Assembly (NCBI RefSeq): GCF_009848685.1 | Contig: NZ_WXTX01000006.1 | Location: 62,001 to 126,000, forward strand | DNA: 64,000 nt | From: Andreprevotia sp. IGB-42 | Lineage (GTDB): Bacteria > Pseudomonadota > Gammaproteobacteria > Burkholderiales > Chitinibacteraceae | Direction: 5' to 3' | Shown: piece after piece, positions 1-64,000 of the stretch | Layout of the letters: each line of letters starts with the position of its first letter | Position numbering within the stretch: the first letter of the stretch is position 1 | Translations under genes and position numbers: made by a program | The notes under the pieces: generated by a model | What the model was told of the DNA's origin: nothing | Seen by the model: only the letters and a program-made list of their open reading frames with translations | Databases searched by the model: none

Positions 1-647
1 TTCGACAGGGTACGGCTGACGGTTTCCAGTTTCAGGCCCAAGTAGCTGCCGATTTCCTCCCGCGTCATGCGCAGGTTGAAGCCGGTGCTGGAGTAGCCGC
101 GCAGTTGGAAGCGCGTGGACAGGCTGAGCAGAAACGCCGCCACGCGTTCTTCCGCCTTCATGTTGCCCAATAGCAGCATCACGCCATGATCGCGCACGAT
201 CTCGCGGCTCATCACCTTGTAGAAATGGTGCTGTAAAGCGGGTATCTGCCGCGACAGCGTTTCCATTTCGGTAAACGGCAATTCGCATACTTCGCTGTCT
301 TCCAGCGCAATGGCATCGCAGGCATGCAGATCGGCGCTGATGGCATCCATGCCCATCAAGTCGCCACTCATGTGGAAGCCGGTAACCTGTTCACGCCCGT
401 CGGGCGAGATCACGCTGGTTTTGAGAAAGCCCAGCCGCACCGCGTAGAGTGCCTTGAAGGGCTCGCCAGCGCGATACAGCGCTTCGCCCCGTTTTACCGG
501 CCGGCCTTGCGTAACCAGCTTTTCAACCGCATGCATGTCTTCTGCCGTCAACCCGGCCGGCAGGCAGAGTTCGCGCAGGCTGCAGTTGGAGCACGCGTGG
601 CGCAGGTGGGGAAGGCTGATGTCATGGACTGGAATGGGGGAGAGCAT
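1..647 (-). CDS. fnr: FNR/Anr-type oxygen-sensing transcription regulator, 3' end cut by window edge
   Basis: Crp/Fnr-family activator that senses oxygen through a 4Fe-4S cluster and switches on low-oxygen genes. The visible 215 residues start with a short tail holding a Cys-x2-Cys-x5-Cys cluster motif (CSNCSLRELC, about residues 19-28); a fourth Cys follows in HACDAI about 90 residues later, so all four cluster ligands of classical FNR are present. A cyclic-nucleotide-binding fold follows, and then the start of the helix-turn-helix, where the E-(x)-S-R recognition pattern is seen in LKLETVSRTLS. The family is usually about 240-250 residues, so roughly 25-35 residues are lost off the left edge. 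An in-frame stop lies just upstream of the ATG, which fixes the start; no good Shine-Dalgarno is seen. A perfect FNR box in front of ccoN in this same window is a likely target. Confidence 0.93.
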   Translation of the reverse strand, partial: MLSPIPVHDISLPHLRHACSNCSLRELCLPAGLTAEDMHAVEKLVTQGRPVKRGEALYRAGEPFKALYAVRLGFLKTSVISPDGREQVTGFHMSGDLMGMDAISADLHACDAIALEDSEVCELPFTEMETLSRQIPALQHHFYKVMSREIVRDHGVMLLLGNMKAEERVAAFLLSLSTRFQLRGYSSTGFNLRMTREEIGSYLGLKLETVSRTLS

Positions 648-1030
648 GTCAATTCACGTCTGTTTCAGGGCTGGGCCATACTGCAATGTGCACAATCGGT
701 GCATGGCGGTTGCCGCATGCCCGATATCCGATCATTGATCCATCATACAAGCTCTGCTCCGGCGGCGGGGTTCTCGTACAGCGGATTTATTGCCTTTACG
801 CCGTGCATGCCCGCGGTGAACCATGCCCGGCACACTGCACCACGGGCCATGGTGGGCCGGCTGTTCAGCGTACCCGTGGCGGCATGGTAATGCCGATTTG
901 TCATTACCCCCATTTCGCGGTGCGACAATGCGGCATAGCCATAGCACGTTACCGCTGGCTGGCTGCCGGCGCAGTACCCTTCTGGTAACCTCTCCGGCTT
1001 ATTCGCCTGCATTGATCCGCCTCTGGCGCT
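648..1030. other. Intergenic region between fnr and the TauE/SafE-like gene; no gene recognised
   Basis: About 380 bases separating two divergent genes. The open frames across it overlap in several phases, lack ribosome-binding sites and match nothing I know. It must hold the promoters of both neighbours, but I could not find a convincing -35/-10 pair. A near FNR half-site (TTGAT at about 739) lacks a proper second half. Confidence 0.5.
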
Positions 1031-1705
1031 TTGAACGGACCTGCCTTGTTTGAATTCGATCTGACCGCACTGTTTCTGGCCGGCCTGCTGGGCGGCGGGC
1101 ATTGCCTTGGCATGTGTGGCGGCGTGGTGACGGCGTTTTCCATGCAACTGCCGCCCGGCCCCCGCTGGCGCTACCTGTTGGGCTTCAACCTGGGCCGCCT
1201 GCTCGGCTACATGCTGGTGGGCGCCATCGTGGGTGGCCTGGGGTCGCTGGCCACGCTGCTGTCGCTGCAGTCATTGAAGATGGTGCTGTATGTGCTGGCA
1301 CAGCTGCTGCTCATCGTGATGGGTTTGTATGTTGCCGGCTGGTCGCGGCTGCTTGCCCGGATCGAGAAAATCGGCGTGCCGGTGTGGCGACGGGTGCAGC
1401 CGCTGATGCGCAGGTTGTTGCCGATACGCAACTGGCCGCAAAGCGTGGCGGTCGGTATTTTTTGGGGTTGGCTGCCGTGCGGCCTGGTCTATACCGCGAG
1501 CCTGTCCGCACTGGCTAGTGCATCGCCCGTGAAAGGGGCTGCCATCCTTTTATTGTTTGGAATCGGGACCTTACCCAATCTGCTGCTGATCGGCGCTGCG
1601 TCCGGCTGGCTGTTGGGGTGGCTGCGCCAGCTGTGGGTGCGGCGGGCAAGCGGTGTGTTACTGATTGCAATCGGCACGGCGAGACTCATCCAGATAGCGC
1701 TATAA
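1031..1705 (+). CDS. TauE/SafE (DsbD_2-like) family integral membrane protein, cytochrome-oxidase-associated type
   Basis: A 224-residue membrane protein with about six hydrophobic segments. Near the N-terminus is the GGGHCLGMCGG motif (about residues 20-30), the hallmark of the UreH/DsbD_2 branch of sulfite exporter-like proteins. In many proteobacteria this branch sits next to ccoGHIS and fnr and is thought to help supply metal or redox equivalents for cytochrome oxidase assembly; the exact substrate is not known. There is no ATG before the motif, so translation must start at a TTG; the TTG at 1031 or the one at 1046 (preceded by a weak CGGA) are the choices. It is divergent from fnr. The family is clear, the function only inferred. 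Confidence 0.8.
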   Translation: MNGPALFEFDLTALFLAGLLGGGHCLGMCGGVVTAFSMQLPPGPRWRYLLGFNLGRLLGYMLVGAIVGGLGSLATLLSLQSLKMVLYVLAQLLLIVMGLYVAGWSRLLARIEKIGVPVWRRVQPLMRRLLPIRNWPQSVAVGIFWGWLPCGLVYTASLSALASASPVKGAAILLLFGIGTLPNLLLIGAASGWLLGWLRQLWVRRASGVLLIAIGTARLIQIAL

Positions 1706-1776
1706 CAAGAGCAGGCAATCGAACTTTTCCGTTTCCTTTTGCCTAACCGACAGGCAGCGTTCTGGGGAGGCCGTTC

Positions 1777-3699
1777 ATGGACATCTTCGATAACTTCGCT
1801 TCACGGTACGAACGTACCCGGGAGGAGGAACTCACGCTCAAGGAATACCTTGCGCTGTGCAAACAGGATCCGGGGGCGTACGCAACTGCCTCCGAGCGGA
1901 TGTTGACGGCGATCGGCGAGCCGGAGTCGATCGACACCCGGCTCGATTCGCGCGCTTCACGCATTTTCCAGAACAAGATCATCCGCATCTATCCCGCCTT
2001 CCGCGAGTTTTACGGCATGGAGGAGGTGATCGAGCAGGTGGTTTCCTACTTCCGCCATGCTGCACAGGGGCTGGAAGAAAAGAAGCAGATCCTCTATTTG
2101 CTGGGCCCGGTGGGCGGTGGCAAATCGTCGATTGCCGAAAAGCTCAAGGAGCTGATGGAACGGGTGCCGTTCTATTGCATCAAGGGCAGCCCGGTGCACG
2201 AATCGCCGCTGGGTCTCTTCAACGAAGAAGAAGACGGCCCCATCCTTGAGGAGGAGTACGGCATTGCCCGCCGCTACCTCAAATCCATCCCCAGCCCATG
2301 GGCTGTGAAGCGGTTGCATGAGTTTGGCGGCGATATCAACCAGTTCCGCGTGGTGAAGCGCTATCCGTCGGTTTTACGGCAGATCGCCATTGCCAAGACC
2401 GAGCCGGGGGATGAAAACAACCAGGACATCAGCTCTCTGGTGGGCAAGGTGGATATCCGCAAGTTGGAGAAATACGCACAGGATGACCCGGATGCATACA
2501 GCTATTCCGGCGGGTTGTGCCTGGCCAACCAGGGCTTGCTGGAATTCGTGGAAATGTTCAAGGCGCCGATCAAGGTGCTGCACCCGTTGCTGACTGCCAC
2601 GCAGGAAGGCAATTACAAGGGTACCGAGGGCTTCGGGGCGATTCCGTTCGAAGGCATCATCCTGGCCCACAGCAACGAATCGGAATGGAAGCAGTTCCGC
2701 AACAACAAGAACAACGAAGCCTTCCTCGACCGTATCTATATCGTGAAGGTGCCGTATTGCCTGCGCGTAACCGAGGAAACCCGCATCTACGACAAGCTGC
2801 TGCGCAATTCTTCGCTGAACAGTGCGCCATGCGCACCCGGCACGCTGAAGATGATGGCGCAGTTTGCGACGCTATCGCGGCTGAAAGACCCGGAAAACTC
2901 CAGCCTGTATTCGAAGATGCAGGTGTACGACGGTGAAAACCTCAAGGACGTGGACCCCAAGGCCAAGTCGATGCAGGAATACCGCGACTTTGCCGGCGTG
3001 GACGAGGGCATGAGCGGGCTGTCGACCCGCTTTGCGTTCAAGATACTCTCCAAGGTGTTCAACTTCGATCATCAGGAAGTGGCTGCCAACCCGGTGCACT
3101 TGCTGTACGTGCTGGAACAGCAGGTAGAGCGCGAACAGTTCCCGCCGGAAACCGAGCAGCGCTACATCGCGTACCTGAAAGAATACCTGGCGCCCAAGTA
3201 TGTGGAGTTCATCGGCAAGGAAATCCAGACGGCCTACCTGGAAAGCTATTCCGAATATGGCCAGAACATTTTTGATCGCTATGTGACCTTTGCCGATTAC
3301 TGGATACAGGATTCGGAATACCGCGATCCGGATACCGGCGAGAGTTTTGATCGCAATGCGCTCAACAACGAGCTGGAAAAAATCGAGAAACCGGCGGGGA
3401 TTTCCAACCCCAAGGATTTCCGCAACGAAATCGTCAATTTCGTGTTGCGCGCGCGGGCCAGCAACAGCGGCAAGAACCCGGCCTGGACCAGTTACGAAAA
3501 GCTGCGCATGGTGATCGAGAAGAAGATGTTCTCGAATACCGAAGAGCTGCTGCCAGTGATTTCCTTCAACGCCAAGGCCAGCGCGGATGAGCTGAAAAAG
3601 CACGAGGACTTCGTCAACCGCATGGTCACCAAGGGCTATACGGCCAAACAGGTCCGCTTGTTGTGCGAATGGTATCTGCGGGTACGCAAGTCATCGTAA
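1777..3699 (+). CDS. prkA: PrkA-family serine protein kinase / AAA+ protein (YeaG-like)
   Basis: 640 residues, the usual length of PrkA/YeaG. The N-terminal two thirds is an AAA+ module with Walker A GPVGGGKSS at residues 110-117/118; the C-terminal part is the PrkA kinase-like domain. The family is described as a Ser/Thr kinase, and in Bacillus also as a protease-like ATPase; in enterobacteria yeaG is induced by starvation and stress. The start is supported by GGGGAGG nine bases before the ATG. It is the first gene of a three-gene module with a DUF444 protein and a SpoVR protein, the standard partners of PrkA, and probably forms one operon with them. Confidence 0.95.
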   Translation: MDIFDNFASRYERTREEELTLKEYLALCKQDPGAYATASERMLTAIGEPESIDTRLDSRASRIFQNKIIRIYPAFREFYGMEEVIEQVVSYFRHAAQGLEEKKQILYLLGPVGGGKSSIAEKLKELMERVPFYCIKGSPVHESPLGLFNEEEDGPILEEEYGIARRYLKSIPSPWAVKRLHEFGGDINQFRVVKRYPSVLRQIAIAKTEPGDENNQDISSLVGKVDIRKLEKYAQDDPDAYSYSGGLCLANQGLLEFVEMFKAPIKVLHPLLTATQEGNYKGTEGFGAIPFEGIILAHSNESEWKQFRNNKNNEAFLDRIYIVKVPYCLRVTEETRIYDKLLRNSSLNSAPCAPGTLKMMAQFATLSRLKDPENSSLYSKMQVYDGENLKDVDPKAKSMQEYRDFAGVDEGMSGLSTRFAFKILSKVFNFDHQEVAANPVHLLYVLEQQVEREQFPPETEQRYIAYLKEYLAPKYVEFIGKEIQTAYLESYSEYGQNIFDRYVTFADYWIQDSEYRDPDTGESFDRNALNNELEKIEKPAGISNPKDFRNEIVNFVLRARASNSGKNPAWTSYEKLRMVIEKKMFSNTEELLPVISFNAKASADELKKHEDFVNRMVTKGYTAKQVRLLCEWYLRVRKSS

Positions 3700-3775
3700 T
3701 GCGTGAGGGGCAAGTAATGCCGGGGCAGTGTGCAGACTGCCCGGCAGCTTGCGTCTGCAACCGCACGGGGGCGAC

Positions 3776-5044
3776 ATGTTCCATTTGATAGACCGGCGTC
3801 TGAACGGCAAGAACAAATCCGCAGTCAACCGTGAACGCTTCCTGCGCCGCTTCAAGGGGCAGATCAAGGAAGCGGTTGCGCGCGCGGTGAAAGATAGATC
3901 GATCACCGATATCGAAAAGGGCGAAAAGGTTTCCATCCCGGTCAAGGATGTGAACGAGCCGACATTCGGCCATGCGCAGGGCGGCGTGAGCGAACGGGTT
4001 TATCCTGGCAACCGCGAGTACCTGCGTGGTGACGAAATCGACCGGCCCGATGGCGGCGGCGGTGGCGGCAACGGCGGCGCGGGCAACGGGGGGGATGGCG
4101 AGGACGACTTCGCATTCGAGCTGTCCCGCGAGGAATTCCTCAACTTCTTCTTCGACGACCTGGAACTGCCGCACCTGATCAAGACCCAGTTGCAGCAAAC
4201 CGTGCTGATGAAGCAGGTGCGCGCGGGTTATACCAGCGATGGCACGCCTACCAATATCCACGTGGTGCGCAGTCTGCGCTCGGCGCTGGGACGGCGCATC
4301 GCGTTGTCTGCGCAGCCGATGGAGGCACTCAATACCTTGCAGGATCAGCTCGACGAGCTGCTGGAAAGCCGGGACGAGCATTCACCCGAGGTCGCCACAC
4401 TGCAGGCGGAAATTCGCCACCTGAAAGCCAGGCTGGCCAGCATTCCGTTTCTGGATCCGTTCGACCTCAAGTACACCAACCGCGTGCGCATCCCCATGCC
4501 GACCACGCAGGCAGTGATGTTTTGCGTGATGGATGTCAGCGGTTCGATGGATGAAGAGAAAAAGGACATCGCCAAGCGCTTTTTCATCCTGCTCTATCTG
4601 TTTCTGACCCGCGCGTACGACAAGATCGAATTGGTGTTCATCCGCCACCATACGCAGGCATTCGAGGTGAACGAGGATGAGTTCTTCCACGCCCGCGATA
4701 CCGGCGGCACCGTGGTATCGAGCGCGCTCAAGCTGGTGAAGCAGGTGATTACCGAGCGCTATGCCAGCAGCGACTGGAACATCTACGTGGCGCAGGCCAG
4801 CGATGGCGATAATTGGGATTCGGATTCCCCCATCTGCCGCGATCTGCTCAGCAACGAGCTGCTGCCCTTGCTGCAGTACTACGCCTATGTGGAGATCACC
4901 CAGGGCGATCCGCAAAACCTCTGGTACGAGTATGAAACGGTGGCGGCGCAACACAAGCATTTTGCGATGCGGCGCATCAAGGAAGCCGGCAGCATCTGGC
5001 CGATTTTCCGGGATCTGTTCAAAAAAGAACGAGCGGGGGCGTGA
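3776..5044 (+). CDS. yeaH: YeaH/YhbH family protein (DUF444, VWA-like)
   Basis: 422-residue partner of the PrkA kinase. Starting at the ATG that gives MFHLIDRRLNGKN matches the family N-terminus and has a G-rich ribosome-binding site; an upstream GTG would add 16 unconvincing residues. A glycine-rich, acidic linker lies around residues 90-120. A von Willebrand A-type metal-ion site, D-V-S-G-S at residues 253-257, marks the C-terminal half, which suggests a Mg2+-dependent protein-binding platform. Its stop codon is directly followed by the spoVR start, so the two are probably translationally coupled. The molecular function is unknown; a role in stress and starvation is inferred from the family. 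Confidence 0.93.
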   Translation: MFHLIDRRLNGKNKSAVNRERFLRRFKGQIKEAVARAVKDRSITDIEKGEKVSIPVKDVNEPTFGHAQGGVSERVYPGNREYLRGDEIDRPDGGGGGGNGGAGNGGDGEDDFAFELSREEFLNFFFDDLELPHLIKTQLQQTVLMKQVRAGYTSDGTPTNIHVVRSLRSALGRRIALSAQPMEALNTLQDQLDELLESRDEHSPEVATLQAEIRHLKARLASIPFLDPFDLKYTNRVRIPMPTTQAVMFCVMDVSGSMDEEKKDIAKRFFILLYLFLTRAYDKIELVFIRHHTQAFEVNEDEFFHARDTGGTVVSSALKLVKQVITERYASSDWNIYVAQASDGDNWDSDSPICRDLLSNELLPLLQYYAYVEITQGDPQNLWYEYETVAAQHKHFAMRRIKEAGSIWPIFRDLFKKERAGA

Positions 5045-6604
5045 ATGAAGACCAGAGAGAAAACACGCAAGGATGCGGCTGCGGGCGCACCGTTGCGTAC
5101 GCCACTGTCCACCGGATCGGAATGGACGTTCGACCTGATCCAGCGCTATTACGATGAAATCGCCCGCATCGCGGCCGAGAATGGCCTCGATACCTACCCG
5201 AACCAGCTGGAGATCATCTCTGCCGAGCAGATGATGGATGCGTATGCATCGGTCGGCATGCCGGTGATGTACCACCACTGGAGCTACGGCAAGCACTTCC
5301 TGTCCACGCAGAAAAACTATCAGCGTGGGGCGATGGGGCTGGCGTACGAGATCGTCATCAACTCCAATCCCTGCATCAGCTACCTGATGGAAGAAAACAC
5401 CATGACGATGCAGGCGCTGGTGATTGCGCATGCAGCGTTCGGGCATAACAGTTTCTTCAAGGGCAATTATCTGTTCCGCAGCTGGACCGAGGCCGATGCC
5501 ATCATCGATTACCTGGTGTTCGCACGCGGCTATATTGCCGAATGCGAAGCCCGCTATGGTGAAGAGCGCGTTGAAGAGTTGCTCGATTCCTGCCATGCGC
5601 TGATGAACTACGGCGTGGACCGCTACAAGCGCCCGCAACGGCTGTCGCTGGACAAGGAGCACGCGCGCCAGGCCGAGCGCGAGGCGTATCTGCAATCGCA
5701 GGTGAACACGCTGTGGCGCACCATCCCCAAGCTGATGGACGAACGCGAGCAACTGAGCGAAGCGCAGCGTTTTCCGGCCGAACCGCAGGAGAACCTGCTG
5801 TACTTCATCGAGAAATACGCGCCGCTGCTGGAGCCATGGCAGCGCGAGGTGGTGCGCATCATCCGCAAGGTGGCGCAATACTTCTATCCGCAACGGCAAA
5901 CGCAGGTGATGAACGAAGGTTGGGCCACCTTCTGGCACTACACGCTGATGAACCAGATGTACGACGAAGGCCTGATCACCGATGCGGCGGTGATGGAGTT
6001 CCTGCATAGCCACACCAATGTGGTGGCGCAGCCGGGTATCGATAGCCCGTATTACAATGGCATCAACCCGTATGCGCTGGGGTTTGCCATGTATCGCGAT
6101 ATCCAGCGCATCTGCACCGAGCCCACCAGAGAAGACGAAATCTGGTTCCCCGAGCTGGTGGGGCAGGACTGGCGCAAATCGCTGGATTTTGCGATGCGCA
6201 ATTTCAAGGACGAGAGCTTTATCAATCAGTACCTGTCGCCCAAGCTGATCCGCGATTTCCGCTTTTTCTCGATTCTGGATGACGACTACCAGTCGCGGCT
6301 GAAGATCTCTGCCATCCATAACGATACCGGCTACCGCGAAATCCGCCATATGCTGTCCGCACAGTACGATCTGGCCTCGCGCGAGCCCAATATCCAGGTG
6401 TATGACGTGAATACTCGTGGGGACCGCATGCTGACCTTGCGGCACTTCCAGCACAACCGGCGCCCGCTGGCCAACAGCGTGCACGAGGTGCTCAAGCACG
6501 TGGCACGACTGTGGGGCTTTACCGTGAAGCTCGAAAGCGTGGATGCAGGTGGCAAGACCATACTCAGCTATGAATGCCGGCTGGAGAAACGCCACGGGCA
6601 ATAG
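5045..6604 (+). CDS. spoVR: SpoVR family protein
   Basis: 519 residues, the normal length for SpoVR/YcgB. The central region carries several His- and Glu-rich stretches typical of the family, for example MYHHWSYGKHF and NEGWATFWHY, which look like metal-binding segments. The family is named after a Bacillus spore cortex protein, but in proteobacteria it is found with prkA and yeaH and its biochemical role is not known. The ATG directly follows the yeaH stop codon, so the three genes are almost certainly one transcript. No terminator was seen after it. Confidence 0.94.
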   Translation: MKTREKTRKDAAAGAPLRTPLSTGSEWTFDLIQRYYDEIARIAAENGLDTYPNQLEIISAEQMMDAYASVGMPVMYHHWSYGKHFLSTQKNYQRGAMGLAYEIVINSNPCISYLMEENTMTMQALVIAHAAFGHNSFFKGNYLFRSWTEADAIIDYLVFARGYIAECEARYGEERVEELLDSCHALMNYGVDRYKRPQRLSLDKEHARQAEREAYLQSQVNTLWRTIPKLMDEREQLSEAQRFPAEPQENLLYFIEKYAPLLEPWQREVVRIIRKVAQYFYPQRQTQVMNEGWATFWHYTLMNQMYDEGLITDAAVMEFLHSHTNVVAQPGIDSPYYNGINPYALGFAMYRDIQRICTEPTREDEIWFPELVGQDWRKSLDFAMRNFKDESFINQYLSPKLIRDFRFFSILDDDYQSRLKISAIHNDTGYREIRHMLSAQYDLASREPNIQVYDVNTRGDRMLTLRHFQHNRRPLANSVHEVLKHVARLWGFTVKLESVDAGGKTILSYECRLEKRHGQ

Positions 6605-6698
6605 CGGATGGCCACTGCATAACCGATATGCGCCTGCCTGCTGGCCGTCACAGGCACCGCGCATTACACTCGCCTTTTTACGTACCGGAGTGAATGCG

Positions 6699-7910
6699 AT
6701 GCGCAGTCTGTGTGCAGTCGGCCTGACCGGGCTGGCACTGTCCCTGATGTCTGTTTCTGCCCAGGCGGCTGATCCATATCAGCCTGCGGGCGAATGTGCC
6801 GGCTTGCCGCGGCTGAACCTCAAGGTAGCCAAAGGCTTTTGCGTGGGCTTGGCCGCCACCGGGCTGGGCATGCCACGTGGCGTGCTGCCGCTGGGCGATG
6901 GCAGCGTGCTGGTGATCGACATGGGCGGCTGGGCGCGCGGCAAGGGGCGTTTGCTCAAGCTCACCCACGATGGCAAGCAATACGCCAGCAGCGTGGTGCT
7001 GAGCAATCTGAACCGCCCGCACGGGCTGCAGCTGGGGCCGGGCGGGCAGGTGTACATCGGTGAGGATGACCGTATCATCCGCATCGACCCGAAGGCGGCA
7101 AACCCGAGCCCGCAGGTGGTGATCGACGATCACCCAACGGAAGGCCGTCATCCGCTCAACAGCTTCGTATTCGGCAAGCAGGGTGAGCTGTACGTGAATG
7201 TCGGCGGCCCCACCGACAATTGCGATGGGCATATCGACGCCGACAAACCGGTGATGCAATCGTGCAGCGATGTCACGGGTGATATCGAGCACGGCGTGGT
7301 ACGCAAATACGTGCAGCAGGATGGCAAATGGACCTTCGCGGTGTTTTCCAGCGGCCTGCGCAACAGCATGGCGCTGGCCGTGCACCCGAAAACCGGCGTG
7401 CTGTGGCAAGGTGAAAACAGCCGCGACTATATCAACAAGAAAATCCCCGGCCTGAAGAATGACGACAACCTGCCCCACGAAGAACTGAACAAGCTGGTGC
7501 AGGGCGGGCGTTATGGCTGGCCGTATTGCTACGACAACAATGTGGCCGCACCGGAATTCCCCGCTGCGGATTGCAAGGCCATGACCAAGCCGGTGCGGTT
7601 ATGGCCGGGCCATGCGGCACCGCTGGGCATGACGTTCTACGATGCCAAAGAGGCCCCTGCTGCGTGGCGCAATGGCCTGATGGTGGCATTCCACGGCTAC
7701 CGCAGCAACGGCTACCGGCTGGTATTCCAGCCGTTCGATGCCAAGGGTGAGCCCACGGGCAATTTCAAGGAGTTGGTGGCCGGCTGGAAGAATATCGATG
7801 GCAAGCAACCGATGGGTGCGCCAACCGATATCAAGGCCGCTGCCAACGGCGTGCTGTGGGTGACGGAAGACCGCAACGGCACTTTGCTGGCAATCAGCCC
7901 CACACCATGA
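6699..7910 (+). CDS. Secreted PQQ-dependent sugar/sorbosone dehydrogenase-like beta-propeller protein
   Basis: 403 residues with a clear signal peptide (MRSLCAVGLTGLALSL..SAQA, cleavage before ADPY). The rest is a beta-propeller of the glucose/sorbosone dehydrogenase (GSDH, gdhB) family: recurrent blade patterns such as PRGVLPLGDGSVLV, RPHGLQLGPGGQVYIGEDD and GLRNSMALAVHP are visible, together with a WPYCYDN segment near the back. Such periplasmic enzymes oxidise aldoses or sorbosone with PQQ, but many members have unknown substrates. The start was moved to the ATG before the signal peptide, which has a CCGGAG site; the open frame reaches back into spoVR without support. The enzyme type is inferred. 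Confidence 0.82.
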   Translation: MRSLCAVGLTGLALSLMSVSAQAADPYQPAGECAGLPRLNLKVAKGFCVGLAATGLGMPRGVLPLGDGSVLVIDMGGWARGKGRLLKLTHDGKQYASSVVLSNLNRPHGLQLGPGGQVYIGEDDRIIRIDPKAANPSPQVVIDDHPTEGRHPLNSFVFGKQGELYVNVGGPTDNCDGHIDADKPVMQSCSDVTGDIEHGVVRKYVQQDGKWTFAVFSSGLRNSMALAVHPKTGVLWQGENSRDYINKKIPGLKNDDNLPHEELNKLVQGGRYGWPYCYDNNVAAPEFPAADCKAMTKPVRLWPGHAAPLGMTFYDAKEAPAAWRNGLMVAFHGYRSNGYRLVFQPFDAKGEPTGNFKELVAGWKNIDGKQPMGAPTDIKAAANGVLWVTEDRNGTLLAISPTP

Positions 7911-8042
7911 TCCTCGGGGATGGACGGAGGCATGCATGCCGTTCATCCCGCTATTTTGCACATATCTGTAATATTTGACGGGCAATATGGCAATCAAGTC
8001 CTAGCATGGAGGTTCCTGCGTGGGACCACCAAGGAGCCAGCC

Positions 8043-8246
8043 ATGAAGCCACCTTCGTTTGGCGCACCATCTTACCCGTGGTTGCGTGAACTCAGCCGCC
8101 TTGATCTGGAGTTGCTGGATCAGGGGCTGTGTGACCTGATCAGCCGCCGCCCGGGTGCCTTTTCGCTGTTTCAATCTCACCTGATGCGCAATGCCATCCA
8201 GTGCGTGCTGCTGGACAAGCATTTTGCCGAGCGCCGCGCAGCCTGA
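8043..8246 (+). CDS. Small hypothetical protein (67 residues)
   Basis: A short gene I do not recognise. It has a very good ribosome-binding site (AAGGAG, nine bases before the ATG) and biased codon use like its neighbours, which argue that it is real. The product begins MKPPSFGAPSYPWL, is rich in Leu, Arg and Asp, and has no signal peptide, membrane segment or Cys motif. It is predicted to be a helical soluble protein. It stands alone between the dehydrogenase gene and the convergent def gene. Confidence 0.55.
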   Translation: MKPPSFGAPSYPWLRELSRLDLELLDQGLCDLISRRPGAFSLFQSHLMRNAIQCVLLDKHFAERRAA

Positions 8247-8298
8247 TCTTGGCCGGATTGCTTGCTGACCGCTGTATTGGCAGCAGGCCAGCCCGGTT

Positions 8299-8835
8299 TC
8301 AGTCGTCGCCCCGATCCTGCAGATCGGGAAACAGCACTTCGTTGAAGCCGAACCGGGTCAGATCACGGATACGGCGCGGGTAGAGTATACCCGCGAGGTG
8401 ATCGCATTCATGCTGCACCACGCGTGCATGAAACCCGGCCACCGTGCGATCGATGGCATTGCCGAACTGATCAAAGCCCTGGTAGCGCAGTTGTGTGTAG
8501 CGCGGCACCTCGCCGCGCAGGCCGGGAACGGACAAACAACCTTCCCAACCCAGCTCTTCATCATCGGCCAGTGGCGTCAGCACCGGGTTGATCAGCACGG
8601 TTTCCGGTACCGCTTCTGCATCCGGGTAGCGCGGGTTGCGCTGGAAGCCGAATATCACCACCTGCTGGCTGACACCGATCTGCGGTGCGGCAATGCCTAC
8701 GCCGTTGTATGCATGCATGGTTTCAAACAGATCGGCCACGAGGGCATGCAGCTCGGGGGTATCGAATGCGGTGATCTGCGCGGCGGTTTCCAGCAGCAGC
8801 GGTTCACCCATTTTCAGTACGGTGCGGACAGCCAT
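8299..8835 (-). CDS. def: Peptide deformylase
   Basis: Removes the formyl group from the N-terminal Met of new proteins. All three signature motifs are present in 178 residues: [10 protein letters not shown] (motif 1), EGCLS (motif 2, metal Cys) and QHECDH (motif 3, two metal His and catalytic Glu). It lies downstream of pldA on the same strand, not next to fmt, so this is probably one of two deformylases in the genome (inference). Confidence 0.96.
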
Positions 8836-8857
8836 TCAATTGCTCCAGTGATGGGGT

Positions 8858-9934
8858 TCAGCGTACCAGCGAAATGCCCACACGCACACTTTCGGTCCGG
8901 CGATCATAGGTGCGCAGCGTTTCGCCATAGCCGTTCCAGTATTGCAGATAGCCATACAAGTCCAGCCCCAGCAGCGTATTGAGCGGGTAGCTCAGGTCCA
9001 GCTGGAATGCACCTTTGCCGCTCTTGCCGGTGCGCGCCATCAGGCCTGCCTGCCAGCCTTGCTGCTCGCCGGCACGGAAGCGCCAGTCCACATAGCCGCG
9101 GTAGTCCTTGATATCGGGGTTATCGCTCAGATCGCCGATGTAGGCATTGATTGAGGGCGAAAACACGAAATTCAAGCGCTGCGGATCGCCCCAGATGAAG
9201 GTGGGTCGCACAAACAATTGATTGAAGCTGCGCGAATCACCTTCTTCCTTGCCGTTGGATTCATGCCGGTAGCCGGTTGCGATATCAAAACGGCTGACGC
9301 CGGGCAGCTTCGCCACATTGGCGTATTCATAGTAAAGCTCGGGCCGGTAGCTGGTATCGTAAAACGCGCTGGATTTCTCGCCGATATTCCACAGCGAGCT
9401 TTGCGTATAGGCAAAACGCATGCCGGCCAGCCACGGGTAACGCGCGGCAATGTCACTTTCCGGATCGACAAACTGGTATTTGAAGCTGAATTGGAAGCGG
9501 GCGTCCTTGCCATTGGGATTGATGAGGAAATACATCGGCTCGTAACCGGAGAACCGGTAAGCGGCATAACCGGACAGCGTGGTATTGCGCAGTTGCTGAT
9601 CCTGCAGCGCCACCGTGGTGTTGGCTGGCTGCGCGGCGGCAGTTGTCGCATCGCCATCGGCCGGCTTCACGACGGTATAGCGCACCATGCTGGCCGATTC
9701 CGGCTGGATCTGCCGGGTTCCGGTGCTGCTGGTTACACAGGCTTTGTCAGTGGGGCAGACCAGGCTGGCCGGTGGCGTAAAGGCTTCCACCTTCTGGCCG
9801 CGGTTCACGAACAGCACATCAACCACGCTGGCATCTTCTCCGGCAGGCAGAAAGACGGTTTCGGCAGCCAAAGCAGGCAGGCAAAGCCCGGACATCAGCA
9901 GGGTACCGGCAATGAATGGTTGGGAGGGGCGCAT
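8858..9934 (-). CDS. pldA: Outer membrane phospholipase A (OMPLA)
   Basis: Integral outer-membrane enzyme that hydrolyses phospholipids appearing in the outer leaflet, keeping lipid asymmetry. 358 residues from the ATG chosen here (a TTG three codons earlier is the alternative). A signal peptide ends at PALA-AE. The catalytic triad of OMPLA is seen as His224, Ser226 and Asn238 in GYRHESNG...SRSFNQ, with the same spacing as H142/S144/N156 of the E. coli enzyme; Ser234 matches the calcium ligand Ser152. The N-terminal extension of about 80-100 residues before the barrel is longer than in E. coli. The C-terminus has the alternating hydrophobic pattern and a terminal Val-Arg. Confidence 0.93.
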   Translation of the reverse strand: MRPSQPFIAGTLLMSGLCLPALAAETVFLPAGEDASVVDVLFVNRGQKVEAFTPPASLVCPTDKACVTSSTGTRQIQPESASMVRYTVVKPADGDATTAAAQPANTTVALQDQQLRNTTLSGYAAYRFSGYEPMYFLINPNGKDARFQFSFKYQFVDPESDIAARYPWLAGMRFAYTQSSLWNIGEKSSAFYDTSYRPELYYEYANVAKLPGVSRFDIATGYRHESNGKEEGDSRSFNQLFVRPTFIWGDPQRLNFVFSPSINAYIGDLSDNPDIKDYRGYVDWRFRAGEQQGWQAGLMARTGKSGKGAFQLDLSYPLNTLLGLDLYGYLQYWNGYGETLRTYDRRTESVRVGISLVR

Positions 9935-10022
9935 GATGCTCAATGGAAATGGACAGCTTGCAGGCTAACCGGCCTGCCGCCAATCCGCCACGCCACTTTT
10001 CATGCTTGCTTCATGTGCGGCT

Positions 10023-12635
10023 TCAATTGACCTGCACTGCCTGCAGCAATTCGCCTTCCAGCCGGCGCACCGCCAGTTCATCGCCAAGGATGGGGCCGGA
10101 AATGAGGAAATGGTCTTCCGCTCGCTCGCCCAGCGTCATGATCTTGGCGCTCTGGATGTCGATACGGTGTGTGGCCAGTACGCGCGCAATGGTCGAAAGC
10201 AAACCGGTACGGTCACCGGCGGTGATGGCCAGCACGTTGTATTTGCCGCGTTCGTCGGGGCGGATCAGCACGTGTGGCTGTACCGGAAAGTGCTTCTGCT
10301 GGCGCGAGATGCGCGCCTTGGGGGGCGCGGGTAGCGCTTGCGCTTCCTGCAACTGCTTGCCCAGTTCGTATTCCACATAGCCGATCAGGTCGCGGTAGTT
10401 CTCGCCGCGGTGCTCGGGAATGAACACATAGAAACTGTCCAGCGCATAGCGGCTGCGCGTGGTATGCACCTGTGCATCGAAGATGCTGTAGCCGGCGCGC
10501 TCGAAAAAAGCACAGGTACGGGCAAACAGATCCGGCGTATCCGGTGTGTAGACCAGCACCTGCAAGCCTTCGCCGGATTCGGACAGCCGCGCCCGCACGA
10601 TGGGTTCTTTGGTGGCAATGCGGTTGAACAGCATGCGCGTATGCCAAGCGATCTCCCGTGCGTCGTGGCGCAGGAAGTACACGGTATCGAGCTCATCCCA
10701 GAAGGCCTGGTGCGCATCTTCACGCAGCCCGTACAGCCGTACCAGTCGCAGTGCTTCTTCCTGGCGCTCTTCCAGCCAGCTTGCCGGTGGCAGTTGATCC
10801 TGGGCAAGGTAACGCTGCGTGGCCTTGAACAGGTCTTCCAGCAGCTTGGCTTTCCACGCGTTCCACACCTTGGGGCTGGTGCCGCGTATGTCTGCAACGG
10901 TCAGCAGGTAGAGTGCGTTCAGCCGGCGCTGGTCGCCCACCAGCGTAGCGAATTCCTGCACCACTTCCGGGTCGTAGACATCCTGCTTCTGCGCCACGTG
11001 GGACATGGTCAGGTGGTGTTCTACCAGCCACGGGATCAGCGCGCGGTCTTCATCGGGTAGCGGATGGCTGTTGACGAAATCCGCGGCAATATCCCGGCCG
11101 ATGACCGAGTGATCGCCGCCACGTCCCTTGCCGATATCGTGGAACAGCGCCGCAAGATAGAGTACTTCCGGCCGATCGAATTCTTCGATCAGGCGCGAGC
11201 ACAGCGGATATTCATGCGTGAACGCCGGCACGGCAAAGCGGCGCATGTTGCGCAACACCATCAGCGTGTGTTCGTCCACCGTGTATACGTGGAACAGGTC
11301 GTGCTGCATGCGGCCCACCAGATCGCCAAACTTGGGGATATAGCGGCCCAGTACGCCGTACTGGTTCATGCGCCGCAATACGCGGGTAAGGCCGCGTGGC
11401 TCGCGGAACAACTGGATGAACAGTAGCTTGTTGAGCGGATTGGCGCGGAACTGCTCGTCGATCTGCCCGCGCGCATGCCACAGCGCGCGCAGTGTTTCCG
11501 GGGAAATGTCGGTGATCTCGCGCTGCTGCTCGTGCAGCAGGAATAGCTCGATGATGGCTGACGGCTCGCGCTGGAAGATATCCGGCGCGGTGATTTCCAG
11601 CACGCTGCCGCGCAGCTGGAAGCGCGCATTCAGTGGTACCACCTTGATGCCGATCTGCGAGAAGATCCGCCCGCGCAGCGCATGCACCAGCAACGGCGTG
11701 AGCTGGCTGACGATGCGCGCCGCACGGTAGTAGTGCGCCATCAGGCGCTCGCTGCCACGGTTGACGAGGTCGTCTTCAAAGCCGAAATCACGCGCCAGTG
11801 CATTCTGGTAATCGAACAGGATGCGGTCTTCGCGGCGTTTGGCCAACCAGTGCAGCTGGATGCGGATCACGCGTAGCGTGCGCTCTGCGCGGCGCAGCTT
11901 CTGGCTTTCCTCGCGCGTGAGCATGCCCAGTGCCGCCAGTGCACGCCAGTCGCGCCCCAGCCCCAGGCTGGCGGCAATCCAGCCCACCAGGTGCAGATCA
12001 CGCAGGCCACCCGGCGCCTCCTTGAGATTGGGTTCCAGCTTGTAGGTGGCATTGAGGAAGCGCCCGTAGCGGGCTTGTTGCTCCAGCAGCTTGGCTTCGA
12101 AGAATTCCTTCGGATCGATATAGCGGTGCACGGTATCGCGGAACAGCGCAAAGCGCGCGGCATCGCCGGTCAGGCGCCGGCACTCGAGCAGTGCCGTCTG
12201 CACGGTGATGTCTTTTTCCGCTTCATTAAGGCAATCGGCCAGCGTGCGTACCGCATGGCCGACTTCCAGCCCCACATCCCACAGCTCGCCGACGAAGATT
12301 TCCAGCTCTTCGAGCATGGCCGGCGCGGGCTGATCCGGCAGCAGGATCAGCAAGTCGATATCGGAGTGCGGAAACAGCTCGCCGCGCCCATAGCCGCCCA
12401 CGGCGATCAACAGTGCTTCATCGGGGAAGCGGTGGCGGTTCCACAGTTCGGCCAGCGTGCGGTCGGTCAGCCGGGCCAGCTTGCGCAATAGCGGGACACT
12501 GGCGGCAGGCGTGGAAAAACGCGCTTGCAGTGCAGCCTTGCCGGCAAGGTAGTCTTGTCGCAAGGCCGTAACAGGTCGTGGAGGGGCCAGCATGCCGGGC
12601 GCTGCAGGTGGATCGATGACGCGCGCATCCGGCAT
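10023..12635 (-). CDS. glnD: [Protein-PII] uridylyltransferase / uridylyl-removing enzyme
   Basis: Sensor of glutamine that adds UMP to PII proteins when nitrogen is short and removes it when glutamine is high. 870 residues, normal for the family. Order of domains: nucleotidyltransferase (GGYGRGELFPHSDIDLL, about residues 86-102, with the D-x-D metal site), GlnD linker, HD domain with HDIGKGRGGDHS (around residue 460) for UMP removal, then two C-terminal ACT domains that bind glutamine. It starts nine bases after the map stop codon, so it is co-transcribed with map, an arrangement common in Betaproteobacteria. Confidence 0.97.
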   Translation of the reverse strand: MPDARVIDPPAAPGMLAPPRPVTALRQDYLAGKAALQARFSTPAASVPLLRKLARLTDRTLAELWNRHRFPDEALLIAVGGYGRGELFPHSDIDLLILLPDQPAPAMLEELEIFVGELWDVGLEVGHAVRTLADCLNEAEKDITVQTALLECRRLTGDAARFALFRDTVHRYIDPKEFFEAKLLEQQARYGRFLNATYKLEPNLKEAPGGLRDLHLVGWIAASLGLGRDWRALAALGMLTREESQKLRRAERTLRVIRIQLHWLAKRREDRILFDYQNALARDFGFEDDLVNRGSERLMAHYYRAARIVSQLTPLLVHALRGRIFSQIGIKVVPLNARFQLRGSVLEITAPDIFQREPSAIIELFLLHEQQREITDISPETLRALWHARGQIDEQFRANPLNKLLFIQLFREPRGLTRVLRRMNQYGVLGRYIPKFGDLVGRMQHDLFHVYTVDEHTLMVLRNMRRFAVPAFTHEYPLCSRLIEEFDRPEVLYLAALFHDIGKGRGGDHSVIGRDIAADFVNSHPLPDEDRALIPWLVEHHLTMSHVAQKQDVYDPEVVQEFATLVGDQRRLNALYLLTVADIRGTSPKVWNAWKAKLLEDLFKATQRYLAQDQLPPASWLEERQEEALRLVRLYGLREDAHQAFWDELDTVYFLRHDAREIAWHTRMLFNRIATKEPIVRARLSESGEGLQVLVYTPDTPDLFARTCAFFERAGYSIFDAQVHTTRSRYALDSFYVFIPEHRGENYRDLIGYVEYELGKQLQEAQALPAPPKARISRQQKHFPVQPHVLIRPDERGKYNVLAITAGDRTGLLSTIARVLATHRIDIQSAKIMTLGERAEDHFLISGPILGDELAVRRLEGELLQAVQVN

Positions 12636-12644
12636 GGGGGCTCC

Positions 12645-13454
12645 TTAGGCGAGCAGGTAACGTTCTGGCTTGGTGGGGGCACCGGCCGAAGTGGTCAGCA
12701 CTTCGTAGCCTGTTTCCGTAACCAGGATGGTGTGTTCCCACTGTGCGGACAGGCTGCGGTCCTTGGTGACAATGGTCCACCCATCCGGCATCGATTTGAT
12801 TTCGCGCTTGCCGGCGTTGATCATTGGCTCAATGGTGAAGATCATGCCGGCTTTGAGCTCGACGCCGGTACCGGCGCGGCCGTAATGCAGCACCTGCGGG
12901 TCTTCATGGAAGACCTTGCCGATGCCGTGACCACAGAATTCACGTACTACCGAATAGCCGGCTTTCTCCGCGTATTTCTGGATCGCTTCGCCGATATCGC
13001 CCAGGTGTGCACCGGCCCGCACTTTTTCGATGCCCAGCCACATGCAGTCATAGGTGACTTGCGACAGCCGCTTGGCGTGCTGCGCCACATGCTCGCCCAC
13101 CAAGAAGCTGCGGCTGGTATCGCCGTGGTAGCCATCCTTGATCACGGTGATGTCGAGGTTGACGATGTCGCCGTCTTTTAGCGGTTTCTCGCCCGGAATG
13201 CCGTGGCAGATCACCTGGTTGACCGAGGTGCAGATGGCTTTCGGGTAGGGCGTATAGCCGGGCGGGCAATAATTGAGCGGTGCAGGGATGGTGCCCTGCA
13301 CATTGGTCATGTATTCATGGCACAGCCGATCAAGCTCGCCGGTGGTGACACCGGGCTGCACGAACGGGGTGATGTAATCGAGCACTTCACTGGCCAGACG
13401 GCCGGCAATGCGCATGCCGGCAATGTCTTCCGCTGTCTTGATGATAATGGACAT
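12645..13454 (-). CDS. map: Methionine aminopeptidase, type I
   Basis: Removes the N-terminal Met after deformylation. 269 residues beginning MSIIIKTAEDIAGMR, preceded by an AGGAAAG ribosome-binding site; the longer open frame to 13499 is not supported. Family features seen: CHGIPG (substrate His), NLDITV and GDTSRSF with metal Asp residues, the GHGIGKVFHEDP block with metal His, FTIEPM with metal Glu, and the terminal EHT-I-VTE Glu. Usually map stands opposite rpsB-tsf; here the upstream neighbour is instead an IS-split lipoprotein gene. It leads the map-glnD transcript; a TAAAAT box at about 13518-13523 on the minus strand could be its -10 (weak). Confidence 0.96.
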   Translation of the reverse strand: MSIIIKTAEDIAGMRIAGRLASEVLDYITPFVQPGVTTGELDRLCHEYMTNVQGTIPAPLNYCPPGYTPYPKAICTSVNQVICHGIPGEKPLKDGDIVNLDITVIKDGYHGDTSRSFLVGEHVAQHAKRLSQVTYDCMWLGIEKVRAGAHLGDIGEAIQKYAEKAGYSVVREFCGHGIGKVFHEDPQVLHYGRAGTGVELKAGMIFTIEPMINAGKREIKSMPDGWTIVTKDRSLSAQWEHTILVTETGYEVLTTSAGAPTKPERYLLA

Positions 13455-14179
13455 GGGCTTTCCTGAATGGCATGCGTCCAGCTTGGCGCTGCCATGCAAT
13501 TTGTTAGGGTCAGGCTGATTTTACCGCCTTGCGCCTGTCAGTAACACGATATTCTTGCCATATAGATGGTGTAGCGTGCGCGGCTTTGCAATGGCGCAAT
13601 GGCGGTTGTACCTGCCTGATGCCAATCCATGTGGATTTGCGGCCTTATTTGCCGTCGATATTGCCGATGAATGCCTGCACTTCCATGGGGCGGTAAAGCA
13701 CCTCGCCGGGGCTGGCATAAACGGTGAGCTTGCCCTTCTCGACCAAGCCCACTTCCAGCTTGCGATTCTGCGTATCGATCAATACGTAGCCGGCTTCCAT
13801 GCCGCCCTGATGCGCCTTGTTGCCGGTTACATACAGCACGCGATCCTGCGATAGCGGCCCTTGCGTGGCGGTATTGGCGCGCAGCACCGCGATCTTGTCG
13901 CCCAGCAGTTTTTTCAGCTCGGGTGCGATCGGGCTCAAATAGGTAAACAGGCCCAGATCGGCCGGGTACTGGCCCACATGCTGTTCCAGCACTTGCCAGT
14001 CGTTGCCGGCCAGGCGCACCGCGCTCTCCTTGAGTGCCTTGCCGTGCTCGGCAAGCTCGCGTTGTACCTTGCTGGCATCGAGGCCGGTGCTGTCGAGTGC
14101 GGCGCTGGCCTGCTGCTTGAGGCTATCCACTGCAGCACGTGCCTCCTGCGCAACGGTTGATGCGGTGTGCTGCTTGACG

Positions 14180-14187
14180 CTATCGAG
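14180..14187. repeat. Target-site duplication, left copy (CTATCGAG)
   Basis: Identical to the 8 bases at 15682-15689 directly outside the other end of the IS. Deleting one copy plus the IS restores the reading frame of the host lipoprotein gene. Confidence 0.9.
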
Positions 14188-14204
14188 TCGGGTCTGAATA
14201 ATTC
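14188..14204 (+). repeat. IS terminal inverted repeat, left end
   Basis: TCGGGTCTGAATAATTC, the outer 17 bases of the element; pairs with the right end with a single mismatch at position 12. Confidence 0.88.
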
Positions 14205-14209
14205 GTTTT

Positions 14210-15562
14210 TCACACCACCATGTTGGCTGAAGGCCGGTAAGGGGCCTGAGCATCATCCAGCAACTGGTAATAAGCCAACCCGATCAGGGCGCAAAGAAGC
14301 CGCAGCTTCTTCAGAATCAACCGTAGGTTGTGTCCGCAACCGCACAGCAGGGCGTGGAAGGCATCGCCTTCCGCGCCTTTCAGCCAGTTCCGCCGCAGCC
14401 TGCCGTCGTTTTTCATGTGGCCGATGACGGGTTCGATGGCGCTGCGCCTCTTGATGTCCCGTTTCAAGCGGGTGGTGATGCCCCGCTTCAGATTCCGGTG
14501 ATAAACCTTGATGTCGTTCGGTGCCGAATGACCGCGATAACCCAGATCCACAAACACTTCCTTCGGCCGGCGACTGGTCAGAATTTCCAGCTGCTCCAGT
14601 GCTTCGTGCAGCGTATGACCGTCATACGGATCGCCTGGCAGACTGCGCATGCCGACCACCGGTCCTTCCTTGTGGGTGGTGGCCACCGAGACTTTGACGC
14701 CAAATTCATAGGGCTGGCGGGCCTTGCCTTTGCTGATGCATTCCACTTCGGGGGCATGCAGGCTGTACAGCTTGTTCTTGTCCTTCTTCTGCTGGGTGAG
14801 CAAGCGCTCGACCTTGTGCAGCAGTTCGCGACTCTTGTCATGCAGTGCGGCAGGAATGCGCTCCACCTGGCGTGAGACATCGCGCCACACTCGGCCGACC
14901 AGGGTTTTCAGCTTCTTCAGGCTGCTGCGCATCCGCTTGTACTGTTTGGCGTGCGCGTAGCGACCAATCTGGCCGGCCAGCTTCGGGGCTTCGCGGTTGT
15001 AATTCTGTCGCAGCGTCAATCCGGCTTCCGTCGCCAGCTTCACCAGCTGCTCGCGCCCGCAATTGAGCAGGCGGCTGTCAGTCGGATGCGCAATGGCTTT
15101 TTCCTGCACGGTGCTGTCGACAATCACTTTGTCGAAACTCTGACGTTTGACGATACCGGTGGATTCCGCGGCGCGGATCGTTTGTGTGAGCAGCCATTCC
15201 AAGCCTTCTTCACCAATCCGCTGGCGCCAGCGGGTCAGCGAACTGGGATCAATCGGCGGCTGGTGCTGGAACCAGGTTTCGCCGCAGAACAGTTGCCAGT
15301 AGGGATTCTCCACCCAGCCCCAGACCACATCCTCATCCGACAGGTCAAAGGTGTGCTGCAGATAAAGCAGGCCAGCAATCAGCCTTGGGGGTAGCGCTGG
15401 CCGGCCACGCTGAGAAGGAAACAGGCCCGCCCACTCCCGCTCGAACACCGCCCAGTCGATGTGCTCCGCCAGTTTGACCAGCGGATGGCGAAGATTGACC
15501 AGCTCATCCAGACGCTGGCGAAACAGATCGTTGGACTTGGGTATCAGTGGCTTGGGACCCAT
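14210..15562 (-). CDS. DDE transposase of the insertion sequence (DUF772 + DDE_Tnp_1 type)
   Basis: 450 residues from the ATG that has a GAGG site upstream; a TTG seven codons earlier is the alternative. The N-terminal part (LPPRLIAGLLYLQHTFDLSD..) is the DUF772 DNA-binding region of IS5/IS1182 transposases. The DDE catalytic triad is visible: Asp in VIVDSTV, Asp in VFVDLGYRGH and Glu in AIEPVIGHMK, the last with the R-x3-E-x6-K spacing of the family. No frameshift or stop interrupts it, so it may be active. The gene ends 22 bp inside the left terminal repeat. Confidence 0.93.
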   Translation of the reverse strand: MGPKPLIPKSNDLFRQRLDELVNLRHPLVKLAEHIDWAVFEREWAGLFPSQRGRPALPPRLIAGLLYLQHTFDLSDEDVVWGWVENPYWQLFCGETWFQHQPPIDPSSLTRWRQRIGEEGLEWLLTQTIRAAESTGIVKRQSFDKVIVDSTVQEKAIAHPTDSRLLNCGREQLVKLATEAGLTLRQNYNREAPKLAGQIGRYAHAKQYKRMRSSLKKLKTLVGRVWRDVSRQVERIPAALHDKSRELLHKVERLLTQQKKDKNKLYSLHAPEVECISKGKARQPYEFGVKVSVATTHKEGPVVGMRSLPGDPYDGHTLHEALEQLEILTSRRPKEVFVDLGYRGHSAPNDIKVYHRNLKRGITTRLKRDIKRRSAIEPVIGHMKNDGRLRRNWLKGAEGDAFHALLCGCGHNLRLILKKLRLLCALIGLAYYQLLDDAQAPYRPSANMVV

Positions 15563-15664
15563 GCTGGCCTCGGAAATTTGCAAGGAATCGCAGCCATTTT
15601 AATGAAAACTTGCAAATTCATGAGTGGGGTGTGGCTGGATTTTTCATATAAATCAGTCGGATAT

Positions 15665-15681
15665 GAATTGTTCAGACCCGA
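15665..15681 (-). repeat. IS terminal inverted repeat, right end
   Basis: Read on the minus strand this is TCGGGTCTGAACAATTC, the partner of the left end. Confidence 0.88.
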
Positions 15682-15689
15682 CTATCGAG
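15682..15689. repeat. Target-site duplication, right copy (CTATCGAG)
   Basis: Second copy of the 8-bp direct repeat generated by the IS insertion. Confidence 0.9.
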
Positions 15690-15816
15690 CGCCTGATCGC
15701 AGGCGGTGAGGCCCAGTGCTGCTGCAAATAGCAGGATTCGTTTCATTGCCGGGTTTTATGGTTGCGGTATGCGTATCGGGATAGGAGTCCCGGCGGCGCT
15801 GCGGGTTCCGCAGTGC

Positions 15817-16473
15817 TCAGTCAGGAAAAACAACCGGGGCATCGCCGGGCTGCCATTGCGGGTATTTCTGCATGGCCGGTTCGAACCACGGGTCGTTCAC
15901 GATGCCGGCCAGCCACGCGCGCAATGCGGGATAGGGGGAGGCGGCAAACCATGCTGCATCGACTTGGGCAAACTGGCGGATGAAGGGTGCAATGGCGATA
16001 TCCGCCAGGCAAAGCGTATCCCGGCACAATGCGCCGTGGCGCTGTATGCGTGCATTCAGCCCGGCCAGTATGTGCTCTGCAGCCTGCCGGTATTGCACCT
16101 GGCTTTGTTCCGCATGGCGCTCCGGGTATTTGTAGCGGTCCAGCAGTGGCTTGAAGTCCTGATCGTTCAGCGCAAGCAGCACCTCGATATCCACAGCGCA
16201 GTGGGCATCCGTTGCCGCCAGCCAGTCGCCGGGGTCATGCTGTTGCAGCGCCCAGCGCATGATATCGGCGCTTTGTTCCAGTACCTGTCCCGCGGGGGTG
16301 ATCAATATCGGCACCGTACCCTTGGGGGACGCTTGCAGCAAAGCGGCTGGCTTGCTGCGCAACACCACTTCGCGCAACACCACCCGCACACCGCTGTGCA
16401 TGATGGCCAGCCTGGCGCGCATTGCGTAGGGGCAGCGGCGGAATGAGTACAGGATTGGTATCGGGTCTATCAC
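15817..16473 (-). CDS. Glutathione S-transferase family protein
   Basis: 218 residues. The N-terminal thioredoxin-like half begins PIPILYSFRRCPYAMRAR with a single Cys-Pro active site (about residue 14) as in omega/glutaredoxin-2-like transferases, followed by the conserved cis-Pro segment KGTVPILIT and the EQSADIMRW glutathione-binding Ser-Ala/Asp block. The C-terminal half is all-helical and includes CLADIAIAPFIRQF, the N-capping motif of this fold. Substrate unknown; glutathione-dependent reduction or conjugation is inferred. Confidence 0.85.
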   Translation of the reverse strand: MIDPIPILYSFRRCPYAMRARLAIMHSGVRVVLREVVLRSKPAALLQASPKGTVPILITPAGQVLEQSADIMRWALQQHDPGDWLAATDAHCAVDIEVLLALNDQDFKPLLDRYKYPERHAEQSQVQYRQAAEHILAGLNARIQRHGALCRDTLCLADIAIAPFIRQFAQVDAAWFAASPYPALRAWLAGIVNDPWFEPAMQKYPQWQPGDAPVVFPD

Positions 16474-16568
16474 GCATATTTCCGTAACGGGTATTCAGCC
16501 AGCGGCGCTGCCGGTTTTGATCAAGTCCGCATCTGCCGGGCAAGGTGACGAACGCCAATTTGCAAAGA

Positions 16569-17936
16569 TCATTGGCTTTTGCCGCCTTCGGGAGCGCTGT
16601 TTGCAGGTGCTTTCCCGTTATCTGCATCAGTCTGCACACCGTCTTGTTGTTTCTTCAGCAATAGTGGACATAACTGGATGAGTAGCCAGAAAGCCAATCC
16701 ATAGCATAAAGGGCGGATTGGAATACTGTAGCGGGGAAAAGGCGAGCCAATCGCGTGGAATGCAATGAAGTAGAGCACGACGATACCCGTGATTTGCAAT
16801 GCAAAATTGGCCGTATCGCGTTTGAACAGGAAATAAATACATGCAGCTGCTGCCAACAACATCATCGGCAGATGCGCTAGCTTGGCCAGTCTGTGCGTCT
16901 GAATGAAAAGACCGTTATCAGCGTAAGGTGTTTTTGGTTGCGCGTAAATGACTGCATCACCTATGCTTTCAGTCAGATCCCAGCTCAGGAATTGGACAGG
17001 CTTGCCAAACAAGATCCAGCCCATATACCGTGCAGGCTCCGCTTTGAAGTGATCGATGGTAAGCGTTATTGCATCCCCGACAGAATTGATTTTCCTAGTT
17101 TCAAACCGGTAAGGATAGCCATAGGTTTCCGGCTTGTCCTGATACATCATGTTGATATAGGAACCGTGATGAATGAAATTAACCGAAAGTTGTGGATCGC
17201 TCATGCGGCCAATGGCTAGTTCGTTGCGTATGCTCCAACCGGAAAACGCGATGAAAAAAGGCAGGATCAGGCAGGCAAGTGCACGCCAGCCTATCTGCTT
17301 TCTATAAACAGCCCATGCAAATACCAATATATAGACAGCAACCAGCAGCATGGTAGTAGGCCGTACTAGCCAGCTTGCTGCCAATAGCAGGCCACTCAGA
17401 ATGAACAGCAATGTATTGGCTCGTTCTCTGGCAAGAACAAGCGTATATACATGGGTTATGAGCAGGAAAGTAAAAAGCGATTCGGTCAGGATGTAAACGG
17501 AAATGTTGATCAGATGGGGACTGATTGCCGTCAGCAAGCCGCAGGCAATGGCTGCCCAGAAAGGCATGATTTTGCGGAAAATCAACATGGAAAAGAGGGT
17601 GGTCAACGCACCAAGTAGCGCCTGCAGATAAAGCACCGCAGTCAGCCCCAGATCATTGCGGCCGGCATCCACGAAGGGCGCAATGAAAAACGCGTAGCCG
17701 GGCGCACGCAATGCATCGGGGTGAGGTATCACGCTTTGCGCTAAAGGCATCGCATTTGAGTAAACGCCATGCGTTTTCAGATTGAAGGCGTAGGCAAGAT
17801 AGTCCCGTGCATCACCCCGTATCAAACCATCGATCAATGTAGTACCGACTGCCGTGGCGTTCATGTACAGCGAGAAAATGGTGACGGCGAGTAATAGAAC
17901 CCAATGTAATCGCTGCGGATTCTTATCAAAATACAT
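16569..17936 (-). CDS. Polytopic membrane glycosyltransferase, PMT/ArnT-like (GT39/GT-C fold)
   Basis: 455 residues with about 11-12 hydrophobic segments. An acidic RGDARDYLAYA motif in the first periplasmic loop (about residues 40-50) and the following long loop ending in APGYAFFIAPF fit the GT-C architecture of protein mannosyltransferases and lipid A aminoarabinose transferases, which use polyprenyl-phosphate sugars. The sugar and acceptor cannot be told from sequence. GC content is visibly lower than in neighbouring genes, suggesting separate ancestry or transfer. The C-terminal tail of about 35 residues is polar (QQDGVQTDADNGKAP..). Confidence 0.72.
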   Translation of the reverse strand: MYFDKNPQRLHWVLLLAVTIFSLYMNATAVGTTLIDGLIRGDARDYLAYAFNLKTHGVYSNAMPLAQSVIPHPDALRAPGYAFFIAPFVDAGRNDLGLTAVLYLQALLGALTTLFSMLIFRKIMPFWAAIACGLLTAISPHLINISVYILTESLFTFLLITHVYTLVLARERANTLLFILSGLLLAASWLVRPTTMLLVAVYILVFAWAVYRKQIGWRALACLILPFFIAFSGWSIRNELAIGRMSDPQLSVNFIHHGSYINMMYQDKPETYGYPYRFETRKINSVGDAITLTIDHFKAEPARYMGWILFGKPVQFLSWDLTESIGDAVIYAQPKTPYADNGLFIQTHRLAKLAHLPMMLLAAAACIYFLFKRDTANFALQITGIVVLYFIAFHAIGSPFPRYSIPIRPLCYGLAFWLLIQLCPLLLKKQQDGVQTDADNGKAPANSAPEGGKSQ

Positions 17937-18114
17937 TGCTGTTTCTCATTGGATATCTCGGCGGTTGAAGTGCGAGTTTCAGAATGACGGATGGTTCAAC
18001 GCTGCCGCAATTCATCTGGTTTTGCGGTTTGCGTTTGAATAGCGCTGGTTCCGAGCATAGAAGAAATTCATTACATCAAGCTTATCACGAACCTTCGCAT
18101 GCTATCGCATGAAC

Positions 18115-18143
18115 AAAAAAAGGTCGCAAGCGACCTTTTTTTT
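18115..18143. terminator. Bidirectional intrinsic terminator after minE
   Basis: GGTCGC-AA-GCGACC stem flanked by seven A on the left and eight T on the right, so it can end transcription from either side. It lies about 45 bases after the minE stop on the minus strand. The 180 bases to its left, up to the glycosyltransferase start, are AT-richer than average and hold no recognisable gene. Confidence 0.88.
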
Positions 18144-18186
18144 ACCATCGTCAAATGCATTGGCATACCGGGCACTGCGTGAAGGC

Positions 18187-18447
18187 TCAGCGCTTGGCAG
18201 CCTCGGGCAGCACGATGTTCACTTCGAGTACCTCGAAGTCGTCCTTTTTTTCCAGCTGTACCTTGATGTCGTCCGGATTGATGGCCACGTACTTGGAAAT
18301 GACTTCGATCAGTTCACGCTGGAGTTGCGGCAGGTAGTCGGGCGCATCGCGGCCGGCGCGTTCGTGCGCCAGAATGATCTGCAGGCGCTCGCGGGCAACG
18401 CTGGCGGTTTTTTTCTTCTCGCCGAAGAAGTAGCTCAGTATCGACAT
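18187..18447 (-). CDS. minE: Cell division topological specificity factor MinE
   Basis: 86 residues. Releases MinD from the membrane by stimulating its ATPase and thereby drives the pole-to-pole Min oscillation. The N-terminal anti-MinCD helix region ([12 protein letters not shown]) and the C-terminal dimerisation strand ([12 protein letters not shown]) are clear. It starts four bases after the minD stop and is last in minC-minD-minE. Confidence 0.96.
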
Positions 18448-18450
18448 GGC

Positions 18451-19260
18451 TTAAGCTCCGAATAGCCGTTTCCAGAACGGGGCCTTCTCCGCTTCGATGA
18501 AGCGCAGCGGCTTTTCTTCACCCAGAAAGCGGGCAACGACGTCCTTGTAGGCTTCGGATACATCGGTGCTGGCCAGGTGGATGGCCGGTGTGCCCGCATT
18601 GGACGCCTGCAGCACGGTTTCCGATTCCGGTATCACGCCGATCAGCGGGATGCGCAGCAGGTGCTGTACGTCATCCAGCGACAGCATCTCACCCGAATCC
18701 ACCCGTTTGGGGCTGTAGCGGGTGATCAGCAGGTGCGTCTTCACCGCCAGACCTTCTTCGGCCTTGCGCGATTTGGCATCCAGGATGCCGATGATGCGGT
18801 CGGAATCGCGTACCGAGCTCACTTCCGGGTTGGTGACGATCAGCGCTTCCTCGGCAAAATAAGCGGCCATCAGTGCACCACTTTCGATGCCGGCCGGGCT
18901 GTCGCACACGATGTAGTCAAAGCCATCGTCAGCCAGTTCCTTGAGCACCTTTTCTACGCCTTCGCGCGTCAGCGCATCCTTGTCGCGCGTTTGCGATGCT
19001 GGCACGATGAACAGGTTGTCGCAGTTCTTGTCCTTGATCAGTGCCTGGCGCAGGCTGGCTTCGCCCTGGATCACGTTGATCAGGTCGTATACCACGCGGC
19101 GCTCGCAGCCCATGATGAGATCCAGGTTGCGCAGGCCCACGTCAAAATCGATGACGGCGGTCTTGAAGCCGCGCAAAGCCAGACCGGATGCAAAACTGGC
19201 GCTGGTGGTGGTTTTGCCCACACCGCCCTTGCCGGAGGTAACGACGATAATTTTTGCCAC
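18451..19260 (-). CDS. minD: Septum site-determining ATPase MinD
   Basis: 269 residues from a GTG start (VAKIIVVTSGKGGVGKTT), chosen because it matches the family N-terminus and has AAGGA upstream; the open frame to 19311 is not needed. Deviant Walker A KGGVGKTT, signature DFDVGLRNLD and switch DSPAGIE are present. The C-terminus ends in a short amphipathic membrane-targeting helix (FWKRLFGA). Recruits MinC to the membrane to block FtsZ away from mid-cell. Confidence 0.97.
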   Translation of the reverse strand: MAKIIVVTSGKGGVGKTTTSASFASGLALRGFKTAVIDFDVGLRNLDLIMGCERRVVYDLINVIQGEASLRQALIKDKNCDNLFIVPASQTRDKDALTREGVEKVLKELADDGFDYIVCDSPAGIESGALMAAYFAEEALIVTNPEVSSVRDSDRIIGILDAKSRKAEEGLAVKTHLLITRYSPKRVDSGEMLSLDDVQHLLRIPLIGVIPESETVLQASNAGTPAIHLASTDVSEAYKDVVARFLGEEKPLRFIEAEKAPFWKRLFGA

Positions 19261-19378
19261 GTTTGATGTCCTTCGTCGAATAGCGTTATTCAGTTTTCGT
19301 GTCGATTGCACGCCAGTGCGGCAATCACCACCATGCGCAGCACGCCGGCATGGCAGCTGATATGGGGTGGTGCGCGGC

Positions 19379-20086
19379 CTAGCCGCTGAGCGCCTCGATC
19401 ACCAGCTTGTCTTGGTCCAGGTAAACCTGCGCTGCGCGCTCGCGGATCGCCACCGGCAGCGTTTCGTCCAGCGAGCGATAGATGCCCGCCACCGAAACGA
19501 GCTCGGCTTCCATGCAGGTGGTATAGACACGCGCGGTGGTATCGCCGCGTGCGCCGGCCAGGGCTCGCCCGCGTAGTGGCGCATAAACATGGATATTGCC
19601 GTCCGCGATCACTTCCGCGCCGGCCGAAACCAGCGCCAGCACCACCAGATCGCCGCCCTTGGCGTACACCTGCTGGCCGGTACGCACCGGTCGGGTGACC
19701 ACCATGGCGGGCACCCGCACTTCTGCAGCCTTGCTGACGGGGGCGGGCGGCGTCACGCCGTCTTCATGCAGGATGATCAACCCGGCTTCGCGCGCGGCTG
19801 CACGCTGATCCGGGTTGCCGCCGCGTGCTGCCACGGGTTTGAGCTGATACTGGCGCAGCATCTGCACCAGTGCGGCCACTTCCACTGCGGCAGGCAGGTC
19901 AGGCAGGCTATCGAAATCGATGGCAAGCTGCTCGCCGGACAACATGTGCTCGCCACTGCCCAATTGCTCGCGCAGCGCGCTTTCCAGCTTCACCGGGTCC
20001 AGCGTGGCGGGAACAAAGGTCAGCAGCTTCAGGCCAACGCTGCGGAATTCAAAAGCAGAAGCGGGATCGGGGAAACGCTGGGACAT
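19379..20086 (-). CDS. minC: Septum site-determining protein MinC (FtsZ inhibitor)
   Basis: 235 residues from the ATG giving MSQRFPDPAS. The N-terminal FtsZ-inhibiting domain (AFEFRSVGLKLLTF..) and the C-terminal beta-helix with its repeats (GQQVYAKGGDLVVLALVSAGAEV.., GNIHVYAPLRGRALAG) are typical. The middle has a short Ala/Pro linker. First gene of the minCDE operon; the gap to minD is 118 bases, longer than usual. Confidence 0.95.
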   Translation of the reverse strand: MSQRFPDPASAFEFRSVGLKLLTFVPATLDPVKLESALREQLGSGEHMLSGEQLAIDFDSLPDLPAAVEVAALVQMLRQYQLKPVAARGGNPDQRAAAREAGLIILHEDGVTPPAPVSKAAEVRVPAMVVTRPVRTGQQVYAKGGDLVVLALVSAGAEVIADGNIHVYAPLRGRALAGARGDTTARVYTTCMEAELVSVAGIYRSLDETLPVAIRERAAQVYLDQDKLVIEALSG

Positions 20087-20185
20087 AGTAGCCGGAAACA
20101 ATTTATTGCCCGCGAGTTTACCGTGTCGGTCCTGTGGGTGAAAGCCGATTTATTCATGCCGGCAAAGCAGCGCCAAAACGCACTG

Positions 20186-21004
20186 TCAGTGGATGCGCCG
20201 CTTCAATCCGGCATTGAGCAGGATATTGGTGGCCAGCTCTTCGATCGACAATTTGGTGGTATTGAGAAAAACAATGCCCAGCTGGCGCATCAGGTTTTCC
20301 GCCTCCGTCACTTCGTGCTGGCACGCGGCCAGCGTGGCGTACTGGCTGCCGGGCTTGCGTGATTCGCGGATCACGGTCAGCCGTTCAGGCTCGATGGTCA
20401 GTCCGAACAGCTTGGTGCGATGCGGATGCAGCGGTTTGGGCAAGGTGTGACGATCGAAGTCCTCCGGTGCCAACGGGTAATTGGCAGCCTTGATGCCGTA
20501 TTGCAGCGCCAGATACAGGCAGGCGGGCGTTTTACCCGCGCGGGATACGCCTACCAGAATGATATCGGCCTCGGCCAGGTTCTTTGCCATGCTGCCGTCA
20601 TCATGACTCATCGCATACTGGATGGCATCGATGCGGTTCTTGTATTCCTCGAAACTGGCAATGCCATGCACCTTGCCGGCCAGATGCGTTGAACCCAGCC
20701 CCAATTCCTGTTCCATCGGGCCGATGAAATGACCGAAGAAATCCAGCACCAGTGCTTCGTCAATCTGGAACAGGCTGCGCAGATCCTCGTCGATCAGTGT
20801 GGAAAACACCATGGGCCGGCAGCCGTCAATGCGTGCTTGCTCGCGGATCTGCGCAACGGCAGCATGTGCTTTTTCACGGGTATCGATGTAGGGCAGGGTG
20901 ATGCGGCGGAAATCCACCCCCTCGAACTGCACAGTCAGGCTGTGGCCCAGCATCTCTGCGGTGATGGCGGTACGGGCGGAAACGAAAAAGGCGGTGCGGG
21001 GCAT
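20186..21004 (-). CDS. PEP synthase regulatory kinase/pyrophosphorylase-like protein, diverged copy
   Basis: 272 residues, DUF299 family: bifunctional ADP-dependent kinase and Pi-dependent phosphorylase that switches PEP synthase off and on. The P-loop GVSRAGKTP is at residues 152-160. However, the conserved SDxT signature near the N-terminus reads S-A-R-T (Ala at residue 10 where the neighbour and the E. coli protein have Asp). It is a tandem paralogue of the next gene, with seven bases between them, the same length and alignable without gaps over the first 160 residues. Whether it still regulates PEP synthase, or acts on another dikinase, cannot be told. Confidence 0.85.
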   Translation of the reverse strand: MPRTAFFVSARTAITAEMLGHSLTVQFEGVDFRRITLPYIDTREKAHAAVAQIREQARIDGCRPMVFSTLIDEDLRSLFQIDEALVLDFFGHFIGPMEQELGLGSTHLAGKVHGIASFEEYKNRIDAIQYAMSHDDGSMAKNLAEADIILVGVSRAGKTPACLYLALQYGIKAANYPLAPEDFDRHTLPKPLHPHRTKLFGLTIEPERLTVIRESRKPGSQYATLAACQHEVTEAENLMRQLGIVFLNTTKLSIEELATNILLNAGLKRRIH

Positions 21005-21011
21005 GGCCGGC

Positions 21012-21830
21012 CTAATAGGTACGGCGGGTCAGCCCGGCCGTATGCATGATGGAGGTGGCGAGCTCCTCGATGGAGCGGGTAGTCGAGCTCAAGTGCGGCA
21101 CGCCCACCTGGCGCATCAGTACCTCGGCCTCGGCCACTTCGTATTCGCAGTTGTCCAGCGCGGCGTATCGACTGCCCGGTTTCCGTTCCTCGCGGATCTG
21201 GTTCAGGCGCACCGGATCGATGGTCAGGCCGAACAGCTTGTTGCGGTAAGGCAGCAGCAGCTTGGGCAAGGTGTGGTTGCCGAAGTCTTCCGGCGTGAGC
21301 GGATAGTTGGCAGCCTTGATGCCGTACTGCAGCGCCAGGTACAGGCAGGTCGGCGTTTTGGCCGAGCGCGATACACCGACCAGGATGATGTCTGCGTCGT
21401 TCAGATCCCGCGGCATCACGCCATCGTCGTGCGCCAATGCAAAATTTACCGCATCGATACGGGTTTTGTATTCCTCGAAATTAACGATGCCATGCGATTT
21501 GCCCACGGTATGGCTGGATTCACGCCCCAGTGCCTTTTCCAGCGGGCCGATGAATATCTCGAAGAAATCCAGCGTCAGCGCTTCTTCCACCGCAATCAGC
21601 TTGCGCAGTTCTTCACCCACGATGGTGGAAAAAACCAGCGGCTGGCATTGGTCTTCCGCCGCCTGGCGACGGATTTGTTCGGCTACCTTCAGGGCTTTTT
21701 CCGGCGTATCGACATACGGCAGCGTTACGCGCCGGAAATTCACGTCCTCAAACTGCGTGATCAGGCTATGGCCGAGCATTTCGGCAGTAATGCCGGTACG
21801 ATCGGAAATGAAAAAGGCGGTGCGCGGCAC
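21012..21830 (-). CDS. ppsR: Phosphoenolpyruvate synthase regulatory protein (kinase/pyrophosphorylase)
   Basis: 272 residues, canonical DUF299 protein. It has the N-terminal [10 protein letters not shown] motif, P-loop GVSRSAKTP (152-160), HDDG block and the [11 protein letters not shown] segment conserved from E. coli. It phosphorylates a Thr next to the catalytic His of PEP synthase using ADP and reverses this with phosphate. Divergently placed from its target gene ppsA with 281 bases between, the usual arrangement. Confidence 0.94.
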
Positions 21831-22046
21831 GGGGCCTCCTGATTGTGCGCTTGCAATAATTGCCCAGCATATCCAGCCTGTGGGGCCAGCACGCTGCGGG
21901 AAATCCAGTATCCATTCGTTTTAGCCCAAAGAGTGGCGCGCAGCGCGGCGATCAGACTTGAACAGCGCCCACGCCGGATTGAAGTTGCATCATGCGGGAA
22001 AGCGGCTACGCGATTGTCCCGATTAAGCGTGTGGCCTTTGCTTGCC

Positions 22047-22052
22047 TAGAAT
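22047..22052 (+). promoter_or_regulatory. Possible -10 box of ppsA
   Basis: TAGAAT, 60 bases before the ppsA start; a TTAAGC 18 bases upstream is a poor -35. Weak prediction from base pattern only. Confidence 0.3.
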
Positions 22053-22111
22053 GGCTTATCGCGGCGCAACATGGCTGTGCCGCCCCATCTTCCTTTGCAA
22101 GGTTCCTGCCC

Positions 22112-24544
22112 ATGCCCACATCCCATCTCGACAGCACCGTGAACGCCGCCCGGAATGTGATCGACTTCGTTGAACTGCGCATGAGCGATGTCGAATCCGT
22201 TGGCGGCAAGAATGCTTCGCTGGGCGAAATGATTTCCCAGCTCGCCGCCAAAGGGGTACGCGTACCCGGTGGCTATGCCACTACGGCCAATGCCTATCGC
22301 ATTTTCCTGGCGCACAACAATCTGGCGCAGCGCATCGATGATGTACTGGCCACGCTGGATGTCGATGACGTGAAAGCGCTGGCGCAGGCCGGCAAGCTGA
22401 TTCGCGAGCAGATACTGGGCACGCCATTCCCGGCCGCGCTGGAGGCCGAAGTGCGTAGCCACTACGCAGCCTTGGGTGAGAACGTGACCGTGGCGGTGCG
22501 TTCGTCGGCAACGGCCGAGGATTTGCCGGATGCATCGTTCGCCGGCCAGCAGGAAACCTATCTGAACATCGTGGGCGCGGATAACGTGCTGGAAGCCATC
22601 AAGCATGTATTTGCATCGCTGTATAACGACCGCGCCATTTCCTACCGCGTGCACAAGGGCTTCGATCACAAGCTGGTGGCGTTATCGGCCGGCGTGCAGC
22701 GCATGGTGCGCTCCGATCTGGGCGCTGCCGGTGTGATGTTCAGCATCGATACCGAAACGGGTTTCGACCAAGTGGTGTTCGTGACTGCGAGCTACGGCCT
22801 GGGCGAAACCGTGGTGCAGGGTGCGGTTAACCCGGATGAATTCTATGTGCACAAGCCTACGCTGCAGGCTGGCCGCCCGGCGGTGGTGCGCAAGCACCTG
22901 GGAAGCAAGGCCATCAGGATGGAGTTCGATTTGCAAGCGTCTGCAGGCAAATCGGTCCGCACCGTGCCGGTTGGCGATGCCGAGCGCCGACAGTTTTCGA
23001 TCAGCGATGCCGAAGTGGAAGAGCTGGCGCGCTACGCACTGATCATCGAACAGCACTACGAGGGCGCGATGGACATCGAATGGGGCCGCGATGGCGTCGA
23101 CGGCAAGCTCTACATCCTGCAGGCGCGCCCGGAAACGGTGAAGTCGCAGGAAGCCGCCGCAGACAAGCTCAGCAAATTCCGCATGCTGGAGAAAGGTCAG
23201 TTGCTGAGCGAGGGCCGGGCTGTAGGCCAGAAAATCGGCGCCGGCACGGTGCGGGTGATCCGCGATGTATCCGAGATGGATCTGGTACAGCCAGGCGACG
23301 TGCTGGTATCCGACATGACTGATCCGGACTGGGAGCCGGTGATGAAGCGTGCCGCCGCCATCGTCACCAACCGTGGCGGGCGCACCTGCCATGCGGCCAT
23401 CATTGCGCGCGAACTGGGTATTCCTGCGGTGGTAGGCACCGGCGATGCCACCCGGGTGCTGGAAGACGGCATGGCCGTCACCGTATCGTGTGCCGAGGGC
23501 GATACCGGCAATATCTATGCTGGCATCCTCAAGTTCGAGAAAATGGAAGTCGCGCTGGCCACCATGCCGCCGTCGCCGGTCAAGCTGATGATGAATGTCG
23601 GCAATCCGGAGCTGGCATTCGAGTTTGCCCAGTTGCCGAACGAGGGCGTGGGCCTGGCGCGGCTGGAATTCATCATCAACCGCATGATCGGTGTGCACCC
23701 CAAGGCACTGCTTGCCTACCCGAACCTGGCGCCTGAACTCAAGGGTAAGGTGGAGGAGCGCATCGCCGGCTACCGTTCCGCGGTGGATTTCTACGTGGAT
23801 AAACTTGCCGAGGGCATTGCCACGCTGGGCGCGGCATTCTGGCCCAAGAAAGTGATCGTGCGGCTGTCCGACTTCAAATCCAACGAGTACGCCAACCTGA
23901 TCGGCGGCCCGGAATACGAGCCGCACGAGGAAAACCCGATGATCGGTTTCCGTGGTGCAGCGCGCTATGTGGACCCGGGCTTTCGCGATTGCTTCGAGCT
24001 GGAATGCCGCGCGGTGAAAAAGGTGCGCGACGTGATGGGGTTGACCAATGTGGAGGTGATGATTCCCTTCGTGCGGACCTTGGCCGAAGCCGCCAAGGTG
24101 ATCGAGCTGCTGGAAGCCAATGGCCTCAAGCGTGGTGCAGGCGGCCCGGACGGCAATGCGCCGCTACGCGTGATCATGATGTGCGAGATCCCTGCCAACG
24201 CGGTGCTGGCTGAGCAGTTCTTGCAGTATTTCGACGGCTTCTCGATCGGCTCCAACGACATGACGCAGCTCACGCTGGGCATAGACCGCGATTCCGGCGG
24301 CCCGGTATCGCTGAGCTTCGATGAGCGCAACGATGCGGTGAAGGCGATGCTGGCGATGTCGATTGCTGCCTGCCGCAAGCTCGGCAAGTATGTGGGCATC
24401 TGCGGGCAGGGCCCGTCGGATCACCCCGATTTTGCGCAGTGGCTGGTCGGGCAGGGGATAGAAACCATCTCGCTCAATCCGGATACCGTGGTGGAAACCT
24501 GGCTTTATCTGGCCGAAGAGGCGGGGAAAAAGACAGCGGGTTGA
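22112..24544 (+). CDS. ppsA: Phosphoenolpyruvate synthase
   Basis: Makes PEP from pyruvate and ATP (giving AMP and phosphate) for gluconeogenesis. 810 residues from the ATG before PTSHLDSTV. The nucleotide-binding domain ([35 protein letters not shown]), the phosphohistidine loop [20 protein letters not shown] and the C-terminal PEP/pyruvate barrel ([37 protein letters not shown] with catalytic Cys in ICGQ) all agree closely with the E. coli enzyme. It is divergent from its two putative regulatory proteins. Confidence 0.97.
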
Positions 24545-26201
<1,657 letters not shown>

Positions 26202-26227
26202 ATAGCCGAAGCACGGCTGAAAGTGTG

Positions 26228-26256
26228 AAAAAGCCCGGGCTAGCCCCGGGCTTTTT
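26228..26256. terminator. Bidirectional terminator between astC and cheB
   Basis: Twelve-base-pair stem AAAAAGCCCGGG / CCCGGGCTTTTT with a five-base loop, located between two genes that point toward each other. Confidence 0.92.
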
Positions 26257-26284
26257 CATGCGTGATGTACTGGAACCGGCGAGC

Positions 26285-27517
26285 CTAGCGGCCGGCGTAG
26301 CGCCCGATCAACCCGGCGATCTGCTGCAGCGGCACGATCTCCACGGCGCCGCCCATGCGGATGGCCTCGCGCGGCATGCCGAATACCGTGCAGGTTTTTT
26401 CGTCCTGCGCGTAGGTCATGGCACCCGATTCGCGCATTTCCCGCAGGCAGCGCGCGCCGTCGTCCCCCATGCCGGTCAGCAGGAAGCCCACGCCATTCTG
26501 GCCGGCGGCGCTGGCGGTGGAGCGGAACAGTACGTCCACGGAGGGGCGGTGCCGGGTGATCAGCGGCCCATCGACGATATCCACGTAATACTGCTGACCA
26601 TTGCGCTTGACGATGATGTGCTTGCCGCCCGGTGCAATCAGCGCCAGCCCGGTGCGCAGCTTGTCGCCGTTGACTGCCTGGCGGACTTCGATCTTGGACA
26701 AGCTGTTGAGCCGCGCGGCAAAGTTGGCGGTGAAGTTCTCCGGCATGTGCTGGACGATGACGATGGGCGGGCTATTGGCTGGCAGGCCCGGCAGGATCGC
26801 TTCCAGCGCCTGCACGCCACCTGTCGATGCGCCGATGGCAATCAGCGGGGCAGTGGGTTGCACCGCGCCGGCCCGGGGGGCAGGCAACAGCATGTCGGGC
26901 GACAATTTCGGGCCGGACATGCGCTCGTTGATCACCGATACCGCAGAGGAGGTCGTCGCGGGTGCCCGCTGTGTAGGCGTGGGGGCGGAAGGGGGTGCGG
27001 TGCGGAAAGCGGATGGCGCCGCTGCAGTCAGCGGGGTCGTCGCCCGCGTGGTGATCGGGCGCGGGGGTGGCGCTGCGGCGGGCTGCATCGCGCCGATACG
27101 TGGCGGTGGCTGGCGGGCCCCGCGGCTCATGCCGGCGGCGCGTACGGCCTGCACCAGGTTGGCAGAGCTATCCTGGATCTGCCGCATCATCAGCGAGCTG
27201 CGGCTGACCACCGCAACCGCACCATGTTCCATGGTCTGCAGTGCCAGTTTGTTGCTGCGTTCGGTGCTGGACGCAATGGCTACCGCAGGCACCTTGCGCT
27301 CGGTCTGCAGCGCGCGCAGCAGCACCACGCTGTCGGTGCCGGGAATATCCACATCGATTACCACCACATCCGGGCGCATGCTTCTGAACAGGCTGCGTGC
27401 CGAATGCGGATCGCCCGCCAGCCCGACCACCTCGAAACCCGGTGCTGCCTTGAGTGCATCACTCATGGCAAGGCGGGCAATTGGCGAATGATCGATGATC
27501 AGGACTTTGGTCGACAT
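26285..27517 (-). CDS. cheB: CheB-type protein-glutamate methylesterase with degenerate receiver domain
   Basis: 410 residues: receiver domain (about 1-125), a long Pro/Ala/Thr-rich linker (about 130-215), and the methylesterase domain with the Ser of GASTGGV, His of QHMPENF and Asp of GMGDDGA, so catalysis should be intact. The receiver keeps the phospho-acceptor Asp55 (VVVIDVDIPG), but the usual acidic pair is Asp9-His10 and the conserved Lys is Arg106. No cheR, cheA or receptor gene is nearby. It sits antisense inside the ast gene set. The esterase would remove methyl groups from chemoreceptor Glu residues; its input signal is unclear. Confidence 0.88.
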   Translation of the reverse strand: MSTKVLIIDHSPIARLAMSDALKAAPGFEVVGLAGDPHSARSLFRSMRPDVVVIDVDIPGTDSVVLLRALQTERKVPAVAIASSTERSNKLALQTMEHGAVAVVSRSSLMMRQIQDSSANLVQAVRAAGMSRGARQPPPRIGAMQPAAAPPPRPITTRATTPLTAAAPSAFRTAPPSAPTPTQRAPATTSSAVSVINERMSGPKLSPDMLLPAPRAGAVQPTAPLIAIGASTGGVQALEAILPGLPANSPPIVIVQHMPENFTANFAARLNSLSKIEVRQAVNGDKLRTGLALIAPGGKHIIVKRNGQQYYVDIVDGPLITRHRPSVDVLFRSTASAAGQNGVGFLLTGMGDDGARCLREMRESGAMTYAQDEKTCTVFGMPREAIRMGGAVEIVPLQQIAGLIGRYAGR

Positions 27518-27657
27518 GCACTCAGTCTGGCAGGCGATGGTGTTTATTTATAGGTACAGATCGACCAATAAAGCTTTTCCCTGATTGGTGCTTTACCGAA
27601 TGGCCGTTCAGGCGCCAGCTAACTAAGCTTCCGGGGTATATCTGCAAAGTGTTGCCA

Positions 27658-28680
27658 ATGAGAATCCGACTTCTGAAATCTGCGGACCTGCAGGCCGTCA
27701 TCGCGCTGGCGGGGGCTGCCGGTATTGGCGTCACCACGCTGCAGCCTGATGAGGAACGCCTGGCGCTGCGCATCGCCAGCAGCGAGGCTTCGGCTGCTAA
27801 CGAGAAAGAGCTGGCCGAGGCCGGTTATTTCTTTACGCTGGAGGATGAAAGTACGGGGGAGCTGGCGGGCACCGCAGCCATCGAGGCCGCGGTGGGCCTG
27901 GCCGACACCTGGTACAACTACCGCGTGGGCCTGTCGGTGCACGCATCGCGTGAGCTGGGCATCTACAAGCAACTGCCCACGCTGTTTCTGACCTCGGATC
28001 TGACGGGCGCGTCCGAGCTGTGCTCGCTGTTCCTGCATCCGCAGTGGCGGCGCGACAGCAATGGCAGCTTGCTCTCGAAAAGCCGTTTTTTGTTCATGGC
28101 GGAATTTCCGGCGCGTTTTTCGCAGCGGGTGATTGCCGAAATGCGCGGGGTATCCGACGAAAGCGGGCAATCGCCGTTCTGGGAAAGCCTGGGCCGGCAT
28201 TTTTTCCGGATGGATTTTGCCCGCGCCGATTTCCTGTCCTACGTGGGCAGCAAGTCATTCATCGCCGAGCTGATGCCCAAGTACCCGATCTATACCGCGC
28301 TGCTGTCTGAAGAGGCGCAGGCGGTGATCGGCGAAGTGCACCCGGCAACCAAACCCGCGCGGGGCCTGCTCGAGACAGAGGGCTTCCGATATCAGGGTTA
28401 CATCGACATTTTTGATGCCGGCCCCACGCTGGAATGCTCGCTGGACGACATCCGCGCAGTCAAGGCCAGCGCCACCTTCAATGCGCTGGCAGTCAATGCG
28501 GAAACCCGCGGCGGGGCGCTGTGGCTGGTATCGAACCGCAAGCTGGCGGGCTTTTGCGCGACGCTGGCAGTAACAAGGCCACTGGAAGATGCGTTGCCGC
28601 TGACCAAGGCAGTGCTCGACCGGCTGGAAATCGAAGACGGCGACAGCGTGCGTGCCGTATTGCTGTCCGCCAGGGAGTAA
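27658..28680 (+). CDS. astA: Arginine N-succinyltransferase
   Basis: First step of the AST pathway: succinyl-CoA plus arginine gives N2-succinylarginine. 340 residues from the ATG giving MRIRLLKSADL; an in-frame GTG three codons earlier is the alternative. Strong agreement with the E. coli protein in VGLADTWYNYRVG, ELCSLFLHPQWRRDSNGSLL, FIAELMPKYPIY and IDIFDAGPTLEC. Single-subunit type, not the split aruF/aruG form. It heads the tight astA-astD-astB-astE operon. Confidence 0.95.
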   Translation: MRIRLLKSADLQAVIALAGAAGIGVTTLQPDEERLALRIASSEASAANEKELAEAGYFFTLEDESTGELAGTAAIEAAVGLADTWYNYRVGLSVHASRELGIYKQLPTLFLTSDLTGASELCSLFLHPQWRRDSNGSLLSKSRFLFMAEFPARFSQRVIAEMRGVSDESGQSPFWESLGRHFFRMDFARADFLSYVGSKSFIAELMPKYPIYTALLSEEAQAVIGEVHPATKPARGLLETEGFRYQGYIDIFDAGPTLECSLDDIRAVKASATFNALAVNAETRGGALWLVSNRKLAGFCATLAVTRPLEDALPLTKAVLDRLEIEDGDSVRAVLLSARE

Positions 28681-30141
<1,461 letters not shown>

Positions 30142-30151
30142 GGAGGGGCTG

Positions 30152-31480
30152 ATGGCATTCGAAGCCAATTTTGATGGCCTGGTCGGCCCTACGCATCATT
30201 ACGGTGGGCATTCGTTCGGCAACGTGGCATCCACCGGCAACGCCGGGCAGGCGGCCAACCCGCGCGCTGCCGCGCTGCAAGGGCTGGCCAAGATGAAGGC
30301 GCTGGCGGATCTGGGCTACCGGCAGGGTGTATTGCCGCCGCAGCAGCGCCCGGCGGTGTGGGAGCTGCGCAAGCTTGGCTTCGCCGGCAGCGATGAGACG
30401 GTGATCGCCAGCGCTGCCCGCAACGCACCGCAATTGCTGGCCAGCGTTTATTCCGCATCCAGCATGTGGACCGCCAACGCCGGCACGGTCAGCCCGTCCG
30501 CAGATACCGGCGACGCGCGCGTGCACTTTACTGTGGCCAATTTGCAGAACAAGTTTCACCGCGCCATCGAGCATGAGCAGACCGCCCGCACGCTGCGGGC
30601 GATATTCCGTGATGACGCACGCTTCGCCGTGCACGACGCGCTGCCCATGCATCCGGCGTTTGGCGATGAAGGTGCCGCCAATCACACCCGTTTTGCCAAA
30701 CGCTACGATGAACCTGGCGTGGCGTTCTTCGTGTATGGCCGCCAGCACTGGGGTGGGCAGACAGAGCCGCAGAAGTATCCGGCAAGGCAGACGCTGGAAG
30801 CCAGCCAGGCGGTGGCCCGCCTGCACGGGCTGAGCGATGCGCACGTTGTGTATGCGCAGCAGAACCCGGCGGTGATCGATGCGGGCGTATTCCACAACGA
30901 TGTGATCGCCGTGGGCAACCTGGATGTGCTGTTCTGCCATGAGCAGGCATTCCTTGACCGCCACGCTACCTACCGGGCGCTGGATGCCAGCCTGGGCGGC
31001 TTGCGCGTGGTCGAGGTGCCGCTCTCCGAGGTCAGCGTGGCCGATGCGGTGAAAAGCTATCTGTTCAACAGCCAGTTGCTCGACCGCGGCGATGGCAGCA
31101 TGCGGCTGGTGGTGCCTGAAGAGTGCCGCAACCATGCCGCAGTGTGGCGCTGGCTGCAGGCGCATGTGCAGCCGGGCGCGGCAATTTCCGAATTGCTGGT
31201 ATTCGATCTGAAGCAAAGCATGCAGAACGGTGGCGGGCCTGCCTGCCTGCGGCTGCGCGTTGCGCTCACCGATGCAGAAGCGGCTGCGGTGGTGCCGGGC
31301 GTATGGATGAACGAGCGATTGTTTGCCATGCTGGGTACATGGGTGGAAAAACACTACCGCGACCGCCTGGCCGAGGCCGATCTGGCCGACCCGCAACTGC
31401 CGCGGGAAGTACAAACAGCACTGGATGAGCTGACAGCGCTGCTGGGTCTAGGTAGCATTTACCCATTCCAGCTGAACTGA
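30152..31480 (+). CDS. astB: N-succinylarginine dihydrolase
   Basis: Second step of the pathway: releases two ammonia and CO2 from succinylarginine to give succinylornithine. 442 residues of the guanidine-modifying (GME) fold; begins with [16 protein letters not shown] as in the family, has [10 protein letters not shown] (catalytic His) and [12 protein letters not shown] near the end with the catalytic Cys. Good GGAGG site before the ATG. Confidence 0.96.
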
Positions 31481-31494
31481 AGCGAAAGGACACC

Positions 31495-32508
31495 ATGTCG
31501 CACCCCTCATTCCTGCAGCAGACCCTGGACGGCAAAACCACACTGGGCTTGCCCTACAGCTTGCCGGGCGGCGTACGCGTGCAGGTGATGGATGAAGGGG
31601 TGATCCGCTTCGAGCCCAACGATGGCGATACACGCCGGCTGGATCTGGTGATCTCCTGCGGCGTGCATGGCAATGAAACCGGCCCGGTGGAACTGGTGGA
31701 CCGGCTGATCGCCGCGCTGTATGCGGGCGAGCTGCGTCCCAGAGCGCGCGTGCTGTTCGTTTTCGGCAATGTAGATGCGTTGCGTAGCGGCACGCGCTAC
31801 ATGGCCCAGGACATGAACCGGCTTTTCTGCCGCATACCCGATGTATCCGACGATCAGGAAGCGCGCCGCGCCACCATGCTGGAAATGCAACTGATGCGCT
31901 TCTTTGCCCGCGCAATGCAGGATGACAAGCCCCGCCTGCATTACGACCTGCATACCGCCATACACGGTAGCCTGATCGAGAAATTTGCTATTTATCCGCT
32001 GCCCCCCATCGGCAAGTCATTCGAGCCAACAGAAATTGCCCGATTGGCCGAGGCGGGGATCGAGGCCGTGCTGCTGCAATCGACAACCTCCACCACGTTT
32101 TCATTCTTCTCCAGTCGCCATTGCGATGCCACCGCGTTCACCGTGGAATTGGGGCGTGCCATGCCGTTCGGGCACAACCAGGGGGTAGACCTGTCCGGCA
32201 TGGAAAGCTATCTTTCCCGCCTGATCGAAGGCGAAGTGCCGCAACCGGATCTGGTGCCGGAAAGCACGCAGGTTTTCCGGGTCGCACGCGAAATCGTCAA
32301 GGAAAGCCCCGCCTTCAAACTGCATATCGATGCCAAAACAGACAATTTCATGCCGCTACCACAGGGTATGCTGCTGGCCGAGGATGGCGAAAAACGCTGG
32401 ACGATTACCGAAGAGCAGGCCCGCATCATCTTTCCCAATCCGGATGTGGCGGTGGGGCAGCGCGCCGGGCTGATCATCGTGCCGTCGCGCAGCTACAGCC
32501 GGCATTGA
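31495..32508 (+). CDS. astE: Succinylglutamate desuccinylase
   Basis: Last step of the pathway, a zinc hydrolase that splits succinylglutamate into succinate and glutamate. 337 residues. Zinc-binding CGVHGNETGP (His-x2-Glu), the third ligand His in HYDLHTAIHGS, and catalytic Glu in FTVELGRAMPFG. AAAGGA ribosome-binding site. It ends the astADBE operon. Confidence 0.95.
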   Translation: MSHPSFLQQTLDGKTTLGLPYSLPGGVRVQVMDEGVIRFEPNDGDTRRLDLVISCGVHGNETGPVELVDRLIAALYAGELRPRARVLFVFGNVDALRSGTRYMAQDMNRLFCRIPDVSDDQEARRATMLEMQLMRFFARAMQDDKPRLHYDLHTAIHGSLIEKFAIYPLPPIGKSFEPTEIARLAEAGIEAVLLQSTTSTTFSFFSSRHCDATAFTVELGRAMPFGHNQGVDLSGMESYLSRLIEGEVPQPDLVPESTQVFRVAREIVKESPAFKLHIDAKTDNFMPLPQGMLLAEDGEKRWTITEEQARIIFPNPDVAVGQRAGLIIVPSRSYSRH

Positions 32509-32558
32509 TCCGGTACGATCTTGCATGGTGGTCTGCGCCATTTAATCGGGAGCAGATA

Positions 32559-32589
32559 CGCAAAGGGCAGCTTGGGGCTGCCCTTTGCG
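32559..32589. terminator. Hairpin between convergent astE and NlpC/P60 gene, probable terminator
   Basis: Perfect 13-bp inverted repeat CGCAAAGGGCAGC / GCTGCCCTTTGCG with a five-base loop. It lacks a following T-run, so it may be a weaker or factor-assisted terminator serving both strands. Confidence 0.65.
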
Positions 32590-32619
32590 TTACCTGGCAC
32601 TGCCGGCACGTGATGGGGA

Positions 32620-33462
32620 TCAGTGCTTGGCCTTTTTCTTGGTAGACGTCGCCAGCTTGGCCTTGGTGCCGGTTTTGGCGGTGGCCTTGCTGCTTTTGGC
32701 AGTCTTTGCCGGCTTGGCTGATTTGTGGCCCTGCTTCGCCGCTGGCTCGGCCCGCGCATTTCGGTCGCACACGGTAACGGCCTTCTTTTTCTTGCCCTTG
32801 CCCTGTACCACGGTTTTGCAGCGCGAGCGCTCGGGCGCGATCTGTACGGCTTCCGGGTTGCCGGCGACGGCCAGCAGGCCTGCCAGGTTGATGCCCTGAC
32901 CACCGGAATCGGCTATACGCCGTGCGCCATTCCAGCGTTTCTGCCAGTAGTTTTCACCCAGGTTGGCGGTTTCCACGCTCTTGCCGGCACGCGGCGAATG
33001 GATGAAGCGGTTGTCGCCCATATAGATGCCCACGTGTGAAAAAGTGCGGCCCAGCGTATTGAAGAACACCAGGTCACCGGGCTTGAGGTCGGGGCGATCG
33101 ACGCTTTCGCCAATACGGCTCATTGCCATTGCGTTGTGCGGCAGCGCGATATTGAGCGAGTTCTGGAACACGTAGCGGACAAAACCGCTGCAATCGAGGC
33201 CGTCTTCCGGGTTGTTGCCCCCCCATTTATAACGGACGCCGATCAGGCCCATGGCCTGCAAAAGCAGTTGCTGGGCCGCGGTCGGCCCATCAGCCTGCGC
33301 GGCTTCCTGGGGTGCGGGAACGGGGGCTTTTTTGCCCCAGGTGCCTGCAGAGACTTCGCTGGAGGAGGATAGTGCGGGGGGATCGTCGGCGAGCGCGATT
33401 GGCGCGCTCAAGCCCAATACCAGCCCGCAGCAGACGATGGCTGCGTGCAAAAAACTTTTCAT
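32620..33462 (-). CDS. Secreted NlpC/P60 (C40) cell-wall peptidase with basic tail
   Basis: 280 residues from the ATG before the signal peptide (MKSFLHAAIVCCGLVLG.., cleaved near ALA-DD). NlpC/P60 domain with catalytic Cys in DGLDCSGFVRYVF and His in SHVGIYMGDNRFIHSP. It should cut a peptide bond in the peptidoglycan stem. The last 40 residues are an unusual Lys/Ala/Thr-rich tail (SAKPAKTAKSSKATAKT..), like a histone H1 tail, which could bind the anionic wall or lipid. Divergent from the UbiB-family gene. Confidence 0.9.
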   Translation of the reverse strand: MKSFLHAAIVCCGLVLGLSAPIALADDPPALSSSSEVSAGTWGKKAPVPAPQEAAQADGPTAAQQLLLQAMGLIGVRYKWGGNNPEDGLDCSGFVRYVFQNSLNIALPHNAMAMSRIGESVDRPDLKPGDLVFFNTLGRTFSHVGIYMGDNRFIHSPRAGKSVETANLGENYWQKRWNGARRIADSGGQGINLAGLLAVAGNPEAVQIAPERSRCKTVVQGKGKKKKAVTVCDRNARAEPAAKQGHKSAKPAKTAKSSKATAKTGTKAKLATSTKKKAKH

Positions 33463-33562
33463 AGGGGGTCGAATGTAACGGTGTGTTAATGGCCTGTAAA
33501 GCCTAAAATCCGCAACAGATTTACACTGGCAACCCAACCCCGAATCCGCTCAGCGAGGCCTC

Positions 33563-35248
33563 ATGCTCAAGGAAACCTTCACCGTCATGCGCGATCTGCC
33601 GCGCGTGCGCGAAATCATTGCCGTATTGATGCGGCATGGTTTGGGCAATCTGGTGAACAGGCTGGGCCTGGCCAAGGGCATAGAGCGTGCTGGAGACCTG
33701 CTGCACCTGCCGGGCAATCATGAAGTGGAGCAGCTTGATCCACCCGTACGGGTGCGCAAGGCGATGGAGGAACTGGGGCCTACCTTCATCAAGCTGGGTC
33801 AGGTACTGGCTACCCGGGTGGACGTATTCGGCCCGGAATGGATCACCGAATTCGAGAAACTGCAGAACAATGTACCGGCCATGCCATACAGCATGATCAA
33901 TGCCGAGCTGGTGGATATCCTGGGCATGGACCCGCACATGCTATTCAGTGAAATCGACCCGGATCCGGTGGGGTCCGCATCGATTGCGCAAGTACATCAT
34001 GCGAAACTGGTCAGTGGGGAAGATGTGGTACTCAAGCTGCGCCGACCGGGTATCACGATCAAGATCGATGCCGATCTGCGCATCCTGCATCACATCGCCA
34101 GCCTGATGGAGTTCGAGTTTCCGGAAACCCGGCGCTACCAGCCGGTGAAAATCGTCGAGGAGTTCGGCAAATCGCTCAAGCGCGAGCTGAACCTGTCGTC
34201 GGAAGCGCGTAATCAGGAACGTTTTGCGCAAAATTTTGCCGAACACGCAGAGGTGGATATTCCCAAGGTGTATTGGGATTACACCTCGGAACGGCTGAAC
34301 GTGCAGAGCTGGATGGGCGGCATGATCGGCAACGATATGGCTGCGCTGGATGCCGCCGGGCTGGATCGCAAGTTGCTGGCCGCGCGCGGTGCGGATGCGG
34401 TGCTGAAAATGGTCCTGATCGACGGCTATTTCCATGCCGATCCGCACCCTGGCAACGTGAAATTCCTGCCTGGCAACCGTATCGGTTTCCTGGATTTCGG
34501 CATGGTGGGGCGTTTGCCGCACCCGCGGCGCGATCAGATCGTCGATCTGCTGGCGGCGTTGGCCAAGCGCGATGAACATGACATTCTTGAAGTGCTGATG
34601 GAATGGACTGGCGATACCGTGGTCGATGAAGACAAGCTGGGCGCGGATATTGCGGACTTCATGTTCAATTATGAGAATCTGCCACTCAAGGATATTTCGT
34701 TCGGCATGTTGCTCAATGACGTGGCAGCCATCATGCGCGAACATGAAATCACCTTGCCGGCGGACCTGACGCTGCTGTTCAAGGCACTGATCACGCTGGA
34801 GGGCTTGGGACGCCAGCTCGATCCGGATTTCCAGATGGTGCAGCACCTCACACCATTCGTGCGGGAAGTCATCATCAACCGCTTCAAACCGCAAGCGTTG
34901 TTCAAGAAGGGCAAGGACAGCGTAATCGAGGGCTTCAATGTACTGGCCGGTTTGCCGCGCGATATCGGCAAGCTGATCAAGCAGGCGCGGCGTGGCAACA
35001 TCAAGATCGATCTGGATCTGAAACGGCTGGAGAGCTTTGGCGCGCAGATCACCCGCAGCGCCAACCGGCTAACCATGGGCATCGTCACCGGTTGCCTGAT
35101 CATCGGTTCCAGCATCGTGATGACCGTCAAGGCGGGCCCCACACTGTTCGGCATGCCGGCTCTGGGTTTCCTGGGCTTCCTGGTGGCATTTGCCAATAGC
35201 TTGTGGCTGGTGTTTTCGATCTGGATATCAGGCAAGGAGGAGCGATGA
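33563..35248 (+). CDS. ubiB: UbiB/ABC1/AarF-family atypical kinase
   Basis: 561 residues. Ancient protein-kinase-like family required for ubiquinone biosynthesis in E. coli. The KxGQ motif (FIKLGQVLATR, Lys77-Gln80), the Ala-rich nucleotide loop GSASIAQVHHA and the catalytic-loop/DFG equivalents DGYFHADPHPGN and FLDFGMVGR are present. The C-terminus holds two membrane helices. The gene is not near ubiE-ubiJ, so it may be a paralogue rather than the ubiquinone factor itself; the symbol is tentative. Confidence 0.85.
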   Translation: MLKETFTVMRDLPRVREIIAVLMRHGLGNLVNRLGLAKGIERAGDLLHLPGNHEVEQLDPPVRVRKAMEELGPTFIKLGQVLATRVDVFGPEWITEFEKLQNNVPAMPYSMINAELVDILGMDPHMLFSEIDPDPVGSASIAQVHHAKLVSGEDVVLKLRRPGITIKIDADLRILHHIASLMEFEFPETRRYQPVKIVEEFGKSLKRELNLSSEARNQERFAQNFAEHAEVDIPKVYWDYTSERLNVQSWMGGMIGNDMAALDAAGLDRKLLAARGADAVLKMVLIDGYFHADPHPGNVKFLPGNRIGFLDFGMVGRLPHPRRDQIVDLLAALAKRDEHDILEVLMEWTGDTVVDEDKLGADIADFMFNYENLPLKDISFGMLLNDVAAIMREHEITLPADLTLLFKALITLEGLGRQLDPDFQMVQHLTPFVREVIINRFKPQALFKKGKDSVIEGFNVLAGLPRDIGKLIKQARRGNIKIDLDLKRLESFGAQITRSANRLTMGIVTGCLIIGSSIVMTVKAGPTLFGMPALGFLGFLVAFANSLWLVFSIWISGKEER

Positions 35249-35604
35249 TCATGAACAGAACCACCATGGGCAGAAACACAATCTCGCTGGTGTTGCTGCT
35301 GGCAATACACGGCAGTGCACTGGCAGCGCACCCGTTGCGCTGGACTGGCTCTTTCCATTGCGACGAGGACAAGACCTTCCGCATCACCACCAATGTGGAA
35401 GGGCAGGCCATCTACCTGCGCTGGCTGGGCAAACCATATGTGCTCAATGATCGCGGCAGCACCGAAGCCACTTTCGATTGGCAGGGCAGCGGCTATCGCT
35501 GGCAGGGCAGCCTGGCTGATAGCACCTTGCTGCTGCAGGGCTCGCCGGTGGCGCAGCATTGCCGGCGCGGTAGCGCAAAGGCTGCCGCATCAGCGCCGGG
35601 CTGA
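35245..35604 (+). CDS. Secreted MliC-like protein, probable C-type lysozyme inhibitor
   Basis: 119 residues starting MIMNRTT, four bases overlapping the end of the UbiB-family gene, with AAGGAGGA just ahead. A signal peptide ends at SALA-AH. The mature 80 residues form one beta-rich domain with two Cys (FHCDEDKTF and AQHCRR) that could pair, plus the YVL..STEATFDWQGSGYRW..STLLLQG pattern resembling MliC/PliC lysozyme inhibitors. The resemblance is from memory of the pattern, so the function is provisional. Confidence 0.6.
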   Translation: MIMNRTTMGRNTISLVLLLAIHGSALAAHPLRWTGSFHCDEDKTFRITTNVEGQAIYLRWLGKPYVLNDRGSTEATFDWQGSGYRWQGSLADSTLLLQGSPVAQHCRRGSAKAAASAPG

Positions 35605-35628
35605 TCGTAGCGCGATACGCCCGGCATG

Positions 35629-35655
35629 AAAAACCGGCCTTGTGAGCCGGTTTTT
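35629..35655. terminator. Bidirectional terminator
   Basis: Ten-base-pair stem AAAAACCGGC / GCCGGTTTTT with a seven-base loop, between convergent genes (MliC-like and azoR). Confidence 0.9.
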
Positions 35656-35673
35656 CCTTTTGCAGGCTGCCGA

Positions 35674-36282
35674 TCAGGCAGCCAGTGCAGCAATTTCCTT
35701 CTCAGCCGACTGCAGTGCTTCTGCCTTCCTGGCATCGCCCATTGCCACGCCTTCGGCACGCACGAAACGCACGTCGGTCACACCCAGGAAGCCCAATACG
35801 GTCTTCAGATAGCTTTCCTGATGATCCAGCGCGCGCATCGCTTCAGAGGTGGAGTACACGCCGCCACGGGTGGAAGCAATGATCACGGTCTTGCCGCCGG
35901 CAAGGCCAACCGGGCCGGTTTCGGTGTATTTGAAGGTGCGGCCAGCCTGTGCAATGCGGTCGATCCACGCCTTTAGCTGGCTGGGTACCGAGAAGTTGTA
36001 CATCGGCGCGCCGATCACGATCACGTCGGCGGCCAGGAACTGTGTAACCAGTGCTTCAGACAGCGCGTTCTCGGTGCGCTGCACTTCGCTGGTGGCATCT
36101 GCACCCAGGCGGAAACCGAGTGAATCGCTGGACAGATGGCTGGGGGCCGATTCGGCCAGGTCCAAGTAGTCAGTCACGAGGCCGGGCTGGCTTTTCTGCC
36201 ATTCGGCAGCGATGCGGGCGGTCAGTTGGCGGGAGACCGAGTTGCCGGCCATGACGCTGGAATCGATGTGCAGCAGTTTCAT
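35674..36282 (-). CDS. azoR: FMN-dependent NADH-azoreductase
   Basis: 202-residue flavodoxin-fold enzyme of the AcpD/AzoR family that reduces quinones and azo compounds with NADH. Seen: N-terminal [16 protein letters not shown] phosphate loop, [23 protein letters not shown]/dimer segment, and TRGGVYS. Start chosen at the ATG with AAGGAG; the open frame to 36615 runs into the divergent regulator. The LysR gene opposite is its likely regulator. Confidence 0.95.
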
Positions 36283-36439
36283 TTTCAAGCTCCTTTGTGG
36301 GTGTCGTCGCGGTTGATGCGGCGTTGGAATGAATTCTGCCCGCAGCGCGGCATGCTGATAAGCTGGCAAAAATGCGATAAATTGTTCCATCAGCAGGACA
36401 ATGACCAGCAACATGGCTTGCGCAACAAGGATAGGTACG

Positions 36440-37378
36440 ATGCAGGACGTCAACGATATGCTGTTTTTTGCCGAAGTGATCGACCATGGCGGCTTTGCCG
36501 CCGCCGGGCGGGCGCTGGGCATACCCAAGTCGCGATTGTCGCGGCGCATTGCCGAGCTGGAGGCCGCGCTGGGCGTACGCCTGCTGCAGCGGACCACGCG
36601 CAAGCTGGCGCTCACTGACCTGGGCGAGCGCTACTACCGGCACTGCGTGGTGGTGCGCGACGAAGCCAATGCCGCACGCGAGGATATCGAAGCCTTGCAG
36701 GCAGAGCCACGCGGCATCGTGCGTGTCAGCTGCCCGGTTACACTGGCGCAATTCAATGTGGGGCCGCTGCTGCCGGAATACCTGGCTGCACACCCGCAAG
36801 TGCGGCTGCAGATCATTGTCACCAACCGGCCGGTGGATCTGATCGAGGAGGGCATCGACATTGCACTGCGTGTGCGTCCCACACCGCAGGACAGCGCCAC
36901 GCTGGTGGTGAAGACGCTGGGCGAAAATGGGGGTTACCTGGTGGCCAGCCCGGCGCAACTGCTACGCCAGGGCACGCCGAAGAACCTGGACGAACTGGGC
37001 TGGCTGGATACGGTAGCGATGTCCGCCACCGATGGGCGCGCCAGCTGGACCTTGCTGGGGCCGGATGGCGAGAAAGCCGAGGTGAATCACCAGCCACGCT
37101 TCGTGATCGATGATCTGCAGGTATTGCGTGAAGCGGTTCTGGGCGGCATCGGCGCGGCGGTGCTGCCGGCCTTCATGGTGCACACCGATGTCTGGGCCGG
37201 GCGGCTGGTGCGCGTGTTGCCGGAGTGGAACCCGCCTGCCGGGCTGGTGCACGCGGTGTTTCCAAGCCGGCGCGGGCTGCTGCCGGCGGTGCGCACCTTC
37301 CTGGATTTCCTGGGCGAGAAATTGCCGCAGCAGTACCAGCTGTGCCAGGAGATCGAGGCGCGCCAGCCTATCGCCTGA
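36440..37378 (+). CDS. LysR-family transcription regulator
   Basis: 312 residues. N-terminal winged helix ([21 protein letters not shown], then [19 protein letters not shown]) and a periplasmic-binding-like effector domain. ATG with AAGGATAGG upstream. It shares a 157-base divergent promoter region with azoR, which suggests that it controls azoR and itself in response to quinones or electrophiles (inference). Confidence 0.92.
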
Positions 37379-37393
37379 GCACGATCAGCGGAT

Positions 37394-37858
37394 TCAGCCG
37401 GCAGGCTGTCTGCTGGCTTCGATGATGCGCGTGGCAATGGCACGGATGCCGTTACCGCGTGATGCGGACAGGAATCGCACGAGGCCCAGGCTGGCCAGCC
37501 ATGCTTCGATATCGAAGCGCTGGATCTCATCCGCGCTGCGGTTGTGGTACGCGGTGAGCAGCAGCGTGAGCAGGCCCTTGATGACGCGTGAATCGCTATC
37601 TGCTGCTACCTGCAGCCGACCATCTTGCCAGCGGGTAATCAACCACACGGTGCTTTCACAGCCGCTGACCCGGTTGGTATCGTTTTTCTCCTGTTCTGGC
37701 AGGCCTGGCAGCTCGCGCGCAAGTTGTACCAGCAGGCGGCTTTTGGCTTCCCAGCCCCCCGCGGCATCCAGCCGTTGCGACAATGCCGCGCGGTCAATCT
37801 GCGCGCCGAAAGGATGCGCGTATGCCTGCTCGATCTCGTGCTGTGCCGCGCCACTCAT
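37394..37858 (-). CDS. sufE: Cysteine desulfuration acceptor protein SufE
   Basis: 154 residues. Takes the persulfide sulfur from the partner desulfurase on its active Cys, seen in RVSGCESTVWLI (about residue 67). The C-terminal helices resemble the IscU fold. Its ATG overlaps the last four bases of sufS, so the two are translationally coupled. No sufBCD genes are in the window. Confidence 0.92.
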   Translation of the reverse strand: MSGAAQHEIEQAYAHPFGAQIDRAALSQRLDAAGGWEAKSRLLVQLARELPGLPEQEKNDTNRVSGCESTVWLITRWQDGRLQVAADSDSRVIKGLLTLLLTAYHNRSADEIQRFDIEAWLASLGLVRFLSASRGNGIRAIATRIIEASRQPAG

Positions 37859-39066
37859 GCCAGTTCTTCCAGTGTTTCTGCCAGTGCCTGCAGGAAACGC
37901 TCCACGTCTGCCGTGGTGTTGTATGCGGCAAACGACACGCGCAAGGTGCCGTTGACGCCCAGCGCATCCAGCAATGGCTCCGCGCAGTGCTTGCCCACAC
38001 GCACCGCGATATCGCGCCCGTCAAGGAACTGCGCAACGTCGTAGGGGTGTGCGTTGTCGAAGATGAGCGAGCGCAGCGGCGCACGCTCGGTGGTGGCGCC
38101 CAGCACCCGCACGCCAGGAATCTTGCGTAGCCCGGCATCGAGCAATGCACACAGATGTGCTTCGTGTTGTTTAAGCGCGGCGCGGTCGAGTTTGCTCAGC
38201 CAGTCCAGCGCAGCAGCGAGGCCTACAGCTTGTGCAATGGGCGGTGTGCCGGCTTCGAAGCGGCCCGGTGGCGCTGCAAACGTGGTGCCAGCAAAACTCA
38301 CCTTGTCGATCATGTCGCCACCACCCTGCCAGGGCGGCATGTCGGCCAGCAGCTCGGCCTTGCCATACAGCACCCCGATACCGGTCGGGCCGTACACCTT
38401 GTGGCCGGAAAATACATAGAAATCCGCACCCAGCGCCTGTACATCCACGTTCTCGTGCGCGACTGCCTGTGCGCCGTCGATCAGCACCCTGGCGCCTGCT
38501 ACGTGTGCGGCCGCCGCGAGTTCCAGTACCGGCAGGTGTGTGCCGATGGCATTGGATGCATGCGTGATGGCCACCAGTTTGACTTGTGGCTGCAACTGCG
38601 ACAGGAAAGAGGTGCGATCCAGCGTGCCATCGGGGAAGACCGGAATCGCCCGGACGATGGCGCCGGTCTGTGCGGCAATCAGCTGCCATGGCACGATGTT
38701 GGCGTGATGCTCGTAGCCGGAAACAAGGATTTCGTCGCCGGGCTTGAGGTTGGCGCTGCCCCAGCTGTTTGCCACCAGGTTGATCGCCTCGGTGGCGCCT
38801 CGGGTGAAGATGATTTCATCCGCGCTGCCTGCATTGAGGAAACGCGCCACCGTATTGCGCGCGCCCTCGAATGCATCGGTGGCAAGGCCCGAGAGCCGGT
38901 ACGAAGACCGGTGCACGTTGGCATTGGCGGTTTCGTAGAAATGCCGCTCCGCATCCAGCACCTGCCGCGGCTTCTGCGTGGTAGCCGCATTGTCCAGGTA
39001 GACAAGGTCCGGGTAGTGATCGAACAGCGGGAAATCGGCGCGCAGCACAAGTGGATTAAGCGACAT
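37855..39066 (-). CDS. sufS: Cysteine desulfurase, SufS/CsdA group
   Basis: 403-residue PLP enzyme that takes sulfur from cysteine. Start at MSLNPLVLRADFP; the longer open frame covers the divergent nudB. N-terminal YLDNAATTQKP, PLP Asp in VLIDGAQAVAH, Schiff-base Lys in FYVFSGHKVYGPTG, and catalytic Cys in VRVGKHCAEPLL as in group II desulfurases. Paired with sufE. CsdA-CsdE would be an equally good name. Confidence 0.9.
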   Translation of the reverse strand: MSLNPLVLRADFPLFDHYPDLVYLDNAATTQKPRQVLDAERHFYETANANVHRSSYRLSGLATDAFEGARNTVARFLNAGSADEIIFTRGATEAINLVANSWGSANLKPGDEILVSGYEHHANIVPWQLIAAQTGAIVRAIPVFPDGTLDRTSFLSQLQPQVKLVAITHASNAIGTHLPVLELAAAAHVAGARVLIDGAQAVAHENVDVQALGADFYVFSGHKVYGPTGIGVLYGKAELLADMPPWQGGGDMIDKVSFAGTTFAAPPGRFEAGTPPIAQAVGLAAALDWLSKLDRAALKQHEAHLCALLDAGLRKIPGVRVLGATTERAPLRSLIFDNAHPYDVAQFLDGRDIAVRVGKHCAEPLLDALGVNGTLRVSFAAYNTTADVERFLQALAETLEELA

Positions 39067-39099
39067 GGCGGGAGCGATATGGGTTGCGTAGGTCGATTG

Positions 39100-39105
39100 T
39101 ATAAT
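39100..39105 (+). promoter_or_regulatory. Perfect -10 box just before nudB
   Basis: TATAAT ends six bases before the nudB ATG, so transcription would begin at or within a base or two of the start codon. No good -35 is visible 17 bases upstream. Confidence 0.45.
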
Positions 39106-39111
39106 GCGCCG

Positions 39112-39555
39112 ATGGCTTACAAACAACCGATTTCTGTACTGGTCGTTATACATACACCCGACTTGCAGGTGCTGTTGATCGAACGTGCCGATTTTCCCGA
39201 AGCATGGCAATCCGTCACGGGCAGCCGCGAAGGCGAAGAAACCCTGCTGGAAACCGCAAGGCGCGAGGTGACCGAGGAAACCGGCATCGTGCTGGACAGC
39301 AATGCATTCCGTGACTGGCAGCACAGCAGTGATTACGAGATCTACGAGGTATGGCGTCACCGCTATGCGCCCGGTGTGATGATCAATACCGAGCATGTAT
39401 TCAGCCTAGAAGTGGCAACGGCGCAACCGGTCACGCTGGCGCCCGGTGAGCACACCCGCTTCAGGTGGGTGAGCTGGCAGGCCGCAGCCGAAATGGTGTT
39501 TTCGCCCTCCAATGCCGAGGCGATCCGCATGCTGGCTGAACGGATATGCCACTGA
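39112..39555 (+). CDS. nudB: Dihydroneopterin triphosphate diphosphatase (Nudix hydrolase)
   Basis: 147-residue Nudix enzyme of folate synthesis. The Nudix box is G-x5-E-x7-REVTEETGI (from SREGEETLLETARREVTEET). N-terminal MAYKQPISVLVVIHT and the C-terminal HTRFRWVSWQAAAEM match NudB. No Shine-Dalgarno is seen ahead of the ATG, and a perfect TATAAT sits directly upstream, so the mRNA may be leaderless. Divergent from sufS. Confidence 0.9.
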   Translation: MAYKQPISVLVVIHTPDLQVLLIERADFPEAWQSVTGSREGEETLLETARREVTEETGIVLDSNAFRDWQHSSDYEIYEVWRHRYAPGVMINTEHVFSLEVATAQPVTLAPGEHTRFRWVSWQAAAEMVFSPSNAEAIRMLAERICH

Positions 39556-39707
39556 GCTGAAGGTGCTGCGCGCCGTCATGCATGGCCTAATACCTGGCAC
39601 CGGGGCGGTGGCGTGCAATTATTGCCATGACAACCCGTTGCCGCGGAAACGGCCCCGCATCATGCTAAGCTGAAAGTTGATCATTACTGGCCGAGCCCGC
39701 TGCCCAC

Positions 39708-40466
39708 ATGAGCCTGACCTTGCGTGTTGCAAGCTATAACCTGCACAAGGGACTTTCGACGTTCAACCGTCGGCTGGTGGTGCACGACGTGCGCCAGGCG
39801 ATGCGCGCGCTCGAGCCAGACCTGGTGTTGCTGCAAGAAGTGCAAGGCGCCCACCATGGACACGCGCAACGTTTTGCGCACTGGCCACAGGATCCGCAAT
39901 ATGAATACCTGGCAGGTGAAGAACTCACCGCCATCTACGGGCGTAATGCCAATTATCGCCACGGCCATCATGGCAATGCGCTGTTGTCGCGCTTTCCGGT
40001 GCGGCGCTGGGATAACCACGATCTGACGCTGCACAAACTGGAACAGCGCGGGCTGTTGCACGCGGTGCTGGACGTCAACGGTTGGGATCGGCCGCTGCAC
40101 GCATTGTCGGTGCACCTGAACCTGCGCGCACCAGATCGCCGCAAGCAGCTGGCACTGCTGTCCGAATACATACAGGCCGAGGTGCCGATGCATGCACCGC
40201 TGGTGCTGGCCGGCGATTTCAACGACTGGCGGCGCGAAGCAACGCCTTTCCTGTCCAGGGAGCTGGGCCTGAACGAAGCGTTTGAAACATTGCACGGCGC
40301 ACCCGCGCGCAGTTTCCCGGCCCGGCTTCCCTTGCTGACGCTGGATCGTGTTTACGTGCGCGGCATGCAGATCGAAACCGCCAATGTGTTGACCGGGGCA
40401 CCATGGGCTGGCCTGTCCGACCATGCGCCGCTGTATACGGTGATGACGCGGCACGAGGCGCATTGA
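39708..40466 (+). CDS. Endonuclease/exonuclease/phosphatase family protein (YbhP-like)
   Basis: 252 residues of the EEP fold: VASYNLHKG (metal Asn), LLQEVQG (metal Glu), LVLAGDFNDW (Asp/Asn) and LSDHAPLY (catalytic Asp-His). Enzymes of this fold cut phosphodiester or phosphate-ester bonds in DNA, lipids or sugars. Directly coupled to a cardiolipin synthase gene, as ybhP is to clsB in E. coli, which suggests a role in phospholipid metabolism. Substrate unknown. Confidence 0.88.
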   Translation: MSLTLRVASYNLHKGLSTFNRRLVVHDVRQAMRALEPDLVLLQEVQGAHHGHAQRFAHWPQDPQYEYLAGEELTAIYGRNANYRHGHHGNALLSRFPVRRWDNHDLTLHKLEQRGLLHAVLDVNGWDRPLHALSVHLNLRAPDRRKQLALLSEYIQAEVPMHAPLVLAGDFNDWRREATPFLSRELGLNEAFETLHGAPARSFPARLPLLTLDRVYVRGMQIETANVLTGAPWAGLSDHAPLYTVMTRHEAH

Positions 40467-41689
40467 TGCAGGTATGGCGTGATTCAGCCAGGCGCTTGCG
40501 GACCCATTTCTTTCAGCGCAATACCTTCCAGCCGGGGCACCGGGTGCGCCTGCTTTACAACGGTACCGATTACTTTCCGCTGTTGCTGGAAGAGATCGCG
40601 GCCGCCCGGCACGAAATCTATCTGGAAAGCTATCTGTTCGAGGCTGACGATATCGGCCGGCGCGTGGTGGCAGCACTGGCAGCGGCCGCCCGGCGTGGTG
40701 TGCGGGTCAGGCTGCATCTGGATGGATTTGGCGCGCGCTATTTTCCCTCCCACTGGCAACAGGAACTGGCCGACGCTGGTGCCGGCCTGCTGTTCTTCCG
40801 CCCCGAGATCAAGCGGCTGTCACTGAACCGCGCGCGCCTGCGTCGCCTGCACCGCAAGCTGGCAGTGTTCGACGGGCGCGTGGGCTTTGTCGGGGGCATC
40901 AATATCCTGACCGATATCGAACCCGGACACCTCAATCTGGCGCCGCGCTACGACTATGCGGTGCGTGTGGAAGGCCCCGCTGTGGCACGCATACGCAACG
41001 CGGTGCAACGCATGTGGCGGCAAACCGCATTGGTGCAGCTGGAACAGGACTGGGTGGAGAAGTCCGAACCGCTGGTGGTACCGGGGCGGTTCTACGGGCC
41101 GACTTCAGCCCATTTCGTGATCCGCGATAACCTCAATCACCGGCATGACATCGAAAAGGAATACCGCCGCGCCATCCGCTACGCGAAGCGCGAAATCATC
41201 ATTGCCAACGCCTATTTCCTGCCAGGCTACCGCTTCCGGCAGGAGCTGCGGGCGGCAGCAGAGCGGGGTGTGAACGTGGTTCTGCTGCTGCAGGGGCAGG
41301 TGGATCACTTCCTGCTGCACTGGGCCACGCGCGCGTATTACCGGCGTTTCATCACTGCCGGTATCCAGATCTACGAATACAGCGCCGGTTTCATGCATGC
41401 CAAGGTGGCGGTTATCGACGGCGAATGGGCGACGGTGGGCTCGAGCAACCTGGATCCGTTCAGCCTGCTGCTGGCGCGCGAGGCCAACCTGTTCGTGCGG
41501 GACGGAGAACTGGCCGATGAGTTGCGCGCTGATCTGCGCCGCAAGATGGACAAATATTCGCGCCGCATCGAGGCAGAGCGGGTATCACGCGCCGGCTGGG
41601 CATTGCGGGCGCTGGTATGGGGCTGCTTTGCGCTGGTGCGCTTCATGATGAGCGTAACCGGTTATGGTGGCCGGCGCTACCTGGAGTAG
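40466..41689 (+). CDS. clsB: Cardiolipin synthase B (phospholipase D superfamily)
   Basis: 407 residues. Two HKD motifs, HRKLAVFDGRVGFVGG and HAKVAVIDGEWATVGSSNLD, define the phospholipase D active site. Unlike ClsA there are no N-terminal membrane helices. The start ATG overlaps the stop of the EEP gene (TGATG). It makes cardiolipin from phosphatidylglycerol, or in E. coli ClsB also phosphatidylglycerol from phosphatidylethanolamine (family knowledge). Confidence 0.9.
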   Translation: MQVWRDSARRLRTHFFQRNTFQPGHRVRLLYNGTDYFPLLLEEIAAARHEIYLESYLFEADDIGRRVVAALAAAARRGVRVRLHLDGFGARYFPSHWQQELADAGAGLLFFRPEIKRLSLNRARLRRLHRKLAVFDGRVGFVGGINILTDIEPGHLNLAPRYDYAVRVEGPAVARIRNAVQRMWRQTALVQLEQDWVEKSEPLVVPGRFYGPTSAHFVIRDNLNHRHDIEKEYRRAIRYAKREIIIANAYFLPGYRFRQELRAAAERGVNVVLLLQGQVDHFLLHWATRAYYRRFITAGIQIYEYSAGFMHAKVAVIDGEWATVGSSNLDPFSLLLAREANLFVRDGELADELRADLRRKMDKYSRRIEAERVSRAGWALRALVWGCFALVRFMMSVTGYGGRRYLE

Positions 41690-41704
41690 CACCGGCCCGT
41701 TGTG

Positions 41705-43318
41705 TCAAGGCTTTGCAGGTGGCGTGAACCACTTGTCCTTCGGTACCAGCACGGCCTCCTTGGGCTGATCTTCGAAATGCGGCGACATGATCTGGACGCC
41801 GGCATCGTTGAATTCATCCTGGATATGGGCATGCAGCTCGGACAGGACCGGTGCGCGTTCCAGTGGATTGGGGATCTGCGCGAACAGCTCGTATTCCACA
41901 TAGAAATCCGACAATGCGCGCTGCAGCACGTAGGGCTGCGGCTCCTTCACGAGGCCATCGGTCTTCAGCGCGGCATTCACCAGCATCGCGTGCACCTGGC
42001 GCCATGGCGTGTCGTAGCCGATGGTCACCGTCGTGGAGAGCATCGCCCCGCCAGGGCCCGCCTGGCGCGTGTAGTTGCGGATGGTGTTGCCGACCACCAC
42101 CGCATTCGGCAGGGTGATCTCCTCCTTGCGCAGGTTGGTCAGCTTGATCGACAGCGTGTTGAGCTCGGTCACCACGCCAACGGTATCGCCCACGCGCACC
42201 AGGTCTCCCTTGCGCAGCGCCCGCGAGTAGATCAGCACCATGCCGCTCATCAACTGGTTGACGATGCCGGCAGAGCCCAGCGTCAGCATCATGCCGAACA
42301 GTACCGACAAGCCCTTGAACACATCGCTTTGCGAGCCCGGGATGTACGGGTAGGCAAAGGTCAGCCCCAGTGCCCAGATCAGCACCGATACCATGCGGCG
42401 GGTGGCACCTGCGGTATCCGGATGCAGGCCGGGTATGGAGACCCGGTCCTGCTGCACGGCTTCGAACAGGTTGGTAACGAGATCCTGCACCGCGCGGGTG
42501 ATCAGCACGATCACCACCACGGTCACGAGGCCGGGAATGGCATCCAGAAAGCCCTGGCCGATGCGGCCCAACAAGGTCAGCAGGAAATCGCCCAACCGCT
42601 CGCCCAGGGGTTGCGTGACCGGAAAGCGTTCCAGTACGTAGACGAACCACAGGTAAAGCAAGGCCAGGAACGCGAACACGGCGCTCAGTTCGACAATGCG
42701 GCGCGCCAGCTGGAATGCAGAGCCTGTCCAGTCGAACCCCTTATTGGTACGGGTGAGCAGGTGTTGTTCTATCGTGCGTTGCACCAGGCTCAGCATCCTG
42801 CTGCGTAGCCGGTTCAGCCCCCAGCCCAGTGCCAGCAACAGCGCGGTGGCAACGACCGCATACAGCACCCCGCGTATCAGGTTGGGCCAGTGGATCTGCC
42901 GCTTATGTGCGTCCAGCACGCTGCGCAGCCGGGATTCGGTGTCTTTCACCAGCTGTTCGAACTTGCGCGGGTCGGCCGGGTCGAGGTCGGTGGGCAGCAG
43001 CGAGAACAGCAACCTGTCGCCCAGCCGGAACACGGTCACGTGCTCGTTGCCGAAAATCACCTGCATGTGATCAATAGGCTGATCAAGCTCGCGTTCGGGC
43101 AAGCGCTCCAGCACGTCTGCCGCGCGCTGCACGCGGATACGCGGGCTGGCACCGGCCAGGTCACTGCGGAAAGTGACGATGGGGCGGTTCAGATAGGTCA
43201 GTTCGGCCGGGGCCGCCACGGGCGCGCTGGCCGTTGCTTCTGCTGCATGCGCAGCCACCCCCAGCACCAGTGCGATGAAAAAGCCGAATACGGCAAGAAC
43301 GGCCCGGTATGCCTGCAT
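41705..43318 (-). CDS. MscS-family mechanosensitive channel with periplasmic N-terminal domain
   Basis: 537 residues from the ATG before MQAYRAVLAVFGF, whose signal-like segment ends at AHA-AE. An N-terminal periplasmic domain (about 30-150) with FGNEHVTVFRLGDR is followed by several membrane helices and the MscS pore/beta region (GSAGIVNQLMSGMVLIYSRALRKGDLVRVGDTVGVV, NAVVVGNTIRNY). Opens under membrane tension during osmotic downshift. It converges on clsB with only 15 bases between the stops. Confidence 0.88.
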   Translation of the reverse strand: MQAYRAVLAVFGFFIALVLGVAAHAAEATASAPVAAPAELTYLNRPIVTFRSDLAGASPRIRVQRAADVLERLPERELDQPIDHMQVIFGNEHVTVFRLGDRLLFSLLPTDLDPADPRKFEQLVKDTESRLRSVLDAHKRQIHWPNLIRGVLYAVVATALLLALGWGLNRLRSRMLSLVQRTIEQHLLTRTNKGFDWTGSAFQLARRIVELSAVFAFLALLYLWFVYVLERFPVTQPLGERLGDFLLTLLGRIGQGFLDAIPGLVTVVVIVLITRAVQDLVTNLFEAVQQDRVSIPGLHPDTAGATRRMVSVLIWALGLTFAYPYIPGSQSDVFKGLSVLFGMMLTLGSAGIVNQLMSGMVLIYSRALRKGDLVRVGDTVGVVTELNTLSIKLTNLRKEEITLPNAVVVGNTIRNYTRQAGPGGAMLSTTVTIGYDTPWRQVHAMLVNAALKTDGLVKEPQPYVLQRALSDFYVEYELFAQIPNPLERAPVLSELHAHIQDEFNDAGVQIMSPHFEDQPKEAVLVPKDKWFTPPAKP

Positions 43319-43437
43319 GTATGCCCCCGTGTGCATGGATCGATTGGATGCCTGGGCAGGATTCTAGCCGCAAATGGTGTTGAAGCCGCAGCCCAGTGTC
43401 ATTCAAGCACATCCGCAGCACGGATGATGATAAGGGA

Positions 43438-43944
43438 TTACCTGGCTGGCAATTGCAGCGGTTCGCCCGAGCCGGTTTTCCACAGGCCGCGCAGGCGCCA
43501 CTGGTTGGTCTCGTCGCCCAGTTCGATGTCCCAGCGAGGTTGCACCAGCGCCTTGGCCAACTGGCCGGAATACATCTGCGGGCCGTCCGCGTGCAGCTTG
43601 ACATGCTGATCCAGCCCGGCTTGGGTGGGGTGCAGTACATCGAGCTGCAGCGTTGGCGTCGCCGCCAGCGGCCGGGCGAGCACGACGCGCACGGTGCGGC
43701 CATCCGCGCCCAGCATGAACTGTGCGGAGATACCCAGTTTCACTGCAGCCTGATCACGGCCCAGATCCTGGTTGATGGCCTGGCCTTGCTTGTAATAGTC
43801 GTCATCGACCACGCCATCATCGCTGCGCACGGCCAGTACGAAGGTGTAGATGCTGGCGACCACGGCAATGGCGGGCAAGGTGAACAAGAACCAGGGCCAG
43901 AATGATTTGTACCAGGGCTTGGGCGGGTTGGATGTCATCTGCAT
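43438..43944 (-). CDS. ccoH: CcoH/FixH cbb3 oxidase assembly protein
   Basis: 168 residues: one N-terminal membrane helix (WFLFTLPAIAVVASIYTFVL) and a periplasmic FixH domain starting DDGVVDDDYYKQGQAINQDL, the typical FixH signature. Needed for stable assembly of the cbb3 oxidase. A start two codons in (43938) is possible. It ends the ccoG-ccoH pair. Confidence 0.92.
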   Translation of the reverse strand: MQMTSNPPKPWYKSFWPWFLFTLPAIAVVASIYTFVLAVRSDDGVVDDDYYKQGQAINQDLGRDQAAVKLGISAQFMLGADGRTVRVVLARPLAATPTLQLDVLHPTQAGLDQHVKLHADGPQMYSGQLAKALVQPRWDIELGDETNQWRLRGLWKTGSGEPLQLPAR

Positions 43945-44018
43945 GTGAAAACTCGTTCAGTGTGCGCCCACCGGGAGTGGGCGCCTGGGTTTACTTCGGG
44001 GGCTTCGGCCTGCGGCGA

Positions 44019-45461
44019 TCAACGACCAATGAAGCTCGATTTCTCGCTGGTCTGCACGCTGGCATCGTCTTCGGCCTGGATAAGGAAGCGGATTTCATGA
44101 CTGCCGAGCCCCACATTGGCTGGGTCCGCCTGCAGGCGGATACCCACGTCGGCAATGCCCGTGGATGGCACGCTGACACGGTTACCGCCATCGACTATCC
44201 ATTTCATCCCGGGCAGGCCGTCCGCGCTGATCCGGTAGACATGCGCCTTTTCATCGGCATTTTCGATCTGCAGCCGGTAGCTGTTTTCCAGCCAGCCTTC
44301 GTCGGTTTCGCGCACCAGCGATACGCGGTCGCGTGCCACGTTGACTTTCACCGGCTGTCGCAACATCAGCGCTGCCGTAGTGGCACCAAGCGCCACCAGC
44401 AGCACCACGCCATACATCAGCACGCGCGGGCGGGCGATGCGCTTGACCAGGTCCTGCTCCACATACTGGTGCTTGAGCGCATTTTCCGACGTATAGCGGA
44501 TCAGGCCACGCGGATAGCTCATCTTGTCCATCACCGAATCACAGGCGTCGATACACGCGGCGCAGCCGATGCACTCGTACTGCAGGCCATCGCGGATATC
44601 GATACCGACCGGGCAGACCTGCACGCACATGGTGCAATCGATGCAGTCGCCCAGCCCTTCCGCCTTGTAGTCGCTGCCTTTCTGCCGACGGCCACGCGTT
44701 TCACCGCGCTCGGCGTCGTAGCTGATGATCAGCGTGTCGTTGTCGAACATTGCACTCTGGAAGCGCGCGTACGGACACATGTACTTGCATACCTGTTCGC
44801 GCAGCCAGCCGGCATTGCCATAGGTGGCAAAGCCGTAGAACAGCACCCAGAAGCCCTCCCAGGGGCCGATGGTCCAGGTCAGCGTATCGGTCCACAGTGT
44901 GCGGATCGGTACGAAGTAGCCAACGAAGGTGAAGCCTGTCCACAGCGCGAAGGTGATCCACAGTGCATGCTTGGTGACCTTGAGGCGGATCTTGCGCGCA
45001 TCGGTGGGGCCGTTGTCGAGCTTGAGCCGGGCAGGGCGGTCACCCTCCACCCATTTTTCCATCCACAGGAAAATCTCGGTATACACCGTTTGCGGACAGG
45101 AATAGCCACACCATAGCCGTCCGCCGATCGCCGTCCACACGAACAGGCCGAGCGCGCACATCAGCAACAGCGCGGTCAGGTAGATGAAGTCCTGCGGCAG
45201 GAAGACGAGACCCAGGATGTAAAACTTCTGCTGGCTCAGATCGAACAGCAGTGCCTGCCGGCCATTGATCTGCAGCCAGGGCATGCCGTAGAAAAACAGC
45301 TGGGTGGCAAAAACGAAGAAGATGCGCCAGTTGTTCCAGTAACCGGTGATCCAGCGTGGATAGACTTTCTTGTGCTTGGCGTAGAGGGAGATCTCCTCGT
45401 ATTCATCCGGCCCGTCTGCAGGGATCACCTTGACGGGGATGTCGGCCAGTTTTTTGCTCAT
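44019..45461 (-). CDS. ccoG: Cytochrome c oxidase accessory protein CcoG (RdxA/FixG)
   Basis: 480-residue membrane iron-sulfur protein that reduces copper for insertion into cbb3 oxidase. About five membrane helices, conserved Cys pairs LWCGYSCPQ and CKYMCPY, and two ferredoxin 4Fe-4S motifs, CIDCTMCVQVCPVG and CIGCAACIDAC. The C-terminal FixG periplasmic Ig-like domain (VSLVRETDEGWLENSY..) is present. The start at MSKKLADIPV is preferred over the longer frame. A terminator separates it from ccoP. Confidence 0.95.
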   Translation of the reverse strand: MSKKLADIPVKVIPADGPDEYEEISLYAKHKKVYPRWITGYWNNWRIFFVFATQLFFYGMPWLQINGRQALLFDLSQQKFYILGLVFLPQDFIYLTALLLMCALGLFVWTAIGGRLWCGYSCPQTVYTEIFLWMEKWVEGDRPARLKLDNGPTDARKIRLKVTKHALWITFALWTGFTFVGYFVPIRTLWTDTLTWTIGPWEGFWVLFYGFATYGNAGWLREQVCKYMCPYARFQSAMFDNDTLIISYDAERGETRGRRQKGSDYKAEGLGDCIDCTMCVQVCPVGIDIRDGLQYECIGCAACIDACDSVMDKMSYPRGLIRYTSENALKHQYVEQDLVKRIARPRVLMYGVVLLVALGATTAALMLRQPVKVNVARDRVSLVRETDEGWLENSYRLQIENADEKAHVYRISADGLPGMKWIVDGGNRVSVPSTGIADVGIRLQADPANVGLGSHEIRFLIQAEDDASVQTSEKSSFIGR

Positions 45462-45537
45462 GGCAGCGCTCGCTTCAGAACTGATTGATGGCAATGATCC
45501 GGTGGCTGCGAATCACTCTCATCAAGCAGCTTGATCA

Positions 45538-45568
45538 GGAAAAACGGGCGGGATATTGCATCCCGCCC
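45538..45568 (-). terminator. Intrinsic terminator downstream of ccoP
   Basis: On the minus strand the stem GGGCGGGAT / ATCCCGCCC with a five-base loop is followed by G and five T. It lies between ccoP and ccoG and would reduce read-through from the structural genes into ccoG-ccoH. Confidence 0.8.
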
Positions 45569-45592
45569 GCCTTTTACCAGACAGCAAGAACC

Positions 45593-46504
45593 TTACTTGG
45601 TTTCACTGTGCGACAGGCTGTATACATAGCCGGCCAGTACATGAACCTTGCCGTCGCCGAGGAATTCCTTCCACGCCGGCATCACGTTGTTGCGACCGTT
45701 GGTGACGGTTTCGATGATGGTGGCTTCCGAGCCGCCATACAGCCAGATCTTGTCGGTCAGGTTCGGTGCGCCCACATCCTGGTTGCCGGTACCGGCCGGG
45801 GTGTGACAGGCCGCGCAAACCTGCTTGAAGGTGGCCTCGCCACGCGCTGCACGCAGCTCGTTGTGCGGGCGGCCCGACAGCTTGATCACGAAGTTGGCAA
45901 CGTCCTTGATCTTCTCTTCACCGAATGCCGCGCCGAAAGCAGGCATTGCGCCGTGACGACCAGCGGCGATGGTCTTCTCGATCTTGGCGGGTTCGCCACC
46001 GTACAGCCAGTCCGCATCGGTCAGGTTGGGGAAGCCCTTGGCACCACGTGCGTCCACGCCATGGCACTGGATGCAATACGTGCCGAACAGGCGCTTGCCC
46101 ATATCGCGTGCTTCGGCGCTTTTGGCCACTTCCGGTATCGGCAGATTGATGAACTTGTTGTAGAGCGGGCCGTACTTGTCGTCCGCCTTGGCCACTTCCT
46201 TCTGGTATTGGCCGGTCGACGTCCAGTTCCAGACGTTGCCGAATACCACGAGGCCTGGGTAGAAAATCAGGTAGCCCACGGCAAAGACAATGGTGAGGAT
46301 GAACAGGCCTACCCACCACGCCGGCAGCGGGTTGTTGAATTCCTGCAGGTCTTCATCCCACTTGTGGTGCAGGACTTCGGCTGTCTCGCCTTTCTTGAGC
46401 TTGAGCACTGTCTGGCTTTTCAGCAGATAGGCCAGCCAGATCAACGAGGCGATCACAATGACCGCGATGTAAACGCCCCAGAAACCGCTGTAAAAATCTG
46501 TCAT
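45593..46504 (-). CDS. ccoP: Cytochrome cbb3 oxidase subunit III, dihaem cytochrome c
   Basis: 303 residues. N-terminal membrane helix in FYSGFWGVYIAVIVIASLIW plus a second (WVGLFILTIVFAVGYLIF), then two cytochrome c domains with haem sites Cys144-x2-Cys147-His148 (CIQCH) and Cys230-x2-Cys233-His234 (CAACH). It passes electrons to ccoO/ccoN. Start overlaps ccoQ by four bases. Confidence 0.96.
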   Translation of the reverse strand: MTDFYSGFWGVYIAVIVIASLIWLAYLLKSQTVLKLKKGETAEVLHHKWDEDLQEFNNPLPAWWVGLFILTIVFAVGYLIFYPGLVVFGNVWNWTSTGQYQKEVAKADDKYGPLYNKFINLPIPEVAKSAEARDMGKRLFGTYCIQCHGVDARGAKGFPNLTDADWLYGGEPAKIEKTIAAGRHGAMPAFGAAFGEEKIKDVANFVIKLSGRPHNELRAARGEATFKQVCAACHTPAGTGNQDVGAPNLTDKIWLYGGSEATIIETVTNGRNNVMPAWKEFLGDGKVHVLAGYVYSLSHSETK

Positions 46505-46704
46505 CTCTTGTTCTCCGCATGGATGTTCAGGGTTTCTTCCCGCCGCGACCCGACCTTGGGGGTGTCCTCGTCAAGGATGAGCGCGTTGGCAGCCTCCTCG
46601 AACCCTGCGCGGCTGCGCTTGCTGTATGCCCACACGCAGATGGTGAGGAAGCACACAAAACCGGCCACGGTAGCCGCAATGCGGGCGATGTCCTGAATCT
46701 CCAT
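46501..46704 (-). CDS. ccoQ: Cytochrome cbb3 oxidase subunit CcoQ
   Basis: 67-residue single-helix membrane subunit (IARIAATVAGFVCFLTICVWAY starts at about residue 7) that stabilises the interaction of ccoP with the core. Identified by size, topology and its place between ccoO and ccoP; the polar C-tail is variable in the family. Confidence 0.9.
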   Translation of the reverse strand: MEIQDIARIAATVAGFVCFLTICVWAYSKRSRAGFEEAANALILDEDTPKVGSRREETLNIHAENKR

Positions 46705-46708
46705 GTGT

Positions 46709-47323
46709 TTACCTCTTGTTCTTCAATGCAAGGCCCAGGCCTTGCAGGTAGGCGATCAGCGCATCCATTTCGGTTTTGCCTTCGGTGTCCTTCACGGCAG
46801 CAGCAATGTCGGCATCGGTATACGGCACGCCAACTTTGCGCAGCGCGGCCATCTTGGCCGGCATCACAGCAGAATCCACCGGATTGGCAGCCAGCCAGCG
46901 GAACGACGGCATCACCGATTCCGGCACTACATCCTGCGGGCGGATCAGGTGGGCACGATGCCATTCATCCGAATAGCGGCCACCTACGCGTGCCAGGTCT
47001 GGCCCGGTACGCTTGGAGCCCCACAGGAAGGGGTGGTCGTAAACCGATTCGCCGGCCACCGAATAATGACCGTAGCGCTCGGTTTCCGCGCGGAACGGGC
47101 GGATCATCTGCGAGTGGCAGTTGTAACAGCCTTCACGGATGTAGATGTCACGGCCAGCCAATTGCAGCGCCGGGTAAGGCTTGACGCCGGCAATCGGCTG
47201 CGTGGTCGATTTCGAGAACATCAGCGGCAGGATTTCGACCATCATGGCCACGCTGAGCGTGAGCACGGTCAGCACGATCAGCCATGCCACGTTCTCTTCG
47301 ATGAGTTTCTGAAGCTTATCCAT
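46709..47323 (-). CDS. ccoO: Cytochrome cbb3 oxidase subunit II, monohaem cytochrome c
   Basis: 204 residues starting [14 protein letters not shown], one membrane helix and a periplasmic cytochrome c domain with Cys66-x2-Cys69-His70 (GCYNCH) and the axial Met in [10 protein letters not shown] and the family length support this start over the upstream extension. Confidence 0.95.
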
Positions 47324-47345
47324 TTCTGTTTTCTTCCGTTTGATC

Positions 47346-48767
47346 TCAGGCGTGGGCAGCAACAGCCGGAATGCGGGCGTCGACCGCCTTGCCTTCCGTC
47401 ACGGTGCGCAGCACGTTGTAGAGCATCAGCACCATGCCGCCGAGGAAGCACAGGCCGCCGAGGGCGCGGACGAAGTAGTACGGGTGCGTTGCTTTCACCG
47501 CATCGATGAACGCATAGGTCAGCGTGCCGTCCGGATTGACCGCACGCCACATCAGGCCTTGCGTCACGCCGGCAATCCACATCGAGGAGATGTACAGCAC
47601 GGTACCCAGCGTTGCCATCCAGAAATGCACTTCGATCAGCTTGACCGAATGCATCTGGTCACGGTTGAACAGGCGCGGGATCAGGTAGTACATCGAGCCG
47701 ATGGTGATCATCGCCACCCAGCCCAGCGCGCCGGAATGCACGTGGCCCACGGTCCAGTCGGTGTAGTGGCTGAGTGCGTTCACGGTCTTGATGGCCATCA
47801 TCGGGCCTTCGAAGGTTGACATGCCATAGAACGACAGCGCGGTGATCAGGAACTTCAGGATCGGGTCGGTACGCAGTTTGTGCCACGCGCCAGACAGCGT
47901 CATGATGCCGTTGATCATGCCGCCCCAGCTTGGCGCCAGCAGGATCACCGAGAACACCATGCCCAGTGACTGGGTCCAGTCCGGCAGCGCGGTGTAGTGC
48001 AGATGGTGCGGGCCAGCCCACATATAGGTGAAGCTTAATGCCCAGAAGTGCACCACGGACAGCCGGTACGAATAGATCGGGCGGCCCGCCTGCTTGGGCA
48101 CGAAGTAATACATCATGCCGAGGAAGCCTGCGGTCAGGAAGAAGCCTACCGCATTGTGGCCGTACCACCATTGCACCATGGCATCGACAGCGCCGGCGTA
48201 GGCGGAATAGGACTTCCACATGGTGACCGGGATGAAGGCGCTGTTGACCACGTGCAGCAGCGTCACCGCCAGGATGAAGGCGCCGTAGAACCAGTTGGCC
48301 ACGTAGATGTGCTTGACCTTGCGCTTGGCGATGGTGCCGAAGAACACGATGGCGTAGGCAACCCAGACGATGGCGAGCAGGATCTTGATCGGCCACTCCA
48401 TCTCGGCGTATTCCTTGTTGAAGGTAATACCGAGCGGGTAGGTGATCACGCAGGCGACGATGACAGCCTGATAGCCCCAGAAGGTGAAGGCGGCCAGCTT
48501 GTCGCTGATCAGCCGCACGTTACAGGTACGTTGCACCACGTAGTAGGACGTAGCGATCAGGCCGCAACCGCCAAAGGCGAAAATCACGCCGCTGGTGTGC
48601 AGCGCGCGCAGGCGGCCAAAGTGGAAATAAGGACCGAAGTTGAGGTCGGGCCAGACCAGTTGCGAGGCAATCAGCACCCCTAGCAGCATGCCGACAATGC
48701 CCCAGACGACTGTCATGAGAGCAAATTGCCGCACCACCTTGTAATTGTATGTGGCTTGGTTATCCAT
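47346..48767 (-). CDS. ccoN: Cytochrome cbb3 oxidase catalytic subunit I
   Basis: 473 residues, 12 membrane helices. The oxygen-reducing haem-copper centre subunit; the haem and CuB ligands are seen in [35 protein letters not shown] (CuB His with the active Tyr later) and [13 protein letters not shown]. Start chosen at [11 protein letters not shown], which has GGAG seven bases upstream; the open frame to 48791 adds eight residues. A perfect FNR box lies 130 bases upstream. First gene of ccoNOQP. Confidence 0.97.
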
Positions 48768-48896
48768 AGAAAAACTCCGATCGATCTCCAAAACGGAAAA
48801 ATGTGAACCTGTGCCGCACTTGTTGCCTGCGACGCCCCATTGCGGGGCTGGTGTCCGATGGTGCCGTCAATTTATGACGGCTTGCTAAGCATGCAT

Positions 48897-48910
48897 TTGA
48901 TAAAAATCAA
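48897..48910. promoter_or_regulatory. FNR/Anr binding site upstream of ccoN
   Basis: TTGAT-AAAA-ATCAA, a perfect palindromic match to the FNR consensus. Its centre is about 137 bases before the ccoN start codon. It sits between ccoS and ccoN, both on the minus strand, so it should activate ccoNOQP under low oxygen. Confidence 0.88.
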
Positions 48911-48935
48911 GCTATACCGATATTCGGCGCACATT

Positions 48936-49145
48936 TTACCGTTCGTCGCCGTCAGCGTCTCGGGTTTTTTGTATATCGGCCCCATCTGCCCGTTCCTTTT
49001 GCGGTGCGTCATCGTCGTGCAGGATGCGGTAAGCCGGCCCTTCGAGGTCATCGAACTGACCGCCCCGCACCGACCACCAGAATATGATGCCGATCACGAA
49101 CACAAGTACCACTGAAAGCGGAATCAGCAAATACAGACTTTCCAT
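48936..49145 (-). CDS. ccoS: Cbb3 oxidase maturation protein CcoS
   Basis: 69 residues: one N-terminal membrane helix (LYLLIPLSVVLVFVIGIIFWW), the conserved SVRGGQFDDLEGPAYRIL segment and an acidic polar tail. Needed for cofactor insertion into cbb3 oxidase. Its start codon is directly next to the ccoI stop, so the pair is co-transcribed. Confidence 0.94.
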   Translation of the reverse strand: MESLYLLIPLSVVLVFVIGIIFWWSVRGGQFDDLEGPAYRILHDDDAPQKERADGADIQKTRDADGDER

Positions 49146-51569
49146 CTAGCGTGCCTCCGCTTTGACCAGACGCAAGGCGTTGAGCACCACCAGCAGCGAA
49201 CTCGTTGCCATGCCCAGGCTGGCCAGCCACGGCGTAACCAGTCCGGCGACGGCCAGCGGCAAGGCAATCATGTTGTAGCCTAGAGCCCAAGCCAGATTTT
49301 GGCGGATCACCCGACGGGTGGAAGCCGCGATCTGCAGCACCTGCGGAATGCGCGCCAGGCGGTTTTCCAGCAAAACCGCGTCGCCACTGGCCTGCGCGAC
49401 ATCCACGCCGCCGCCCATGGCAATGGATACATCGGCTGCCGCCAGCACCGGCGCGTCGTTGACGCCATCGCCCACCATCAGCACGCGCGCACCGCCGGCT
49501 TGCAACTGCTGCAGATAATCCAGCTTGTGTTGCGGCGTGGCCTGCGCCCGCACCGTGGTGATGCCGGCCTGCAGCGCTGCTGCCGCCGCACTGGTATTCC
49601 GGTCGCCGCTGAGCAGGTGCACGTTCAAACCCATCTGCTGCAGTGTACGTACCGTGCTGGCCGCGTCATCGCGCAGCGTGTCTTCCAGCCGGAACGCGGC
49701 CAGCCACGCATGCCCGTTCACCAGGTACAGCAGCGCAGGGTCGGCATCCACCGGCCGGGGGGCGGTGCAATGCAGTGCAACGAAATCCGCATGACCGATG
49801 GCATGGCATATACCGTTGATGCTGCCGCTCAGGCCGCCACCAGGCTGGGCATGTATATCGCTGGCCTGGTAAGGTGTGGCGCACCTGAACGCCTGCGCCA
49901 GCGGGTGCTCGGATGCGTGCTCGAGCGCAGCAGCCAGCAAGACCGCGTCATCGGCATTGCCCGCCAGCGACATCACCTGTACCAGCTGCGGTTTGCCGGT
50001 AGTCAGTGTACCGGTCTTGTCGAACACCACATCGGTGAGGCCGGCCATGGCCTCCAGCGCATGGCCGCGCGATACCAGCAGGCCCAGTTGCGCCAGGCGC
50101 CCAGTCGCCGCAGTCAACGCCACCGGCGTAGCCAGAGACAGCGCACACGGGCAGGAAATCACCAGCACCGCCACTGCAATCGGTAGCGCATGCGCGGGAT
50201 CATGAAAGTGCCAATACAACCACGCTGCGGCAGCCACCAGCAGCAATGCGGCTACGAACACGCCGGCAATGCGGTCAGCCTGCTCGGCCAGTCGGGGTTT
50301 TTCGGCCAATGCACGGTCGAGCAAGCGCACGATGCTGGCAAGGCGGGTGGATTCACCGCTGGCCTCTACACGCACGATCAGCGGCGAGTGCCCGTTCACG
50401 CTGCCGCCGATGACGATATCGCCGCTTTGCTTGTTCACTGCGGCGCTCTCACCAGTCAGCAGTGCTTCGTTGGCGCTACTGATGCCTTCCAGTACACGTG
50501 CATCTGCTGCAAAGGTTTCGCCAGCCTTCACCAGCAATACGTCACCCGCCTGCAATTGCCCGGCTGGAATTTCCTGGCTGGTGTGGCTGGCCGGCCAGCC
50601 TGCCAGCTTGTGCGCAAAAGCAGGCGTGAGCCTGACCAGTTGCTCCAGCGCGGCGCCGGCGCGTTGCCTTGCCCCCTGTTCCAGATAACGGCCGCCCAGC
50701 AGCAAAAACACGAACATCGATACCGAATCGAAGTAGATCGCGCCATGTCCGGTCAGCAGCGTGTACACGCTGGCAAAAAAAGCCGACAGCACACCGATGC
50801 TGACTGGCAAATCCATGCCGGTGCGGCCCCGCCGCAGGTCCTGCCAGGCTGAACGGTAGAATGGCCAGCTGCAATACACCGCCACCGGCAGCGTCATGAT
50901 GAAGCTGGCCCATTCAAGCAGGCTCAGCCACTGTGCATCGATTTCGCCTGCCGGCGCCAGATAGACCGGCACTGCGAACATCATCACCTGCATCATCGAC
51001 AGGCCTGCCACCCACAGCCGCAGCATGGCCGACTTGCGCGCCTGCTGTTGCGCCAGCTCCTGGCGAGCCTGATCGTAGGGCTGTGCGCGGTAACCGATGG
51101 CGGCGATGGCGGCCAGGATGGCGGACAACTGGATGCGCGTTTCATCCCAGCGCACGCGGGCGCGGTGCGTGGTGTAGTTGATCGATACGCCCAGCACACC
51201 CGGCAGCCGGCTGATTTGCCGCTCGTTCAGCCACACGCAGGCAGCGCAATTGATGCCTTCAATCAGCAAGGCTGCTTCACGGCTGGTGGGGCTATCCATG
51301 TGGACAAAGCTTTGCTGCAGCCGGTGATCGTCGTAGAGTTGCAGTTGTTGCTGCAATTCATCCGGCATGGCTTCGGCGCGGTCGGCGGGTTGTTGCCGCT
51401 GCCGGTAATAGGCATCCAGCCCGGCATCGATGATGCTTTGCGCCACGGCCTGGCAGCCGGCACAGCAGGTGGCGTGCTCGAGCTGCCGATAGCGGATGGG
51501 GAAGGCTGCAGCGCCGGGTACGGGCTCACCGCAATGAAAGCAGGCGAGTGCAGCGGGTGTGGCGGTCAT
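49146..51569 (-). CDS. ccoI: Copper-exporting P1B-type ATPase CcoI/FixI for cbb3 maturation
   Basis: 807 residues. An N-terminal Cys-rich region (CFHCGEPV.., CCAGC) typical of CcoI is followed by a heavy-metal domain with INCAACVW, eight membrane helices with the metal-transport motif Cys473-Pro-Cys475 (SCPCALSLATP), phosphorylation site Asp517 (DKTGTLT) and GDGVNDAPVLA. It exports copper to the periplasm for the CuB site of ccoN. Adjacent ccoS and the cbb3 genes support this over a general copper exporter such as CopA. Confidence 0.94.
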   Translation of the reverse strand: MTATPAALACFHCGEPVPGAAAFPIRYRQLEHATCCAGCQAVAQSIIDAGLDAYYRQRQQPADRAEAMPDELQQQLQLYDDHRLQQSFVHMDSPTSREAALLIEGINCAACVWLNERQISRLPGVLGVSINYTTHRARVRWDETRIQLSAILAAIAAIGYRAQPYDQARQELAQQQARKSAMLRLWVAGLSMMQVMMFAVPVYLAPAGEIDAQWLSLLEWASFIMTLPVAVYCSWPFYRSAWQDLRRGRTGMDLPVSIGVLSAFFASVYTLLTGHGAIYFDSVSMFVFLLLGGRYLEQGARQRAGAALEQLVRLTPAFAHKLAGWPASHTSQEIPAGQLQAGDVLLVKAGETFAADARVLEGISSANEALLTGESAAVNKQSGDIVIGGSVNGHSPLIVRVEASGESTRLASIVRLLDRALAEKPRLAEQADRIAGVFVAALLLVAAAAWLYWHFHDPAHALPIAVAVLVISCPCALSLATPVALTAATGRLAQLGLLVSRGHALEAMAGLTDVVFDKTGTLTTGKPQLVQVMSLAGNADDAVLLAAALEHASEHPLAQAFRCATPYQASDIHAQPGGGLSGSINGICHAIGHADFVALHCTAPRPVDADPALLYLVNGHAWLAAFRLEDTLRDDAASTVRTLQQMGLNVHLLSGDRNTSAAAAALQAGITTVRAQATPQHKLDYLQQLQAGGARVLMVGDGVNDAPVLAAADVSIAMGGGVDVAQASGDAVLLENRLARIPQVLQIAASTRRVIRQNLAWALGYNMIALPLAVAGLVTPWLASLGMATSSLLVVLNALRLVKAEAR

Positions 51570-51659
51570 GCCGCCATTTTACCGTCGATAACGGTGCCAT
51601 GCTTGCCGTGAACCGCGTGATTGCCTAGATTGGCAGGCATAACCCTAATGGAAGTCGTC

Positions 51660-52079
51660 ATGAAACGGATCTATGTCCTTGCTTTGCTGCTGGTTTCCGC
51701 AGCAGCAAGCGCCGAAATTTACAAATGGAAGGATGCCAGCGGCAACTGGCAGTACTCGGATCAGCCGCCGCCGGCCGCCGTCAAGGGCAAGGCCACGGTC
51801 GTCAAGACCAAGGATCAGCCGGTCAGTGCAATGCCTGGTACCAAGGTCAACCCTGTCAGCACCGCGACGGCATCCAGCGCTGCGGCCGAGACAGCGTCCG
51901 CACCCAAAAAAGTGAACCCGCAAGCATGCCAGGAGGCTCAAATTCGCCTGCGCTTCCTGCAAGGGGCGACACAGATGCGCATGACCAACGAAAAGGGCGT
52001 GACCGAATTCCTGCCTGCCGAGAAGAAAAAGGAAGAAATCGCTGCCGCCCAGAAGCGCATTGAAGACAATTGCGAATAA
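51660..52079 (+). CDS. Secreted DUF4124 domain protein
   Basis: 139 residues with a signal peptide (MKRIYVLALLLVSAAASA). The first 40 mature residues, EIYKWKDASGNWQYSDQPPP, are the DUF4124 motif common in proteobacterial envelope proteins of unknown role. An Ala/Ser/Thr-rich linker and a helical C-terminal part (ACQEAQIRLRFL.., AAAQKRIEDNCE) with two Cys follow. A start four codons earlier (51648) is possible. Confidence 0.82.
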   Translation: MKRIYVLALLLVSAAASAEIYKWKDASGNWQYSDQPPPAAVKGKATVVKTKDQPVSAMPGTKVNPVSTATASSAAAETASAPKKVNPQACQEAQIRLRFLQGATQMRMTNEKGVTEFLPAEKKKEEIAAAQKRIEDNCE

Positions 52080-52106
52080 GCGCCAGCGCTGTTTTGCCCC
52101 TCGTGG

Positions 52107-52130
52107 AAAACCGGCTCAGGCCGGTTTTTT
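52107..52130. terminator. Bidirectional terminator
   Basis: AAAACCGGC-TCAG-GCCGGTTTT stem with a T-run on the right and an A-run on the left, between the convergent DUF4124 and rnfH genes; it overlaps the rnfH stop region. Confidence 0.88.
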
Positions 52131-52499
52131 ATTGTCCGCATCCTTGCCGGCAGCATCCACTGCAGCGGCTTCGCGGCCAGCGCCCATGGTCTTGCCTTCG
52201 GCCACCCTCGCTCGGCGTACTTCCTTGGGGTCGGCGATCAGCGGCCGGTAGATTTCCACCCGGTCCCCGTCCCGCAGCGGGGTGCCGGGCTGCGCAACCT
52301 TGCCGAAAATGCCGATGCGGTTGCGTTGCAGATCGATATCCGGGTATTGCGCCAGCAGGCCCGAGGCGTCGATAGCGGCGCCTGCCGTGGCAGGTACCGG
52401 CAGCACCAATGCAACCAGCTGCTGGCGGGCTGGCGTGGCGTAGACCACTTCGATCTGGATGACTCCGGGCGGGATGCCGGCTGTTAGTGCATCAGCCAT
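52116..52499 (-). CDS. rnfH: RnfH family protein (UPF0125)
   Basis: 127 residues. Beta-grasp, ubiquitin-like: IQIEVVYATPARQQLVALVLP at the front and the core IGIFGKVAQPGTPLRDGDRVEIYRPL in the middle. The C-terminal 30 residues are an Ala-rich, low-complexity tail. Role unknown; usually encoded next to ratA and smpB. The start overlaps the end of ratA by eight bases, so translation is coupled. Confidence 0.9.
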   Translation of the reverse strand: MADALTAGIPPGVIQIEVVYATPARQQLVALVLPVPATAGAAIDASGLLAQYPDIDLQRNRIGIFGKVAQPGTPLRDGDRVEIYRPLIADPKEVRRARVAEGKTMGAGREAAAVDAAGKDADNKKPA

Positions 52500-52920
52500 G
52501 ACGACGGTCCGCTTCCTTGATGAAACAATCGACAAAGGTATTGGTAATTTTGCCGAATACCGGGCCGATCAATGCTTCGAATGCGCGGCTCTGGAACTGG
52601 TAATCGAGGTCGAACTCCACCTTGCACGCGTCATCCATCAATGGCGTGAAGCGCCATGTGCCTTCGAAATGCTGGAACGGGCCGGCAACCAGCCGCATGT
52701 CGATGCGGTTCTCGCTGTTGGTATTGCGCGTGCGGAAGTACGATTTCACCTTGAGGAAATCGATGCGCACGGTGGCTTCCAGCGTGTCTGCAGTGCGCTC
52801 GTGAATCTCCACGCCACCACACCATGGCAGGAACTTGGGATAGTCCTCGACACGATCGACCAAGGTCATCATGCGTTCGGCGGAATGGGTGACCAGCACG
52901 GTCTTGCGGATGGACTGCAT
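52492..52920 (-). CDS. ratA: RatA/COQ10-like START-domain protein (YfjG)
   Basis: 142 residues. Family members are called RatA toxin, because E. coli RatA can block 70S ribosome formation, but also resemble COQ10, the ubiquinone chaperone. Seen: VEDYPKFLPWCGGVEI at the front and GPFQHFEGTWRFTPL in the middle; the C-terminal helix is FGKITNTFVDCFIKEA. No antitoxin is found nearby other than rnfH, so a toxin role should not be assumed. Divergent from dnaB. Confidence 0.92.
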   Translation of the reverse strand: MQSIRKTVLVTHSAERMMTLVDRVEDYPKFLPWCGGVEIHERTADTLEATVRIDFLKVKSYFRTRNTNSENRIDMRLVAGPFQHFEGTWRFTPLMDDACKVEFDLDYQFQSRAFEALIGPVFGKITNTFVDCFIKEADRRHG

Positions 52921-52956
52921 GGGATAGGCAAGGGGACCTCGCCAGGGAAAAACCGC

Positions 52957-52962
52957 TAGAAT
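52957..52962 (+). promoter_or_regulatory. Possible -10 box of dnaB
   Basis: TAGAAT, 35 bases before the dnaB start in the divergent region with ratA. The -35 is not convincing. Confidence 0.3.
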
Positions 52963-52996
52963 GAGCGCCTTCCCTGATACAAAGCCAGTTCGGAAA

Positions 52997-54415
52997 ATGA
53001 CGGAGCATCCTATCGCCGCTGATGATATGGCGCAACTTGCGTCCCTGCGCCTGCCGCCGCACTCGGTTGAAGCCGAGCAGTCGGTGCTGGGTGGCCTGCT
53101 GCTGGAAAACAGCGCATTCGACCGTGTTGCCGACGTGCTGTTCGAGCAGGATTTCTACCGCGATGACCATCGGCGCATCTGGCAGCACATTGCCAAGCTG
53201 ATCGAACATAACCGCCCGGCCGACGTGATCACCGTGGCCGAATCGCTGGATAATGCCAACGAACTGGCCTACGTGGGCGGCTTGGCCTATCTGGGCATGC
53301 TGGCGGCCAACACGCCATCGGCGGCCAATATCCGCCGCTACGCGGAAATCGTCCGCGAGAAATCGGTGATGCGCCAGCTGGCGAGCGTCGGCACCGATAT
53401 TGCCGACGCCGCATACAACCCGAACGGGCGCGAACCGGCAGAGCTGCTCGACGAAGCCGAATCCAAGGTCTTCCAGATTGCCGAGCAATCGGCCAAGGGC
53501 AAGCAGGGCTTTATCTCCATGCCCCCGATCCTGAAGGAAATCGTCGAGCGCATCGATTACCTGTACAAGCAGGACAATCCGTCGGAAGTGACCGGCGTGG
53601 CCACCGGCTTCATCGATCTGGACAAGATGACATCCGGCCTGCAGAAAGGTGACCTGATCATCGTGGCTGGCCGCCCATCGATGGGCAAGACGGCGTTTTC
53701 GGTCAATATTGCCGAGCATGTGGGGTGCGAGCTGCACCTGCCGGTGGCGATTTTCTCGATGGAAATGGGCGCCGCCCAGTTGGGCATGCGGATGGTGGGT
53801 TCGATCGGCAAGATCGACATGCACAAGCTGAAAACCGGCCGCTTTGAAGACGAAGACTGGATGCGTCTGACGCATGCCGTGGGTAAATTGTCTGAAGCGC
53901 CGATCTTCATCGAGGAAACCGGTGCACTGACCGCACTGGACCTGCGCACCAAGGCACGCCGGCTGGCCCGCCAGGTGGGCGGGCAACTGGGCCTGATCGT
54001 GATCGACTACATCCAGTTGATGGCAGGCCGCGCTGGTGGCAAGGACCAGAACCGTGCATCCGAGGTGAGCGAGATTTCCCGCTCGCTCAAGGCGCTGGCC
54101 AAGGAGCTGCAGGTGCCGATCATTGCGTTGTCGCAGCTGTCCCGCCAGGTGGAACAGCGTACCGACAAGCGCCCGATGATGTCCGACCTGCGTGAATCCG
54201 GCGCCATCGAGCAGGATGCCGACATCATCATGTTCATGTATCGCGATGAGTACTACAACCCGGATACGAACATGAAGGGTCTGGCCGAGTGCATCATCGG
54301 CAAACACCGGAACGGCCCGGTGGGCAAGGTGCCGCTCAGCTTCCAGGGCATGTATTCGCGCTTCAACAACGCGCTGATCCGCCCGGAAGGCTGGTCGTCG
54401 GACCTGGAGTCCTGA
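52997..54415 (+). CDS. dnaB: Replicative DNA helicase DnaB
   Basis: 472 residues starting MTEHPIAADDM. N-terminal helical domain (PHSVEAEQSVLGGLLL), linker helix and RecA-like motor with Walker A GRPSMGKTAFS, Walker B LIVIDYIQLM and arginine finger region. It unwinds DNA at the fork as a hexamer. No intein is present. A cupin gene follows after a single base, possibly co-transcribed. Confidence 0.97.
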   Translation: MTEHPIAADDMAQLASLRLPPHSVEAEQSVLGGLLLENSAFDRVADVLFEQDFYRDDHRRIWQHIAKLIEHNRPADVITVAESLDNANELAYVGGLAYLGMLAANTPSAANIRRYAEIVREKSVMRQLASVGTDIADAAYNPNGREPAELLDEAESKVFQIAEQSAKGKQGFISMPPILKEIVERIDYLYKQDNPSEVTGVATGFIDLDKMTSGLQKGDLIIVAGRPSMGKTAFSVNIAEHVGCELHLPVAIFSMEMGAAQLGMRMVGSIGKIDMHKLKTGRFEDEDWMRLTHAVGKLSEAPIFIEETGALTALDLRTKARRLARQVGGQLGLIVIDYIQLMAGRAGGKDQNRASEVSEISRSLKALAKELQVPIIALSQLSRQVEQRTDKRPMMSDLRESGAIEQDADIIMFMYRDEYYNPDTNMKGLAECIIGKHRNGPVGKVPLSFQGMYSRFNNALIRPEGWSSDLES

Positions 54416-54416
54416 C

Positions 54417-54788
54417 ATGGCCGGCGTTGCTCCCGCCATTGTCCATTTCGGCCGGCAAACCGTCGAACCCGCGTTCGACCGGCCAAGGGCAGACCGTCTG
54501 GAAGCCGGCAACCCGCTGCGCACCACCTTCGAGCACTATGCGGCGGATGGACTTTCCAGCGGCATCTGGCATTGCGAGCCCGGCCGTTGGCGCATCCGGT
54601 TTGCGCCCAACAAGCATGAATTTTTCAGCGTGATTTCCGGCCGGGTGCGCCTGCACGATGCGGCGGGCAGTGTGACCGAAATTGGCCCGGGCGAAGCTGC
54701 GGTGATCCCGGCAGGGTTTGCCGGCCAGTTCGAAGTGCTTGAGGCAGTGGAAAAGTATTTCGTGGTGGTTGAAACGGCGCCTGCCTGA
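54417..54788 (+). CDS. Small cupin-domain protein (DUF861/EutQ-like)
   Basis: 123 residues forming one cupin barrel: RIRFAPNKHEFFSVISGRVRL carries motif 1 and IGPGEAAVIPAGFAGQFEV motif 2. The usual metal His/Glu pattern is reduced (only H-E in motif 1 and no His in motif 2), so metal binding is doubtful. Starts one base after dnaB. Function unknown. Confidence 0.8.
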   Translation: MAGVAPAIVHFGRQTVEPAFDRPRADRLEAGNPLRTTFEHYAADGLSSGIWHCEPGRWRIRFAPNKHEFFSVISGRVRLHDAAGSVTEIGPGEAAVIPAGFAGQFEVLEAVEKYFVVVETAPA

Positions 54789-54807
54789 TGACGCAGGTCG
54801 CATATGC

Positions 54808-54834
54808 AAAAGCCCGGCAGGGTCCGGGCTTTTT
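54808..54834. terminator. Bidirectional terminator
   Basis: AAAAGCCCGG / CCGGGCTTTT stem with a six-base loop, between the convergent cupin and parA genes. Confidence 0.88.
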
Positions 54835-54857
54835 CTTGGGGGCCGGGAGTGCGCGGC

Positions 54858-55631
54858 CTAGTCGTTCAGCCGCACCAGCTCGCTTTCCACCAGTTCATCC
54901 AGCAAAAAACCGAAGTCCTGCGCTGCCGTGCCATCGGGTTCGATATCGAATACATTGCTTTGGCCGATCACCGCAGCCTCGAACGATTCGCTGCAGCGGA
55001 TGCGCGTTTTCAGTACTTCGTTGTAGAAATGGCGCTGCATCTGCTTGAGTACGGTTTCCGATGCCACGCTGCCGGGTGTGTGGCGATTGAGCAGGTAGCG
55101 GCGTGTTTTGCGGCTATCGAGCTTTTCCAGCCCCAGCAGCGTGCGTTCCGTCATGGCCGCGCCGTTGAGCGCCAGCATTTCCGGTGCCACCGGCACCAGG
55201 ATCAGGTCAGCTGCCAGGAGCGCGGCAAAGCTCAGCACGCCCAGCATGGGTCCGCAATCGATCAGGACCGGCGTGGAGTCGGCCAGCATTTCTGCGGTGA
55301 GGCCCAGCTTCAGGCGCCAGATATGATCACGGTGGCGGGTGATCTGTGCATCCACCTTGGAAAGCTCCAGGTGCGATGGCACGAAATGGATGCCGTTTTC
55401 CAGCGATACCGCCAGATCGGATAGCGGCAGCACGCCGCGAAAGAACTCGTGCACGCTGTAGCGCGGTTTTTGCGGCTGCGAGAAGCCCCAGTAATGCGAC
55501 AGGTGCGCTTGCGGATCCAGATCGATGACAAAAGGTGTCTGTCCGTTCTGCGCCATAGCGGCTGCCAGGTTCGCGGTGACCGTGGTCTTGCCGACACCGC
55601 CTTTCTGGTTGAATACCGCGATGACCGTCAT
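54858..55631 (-). CDS. Orphan ParA-family ATPase
   Basis: 257 residues from MTVIAVFNQKGGVGKTT; the open frame to 55778 is not supported. Deviant Walker A KGGVGKTT, switch FVIDLDPQAHLSHYW and a third block with VLIDCGPMLGVLSF are typical of MinD/ParA ATPases that move cargo on the nucleoid or membrane. No parB, parS-like repeat or plasmid gene is adjacent, and the gene stands alone between terminators. Cargo unknown. Confidence 0.85.
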   Translation of the reverse strand: MTVIAVFNQKGGVGKTTVTANLAAAMAQNGQTPFVIDLDPQAHLSHYWGFSQPQKPRYSVHEFFRGVLPLSDLAVSLENGIHFVPSHLELSKVDAQITRHRDHIWRLKLGLTAEMLADSTPVLIDCGPMLGVLSFAALLAADLILVPVAPEMLALNGAAMTERTLLGLEKLDSRKTRRYLLNRHTPGSVASETVLKQMQRHFYNEVLKTRIRCSESFEAAVIGQSNVFDIEPDGTAAQDFGFLLDELVESELVRLND

Positions 55632-55876
55632 GCTGTTTTTTCCATCCTGTTCTCCCTGCGCGGATGGTACAGCAGGACGGCAGCAGCGGGTATCCGCAGG
55701 CAGGCGCAATGCCGGTGCAAGCTGCGGGCCAGCATGAGCAAAATGCGCTAACCGTCCGTTACATTTGAGATTTATCACTGCGGCTTGCGGCGGCCCATGC
55801 CGGTCATTCCGATAGACGGCTAGCCCGATAGATCCACGTTAAAAAGGCTGCATGGGTGGGTGGAAAAGGCAAGAAA

Positions 55877-55896
55877 AAGGGGCCTTGCGGCCCCTT
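55877..55896 (-). terminator. Terminator downstream of phoH
   Basis: On the minus strand AAGGGGCC-GCAA-GGCCCCTT followed by TTT. It lies 26 bases after the phoH stop codon. The bases from here to parA hold no recognisable gene. Confidence 0.8.
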
Positions 55897-55921
55897 GTAC
55901 GGCATTGCCGGAATCGGCGTA

Positions 55922-57325
55922 TTACAACACCTCCGCCGCGTGATCGGCGAGGCGGGAGCGCTCGCCACGCTGCAGCGTGACATGCCCGCCATGCACCCAG
56001 CCCTTGAAACGGTCCACCACGAAGGTGAGGCCGGAAGATCCTTCGGTGAGGTAGGGCGTATCGATCTGGCTGATATTGCCCAGGCACACCACCTTGGTGC
56101 CGGGGCCGGCACGGGTGATCAGCGTTTTCATCTGCTTGGGCGTGAGGTTTTGCGCCTCGTCGATGATCAGGAACTTGTTGAGGAAAGTGCGGCCACGCAT
56201 GAAGTTGAGCGATTTTACCTTGATGCGCGAGCGGATCAGGTCACGCGTGGCCGCGCGCCCCCAGTCACCCGCTTCCGCGTCTGACTGGTTGAGTACGTCC
56301 AGGTTGTCCTCCAGCGCGCCCATCCATGGCGCCATTTTTTCTTCTTCGGTACCAGGCAGGAAACCGATGTCTTCGCCCACCGGCACCGTTACGCGGGTCA
56401 TGATGATCTCGGTATAGATTTTCGATTCCAGCGTTTGCGCCAGGCTGGCCGCCAGGGTCAGCAACGTTTTACCCGTGCCGGCCTGCCCCAATAGTGAAAT
56501 GAAATCCACATCCGGGTTCATCAGCAAGTTGAGCGCAAAGTTCTGTTCACGGTTGCGCGCCGTCACCCCCCAGATGGCGTTCTTGCCATGGCTGTAGTCC
56601 TTCAGGCTCTCGAATGTGGCGGTTTTGCCTTCGACCGAAATCACCCGCGCTGCAAATGGTTCGCCTTCCTGGTATAGCATCTGGTTGACGTACAGATCCG
56701 GGCAGTCAGGCCCCTTCACCCGCCAGTAACTCTTGCCGCCTTCCTGCCAACTCTGCATGTCCTTGCCGTTCTTTTCCCAGAAAGGCAGGTCGATTTCCCG
56801 GATGCCGGTATAAAGAAGATCGGTATCTTCCAGCACCTTGTCGTTGAAGTAGTCTTCGGCCGCCAGGCCCATCGCGCGCGCCTTGATGCGCATGTTGATG
56901 TCTTTGGAAACCAGGATCACTACGCGCTTGGGCTGCATTTGCTGCAGGTGATGCAGCACGCCAAGGATCTGGTTGTCCGCCTTGCCCATCGGCAACTGGG
57001 CCGGCAGCACGCTGGTGATGGCTTCGGTCTGCAGGAACAGGCTGCCGATGGCCTGGCCCTTGCTGGCTTGCTCCAGCGATACGCCTTCGTGCAGATCCAG
57101 CTCACGCCCGGCAATCAGCTCTTCGATGAAGCGGCTGGTCTGGCGTGCATTGCGGGCCACTTCGGTCATGCCTTTCTTGTTGTTGTCGAGCTCCTCCAGC
57201 GTCATCATCGGCAGGAAGAGATCGTGTTCCTCGAAACGGAAAATCGAGGTGGGATCGTGCATCAGCACGTTGGTATCCAGCACAAACAGCTTGCTTTCCT
57301 TGCGGGAGGATTTGCGGGCGGCCAT
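55922..57325 (-). CDS. PhoH family ATPase with N-terminal PIN domain (PhoH2 type)
   Basis: 467 residues. N-terminal PIN nuclease domain (LFVLDTNVLMHDP, then MTLEELDNNKKG and VILVSKDINMRIKA, supplying acidic residues) joined to a C-terminal PhoH P-loop domain (LGQAGTGKTLLTLAA and LIIDEAQNLTPKQMKTLITR). Such fusions act as RNA helicase-nucleases in other bacteria. AGGAGA precedes the ATG. It is a single gene with its own terminator. Confidence 0.93.
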   Translation of the reverse strand: MAARKSSRKESKLFVLDTNVLMHDPTSIFRFEEHDLFLPMMTLEELDNNKKGMTEVARNARQTSRFIEELIAGRELDLHEGVSLEQASKGQAIGSLFLQTEAITSVLPAQLPMGKADNQILGVLHHLQQMQPKRVVILVSKDINMRIKARAMGLAAEDYFNDKVLEDTDLLYTGIREIDLPFWEKNGKDMQSWQEGGKSYWRVKGPDCPDLYVNQMLYQEGEPFAARVISVEGKTATFESLKDYSHGKNAIWGVTARNREQNFALNLLMNPDVDFISLLGQAGTGKTLLTLAASLAQTLESKIYTEIIMTRVTVPVGEDIGFLPGTEEEKMAPWMGALEDNLDVLNQSDAEAGDWGRAATRDLIRSRIKVKSLNFMRGRTFLNKFLIIDEAQNLTPKQMKTLITRAGPGTKVVCLGNISQIDTPYLTEGSSGLTFVVDRFKGWVHGGHVTLQRGERSRLADHAAEVL

Positions 57326-57382
57326 GAGCGTTCTCCTAGTTGTGGGCGGGATAACCAGCCGCGAGCTGATCTTCGCGGCGTG

Positions 57383-57407
57383 AAAAAAGCGGCCATAGCC
57401 GCTTCTT
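57383..57407 (-). terminator. Terminator directly after bcp
   Basis: On the minus strand AAGCGGC-TATG-GCCGCTT followed by a run of T, beginning three bases after the bcp stop. Confidence 0.85.
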
Positions 57408-57866
57408 TCACTTCAATGTCTGTACAAAGCTCAGGACTTCATCCACGTGACCCGGCACCTTCACGCCGCGCCACTCCTTGACGATCTTGCCCTCCTTGTC
57501 GATGACGAAAGTACTGCGTTCAATACCGCGTACCTGCTTGCCGTACATGTTTTTCAGTTTCATCACGCCGAATGCTTCGCACAGCGTTTCGTCCGGATCG
57601 CTGATCAGCTCGAACGGGAAGCACTGCTTGGTCTTGAAGTTTTCGTGCGATTTCACGCCATCGCGGCTCACACCGAAGATGCGCACGGCGGCGGCGTCGA
57701 AATCTGCATGCCTGATGCGGAAATCATTCCCCTCGGTGGTACAGCCAGGGGTATTGTCTTTGGGGTAGAAGTACAGGATGAAGGCTTGGCCTTTCAACTG
57801 TTGTGGATCGAAAGTCTGACCGCTGGTCATCGGCAGCACGATTGCCGGGCAGGGTTGGTTGAGCAT
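57408..57866 (-). CDS. bcp: Thioredoxin-dependent thiol peroxidase (Bcp/PrxQ)
   Basis: 152 residues starting MLNQPCPAIVLP. Peroxidatic Cys in FYPKDNTPGCTTEG; the position five residues later, which is the resolving Cys in E. coli Bcp, is not Cys here (EGNDFR), so the enzyme may be of the one-Cys type or use the Cys in TKQCFPF. Reduces peroxides. Convergent with phoH's end and divergent from dcd. Confidence 0.93.
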   Translation of the reverse strand: MLNQPCPAIVLPMTSGQTFDPQQLKGQAFILYFYPKDNTPGCTTEGNDFRIRHADFDAAAVRIFGVSRDGVKSHENFKTKQCFPFELISDPDETLCEAFGVMKLKNMYGKQVRGIERSTFVIDKEGKIVKEWRGVKVPGHVDEVLSFVQTLK

Positions 57867-57939
57867 TGCGGTGAGTAACTCCAGAAGATGTGCCCTTGAC
57901 CTGATTCTCGGCAAATGTGTGCCACTCGGCAAGGTGCTT

Positions 57940-57945
57940 TACAAT
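57940..57945 (+). promoter_or_regulatory. Possible -10 box of dcd
   Basis: TACAAT, 32 bases before the dcd ATG; no strong -35. Weak. Confidence 0.3.
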
Positions 57946-57977
57946 ACGCAGCAAATTTTGAAATTGGTGTGACAACG

Positions 57978-58553
57978 ATGAGTATCAAGAGCGACCGCTG
58001 GATTCGCCGCATGGCGCAGGAACACGGCATGATCGAGCCCTTCGAGCGCGGTCAGGTGCGTTACGTGAACGAGCAGAAAATTGTCTCTTATGGCACATCG
58101 AGCTACGGCTACGATATCCGCTGTGCAGACGAGTTCAAGGTGTTCACCAACCTGAACTCCACCATCGTCGATCCGAAAAACTTCGATGAGAACAGCTTTG
58201 TAGATGTTGCCGGCAAGGGCTACTGCATCATTCCGCCCAACTCGTTCGCACTGGCCCGCACCGTCGAGTACTTCCGCATCCCGCGCAACACGCTGACCAT
58301 TTGCCTGGGCAAATCCACTTATGCGCGTTGCGGCATCATCGTGAACGTCACCCCGTTCGAACCGGAATGGGAAGGCTACGTGACGCTGGAGTTTTCCAAC
58401 ACCACGCCATTGCCCGCCAAGATTTACGCCAACGAAGGTGTGGCGCAGGTGTTGTTCCTGGAAGCCGATGAAGACGATGTATGCGAAACCAGCTACCGCG
58501 ACCGCGGCGGCAAATACCAGGGCCAGGTAGGCGTAACGCTGCCCAAGACCTGA
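57978..58553 (+). CDS. dcd: dCTP deaminase
   Basis: 191 residues beginning [13 protein letters not shown]. Converts dCTP to dUTP for thymidylate synthesis. Conserved [38 protein letters not shown] (catalytic Glu) and the C-terminal [14 protein letters not shown] that closes the active site. A long perfect terminator follows. Confidence 0.96.
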
Positions 58554-58569
58554 TCTGTCAGCAGGAAGA

Positions 58570-58610
58570 AGCAAAGCAAAAAGGCCGCTACGCGGCCTTT
58601 TTGCTTTGCT
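58570..58610. terminator. Bidirectional terminator with a 19-bp perfect stem
   Basis: AGCAAAGCAAAAAGGCCGC and its exact reverse complement around a three-base loop, between convergent dcd and the RDD gene. The A/T arms give T-runs for both directions. Confidence 0.92.
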
Positions 58611-58624
58611 GATTTCCGCGTTGT

Positions 58625-59152
58625 TCAGCTCGCATTGATGACGCGGGTGCCGGCAATCAGGTCGTGCACACAGCGGCGGTCTTCGCGGAAGATGAACAGC
58701 ACGTCGATCATCGGCGGGAAGCTGCCGACGAAAGGAATCATGCTGGCCAGCTGGATGGGCAGGTAGCGTTTGGCAACCAGCGGCAGGAAGTCGGGCTTGT
58801 TGCCTTCCAGCGTCACGATGGCGATGTTCAGCAGCTTCTTGCCGATGGTCTGGCCAGAGCGATACAGCAGGTAACCGTGCACAAGCAGGAAGAAAGCAAA
58901 GCCCGCACCACCCATGGCAAGCACGCTGGTAAAGCTCATTTGCTGGCCGCGCATGGCTGCCTCGAAGGTGCCGCTGAACCACATATAGGGGAACACGAAT
59001 GCCAGGCTGATCAGGCCATCAATGATTGCGGCGCCAAGCCGGGTGCCACGTGTTGCCAGTTGCAGCACGCCGGGTGGGCTGGCTTCCAGGTCCACCCGGG
59101 TTGGGGAATATGGATTCTGCGGGGCGTTCATGGTGGTCTGTCTCTCGTTCAT
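58625..59152 (-). CDS. RDD family membrane protein
   Basis: 175 residues with four membrane helices. The N-terminal RGTRLGAAIIDGLISLAF holds the R and D of the RDD signature; the second part has SGQTIGKKLLNI and ends with DRRCVHDLIAGTRV. A start seven codons later (59131, MNAPQNPYSPT) is equally possible. Function unknown; some members affect ion or Na+/H+ exchange. Confidence 0.85.
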   Translation of the reverse strand: MNERQTTMNAPQNPYSPTRVDLEASPPGVLQLATRGTRLGAAIIDGLISLAFVFPYMWFSGTFEAAMRGQQMSFTSVLAMGGAGFAFFLLVHGYLLYRSGQTIGKKLLNIAIVTLEGNKPDFLPLVAKRYLPIQLASMIPFVGSFPPMIDVLFIFREDRRCVHDLIAGTRVINAS

Positions 59153-59292
59153 GGTTGTTTTTTTTCAAGTAAGTTCATTGCGATAAAATCGCCGGCACAG
59201 ATTGCACCGGCATGCTGGTTAAACCTTAAATCCGCCACGGCCATACTGGCGTAAAGTAACGGCATTGCCCGAAACCGACCCGAGGAACGCCC

Positions 59293-60336
59293 ATGGCCTA
59301 CGTTGCCGCCCCTGATCGTTACGAAAACATGCAGTACCGCTTCTGCGGCAAAAGCGGTTTGCAGTTGCCGCTGCTGTCGCTGGGCCTGTGGCACAACTTC
59401 GGCGATACCGTGCCGCTGGCACGCCAGCGCGAGATGCTGCATACGGCATTTGATCTGGGCATCACGCATTTTGACCTAGCGAACAACTATGGCGTGCCGT
59501 TCGGCAGCGCCGAGCGCAACTTTGGCCGCATCCTGGCGGAAGACTTCAAACCGTACCGCGATGAACTGATCATCTCCACCAAGGCCGGCTGGGACATGTG
59601 GCCGGGCCCGTATGGGCAAGGCGGTGGCTCGCGCAAATACGTGCTGGCCAGCCTCGATCAGAGCCTGCAGCGGCTGGGGCTCGATTATGTCGATATCTTC
59701 TATTCGCACCGTTTTGATCCGGATACCCCGCTGGAAGAAACCGCCATCGCGCTGGCCACTGCGGTGCAGCAGGGCAAGGCGCTGTATGTGGGGATTTCGT
59801 CGTACTCGCCCGGCAAGACGCTGGAAATGACCGCGTTGCTGCGCGAATGGAAAGTGCCGCTGCTGATCCACCAGCCGTCGTACAACATGCTGAACCGCTG
59901 GATCGAGGGCGAACTGCTGGGCACGCTGGAACAGCAAGGCATAGGCTGCATCACCTTTACCGCGCTGGCGCAGGGCCTGCTGTCCGACAAATACCTGAAC
60001 GGCATTCCGGAAAGCGCACGCATCAACCAGCCGGGTGGCGGATCGTTGCAGAAGGCGCATCTGAATGACGACAACATCGCACGCGTACGCGCGCTGAATG
60101 CGATTGCCCAGCGGCGTGGCCAGAGCCTGGCGCAGATGGCGCTGGCCTGGGTGCTGCGCAACCCGGCGGTCACCACCACACTGATCGGCGCCAGCAGCGC
60201 CGGGCAGATCCGCGAGAACGTGGCAGCACTGCAGAACCTCAGCTTCAGCGCGGACGAGCTGCGTGAAATCGACCAGTACGCGGTCGAGGCAGGCATCAAT
60301 CTGTGGGAAAAACCATCCACGGATCAGCACGTCTGA
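59293..60336 (+). CDS. Aldo/keto reductase, YghZ (L-glyceraldehyde 3-phosphate reductase) type
   Basis: 347 residues, GAGGAA site before the ATG. Aldo-keto reductase barrel with catalytic Asp/Tyr in HFDLANNYGVPFGSAE, Lys in IISTKAGWDMWPGPYG and His in DIFYSHRFDPDTP. GSRKYVLASLDQSLQRLG and HQPSYNMLNRWIE are typical of the YghZ/potassium channel beta branch. NADPH-dependent aldehyde reduction is inferred. Confidence 0.9.
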   Translation: MAYVAAPDRYENMQYRFCGKSGLQLPLLSLGLWHNFGDTVPLARQREMLHTAFDLGITHFDLANNYGVPFGSAERNFGRILAEDFKPYRDELIISTKAGWDMWPGPYGQGGGSRKYVLASLDQSLQRLGLDYVDIFYSHRFDPDTPLEETAIALATAVQQGKALYVGISSYSPGKTLEMTALLREWKVPLLIHQPSYNMLNRWIEGELLGTLEQQGIGCITFTALAQGLLSDKYLNGIPESARINQPGGGSLQKAHLNDDNIARVRALNAIAQRRGQSLAQMALAWVLRNPAVTTTLIGASSAGQIRENVAALQNLSFSADELREIDQYAVEAGINLWEKPSTDQHV

Positions 60337-60359
60337 TTGATGTCGGTAGCAATGACGAG

Positions 60360-60383
60360 CGGGCAGCCGGTGCTGCCCGTTTT
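60360..60383 (+). terminator. Terminator after the aldo/keto reductase gene
   Basis: CGGGCAGC-CGGT-GCTGCCCG followed by TTTT, 24 bases after the stop. Confidence 0.85.
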
Positions 60384-60420
60384 GCTGCTTTCTCGCCACA
60401 AACAGGGCGGGGTGCTCTGT

Positions 60421-60426
60421 TAGAAT
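60421..60426 (+). promoter_or_regulatory. Possible -10 box of cysS
   Basis: TAGAAT 43 bases before the cysS start, after a terminator; -35 not convincing. Confidence 0.35.
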
Positions 60427-60468
60427 GGCGTTTTGGCCGCCCTTTGATTGATCGAGATACCGCCCCCG

Positions 60469-61842
60469 ATGCTGACGCTGCACAACACGCTCTCCCGCAA
60501 GAAAGAAGTCTTTCAACCCATCGACGCCGGCAAAGTCCGCCTGTATGTGTGCGGCATCACCGTGTACGACTACTGTCACATCGGCCATGCGCGCATGGTC
60601 ACTGCGTTCGACATGGTTTACCGCTGGTTGAAGATTTCCGGGTTCGATGTGAATTTCGTGCGCAACATCACCGATATCGACGACAAGATCATCAAGCGCG
60701 CCGCCGAGAACAACGAGCCCATCGAAGCACTGACCGGCCGTTTCATCACCGCGATGAACGAAGACTTTGCCGCGCTCAATCTGCTGGTGCCCACGCATGA
60801 GCCACGTGCTACCGCGCATGTGGCAGGCATGGTCAGCCTGATCGGGCAACTGATCGCCAAGGATCGTGCCTATGCGGCGGACAATGGCGACGTGTACTAC
60901 GCGGTGCATGCGTTCCCCGGCTACGGCAAGCTGTCGGGCAAATCGCTCGATGACCTGCGCGCAGGCGAGCGCGTGGGCATTGATCAGCACAAGCTTGATC
61001 CACTTGACTTCGTGTTGTGGAAATCCGCCAAGCCGGGCGAGCCATCGTGGCCGTCGCCTTGGGGCGCCGGGCGCCCGGGCTGGCATATCGAATGCTCGGT
61101 GATGAGCGAGCATCATCTGGGCAGCCATTTCGATATCCATGGTGGCGGTGAAGACCTGCAGTTTCCGCACCATGAAAATGAGATTGCCCAATCCGAAGGC
61201 GCACACGACCATGCGTATGTGAATTACTGGATGCACAACGGCTTCATCCAGGTGGATGGCGAGAAGATGAGCAAGTCGCTCGGCAACTTCTTCACCATCC
61301 GCGATGTGTTGCAGCATTTCGAAGGCGAAGTGATCCGCTTTTTCATCCTGCGCAGCCACTACCGCAGCCCGGTCAACTTTGCCGACAGCCTGCTGGCGGA
61401 CGCCCGTCAGGGCCTGACGCGCCTGTACACCGCGCTACGTGGTCTTGAACTGGCCGTGGACGATGGCATCGACTGGAACGGTGCCCATGCGGCGCGTTTC
61501 AAGGCGGCGATGGATGATGATTTCGGCACGTCGGAAGCGGTCGCCATCCTGTTCGAGCTGGCTGGTGAAGTGAACAAGAGCCGTGATCCGGTACTGGGCC
61601 GCACCCTCAAGCAACTGGCCGGCGTATTGGGCCTGCTGGAAAAAGACCCTGAAGTGTTCCTGCAAGGCGGCGTCAGCGACAGTGTATGGACGGCAGAACG
61701 TATCGAAGCAGCCATTGCCGGCCGCAAGGCCGCACGTGCGGCCAAAAATTTTGCCGAATCGGACCGCATCCGCGATGAACTGACCGCTGCCGGCATCGTG
61801 CTGGAAGACAGTGCGGCAGGCACTAGCTGGCGCCGCGGCTGA
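60469..61842 (+). CDS. cysS: Cysteinyl-tRNA synthetase
   Basis: 457 residues starting [13 protein letters not shown]. Zinc Cys in [18 protein letters not shown] together with the HIGH motif, then SVMSEHHLG and the KMSKS loop [10 protein letters not shown]. Charges tRNA-Cys. The longer open frame starts seven codons earlier without support. Confidence 0.97.
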
Positions 61843-61863
61843 GTTTTCTCTCCCTGCCCCATG

Positions 61864-61900
61864 ACGGCCACTGCAGGCATTGCTTGCGTGGCCGTTTTTT
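61864..61900 (+). terminator. Terminator after cysS
   Basis: ACGGCCAC / GTGGCCGT stem around a 15-base loop followed by six T, 22 bases after the stop. Confidence 0.8.
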
Positions 61901-62032
61901 CATGATTGCCAACCAGCAATTTTGTTTGTTTATGGGCGGCTTTCACGCATGGGCTGCCGGCGAAAATACAGTAAGGTTTCTGCTGACTTCGGGCCATGCA
62001 GGCGACTATAGTGTGTCGATGGAGGCCCTTAA

Positions 62033-64000
62033 TTGACCACGCTGAACAACCGATTCGAAGTCAGGAAAACGCTGGGCCAGGGCGCACAAGGAACGGTTTA
62101 TCTGGGGCACGACCTGCAGCTGGATCGGCCGGTGGCGCTGAAGGCGCTCAAACCGGGTACCGCTGCGCTCGACAGCGATGAAATCCGCCTTTCCAGCCGC
62201 CTGCAACACCCGAATATCATTACCTTGTATGACGCATTTCAGGGGGACAGCCAGCCTTGGCTGGTGTTCGAGTTTGTAGAAGGCGAGACACTGGCGCAGC
62301 GTATCAAGCGTGATGGCGCAATGCTGCCGGTCAAGGCGGTCACGCTGATTCTTGGCGTGCTCGACGGCCTTGCCTACGCGCATGCGCAGGGCGTGCTGCA
62401 CCGCGATATCAAGCCGCAGAACATCATGATTGATGCCCAGGACCGGCCTCGCATCGCCGATTTCGGCATTGCTGCTGTACGTGGCAGTGCCGAGGCCAGC
62501 AAGATGGCCGGTACGGCAGGCTATATGGCGCCGGAGATGCTGCGCAGCATGCCGGTAGACAGGCAGGCCGACATTTTTGCCGCCGGCATGACGCTGTATC
62601 TTGCATTGACCGGCCAGAATGCCGCGCAGGGGGAATCGGCGTTCGCCATCCTGCACCGGGTGGCCAATGAACCTTTCGTGCCGCCATCACAGGTCAAAAG
62701 CGGCATCGACGAAAAACTGGATCACCTGGTGATGGTGGCCTTGTTCAAAGACCCGAAAGAGCGCTATTCGGATGCTGCCGCCATGGCTGATGCGCTGCGC
62801 GAATGGCTGGGTACGCAAGCCGGCAAGGTGGAAGAAGCCGCGGGAGCGGGCAACAGCACCATCGATTTCCTGTTGCGCCGCATGCGGCACACAGAGGACT
62901 TCCCCGCGCTTTCGCAGGCCATCACCGCCATCAACCGCATCAACGAGAGCGATGCGGAGCGCCTGCAGGTGCTGTCCGATGTGGTGCTGAACGATTTCTC
63001 GCTGACCAACAAGCTGCTGCGCATCGTCAATTCCGCCACCTATAGCCAGTTTGGCGGCACCATCAGCACCATTTCCCGCGCCATCGTCATCCTGGGCTTT
63101 GATGCCATCCGCAACCTGGCGATCACCCTGCTGCTGTTCGAGCACATGCACAATAAGGGCCAGGCTGAAACACTACGTGATGCCACGCTCAAGGCCTTTT
63201 TTGGTGGCTTGCTGGCGCGCGAGCTGGGTCGCAAGGGGGGCGGGCGAGATATCGAGGAAACGCTGATCTGCGGCATGTTCAGCCACCTGGGCAAGCTGCT
63301 GACCATTTATTACTTCCACGAAGAAAGCGTACAGATCGACAAGCGCGTGCAGGCCGGTGCAACCGAGCAACAGGCAGCCATTGCCGTGCTGGGTCTCGAT
63401 TATGGCGAGCTGGCCATCGGCGTCACCCGCCATTGGGGTTTTCCGGACCGCATCGTCAACAGCATGCAGGCCTTGCCTGAAGGCGTGGTCAAATCACCGC
63501 AAAACCAGAACGACAGGCTGCGTCTCTACGCTAACCTGAGCACGGAAATGCTGCCGCTGCTGGAACAGACACCCAAGATCATGCACAAGAGCGCGGTCGC
63601 GCTGGAAAGGCGTTACGGCGGTGCCAGCGGTATGTCCGAACGGGAGTTCGTGAGCATGCTGGAAAGCAGCCGCGACCTGTTTCTGTCCCACCTCACCACG
63701 TTGGGCATCGATCACCAGGGCAGCAGCTTTATCCGTAACCTGCGCAAACTGGGCAAGGCCGCCAGCAACGGGGACGAGGGCACCGAGCCTGATACGCTGG
63801 ACGGTGCGCGGCTGGAAACGGAAATCGGCACCAATCCGGCCGCCACCGCAGTGCTGGCCGCTGGCGTGCAGGACATCACCAACACGCTGGTAGGCGCTTT
63901 CAAGCTGAACGACCTGCTGCGCATGATCCTGGAAACCATGTATCGCGGCATCGGTTTCGAACGCGTGCTGCTGTGCACGCGCGACCCCAAGCAGAACGTG
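62033..64000 (+). CDS. Ser/Thr protein kinase fused to HDOD domain (and GAF-like C-terminus), runs off right edge
   Basis: 656 visible codons without a stop. It must start at the TTG at 62033: a TAA stop is directly in front in this frame and a strong GGAGG lies seven bases before. Residues 8-262 form an active-looking Hanks kinase: G-rich loop GQGAQG, ATP Lys37, HRDIKPQN (His123-Asp125), DFG Asp143 and GTAGYMAPE. Residues about 278-480 form an HDOD domain (LSDVVLNDFSLTNKLLRIVNSATY..), a degenerate HD output module. After a variable stretch, a GAF-like segment begins near residue 630 (LRMILETMYRGIGFERVLLC). The remaining part lies beyond the window. It probably couples phosphorylation to signalling; targets unknown. 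Confidence 0.88.
   Translation, partial: MTTLNNRFEVRKTLGQGAQGTVYLGHDLQLDRPVALKALKPGTAALDSDEIRLSSRLQHPNIITLYDAFQGDSQPWLVFEFVEGETLAQRIKRDGAMLPVKAVTLILGVLDGLAYAHAQGVLHRDIKPQNIMIDAQDRPRIADFGIAAVRGSAEASKMAGTAGYMAPEMLRSMPVDRQADIFAAGMTLYLALTGQNAAQGESAFAILHRVANEPFVPPSQVKSGIDEKLDHLVMVALFKDPKERYSDAAAMADALREWLGTQAGKVEEAAGAGNSTIDFLLRRMRHTEDFPALSQAITAINRINESDAERLQVLSDVVLNDFSLTNKLLRIVNSATYSQFGGTISTISRAIVILGFDAIRNLAITLLLFEHMHNKGQAETLRDATLKAFFGGLLARELGRKGGGRDIEETLICGMFSHLGKLLTIYYFHEESVQIDKRVQAGATEQQAAIAVLGLDYGELAIGVTRHWGFPDRIVNSMQALPEGVVKSPQNQNDRLRLYANLSTEMLPLLEQTPKIMHKSAVALERRYGGASGMSEREFVSMLESSRDLFLSHLTTLGIDHQGSSFIRNLRKLGKAASNGDEGTEPDTLDGARLETEIGTNPAATAVLAAGVQDITNTLVGAFKLNDLLRMILETMYRGIGFERVLLCTRDPKQNV

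Follow-up and report, generated by a model that had tools for sequence, protein, structure and literature searches.

A duplicated PEP synthase regulator with reciprocal changes in its two conserved loops in the Chitinibacteraceae

Introduction

One of the closest described systems to the locus considered here is the PEP synthase regulator of E. coli, PpsR (also PSRP or YdiA; DUF299, PF03618), which belongs to the same family, is encoded in the same gene order, divergent from ppsA, and is reported to be bifunctional, acting on PpsA both as an ADP-dependent kinase and as a Pi-dependent pyrophosphorylase (PMC2817694). On a single threonine, DUF299 proteins carry out two reactions that oppose each other, and one protein has to strike the balance between them. 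E. coli PSRP is reported to elute as a tetramer (PMC2817694), the E. coli and Burkholderia PpsR proteins to self-interact (PMC10667639), and the PpsR family to form homodimers and tetramers (PMC2817694, PMC10667639). In maize, the regulatory protein PDRP is described as two domains of one fold with a P-loop in each, of which the C-terminal domain holds the active site and the N-terminal loop is proposed to be allosteric (PMC9138534).

Here, we analyse a locus of Andreprevotia sp. IGB-42, a member of the Chitinibacteraceae, in which two such regulator genes lie beside a single ppsA, and compare it with related genomes. Coordinates refer to the window, by which we mean the whole stretch of 64,000 nucleotides that was analysed (contig NZ_WXTX01000006.1, positions 62,001 to 126,000).

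Two regulator genes beside one PEP synthase gene

The two regulator genes, each of 272 codons, lie on the reverse strand and are divergent from ppsA, the proximal copy (copy 1) at 21012..21830 and the distal copy (copy 2, PF03618) at 20186..21004, with the seven bases of 21005..21011 (−) between the proximal stop codon and the distal ATG; the open reading frames thus bear out the layout given in a preliminary description of this DNA. The proximal copy opens with a GTG start behind AGGAGG and, as inspection by eye shows no strong ribosome site for the distal copy itself, translational coupling of the two is likely. On the opposite strand, the ppsA frame spans 21992..24544 (+), its true start being likely the Met codon at 22112, and on that start the divergent intergenic region between ppsA and the regulator pair covers 21831..22111. 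Downstream of the regulators lies minC (19379..20101, −), which with minD serves as a synteny anchor: the order ppsA, ppsR, (ppsR2), minC, minD, spanning 18451-24544 in the window, is kept in all 41 Chitinibacteraceae genomes read for it, and the two regulator genes are adjacent and co-oriented in every one of the 13 pairs. Elsewhere in the window, an insertion sequence of about 1.5 kb (14186-15683) with 19-bp inverted repeats at its ends, 95% complementary, carries a transposase frame (14210-15583, −) with DUF772 and DDE domains.

The two proteins were said to align without gaps over at least their first 160 residues, and this extends to all 272 columns, with 177/272 residues identical (65%) and 101/160 in the first part. 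Both exceed the cut-off of 350 bits of the PpsR equivalog model NF049928 (proximal 393.8, distal 371.9). Searches of the genome (4.7 Mb in 52 contigs, rated 100% complete) found no PF03618 gene beyond these two and no second PPDK_N protein, which agrees with the single ppsA described before. The only PPDK_N protein found is a PEP synthase, at 1156.3 bits with TIGR01418 (cut-off 739.75), and reaches 127.7 bits with the PPDK model TIGR01828, below its cut-off of 843.45, so that no ppdK was found. We therefore rejected a second PPDK_N dikinase as a target of the distal copy, none having been found in the genome.

The motif GGRTCHAAI, in which we take the Thr to be the target and the His to be catalytic, is present in 41/41 PpsA of the family genomes read, and in all 41 the dikinase gene bearing this Thr-x-His motif adjoins the regulator gene or genes. 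Comparison of PpsA from owners of a regulator pair with PpsA from owners of a single regulator (13 against 25 rows, three g9 rows excluded) found no column that is nearly fixed for different letters on the two sides, with at most one exception per side.

Each copy is altered in a different loop

The distal copy had been described as carrying Ala10 in place of the Asp of the SDxT signature while keeping its P-loop, and both observations are confirmed: residues 9-13 read SARTA instead of SDRTG, codon 10 being GCC (20975..20977, −) where most of the PpsR family has Asp, and the P-loop at residues 152-160 is an intact GVSRAGKTP, with GGT for the canonical Walker A Gly at codon 157 (20534..20536, −). 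The proximal copy keeps SDRTG and had been called canonical, which does not hold, since its P-loop reads GVSRSAKTP, with GCC for Ala at codon 157 (21360..21362, −), whereas the canonical loop is GVSRxGKTP, with Gly157 in all 57 aligned single-copy proteins (29 of these rows come from outside the family and are the best scoring among 61 such genomes that gave a match) and in PpsR of E. coli K-12. A canonical proximal copy is accordingly rejected, and the idea of an alteration in the second copy alone is not supported.

The same reciprocal changes recur in the other pairs of the family. We sampled 43 genomes of the window's GTDB family, two PpsR genes being present in 13 and a single one in 30. 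In 13/13 pairs, that of the window included, the proximal copy combines Asp10 with Ala157 and the distal copy combines Gly or Ala at position 10 (Gly in 10, Ala in three) with Gly157; because it is common to all 13 pairs, the pattern is more than chance. Among the 30 single-copy genomes, 24 have Asp10 with Gly157 and six, all of genus g6, have Gly10 with Gly157. Six of the 13 pairs were read again (Andreprevotia lacus, A. chitinilytica, Jeongeupia naejangsanensis, Chitiniphilus shinanonensis, C. eburneus and Amantichitinum ursilacus), from the same assemblies, which checks the reading and adds no genomes. On these alignments, the reciprocal divergence of a duplicated bifunctional regulator is real and conserved.

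Of the 43 columns that are invariant in the 57 single-copy proteins, the proximal copies are changed at 157 only, in all 13, while changes in the distal copies affect five columns (46, 161, 198, 202 and 215), none of them in all 13. Glu215 is lost in 10/13 distal copies and invariant in 57/57 single-copy proteins; Gly13 is also lost in 7/13 distal copies. Asp10 itself is missing from all 13 distal copies and present in 51/57 single-copy proteins.

A second set comprised 80 loci from named genomes and two further Chitinibacteraceae genomes, with some genomes common to the 57-row set; G039 and G041 enter in this reading only and are left out of the motif table, the alignment, the PpsA tree and the gene-order and target-motif counts. 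Residue 157 is Gly in 75 of its 76 single-copy frames and Cys in one, from a metagenome-assembled genome, with Ala157 in 0/76; Asp10 is present in 75/75 readable single-copy frames, a set found with patterns that include part of the SDxT region. The Cys belongs to a Marinobacter segnicrescens assembly (L173) whose single-copy PpsR reads GASRSCKTP, where a sequencing or binning error is possible. In a phylum sample of 398 genomes, a match to the DNA pattern of GVSRxGKTP is present in 108, and the pattern of GVSRxAKTP is matched in IGB-42 alone; with this genome set aside, the counts are 107/397 and 0/397, no other pair owner being in the sample; as the patterns miss some codon choices, these counts are lower bounds. 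In small GTPases, a Gly-to-Ala change immediately before the P-loop Lys blocks nucleotide binding. By the numbering of a 293-317 peptide, the altered Gly corresponds to Gly298 of maize PDRP1 (PMC6019023).

Loss of Asp10 has to be read alongside genus g6. A change of this residue was expected to be uncommon in single-copy proteins, and this holds in part: Gly10 does occur in six of them, but all are of that one genus. These loci (L040, L049, L057, L063, L066 and L069) carry a single-copy PpsR with Gly10, a normal P-loop and no partner gene. A shared origin of their Gly10 with the distal copies was rejected (AU p 0.0009), so the g6 change is a separate loss, and since these proteins carry Gly10 as single copies, losing Asp10 by itself does not necessarily put an end to regulation. 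Judged from the alignments, Asp10 alone may be dispensable.

Outside the family, one regulator gene is the rule. The preliminary description had stated that most genomes have one such gene for each dikinase, and single copies do prevail among the 306 genomes outside the Chitinibacteraceae that have a match in an order sample of 399; on our reading of the matches, one of the 306 has two full-length copies, which lie apart and are both canonical. Genome G762 was rejected as a parallel, its two copies being unlinked and canonical (L185 and L189, both full-length DUF299 genes, one beside a dikinase motif). Genomes G751, G516, G737 and G578 were rejected as well, their extra PF03618 matches being fragments or split genes. 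In G751 (L184, L193, L194), a canonical ppsR is followed within 1 kb by two extra matches to the last 46 profile positions, one of which has an internal TAG.

Structural setting of the two loops

AlphaFold2 models of the two copies have a mean pLDDT of 83.4 each and a pTM of 0.59. In both, a strand-loop-helix at residues 3-24 recurs at 148-169, such that residues 9-13 and 153-157 sit in equivalent loops, one per half, with less certainty for the first of them (block pLDDT 73 and 63). The best Foldseek match of the distal model, and its only one with E below 0.001, is maize PDRP with AMP (5d0n, E 4e-14); the two superpose with VIA-align at Z 17.0 over 239 residues with an rmsd of 10.5, and because of this rmsd the domain arrangement may differ from that in 5d0n. 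The C-terminal half of the distal model resembles P-loop kinases, in part-length matches to 3kb2 (Z 9.4, 119 residues) and to shikimate kinase 2iys (Z 8.6).

Constraint on the two copies

In nine within-genus comparisons (Nei-Gojobori, some with dS above 1), the proximal copy has dN/dS values of 0.004-0.091 and the distal copy values of 0.013-0.126, from which we take both to be under purifying selection, the distal under the weaker constraint in 9/9. Mean within-copy identity is 74% for distal and 85% for proximal copies. The difference is larger in the C-terminal domain: in the proximal copy, no other part of the two proteins is as conserved (mean p-distance 0.089, against 0.212 in its N-domain), and in the distal copy this domain is relaxed (0.257, with 0.273 in the N-domain). 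Distal-to-proximal ratios are 2.9 for the C-domain and 1.3 for the N-domain. The quotient of these two ratios has a bootstrap 95% range of 1.55-3.4, or 1.53-3.69 with one genome per genus.

Residues 152-160 of the P-loop except 156 and 157 show no difference among the 26 copies, nor does the DDG at 135-137, and as they are kept in 13/13 of both, neither copy is plainly dead. The notion of a dead proximal and a catalytic distal copy was considered and is weakened by domain rates that run in the reverse direction, the proximal C-domain being the most conserved and the distal one relaxed. The Ala157 site may, on this pattern of conservation, still work in an altered way.

Origin of the pair and probable dependence of Ala157 on the partner

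In a tree built without columns 10 and 157, the 13 distal copies group together as a single clade (100/99), from which one origin of the distal gene follows; this tree and the AU tests kept 12 of the 29 outside-family rows. The distal copies of g4 join those of g8 (99/97), a grouping that is absent from the PpsA tree (41 of the 43 family genomes), and the distal gene may therefore have moved between genera.

Three single-copy genomes, G003 and G013 (g2) and G023 (g4), bear on the history of Ala157. Their regulators, with Gly157 and no distal gene between ppsR and minC, group with the proximal copies of the g4 pair owners (97/98, in a tree with a long-branch warning for one g9 row; 94/96 without columns 10 and 157), and their PpsA groups with that of the g4 pair owners too (SH-aLRT 100). 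From this position it follows that either the distal copy was lost and Gly regained, or Ala157 arose twice in lineages bearing the distal gene; both scenarios fit a dependence of Ala157 on the distal copy. In AU tests, a clade of the 13 proximal copies alone has p 0.14, and one that also takes in the three singles has p 0.08; since the proximal-only clade is not rejected, a single origin of Ala157 without reversion, requiring one change, is possible.

Independent contrasts between Ala157 and the distal copy number only two, resting on two changes in the tree with the g9 long-branch warning, and are both concordant (sign test p 0.5). Ala157 without a distal copy occurs in 0/57 single-copy rows and 0/76 frames of the second set, and the family genomes read that have no partner gene all have Gly157. 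Ala157 thus likely depends on the presence of the distal copy, as far as comparison of sequences can tell.

What the pair may do

We propose that ppsR was duplicated within the Chitinibacteraceae and that the copies then underwent reciprocal specialisation. The proximal copy keeps the N-terminal loop SDRTG and has become fixed for Ala in place of the Walker A Gly in the P-loop of its C-terminal catalytic domain, and the distal copy keeps the C-terminal P-loop and has lost the Asp of the N-terminal loop (in 7/13 the Gly13 too). The two proteins would jointly control PpsA, in all likelihood as a hetero-oligomer with one intact copy of each loop, the ADP-dependent inactivation and Pi-dependent reactivation of PpsA being shared between unlike subunits. 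Because each copy has one intact loop, the family forms oligomers, the genes are adjacent and the one target is unchanged, unlike subunits working together is the simplest account. To this tentative reading, of a reciprocally specialised, interdependent and most likely hetero-oligomeric PpsR pair acting on one PpsA, we assign a probability of roughly 0.48. Its stricter form, in which PpsR of the Chitinibacteraceae would be an obligate heteromer, a single kinase/pyrophosphorylase split into two interdependent subunits with the P-loop change held by the partner, is more doubtful, though a possibility we take seriously.

Two one-way enzymes could leave a similar trace, each copy forming its own homo-oligomer and running mainly one reaction, with the kinase and phosphorylase set independently. 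The preliminary description had offered a one-way switch, through loss of one activity from the second copy, as one of two readings, the other being another target for that copy; the copies have indeed diverged at a functional motif, and maize PDRP2, reported to be nearly without Pi-dependent activation while keeping its kinase activity and intact catalytic residues, offers a one-way precedent (PMC6019023), but the second copy is not the only one altered. One precise substitution in an active site that is strictly conserved elsewhere looks like tuning rather than decay, and the frequent loss of Glu215 from distal copies would also suit such a division. We nevertheless consider it unlikely, as maize PDRP is described as running both reactions at one C-terminal site (review PMC9138534), both would be likely to suffer if the Walker A Gly were lost, and Asp10 alone is lost in the single-copy proteins of g6, where both activities are presumably still needed.

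The g6 proteins, in tolerating Gly10, are at the same time compatible with two bifunctional isoforms of shifted kinetics, whose changes would tune the affinity for ADP, Pi or AMP and either of which would suffice. Both copies score above the PpsR equivalog cut-off and keep the remaining residues of the catalytic region, as well as the positions of Burkholderia PpsR suppressors (T68, E97, G109 and Q167; PMC10667639), which, if the numbering is offset by one as it appears to be, are kept in 13/13 of both copies. Isoforms of this kind are hard to reconcile with strict reciprocity in 13/13 pairs and with the absence of Ala157 from the single-copy proteins read, and appear quite improbable. Least probable of all is that the distal copy has acquired a new target and regulates PpsA no more: its faster evolution (the 74% against 85% identity above) and relaxed C-domain would be expected of such a protein, yet no other PPDK_N protein was found in the genome, the distal gene stays at the ppsA locus in 13/13, its P-loop is conserved, and the proximal Ala157 would be left unexplained.

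Comparison with known regulators

The interest of the IGB-42 pair is that it places the two intact phosphate-binding loops on separate proteins, where single exact substitutions serve as handles. It therefore offers a way to assign each reaction to a loop and to see if the N-terminal one acts in trans, questions that assays of two small proteins, apart and together, with a single enzyme can address directly. In the open-licence literature, among the matches listed and the portions of text they provide, there is no description of a reciprocal PpsR pair.

Maize PDRP1 (PDB 5d0n, 5d1f) differs from the pair in acting on PPDK as a homodimer with an intact P-loop, GVSRTGKT. Maize PDRP2 and Arabidopsis RP2 are likewise duplicated regulators and are reported to be nearly one-way in vitro (PMC6019023). 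They differ in that no catalytic residue of maize PDRP2 is altered, dimer-stabilising cysteines being offered as the cause, and in that the sections of that paper available to us describe no reciprocal changes in PDRP2 or RP2 (PMC6019023). E. coli K-12 has a single PpsR gene in which both loops are intact (SDGTAITAE and GVSRCGKTP), whereas IGB-42 has two genes with one altered loop each; if the reading of unlike subunits acting together on PpsA is true, the pair would be a clear-cut example from bacteria of a homo-oligomer that has become two interdependent proteins.
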